The position numbers were made by a program, and so were the translations under genes. DNA of 5,721 nucleotides, taken from NCBI GenBank assembly GCA_027046415.1, contig JALTYW010000031.1, positions 1 through 5,721 on the forward strand, in the 5' to 3' direction. Origin of the DNA: Sulfurovum sp. (GTDB lineage Bacteria; Campylobacterota; Campylobacteria; Campylobacterales; Sulfurovaceae). Within the stretch, counting starts at the first letter, position 1, and every line of letters begins with the position of its first letter. Of the stretch, positions 1-5,721 are shown piece by piece. Below the pieces are notes generated by a model that worked only from the letters and a program-made list of their open reading frames with translations, was not told the origin of the DNA and searched no databases.

Positions 1-4
1 TATC

Positions 5-10
5 TATACT
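5..10 (+). promoter_or_regulatory. possible -10 element upstream of the FadL-like gene
   Basis: TATACT matches the sigma-70 -10 consensus TATAAT at five of six positions and would start a transcript near position 17, giving a leader of about 23 bases before the ATG at 40. The -35 region would lie off the left edge, so the promoter cannot be confirmed here. A single hexamer in AT-rich DNA is weak evidence. Confidence 0.3.
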
Positions 11-39
11 ACTTCCACCAAAACAAATCAAGGATACAA

Positions 40-1332
40 ATGAAAACAAGTACATTCAAAAAACTTGGAACCGGAATCGCTTTGTCACTCGTGACTTCAA
101 CTATGCTTCATGCAACTAACGGAGATACTCTTATCGCTGTCGGTGCGAAAGCAAGAGGTATGGGTGGTACAGGTATCGCTGTAAGCCATGGTGCAGAATC
201 TACCATCAGTAACCCTGCTATGATCTCTACTGTCGAAGGTACAGAGATCTCATTTGGCGGTACGATCTTCATGCCTACTATCAAAACAACAATCAATCCG
301 GCTGGTGGAGCATTCCCTTCTCAACCTTTGACAAGTGATGCAGACATGAACATGATCCCTGAGGTTTCTATTGCTCACAAAATCAACGAAAACTGGTACA
401 TCGGTATCGGTATGTGGGGAACAGCAGGTATGGGTACAGACTATAGTAAAGCAGAAATGTCTTTCAGCCCTACAAGCTACCCTAAATTTGGTAACCTCAA
501 CATGGTTACAAACCTTCAGTTGATGCAGTTCGCTGTACCTGTAGCATACAAAACAGGCGGATTTACCATTGCAGCTGCACCAGTACTGCAGTACGGTAAC
601 CTTGACATCAACTACAAACTGCCAAACAGCCAGACAGGTTCTATTGACAACGTAGGTGCCGGTCTTGCACAGGACTTTGGATTTGGCTGGACAGCAGGTC
701 TCTCTTATGACTTTTCTAACGGACTTGTTATCGGTGCTGTGTACAAATCTTCTATCGAGATGACATATATCAACCAGCTCTCTTCTGCAACTGCACCATT
801 CGTTGCTATGGGTGCATTCCCTGCACCAATGGCAGACACACTTGAGCAGCCTGCAGAGATCGGTGCAGGTATCTCTTACACATTCGGTGGACACACACTG
901 GCATTTGACTACAAAAAGATCAAATGGGCAAGTGCAACAGGATATCAGGATTTTCAGTGGGAAGATCAGAATGTTTATGCAGTCGGTTACCAGTATACAC
1001 AAGACAACTGGGCAATTAGACTCGGTTACAACTATGGATCAAGCGCTGTTGTTGAACAGACTGGGGCGACAACACCACAGGGTATTGGCGCACAATCAGC
1101 TATCAACTTCTTCAACCTGCTTGGCTTTCCTGCTACACAGGAACAACATGTAACACTGGGTGGAACATATGAGTTCTCACAAACTTTCTCTGTTGACCTT
1201 GCATATGTATACGGTACAAACAACGAACAGACATATGGTATTCCTGCCTTTACACAGTCTTTCGGTACAGACTCCATTACAACCGAACACAAAGAGTCAA
1301 GCCTCTCTTTCCAGCTGACTTACAGATTCTAA
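40..1332 (+). CDS. OmpP1/FadL-family outer-membrane transporter
   Basis: This 430-residue protein is a predicted outer-membrane beta-barrel of the OmpP1/FadL/TodX family, whose members let hydrophobic compounds such as long-chain fatty acids or aromatic hydrocarbons cross the outer membrane. Residues 1-25 form a Sec signal peptide: basic residues at K2, K7 and K8, a hydrophobic core, and a likely cleavage after LHA. The mature N-terminus has the family's Gly-rich stretch (GAKARGMGGTGIAVSHG) followed by the conserved Asn-Pro-Ala at 58-60. The rest alternates aromatic and polar residues as expected of beta-strands and ends in Tyr-Arg-Phe, a typical BAM-recognised terminal Phe. The length is close to that of E. 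coli FadL. The start is supported by AGGA at 31-34, five bases upstream. A terminator follows, so it is probably monocistronic or the last gene of its unit. The family call is firm. The substrate is unknown, and fadL orthology is not claimed. Confidence 0.93.
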   Translation: MKTSTFKKLGTGIALSLVTSTMLHATNGDTLIAVGAKARGMGGTGIAVSHGAESTISNPAMISTVEGTEISFGGTIFMPTIKTTINPAGGAFPSQPLTSDADMNMIPEVSIAHKINENWYIGIGMWGTAGMGTDYSKAEMSFSPTSYPKFGNLNMVTNLQLMQFAVPVAYKTGGFTIAAAPVLQYGNLDINYKLPNSQTGSIDNVGAGLAQDFGFGWTAGLSYDFSNGLVIGAVYKSSIEMTYINQLSSATAPFVAMGAFPAPMADTLEQPAEIGAGISYTFGGHTLAFDYKKIKWASATGYQDFQWEDQNVYAVGYQYTQDNWAIRLGYNYGSSAVVEQTGATTPQGIGAQSAINFFNLLGFPATQEQHVTLGGTYEFSQTFSVDLAYVYGTNNEQTYGIPAFTQSFGTDSITTEHKESSLSFQLTYRF

Positions 1333-1339
1333 ATATCTT

Positions 1340-1370
1340 TTCTCCCCATTTACGGGGAGAATTTCTTTTC
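1340..1370 (+). terminator. rho-independent terminator of the FadL-like gene
   Basis: An 8-bp perfect stem (TTCTCCCC at 1340-1347 pairing with GGGGAGAA at 1354-1361) closes a six-base loop. It is followed by the T-rich run TTTCTTTTC. It begins eight bases after the stop codon. The G+C-rich stem base and the T tract are those of an intrinsic terminator, separating this gene from the adaptor gene downstream. Confidence 0.88.
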
Positions 1371-1385
1371 ATTTCTCTCCACACT

Positions 1386-1414
1386 TTCACTTCTTAAGCT
1401 AATTATTATAGAAT
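1386..1414 (+). promoter_or_regulatory. candidate sigma-70 promoter for the adaptor gene
   Basis: TTCACT (1386-1391, four of six matches to TTGACA) and TAGAAT (1409-1414, five of six to TATAAT) are separated by exactly 17 bases, which predicts a start near 1421 and a leader of about 60 bases. The need for a promoter here is supported by the strong terminator just upstream. Other -10-like strings exist (TATAAA at 1446-1451 and a second TAGAAT at 1437-1442), but neither has a recognisable -35 at the right distance. Confidence 0.45.
1389..1399 (+). repeat. degenerate copy of the palindrome core, overlapping the -35
   Basis: ACTTCTTAAGC agrees at nine of eleven positions with the core ACTTATTAAGT of the palindrome at 1422-1436, in the same orientation and 35 bp upstream. 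It overlaps the candidate -35 hexamer. A weaker second operator is the natural reading, but the match is short and the region is AT-rich. Confidence 0.35.
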
Positions 1415-1421
1415 ATAAAAC

Positions 1422-1436
1422 ATACTTATTAAGTAT
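1422..1436. promoter_or_regulatory. perfect 15-bp palindrome, candidate operator
   Basis: ATACTTATTAAGTAT consists of two 7-bp arms around a single central T, with no mismatch. It sits where transcription from the 1386-1414 promoter would begin (about +1 to +16), a position at which a bound dimeric repressor would block initiation. Perfect palindromes of this size are common operators of TetR-, MarR- and HxlR-type regulators, which often control efflux genes. No regulator gene is in the window, so the regulator class is not assigned. It is too A+T-rich and too tight in its loop to look like a terminator. Confidence 0.5.
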
Positions 1437-1471
1437 TAGAATTTGTATAAATAAAATAGTTTTCAAGATAT

Positions 1472-1476
1472 GGAGA
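1472..1476 (+). promoter_or_regulatory. ribosome binding site that fixes the adaptor start at 1482
   Basis: GGAGA lies five bases before the ATG at 1482. The in-frame ATGs at 1470 and 1476 overlap or follow this site too closely to use it, and nothing resembling a Shine-Dalgarno sequence sits at the correct distance before 1470. This decides for the third ATG, which also places two Lys directly after Met as in a normal signal peptide. Confidence 0.75.
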
Positions 1477-1481
1477 TGCCT

Positions 1482-2318
1482 ATGAAAAAAACACTGCTTA
1501 TTTCCAGCCTTCTACTCTCAGGTCTGCTTGCCAATACCATTTCCGTTACAGGTACCGTCGTTTCTGACAATAAGAAATATATCGGTGCACGATATATGGG
1601 ATATGTCAAAGAGGTTTATGTACAGATCGGTGACAAGGTAAAGCGTGAAGACACCCTGTTCAAAATGGATTCTGCGGAGTTTGATATTTTAAAAGAGCAG
1701 GTCAACCTCGGACTTGAACAGGCAGAGATTCTTACCGATGTCTACAGAAGCAAACTCGATGAGATACGCCGTAACAGAGCCCTTCTGATACGTCACAAAG
1801 ACAACAGTACCTTCAACTTCGATGATATGAATGAAAACCTATCTATCACCGCTGAGCATACACAGTCCATGCTCAAAGCAATGCAGGCAATTGTCAAAAA
1901 TGCGGCACAGAAGGTCAAGGAAATCAGTGTGATCTCGCACTATCTTGAGGTCAAAGCCCCCAGTGACGGGATCATCGTACAAAAGAATCTGCATGTAGGG
2001 GATATGGTCATGCCCGGTTTCCCAGTCATGGTACTGGTCGACCTCGATCACCTTGAGATCGAAGCACAGATCTCTGAGGCAGATCTTTTAAAGGTCAATG
2101 AAGGTGATTATGTACGGTTTGAAATTCCTTCTATTCGATATAAGGGACACGGCAAAATAAAATCTATTGTACCAAGTGCCAACCCTATGACACATACATT
2201 TACCATCCGCATCACTTTCAAACGCCGTCACCCCAAAATCTATCCCGGCATGTATACGAAGATCATGATCGATTACGATCCGACAAAATTCAGAGAGATT
2301 ACAGAAGAGGAGGAGTAA
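1482..2318 (+). CDS. short RND efflux periplasmic adaptor (membrane fusion protein, HlyD/AcrA type)
   Basis: This 278-residue protein is predicted to bridge an inner-membrane RND pump and an outer-membrane channel in the periplasm. Numbering is from the ATG at 1482. Residues 1-17 are a signal peptide (MKK, Leu/Ser core, LLA) with no lipobox Cys. The first lipoyl half is at about 35-63 (GYVKEVYVQIGDKV), the helical hairpin at about 64-153, and the second lipoyl half at about 154-186 (VKAPSDGIIVQ, then VGDMV). A beta-barrel domain follows, including the typical YPGMYTKI near the C-terminus. The protein is clearly shorter than AcrA-like adaptors (about 370-400 residues) and seems to lack most of the membrane-proximal domain. 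It ends in four Glu, encoded within the convergent palindrome. It faces the permease genes tail to tail, so pairing with that pump is plausible but inferred. The family call is secure. Confidence 0.9.
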   Translation: MKKTLLISSLLLSGLLANTISVTGTVVSDNKKYIGARYMGYVKEVYVQIGDKVKREDTLFKMDSAEFDILKEQVNLGLEQAEILTDVYRSKLDEIRRNRALLIRHKDNSTFNFDDMNENLSITAEHTQSMLKAMQAIVKNAAQKVKEISVISHYLEVKAPSDGIIVQKNLHVGDMVMPGFPVMVLVDLDHLEIEAQISEADLLKVNEGDYVRFEIPSIRYKGHGKIKSIVPSANPMTHTFTIRITFKRRHPKIYPGMYTKIMIDYDPTKFREITEEEE

Positions 2319-2332
2319 TCACTCCTCCTCTT
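2305..2332. terminator. 12-bp inverted repeat at the convergent gene junction, possible bidirectional terminator
   Basis: AAGAGGAGGAGT (2305-2316) and ACTCCTCCTCTT (2321-2332) are exact reverse complements around a four-base AATC loop. The loop and inner arms contain both stop codons: TAA at 2316-2318 for the adaptor, and TGA on the minus strand at 2321-2319 for the permease. The hairpin can form in either transcript. Only a short T run (TTT) follows on the plus strand and none on the minus strand, so termination may be inefficient or Rho-assisted. Because the stem codes for the last Glu residues of both proteins, its symmetry may also be partly a by-product of Glu codons on both strands. Confidence 0.6.
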
Positions 2333-4136
2333 TGTCACACTTCTTTTTAGGAAAGAGAATTGTCTTGAGGTTGTCTGTAAGCACACACCAGACATCTTTC
2401 CCCTCTTCATCCTCCTGCTCCTCATTGTCATCACATACCTGATGCTGCTCAGGCATCATCGCTTTTGCGTTATCCATCAATACAGGAATAAAGAAGAGTG
2501 CCACTGCCGTGGCAGCAATTGAACCAAAGATCAATGCAATCCCCAGACCTCCAAATATTGGATCGGTAGAGAGAAGAAGTGACCCTAGGATAATAGCCAC
2601 CGCAGTCATCAGGATAGGTTTTGCCCGGGTCGCAGTCGCTTTGGCGATCGCCTCCTTCTTATCCATCCCTTCACGTATGAGTGCTCGGGAAAAGTCGATC
2701 AGAAGTAGTGATCCTCTGGCACTGATCCCCATCAGTGAAATAAACCCGATCAGGGAGGTTGCCGTAAGGAAAAAGTTGACATCTGTCAAAGCCAGCGAGA
2801 TTTTGTCTGTCACCCAGTGCCCTGCAATCACACCGATAATAGAGAGGAAACTTCCGGCAAGGACAATACCGCTCAGTGCAAAAGATTTATAATAGACCAC
2901 CATCAATAAAAACATCAGTATCAACGCAGCGATGAACGCACCGCCAAGATCTCTAAAGGTATCGAGTGAAACTTTCATTTCACCATCCCACCGGATCAAC
3001 ACCTTATCCCCTGTCTTTTTATCTACCGCATTGAGATCGAACATATAGGTTGACATACCAGGTATTTTTGTAATGTTATATTCATCTTTCAAACGCTTGA
3101 GCATTGTATCACGTGCTTCCAGGAGCGGATAGACCTGTGAAACCATATCACATTCTGCGGTAATGATCGCCATATTTTTAAGGTCTTTTCTAAAAATGGT
3201 TGGAGAAGAAGGCATTGGTTTGATATCGACCACCTCAATCAACGGCACCATCATTCCTTTCTGGTTCATCAATCTCAAAGAGGAGAGTTTACTATGCAAC
3301 GCCTCTTTGCTCTCTCCGTTAATCTTTCTGGAACTTTCATCCAGTCTAACAAAGATAGGGATCTGGTCTTGCTGATTTTTGGTATTTTTGACAGCAACAG
3401 GCATCCCTTTAAAGGCTAAGTAAACAATCTGGTTGACCTGCTCGACACTCAATCCACTTCGTATAATCTTCTCTTTGTTGGGAGAGAGCATATAGGTTGT
3501 GTAGATATCGTCAAGCATTACATCGACATCGACCAGCCCTTCAGTATCTTTCAATACTCTGCTGACCCGTTCTGCCATATGTCGCAGTGCCTTGTCGGAC
3601 TTGCTGTAAACCTCTACAACGATGGTCGCGAGTGTCGGGGGTCCGGAAGGCATCTCTATGAATTTTATTGTTGTTCCCGGTTTGATCATTTCACAACGCT
3701 TTTTGATCACAGGACGCAAACGATGTACCATCATAAATGACGGCTCATCCCTGTGGTGTTTGTCTGTCAGGTTTACCACAATTTCAGCCTGATTCTGAAA
3801 ACGTTTGAAGGCACTCCCTTTTACCAGCCCCGCATAGTCCAGCGGTGCCCCCTGCCCCAAAAACACTTCCATATCGGTCACACCGCTCTCTTTCTGCAGC
3901 CTATTAACAACACACTGAGCCACCTGCGATGTCTCTTCAATGGAAGCGTTGGTCGGTGTATCAACATAGATCGTAAAGGTATTGGCGCTTTTTCCCGGAA
4001 GCATCTTGGCAAGTACCAGTTTTGTCGGTATCATCATCACAGATCCCATCAGTGCCATCAGCGTGATTAAAATAACCATCCGTTTCTTCTTTTTATGCCG
4101 AAGTATATCCAGTACGAAGGCTTCAAATTTTCCCAT
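2319..4136 (-). CDS. RND efflux permease, C-terminal half (TM7-TM12), separate ORF
   Basis: This 605-residue protein corresponds to the second half of an RND-superfamily proton/drug antiporter. A basic N-terminus (HKKKKR at 14-19) leads into TM7 (about 20-42), then a large periplasmic porter region (about 45-390, including KMLPGKS and MPSGPPTLA). TM8-TM12 start near 398 (DLGGAFIAALILMF) and include LTATSLIGFISLMGISARG and RAKPILMTAVAIILGSLLL. The TM10 position equivalent to the AcrB proton-relay Lys940 is Arg474, followed by Gly. The sequence resembles, from memory, a non-AcrB RND class whose TM10 reads VRNSILLVDF, normally one chain of about 1,000 residues or more. A cytoplasmic acidic tail holds Cys568, Cys584 and Cys600 and ends in EEE. 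It overlaps the N-terminal half by one base, so the two are almost certainly cotranscribed and translationally coupled. A single-base frameshift in one original gene is the alternative. Confidence 0.88.
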   Translation of the reverse strand: MGKFEAFVLDILRHKKKKRMVILITLMALMGSVMMIPTKLVLAKMLPGKSANTFTIYVDTPTNASIEETSQVAQCVVNRLQKESGVTDMEVFLGQGAPLDYAGLVKGSAFKRFQNQAEIVVNLTDKHHRDEPSFMMVHRLRPVIKKRCEMIKPGTTIKFIEMPSGPPTLATIVVEVYSKSDKALRHMAERVSRVLKDTEGLVDVDVMLDDIYTTYMLSPNKEKIIRSGLSVEQVNQIVYLAFKGMPVAVKNTKNQQDQIPIFVRLDESSRKINGESKEALHSKLSSLRLMNQKGMMVPLIEVVDIKPMPSSPTIFRKDLKNMAIITAECDMVSQVYPLLEARDTMLKRLKDEYNITKIPGMSTYMFDLNAVDKKTGDKVLIRWDGEMKVSLDTFRDLGGAFIAALILMFLLMVVYYKSFALSGIVLAGSFLSIIGVIAGHWVTDKISLALTDVNFFLTATSLIGFISLMGISARGSLLLIDFSRALIREGMDKKEAIAKATATRAKPILMTAVAIILGSLLLSTDPIFGGLGIALIFGSIAATAVALFFIPVLMDNAKAMMPEQHQVCDDNEEQEDEEGKDVWCVLTDNLKTILFPKKKCDKEEE

Positions 4137-5721
4137 TATTCACCCTTCTTCTCATTTTCCGCATGATGATGTTTATGTGCCAGCACCTCTTTTCTGATCT
4201 TTTTAAAGTTGAGCCATTTACGCGCCAAATAGGGGGCGAAAACATAGGCGACAAACAGTGAAACAGCAAGCCCTACAGGTACATTGAGCGGAATTGGTTT
4301 CATAAACTGCCCCATCATCCCACCAACAAACGCCATAGGTACCATCGTCAAAATGATCGCAATGGTTGCAATGTTGGTAGAAGGGCCAATCTCATCTGTT
4401 GCCTGAATGATAATCTCGTCAACACTCTTTTTTTCAATATCCAGATGCAGACGTCTATGGATATTTTCAATAACAATAATCGCATCATCCACTATAAGCC
4501 CCAACGAGAGCAAAAATGCAAACAGTGTGATACGGTTGATCGTCTGGTCTGTCAACTGCGCAATAAAAAGCGTTGTCGCCAAGATCATCGGCACCGCAAC
4601 GGTAACAACCATAGACTCACGCCATCCGAGGAACGGAATTAGAATCAGCATAATAATAAAAATGGTGATTTCAAGATGGTGTACCAGTTCATTGACCGCT
4701 TCGTTCGCACGCTCACCATAGTTCCGGGTGATCACAAACCCAACACCCGCTTTGTTAAGCTCTTCTTTTGCCGCTTCGATCTTCTCGATAGCCTCTTTGG
4801 CGATGAATACTGCGTTGGTACCTTTGAGTTTGGAGACCGTCATCGTGATCTGTGTATCAAGCGGGACAAATTCAGGCAGCTCTTTTTCCTCTCCCTCTTC
4901 AGACGTATCCTCTTCACCGGGCTTTCTAATCGCTTCTGGCTCTTTCTCCATACCTTTACGATAGCTGATTTTCGCGCTCTGGTAATTCTGTATATCATAA
5001 CTGTATTCGACTTTTGCAATATTTTTCAGATAGATCGGTGAACCCATATACTGTGCAATGATCAACTCTTTAAGATCGTCGATTGTATCGATAGCGTTCT
5101 CAACACCAAAGACGATCATCTTCTTTTGGTTGTTTAAAGTGTCAATGAGAGGCGCATTGGTTGAGATCGCTTTGATTGCCTGGGCAACCTGTCCCAAAGA
5201 GATATGATAGGCTGAGAGTTTGTGCAGGTCTATCAGGACATTGTACTGCGGACGTTTCACCCCTTTGAGGGTCGTTTTAGAGACATTGTCAAGTGCATTG
5301 ATCTCTGTCTGAAGTTCACGAATGGTTTTATAGAGTTCCACCACATTCATCTTCGTGCCCGGCAAACGGTAAAATGCCGCAGTGAGGACAGGGATATCAA
5401 TATCGATATCAAAGGGTTTCACCAGCGGCGGCATGGTGCCTTTTGGCAGTTGATCCATATTTTGCATCACTTTGTCATAGAGCTTCAGGTTGGAAGATTC
5501 TCTCTCCTCACCGATAAAATACTGCACATTGATCATACCGAAATTGTTCATAGCCGTACCGTAAACATGCTCTACACCTTTGATCTCCCTGATCTTTCGC
5601 TCAAGAGGTTTGATCACGACATTAAGAATCTCTTTGGGGGAAGCTCCAGGCATGGCAACGACAACGGCACCGCCGCTTACCTCTATTTGAGGATCTTCTT
5701 CTCTTGGCATGGTGTTGAGTG
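4136..5721 (-). CDS. RND efflux permease, N-terminal half (TM2-TM6 visible), 5' end outside the window
   Basis: This is the first half of an RND permease. The frame stays open to the right edge (Leu-Asn-Thr precede the Met at 5710), so that Met, within the family segment MPREEDPQI, is internal, and the true start with TM1 lies outside. Counting from that Met, about 1-340 form the first periplasmic porter region, with an acidic segment at about 254-284. TM2 starts near 348, after NEAVNELVHHL. TM4 contains the proton-relay Asp pair at 408-409 (GLIVDDAIIVIENIHRR), equivalent to AcrB Asp407/Asp408, and TM6 ends near 497. The chain stops after a charged, His-containing tail (HKHHHAENEKKGE), where a normal permease continues through a cytoplasmic linker into TM7. 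The stop TAA overlaps the next ATG. RND identity is very secure. The substrate is unknown, and whether the break is natural cannot be settled here. Confidence 0.9.
   Translation of the reverse strand, partial: LNTMPREEDPQIEVSGGAVVVAMPGASPKEILNVVIKPLERKIREIKGVEHVYGTAMNNFGMINVQYFIGEERESSNLKLYDKVMQNMDQLPKGTMPPLVKPFDIDIDIPVLTAAFYRLPGTKMNVVELYKTIRELQTEINALDNVSKTTLKGVKRPQYNVLIDLHKLSAYHISLGQVAQAIKAISTNAPLIDTLNNQKKMIVFGVENAIDTIDDLKELIIAQYMGSPIYLKNIAKVEYSYDIQNYQSAKISYRKGMEKEPEAIRKPGEEDTSEEGEEKELPEFVPLDTQITMTVSKLKGTNAVFIAKEAIEKIEAAKEELNKAGVGFVITRNYGERANEAVNELVHHLEITIFIIMLILIPFLGWRESMVVTVAVPMILATTLFIAQLTDQTINRITLFAFLLSLGLIVDDAIIVIENIHRRLHLDIEKKSVDEIIIQATDEIGPSTNIATIAIILTMVPMAFVGGMMGQFMKPIPLNVPVGLAVSLFVAYVFAPYLARKWLNFKKIRKEVLAHKHHHAENEKKGE
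4143..4147 (-). promoter_or_regulatory. ribosome binding site for the C-terminal permease half
   Basis: Read on the minus strand, AAGGG lies six bases before the ATG at 4136, inside the last codons of the N-terminal half. With the TAATG overlap, this gives the downstream half its own well-placed initiation signal and suggests translational coupling. An in-frame TGA two codons upstream of the ATG excludes a longer start. The match is purine-rich and short, so chance is possible. Confidence 0.5.

Follow-up and report, generated by a model that had tools for sequence, protein, structure and literature searches.

An AcrB-type RND permease encoded by two overlapping half-length genes in Sulfurovum and its relatives, predicted to act as a two-chain pump

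Introduction

AcrB-type pumps have been studied as single chains. The window analysed here, which is the whole of one 5,721-nt contig (C31) from a 1.44-Mb Sulfurovum sp. genome assembled in 260 contigs and 65.7% complete, carries two adjacent genes that correspond to the two halves of such a permease. The question raised by this locus is whether the pair represents a genuine permease of two chains or a single-chain gene that only appears to be interrupted. RND permeases of the HAE-1 family are described as homotrimers and rarely as heterotrimers such as MdtBC (PMC8277102, excerpts), and models of the AcrB cycle rest on two repeats that come together and separate at the proton-relay interface between them (PMC4359379, excerpts). 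RND pumps of Aliarcobacter butzleri have been described (PMC8300790, excerpts) and such pumps are mentioned for Sulfurovum (PMC10290299, excerpts).

We propose, with a probability of about 0.9, that this locus encodes an AcrB-type RND permease as two overlapping genes whose products are predicted to pair as a single proton-driven pump, likely comprising three N-chains and three C-chains and working with a periplasmic adaptor.

Results

Gene layout and position of the split

The features of the window are as follows.

40..1332, + strand: outer-membrane protein of the FadL/TodX family, encoded 5' of the adaptor (ORF; Pfam)
1470..2318, + strand: short periplasmic adaptor, HlyD_D23 / RND_mfp (ORF; Pfam and NCBIfam profiles)
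2319..4136, - strand: C-chain (605 aa) of the two-gene RND permease, with TM7-12 and periplasmic half (ORF; PF00873, 3e-45; TM segments; model)
2604..2627, - strand: TM11 stretch Arg504-Thr511 of the C-chain, relay equivalents (alignment)
2715..2717, - strand: Arg474 of the C-chain in TM10, in the column of the relay Lys of AcrB-type permeases (alignment)
4134..4138, - strand: TAATG stop-start overlap of the N- and C-chain genes (sequence)
4136..5719, - strand: N-chain of the two-gene RND permease, with TM2-6 and periplasmic half (ORF; PF00873, 6.4e-63; TM segments)
4143..4147, - strand: AAGGG, Shine-Dalgarno-like, six bases 5' of the C-chain ATG (sequence)
4484..4489, - strand: paired TM4 Asp codons for N-chain residues 411-412 (numbering begins at the window edge), matching the proton-relay Asp pair of AcrB (alignment)

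The N-chain gene ends in a TAA at 4138-4136 and the C-chain gene begins with an ATG at 4136-4134, base 4136 being common to both. The one-base TAATG overlap reported in the original prediction, and the AAGGG located six bases before the second ATG, are thus both borne out by the sequence. The N-chain reading frame is open at the contig end, its start and TM1 lying beyond the contig edge, and hydropathy identifies five TM segments (TM2-6) in the N-chain and six in the C-chain of the window. The N-chain is complete (L032:7289-9001; 561 aa) and 90% identical to that of the window in the relative L032, in which FadL and adaptor genes converge on the N and C genes as they do here, and the TM1 absent from the window corresponds to L032 residues 22-40.

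Predicted models were aligned to AcrB-type permeases, the L032 N-chain covering residues 1 to 498-515 (to 535-536 in a few rows) and the window C-chain extending from residues 521-532 to the chain end. In AcrB itself the matched stretches are 1 to about 505 and 524-1034. These limits place the break in the TM6-TM7 segment, ahead of the short helix that leads into TM7, and together with the TM segments they agree with the position originally predicted. The two models have mean pLDDT values of 68.2 and 69.7, respectively, with Foldseek TM-scores of 0.31-0.37 and rmsd of 15-17 for the C-chain, middling values which provide no support for the relative placing of domains.

Both chains are RND proteins with a divided proton relay

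Both chains match PF00873 (ACR_tran), at 213.3 bits for the N-chain and 154.8 bits for the C-chain against a gathering score of 28, identifying both as RND proteins of the AcrB/AcrD/AcrF type. With TM1 taken from L032, the two chains together possess 6+6 TM segments, a periplasmic loop following each of TM1 and TM7. NCBIfam permease cut-offs were missed, for example that of RND_permease_2 (194.5 and 114.1 bits versus 1250), a full-length threshold that chains of half the length would not be expected to attain. The gathering scores of two other families were passed, SecD_SecF_C by the N-chain (22.5 vs 20.5 bits) and MMPL by the C-chain (24.3 vs 20.5 bits), in each case far below the chain's own ACR_tran score, and the SecF family TIGR00966 scored 32.8 bits, below its NCBIfam cut-off of 160. 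Membership of SecD/SecF, indicated by a single marginal Pfam score with the NCBIfam cut-off missed, was rejected. A pair of MdtBC-like paralogues was similarly ruled out, as the N- and C-chains match different halves of the PF00873 profile; with N-chain lengths of 523-592 aa across 55 named relatives and a C-chain of 605 aa, they are not full-length paralogues.

Proton-relay residues are present in TM4, TM10 and TM11, with the TM10 Lys replaced by Arg, and they are divided between the chains, the N-chain supplying Asp in TM4 and the C-chain supplying Arg in TM10 and Arg/Thr in TM11. The first relay Asp is kept in all 117 aligned N-chains, and the relay Arg, Arg and Thr are each kept in 116/116 aligned C-chains. 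The second relay Asp, present in the window, is Ala in 37 of the 117 N-chains and X in one more. The TM10 relay column of 25 paralogues contains Lys (10), Asn (7), Leu (4) or Glu (4).

The split is conserved among relatives

The relatives consisted of 159 loci (L003-L161), comprising the best-scoring matches and the loci of 30 genomes hand-picked to reach low identities. Split genes broken at the same place were observed in 146, a single chain in 10, and the N-half was missing from three (L044, L137 and L161), in which the match begins inside the C-half at a contig edge. Script-based calling assigned 144 loci as split and 10 as single-chain, leaving five uncalled, two of which, L076 and L083, were read as split in the analysis of L003-L132. 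Within the subset L003-L132, which includes some identical contigs drawn from two collections, both halves were detected in 129 of 130 loci, L044 being the exception, and every one of the 129 was split. Thus the split is present in each relative locus with a readable junction, except the 10 single-chain loci. The latter form a separate set at 35-43% identity; identity does not cleanly separate the two forms, as L158 is split at 43% and L149 and L150 are single-chain at 43%. The genuine two-subunit RND permease inferred in the original prediction is supported by these split orthologues, the production of two polypeptides and their association into a pump being predicted from sequence.

C-chain matches at E 1e-60, a count which includes single-chain relatives, were detected in 276/398 genomes and 63/87 genera of the order sample, the other 122 genomes having none. 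In the phylum sample 163/397 genomes matched, again with single-chain relatives included, and the matches listed were all in the same order. Split loci occur in at least 23 tool-labelled genera (hand count), and a pattern scan of named genomes detected 316 relatives, the best 80 of which bear titles naming Campylobacterota groups; most of the closest are Sulfurovum MAGs.

The N gene adjoins the C gene in all examined loci where the contig extends far enough. N- and C-chain distances give a mirror-tree r of 0.93 over 111 loci, a value uncorrected for species history, and the nearest neighbours of the N- and C-chain are concordant in just 71 of these 111. The consistent adjacency bears on whether the two chains act apart, each forming a half-size transporter of its own or joining other partners. 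Half-size members of the superfamily do exist, E. coli SecD and SecF being examples, and some C-chains bear a TPR extension of their own. Against independent action stand the adjacency itself, the distribution of the relay positions over both chains and the presence of both halves in the closest single-chain relatives, and we consider it improbable that the chains function separately.

Junction sequences indicate a separate translation start

Merging identical junctions reduced the 144 script-called split loci to 119 distinct junctions, the window itself excluded. Relative to the end of the N stop, C starts are offset by -13 to +13 bases, most commonly by -1, as in the window (41/119), followed by -4 (26/119); L144, for example, is split with an offset of +9. 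All three kinds of frame relation occur, in 86, 21 and 12 junctions, the 21 being those in which both ORFs share the same frame. The second start, as chosen by the script, is ATG in 111 junctions, GTG in seven and TTG in one. A strict Shine-Dalgarno core (GGAG, GAGG or AGGA) is located 4-16 bases before the C start in 89/119 junctions, compared with 3-7 of 116-119 in eight control windows. A broad Shine-Dalgarno motif is present in 105/119 versus 5-36 in seven control windows, the value of 36/119 being reached at one offset. The AAGGG of the window matches the broad motif but not the strict core. This enrichment over controls indicates that translation of the second gene begins at a start of its own, which, judged from the junctions, selection appears to maintain. 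C-chains also begin at a nearly constant point, 41-51 residues ahead of MLPG (n=114), whereas N-chain tails range from 10 to 63 residues (n=114).

These observations bear equally on a programmed frameshift or stop read-through that would yield one full-length chain. Such recoding would be compatible with the short overlaps and with slippery-type heptamers, which occur within 40 bases before the N stop in 47/119 loci, an uncontrolled count. The strict cores before the second start and the nearly fixed C start beside a variable N tail argue against it, and because the frame relation varies no single recoding event fits. Recoding is therefore disfavoured and seems very improbable.

Single-chain relatives and the origin of the split

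The ten single-chain relatives (L149-L157 and L159) have open frames of 1076-1238 aa. Maximum-likelihood trees were obtained with IQ-TREE under LG+G4 without a mixture model, for the C-half from 54 rows (34 split, 10 single-chain relatives and 10 single-chain paralogues) and for the N-half from 53 rows (33, 10 and 10, respectively), the split rows being a diverse subset of 122 and the paralogues 10 of 25. In both trees the split forms lie beyond one branch with 100/100 support, corresponding to one state change; long branches were flagged in these runs, that of single-chain L159 among them. The split forms also constituted one clade in an initial FastTree of all 157 rows, in which the support was 0.625. 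The single-chain relatives are not monophyletic in the IQ-TREE trees, which fits a single-chain ancestor, although long branches were flagged. Rooted on the paralogues, the trees suggest a single fission as the simplest reading. Two genomes, G040 and G059, each contain a split pair together with a single-chain relative, and the single-contig genome G024 contains two split pairs together with seven single-chain RND permeases (frames of 1018-1057 aa).

The possibility of a sequencing or assembly error, or of a recent frameshift in a single-chain gene, was raised with the original prediction, as the overlap is only one base, the removal of one base would fuse the frames and the source assembly is fragmented and incomplete. 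This doubt is removed by the conservation of the split with junction sequences and frames that differ between loci. In addition, the retention of seven single-chain RND genes beside the split pairs of G024 indicates that the split is no general sequencing fault, and two proteins found in separate records, with 97% and 95% identity to the C-chain, likewise begin at this start and are 605 aa long (starts predicted by gene callers). An error at this locus is hardly credible.

Both halves are under purifying selection, with dN/dS of ~0.02-0.08 in six pairs (dS 0.27-1.88, two loci occurring twice); comparisons with the window itself were at or near synonymous saturation. A split gene is frequently a sign of decay and the N-chain of the window is truncated by the contig end, but the low dN/dS, the invariance of the main relay residues and the retention of both halves across genera leave a decaying pseudogene pair with negligible probability.

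Discussion

Sequence comparison establishes the split, its conservation, the single clade of split forms and the division of the relay between the chains, and the best reading of the locus is an obligate half-plus-half permease, likely with three of each chain per pump. We propose that translation of the two genes would be coupled, with re-initiation directly after the first stop at the Shine-Dalgarno site of the second gene, which would result in near-equal amounts of both chains. Contact between the chains would be made through the R1-R2 repeat interface, and the relay would be formed there from the N-chain TM4 Asp and the C-chain TM10 Arg and TM11 Arg/Thr. With the relay built from both chains, neither would be expected to work alone. 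A broader proposal, which we regard as unlikely, is that the RND permeases of the order are two-subunit machines with exchangeable halves, such that cells with two pairs, as in G024, could form hybrid pumps and set pump number through the assembly of halves. On this reading the seam would be the R1-R2 interface at which the AcrB repeats come together and part during the cycle, and the family would represent a natural separation of two moving repeats.

The split permease resembles the single-chain HAE-1 proteins AcrB, MexB, MdtF and AdeJ in its PF00873 match, its 6+6 TM segments, in which TM1 and TM7 are each followed by a large periplasmic loop, its relay positions in TM4, TM10 and TM11 and the predicted fold of each half. 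It differs in being encoded by two genes, in having Arg for Lys at the TM10 relay position and in missing the NCBIfam full-length cut-offs. Single-chain HAE-1 permeases have ~1000 residues or more in one chain, whereas two ORFs are found here and in 146/159 relatives. The best C-chain profile matches among solved structures, 6vej, which we take to be TriC, and MexK, both have Arg at the TM10 position; unlike the split permease they are single chains, of 1022-1031 residues.

SecD and SecF demonstrate that a member of the superfamily can work as two six-TM chains, an arrangement termed a heterodimeric 2x6 TM setup, the two being fused in Thermus (PMC8277102, excerpts). They belong to a protein-export family, however, and the N-chain scores 22.5 bits to SecD_SecF_C versus 213.3 to ACR_tran. 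In MdtB/MdtC, too, one RND pump is served by a pair of inner-membrane transporter genes (PMC8277102, excerpts), but these are full-length paralogues rather than halves. NolGHI of Rhizobium is named as several genes but is a single gene (PMC8277102, excerpts), whereas the split reported here is conserved. Searches of largely open-access literature turned up no AcrB-type permease described as naturally split. The half-plus-half AcrB-type build appears to be new, while the kind of machine is already known.

Permeases of this form fall into an annotation blind spot, the C-chain alone being labelled a permease subunit or AcrB in source records. A census of HME, NFE and HAE-1 proteins retained alignment sizes of >80% and dropped sequences of <852 residues, the length cut removing 6 sequences (PMC10872679, excerpts), and such filters would exclude permease halves. 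That a lineage has its chain cut exactly between the repeats, and that numerous genera retain the cut, suggests that the permease can dispense with the covalent link; such a lineage would offer a ready-made system for measuring repeat association.

Neighbouring genes and putative partners

A periplasmic adaptor near the permease, as in tripartite systems, is present in the window at 1470-2318. It is convergent with the C-chain gene, the stop of the adaptor abutting that of the C-chain. An adaptor is located within 4.5 kb in 28 of 33 named loci with enough flank, converging directly on the C-chain in 27/56 named loci and lying directly upstream in 13/49. FadL occurs within 4.5 kb in 9/33 named loci, and the FadL-like neighbour of the window together with the family suggest hydrophobic compounds as putative substrates. 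No gene for a TolC-type outer-membrane factor was detected within the window; using a single query, a co-directional OEP-like (TolC-type) gene was detected upstream in 6/49 named loci. In L110 and L111 the outer-membrane factor, adaptor, N-chain and C-chain genes follow one another in this order on one strand.

Relay position and acidic stretch of the N-chain

The second aspartate of the TM4 relay pair, equivalent to that encoded at window 4484-4486, is replaced by alanine in 37 of the 117 N-chain relatives, and all 37 alanine-bearing chains are at most 61% identical to the N-chain of the window. This distribution suggests that a subgroup of N-chains has a one-Asp relay. A further feature of the N-chain lies in its periplasmic half:

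window ~4850-4970, minus strand: acidic stretch, N-chain residues ~250-290

In the model of L032, a relative 90% identical and with a complete N-chain, pLDDT is below 50 over the region matching this stretch.

Long C-chains and coexisting forms

A subgroup of C-chains, including P0005, P0027 and P0029 among others, has a length of ~720-833 aa, and TPR repeats (PF00515) are present within the extension in most of these proteins. Frames of 825-830 aa belonging to this subgroup are observed at loci L009, L010 and L045. The source label of P0073, a C-chain at 72% identity, is 'cyanobacterium G8-9', which may be wrong. Two genomes, G040 and G059, each carry both a split pair and a single-chain relative, whose frame spans 1126 or 1116 aa.

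Neighbouring genes

The adaptor gene is preceded in the window by:

window 40-1332: FadL/TodX-family outer-membrane protein

A FadL gene lies within 4.5 kb of the split pair in 9 of 33 loci. At L032, consecutive genes at positions 16-4316 encode an RND protein of the MMPL type, a LolA-like protein and a DUF1302 protein; this row lies upstream of the split pair, at a distance of ~3 kb.
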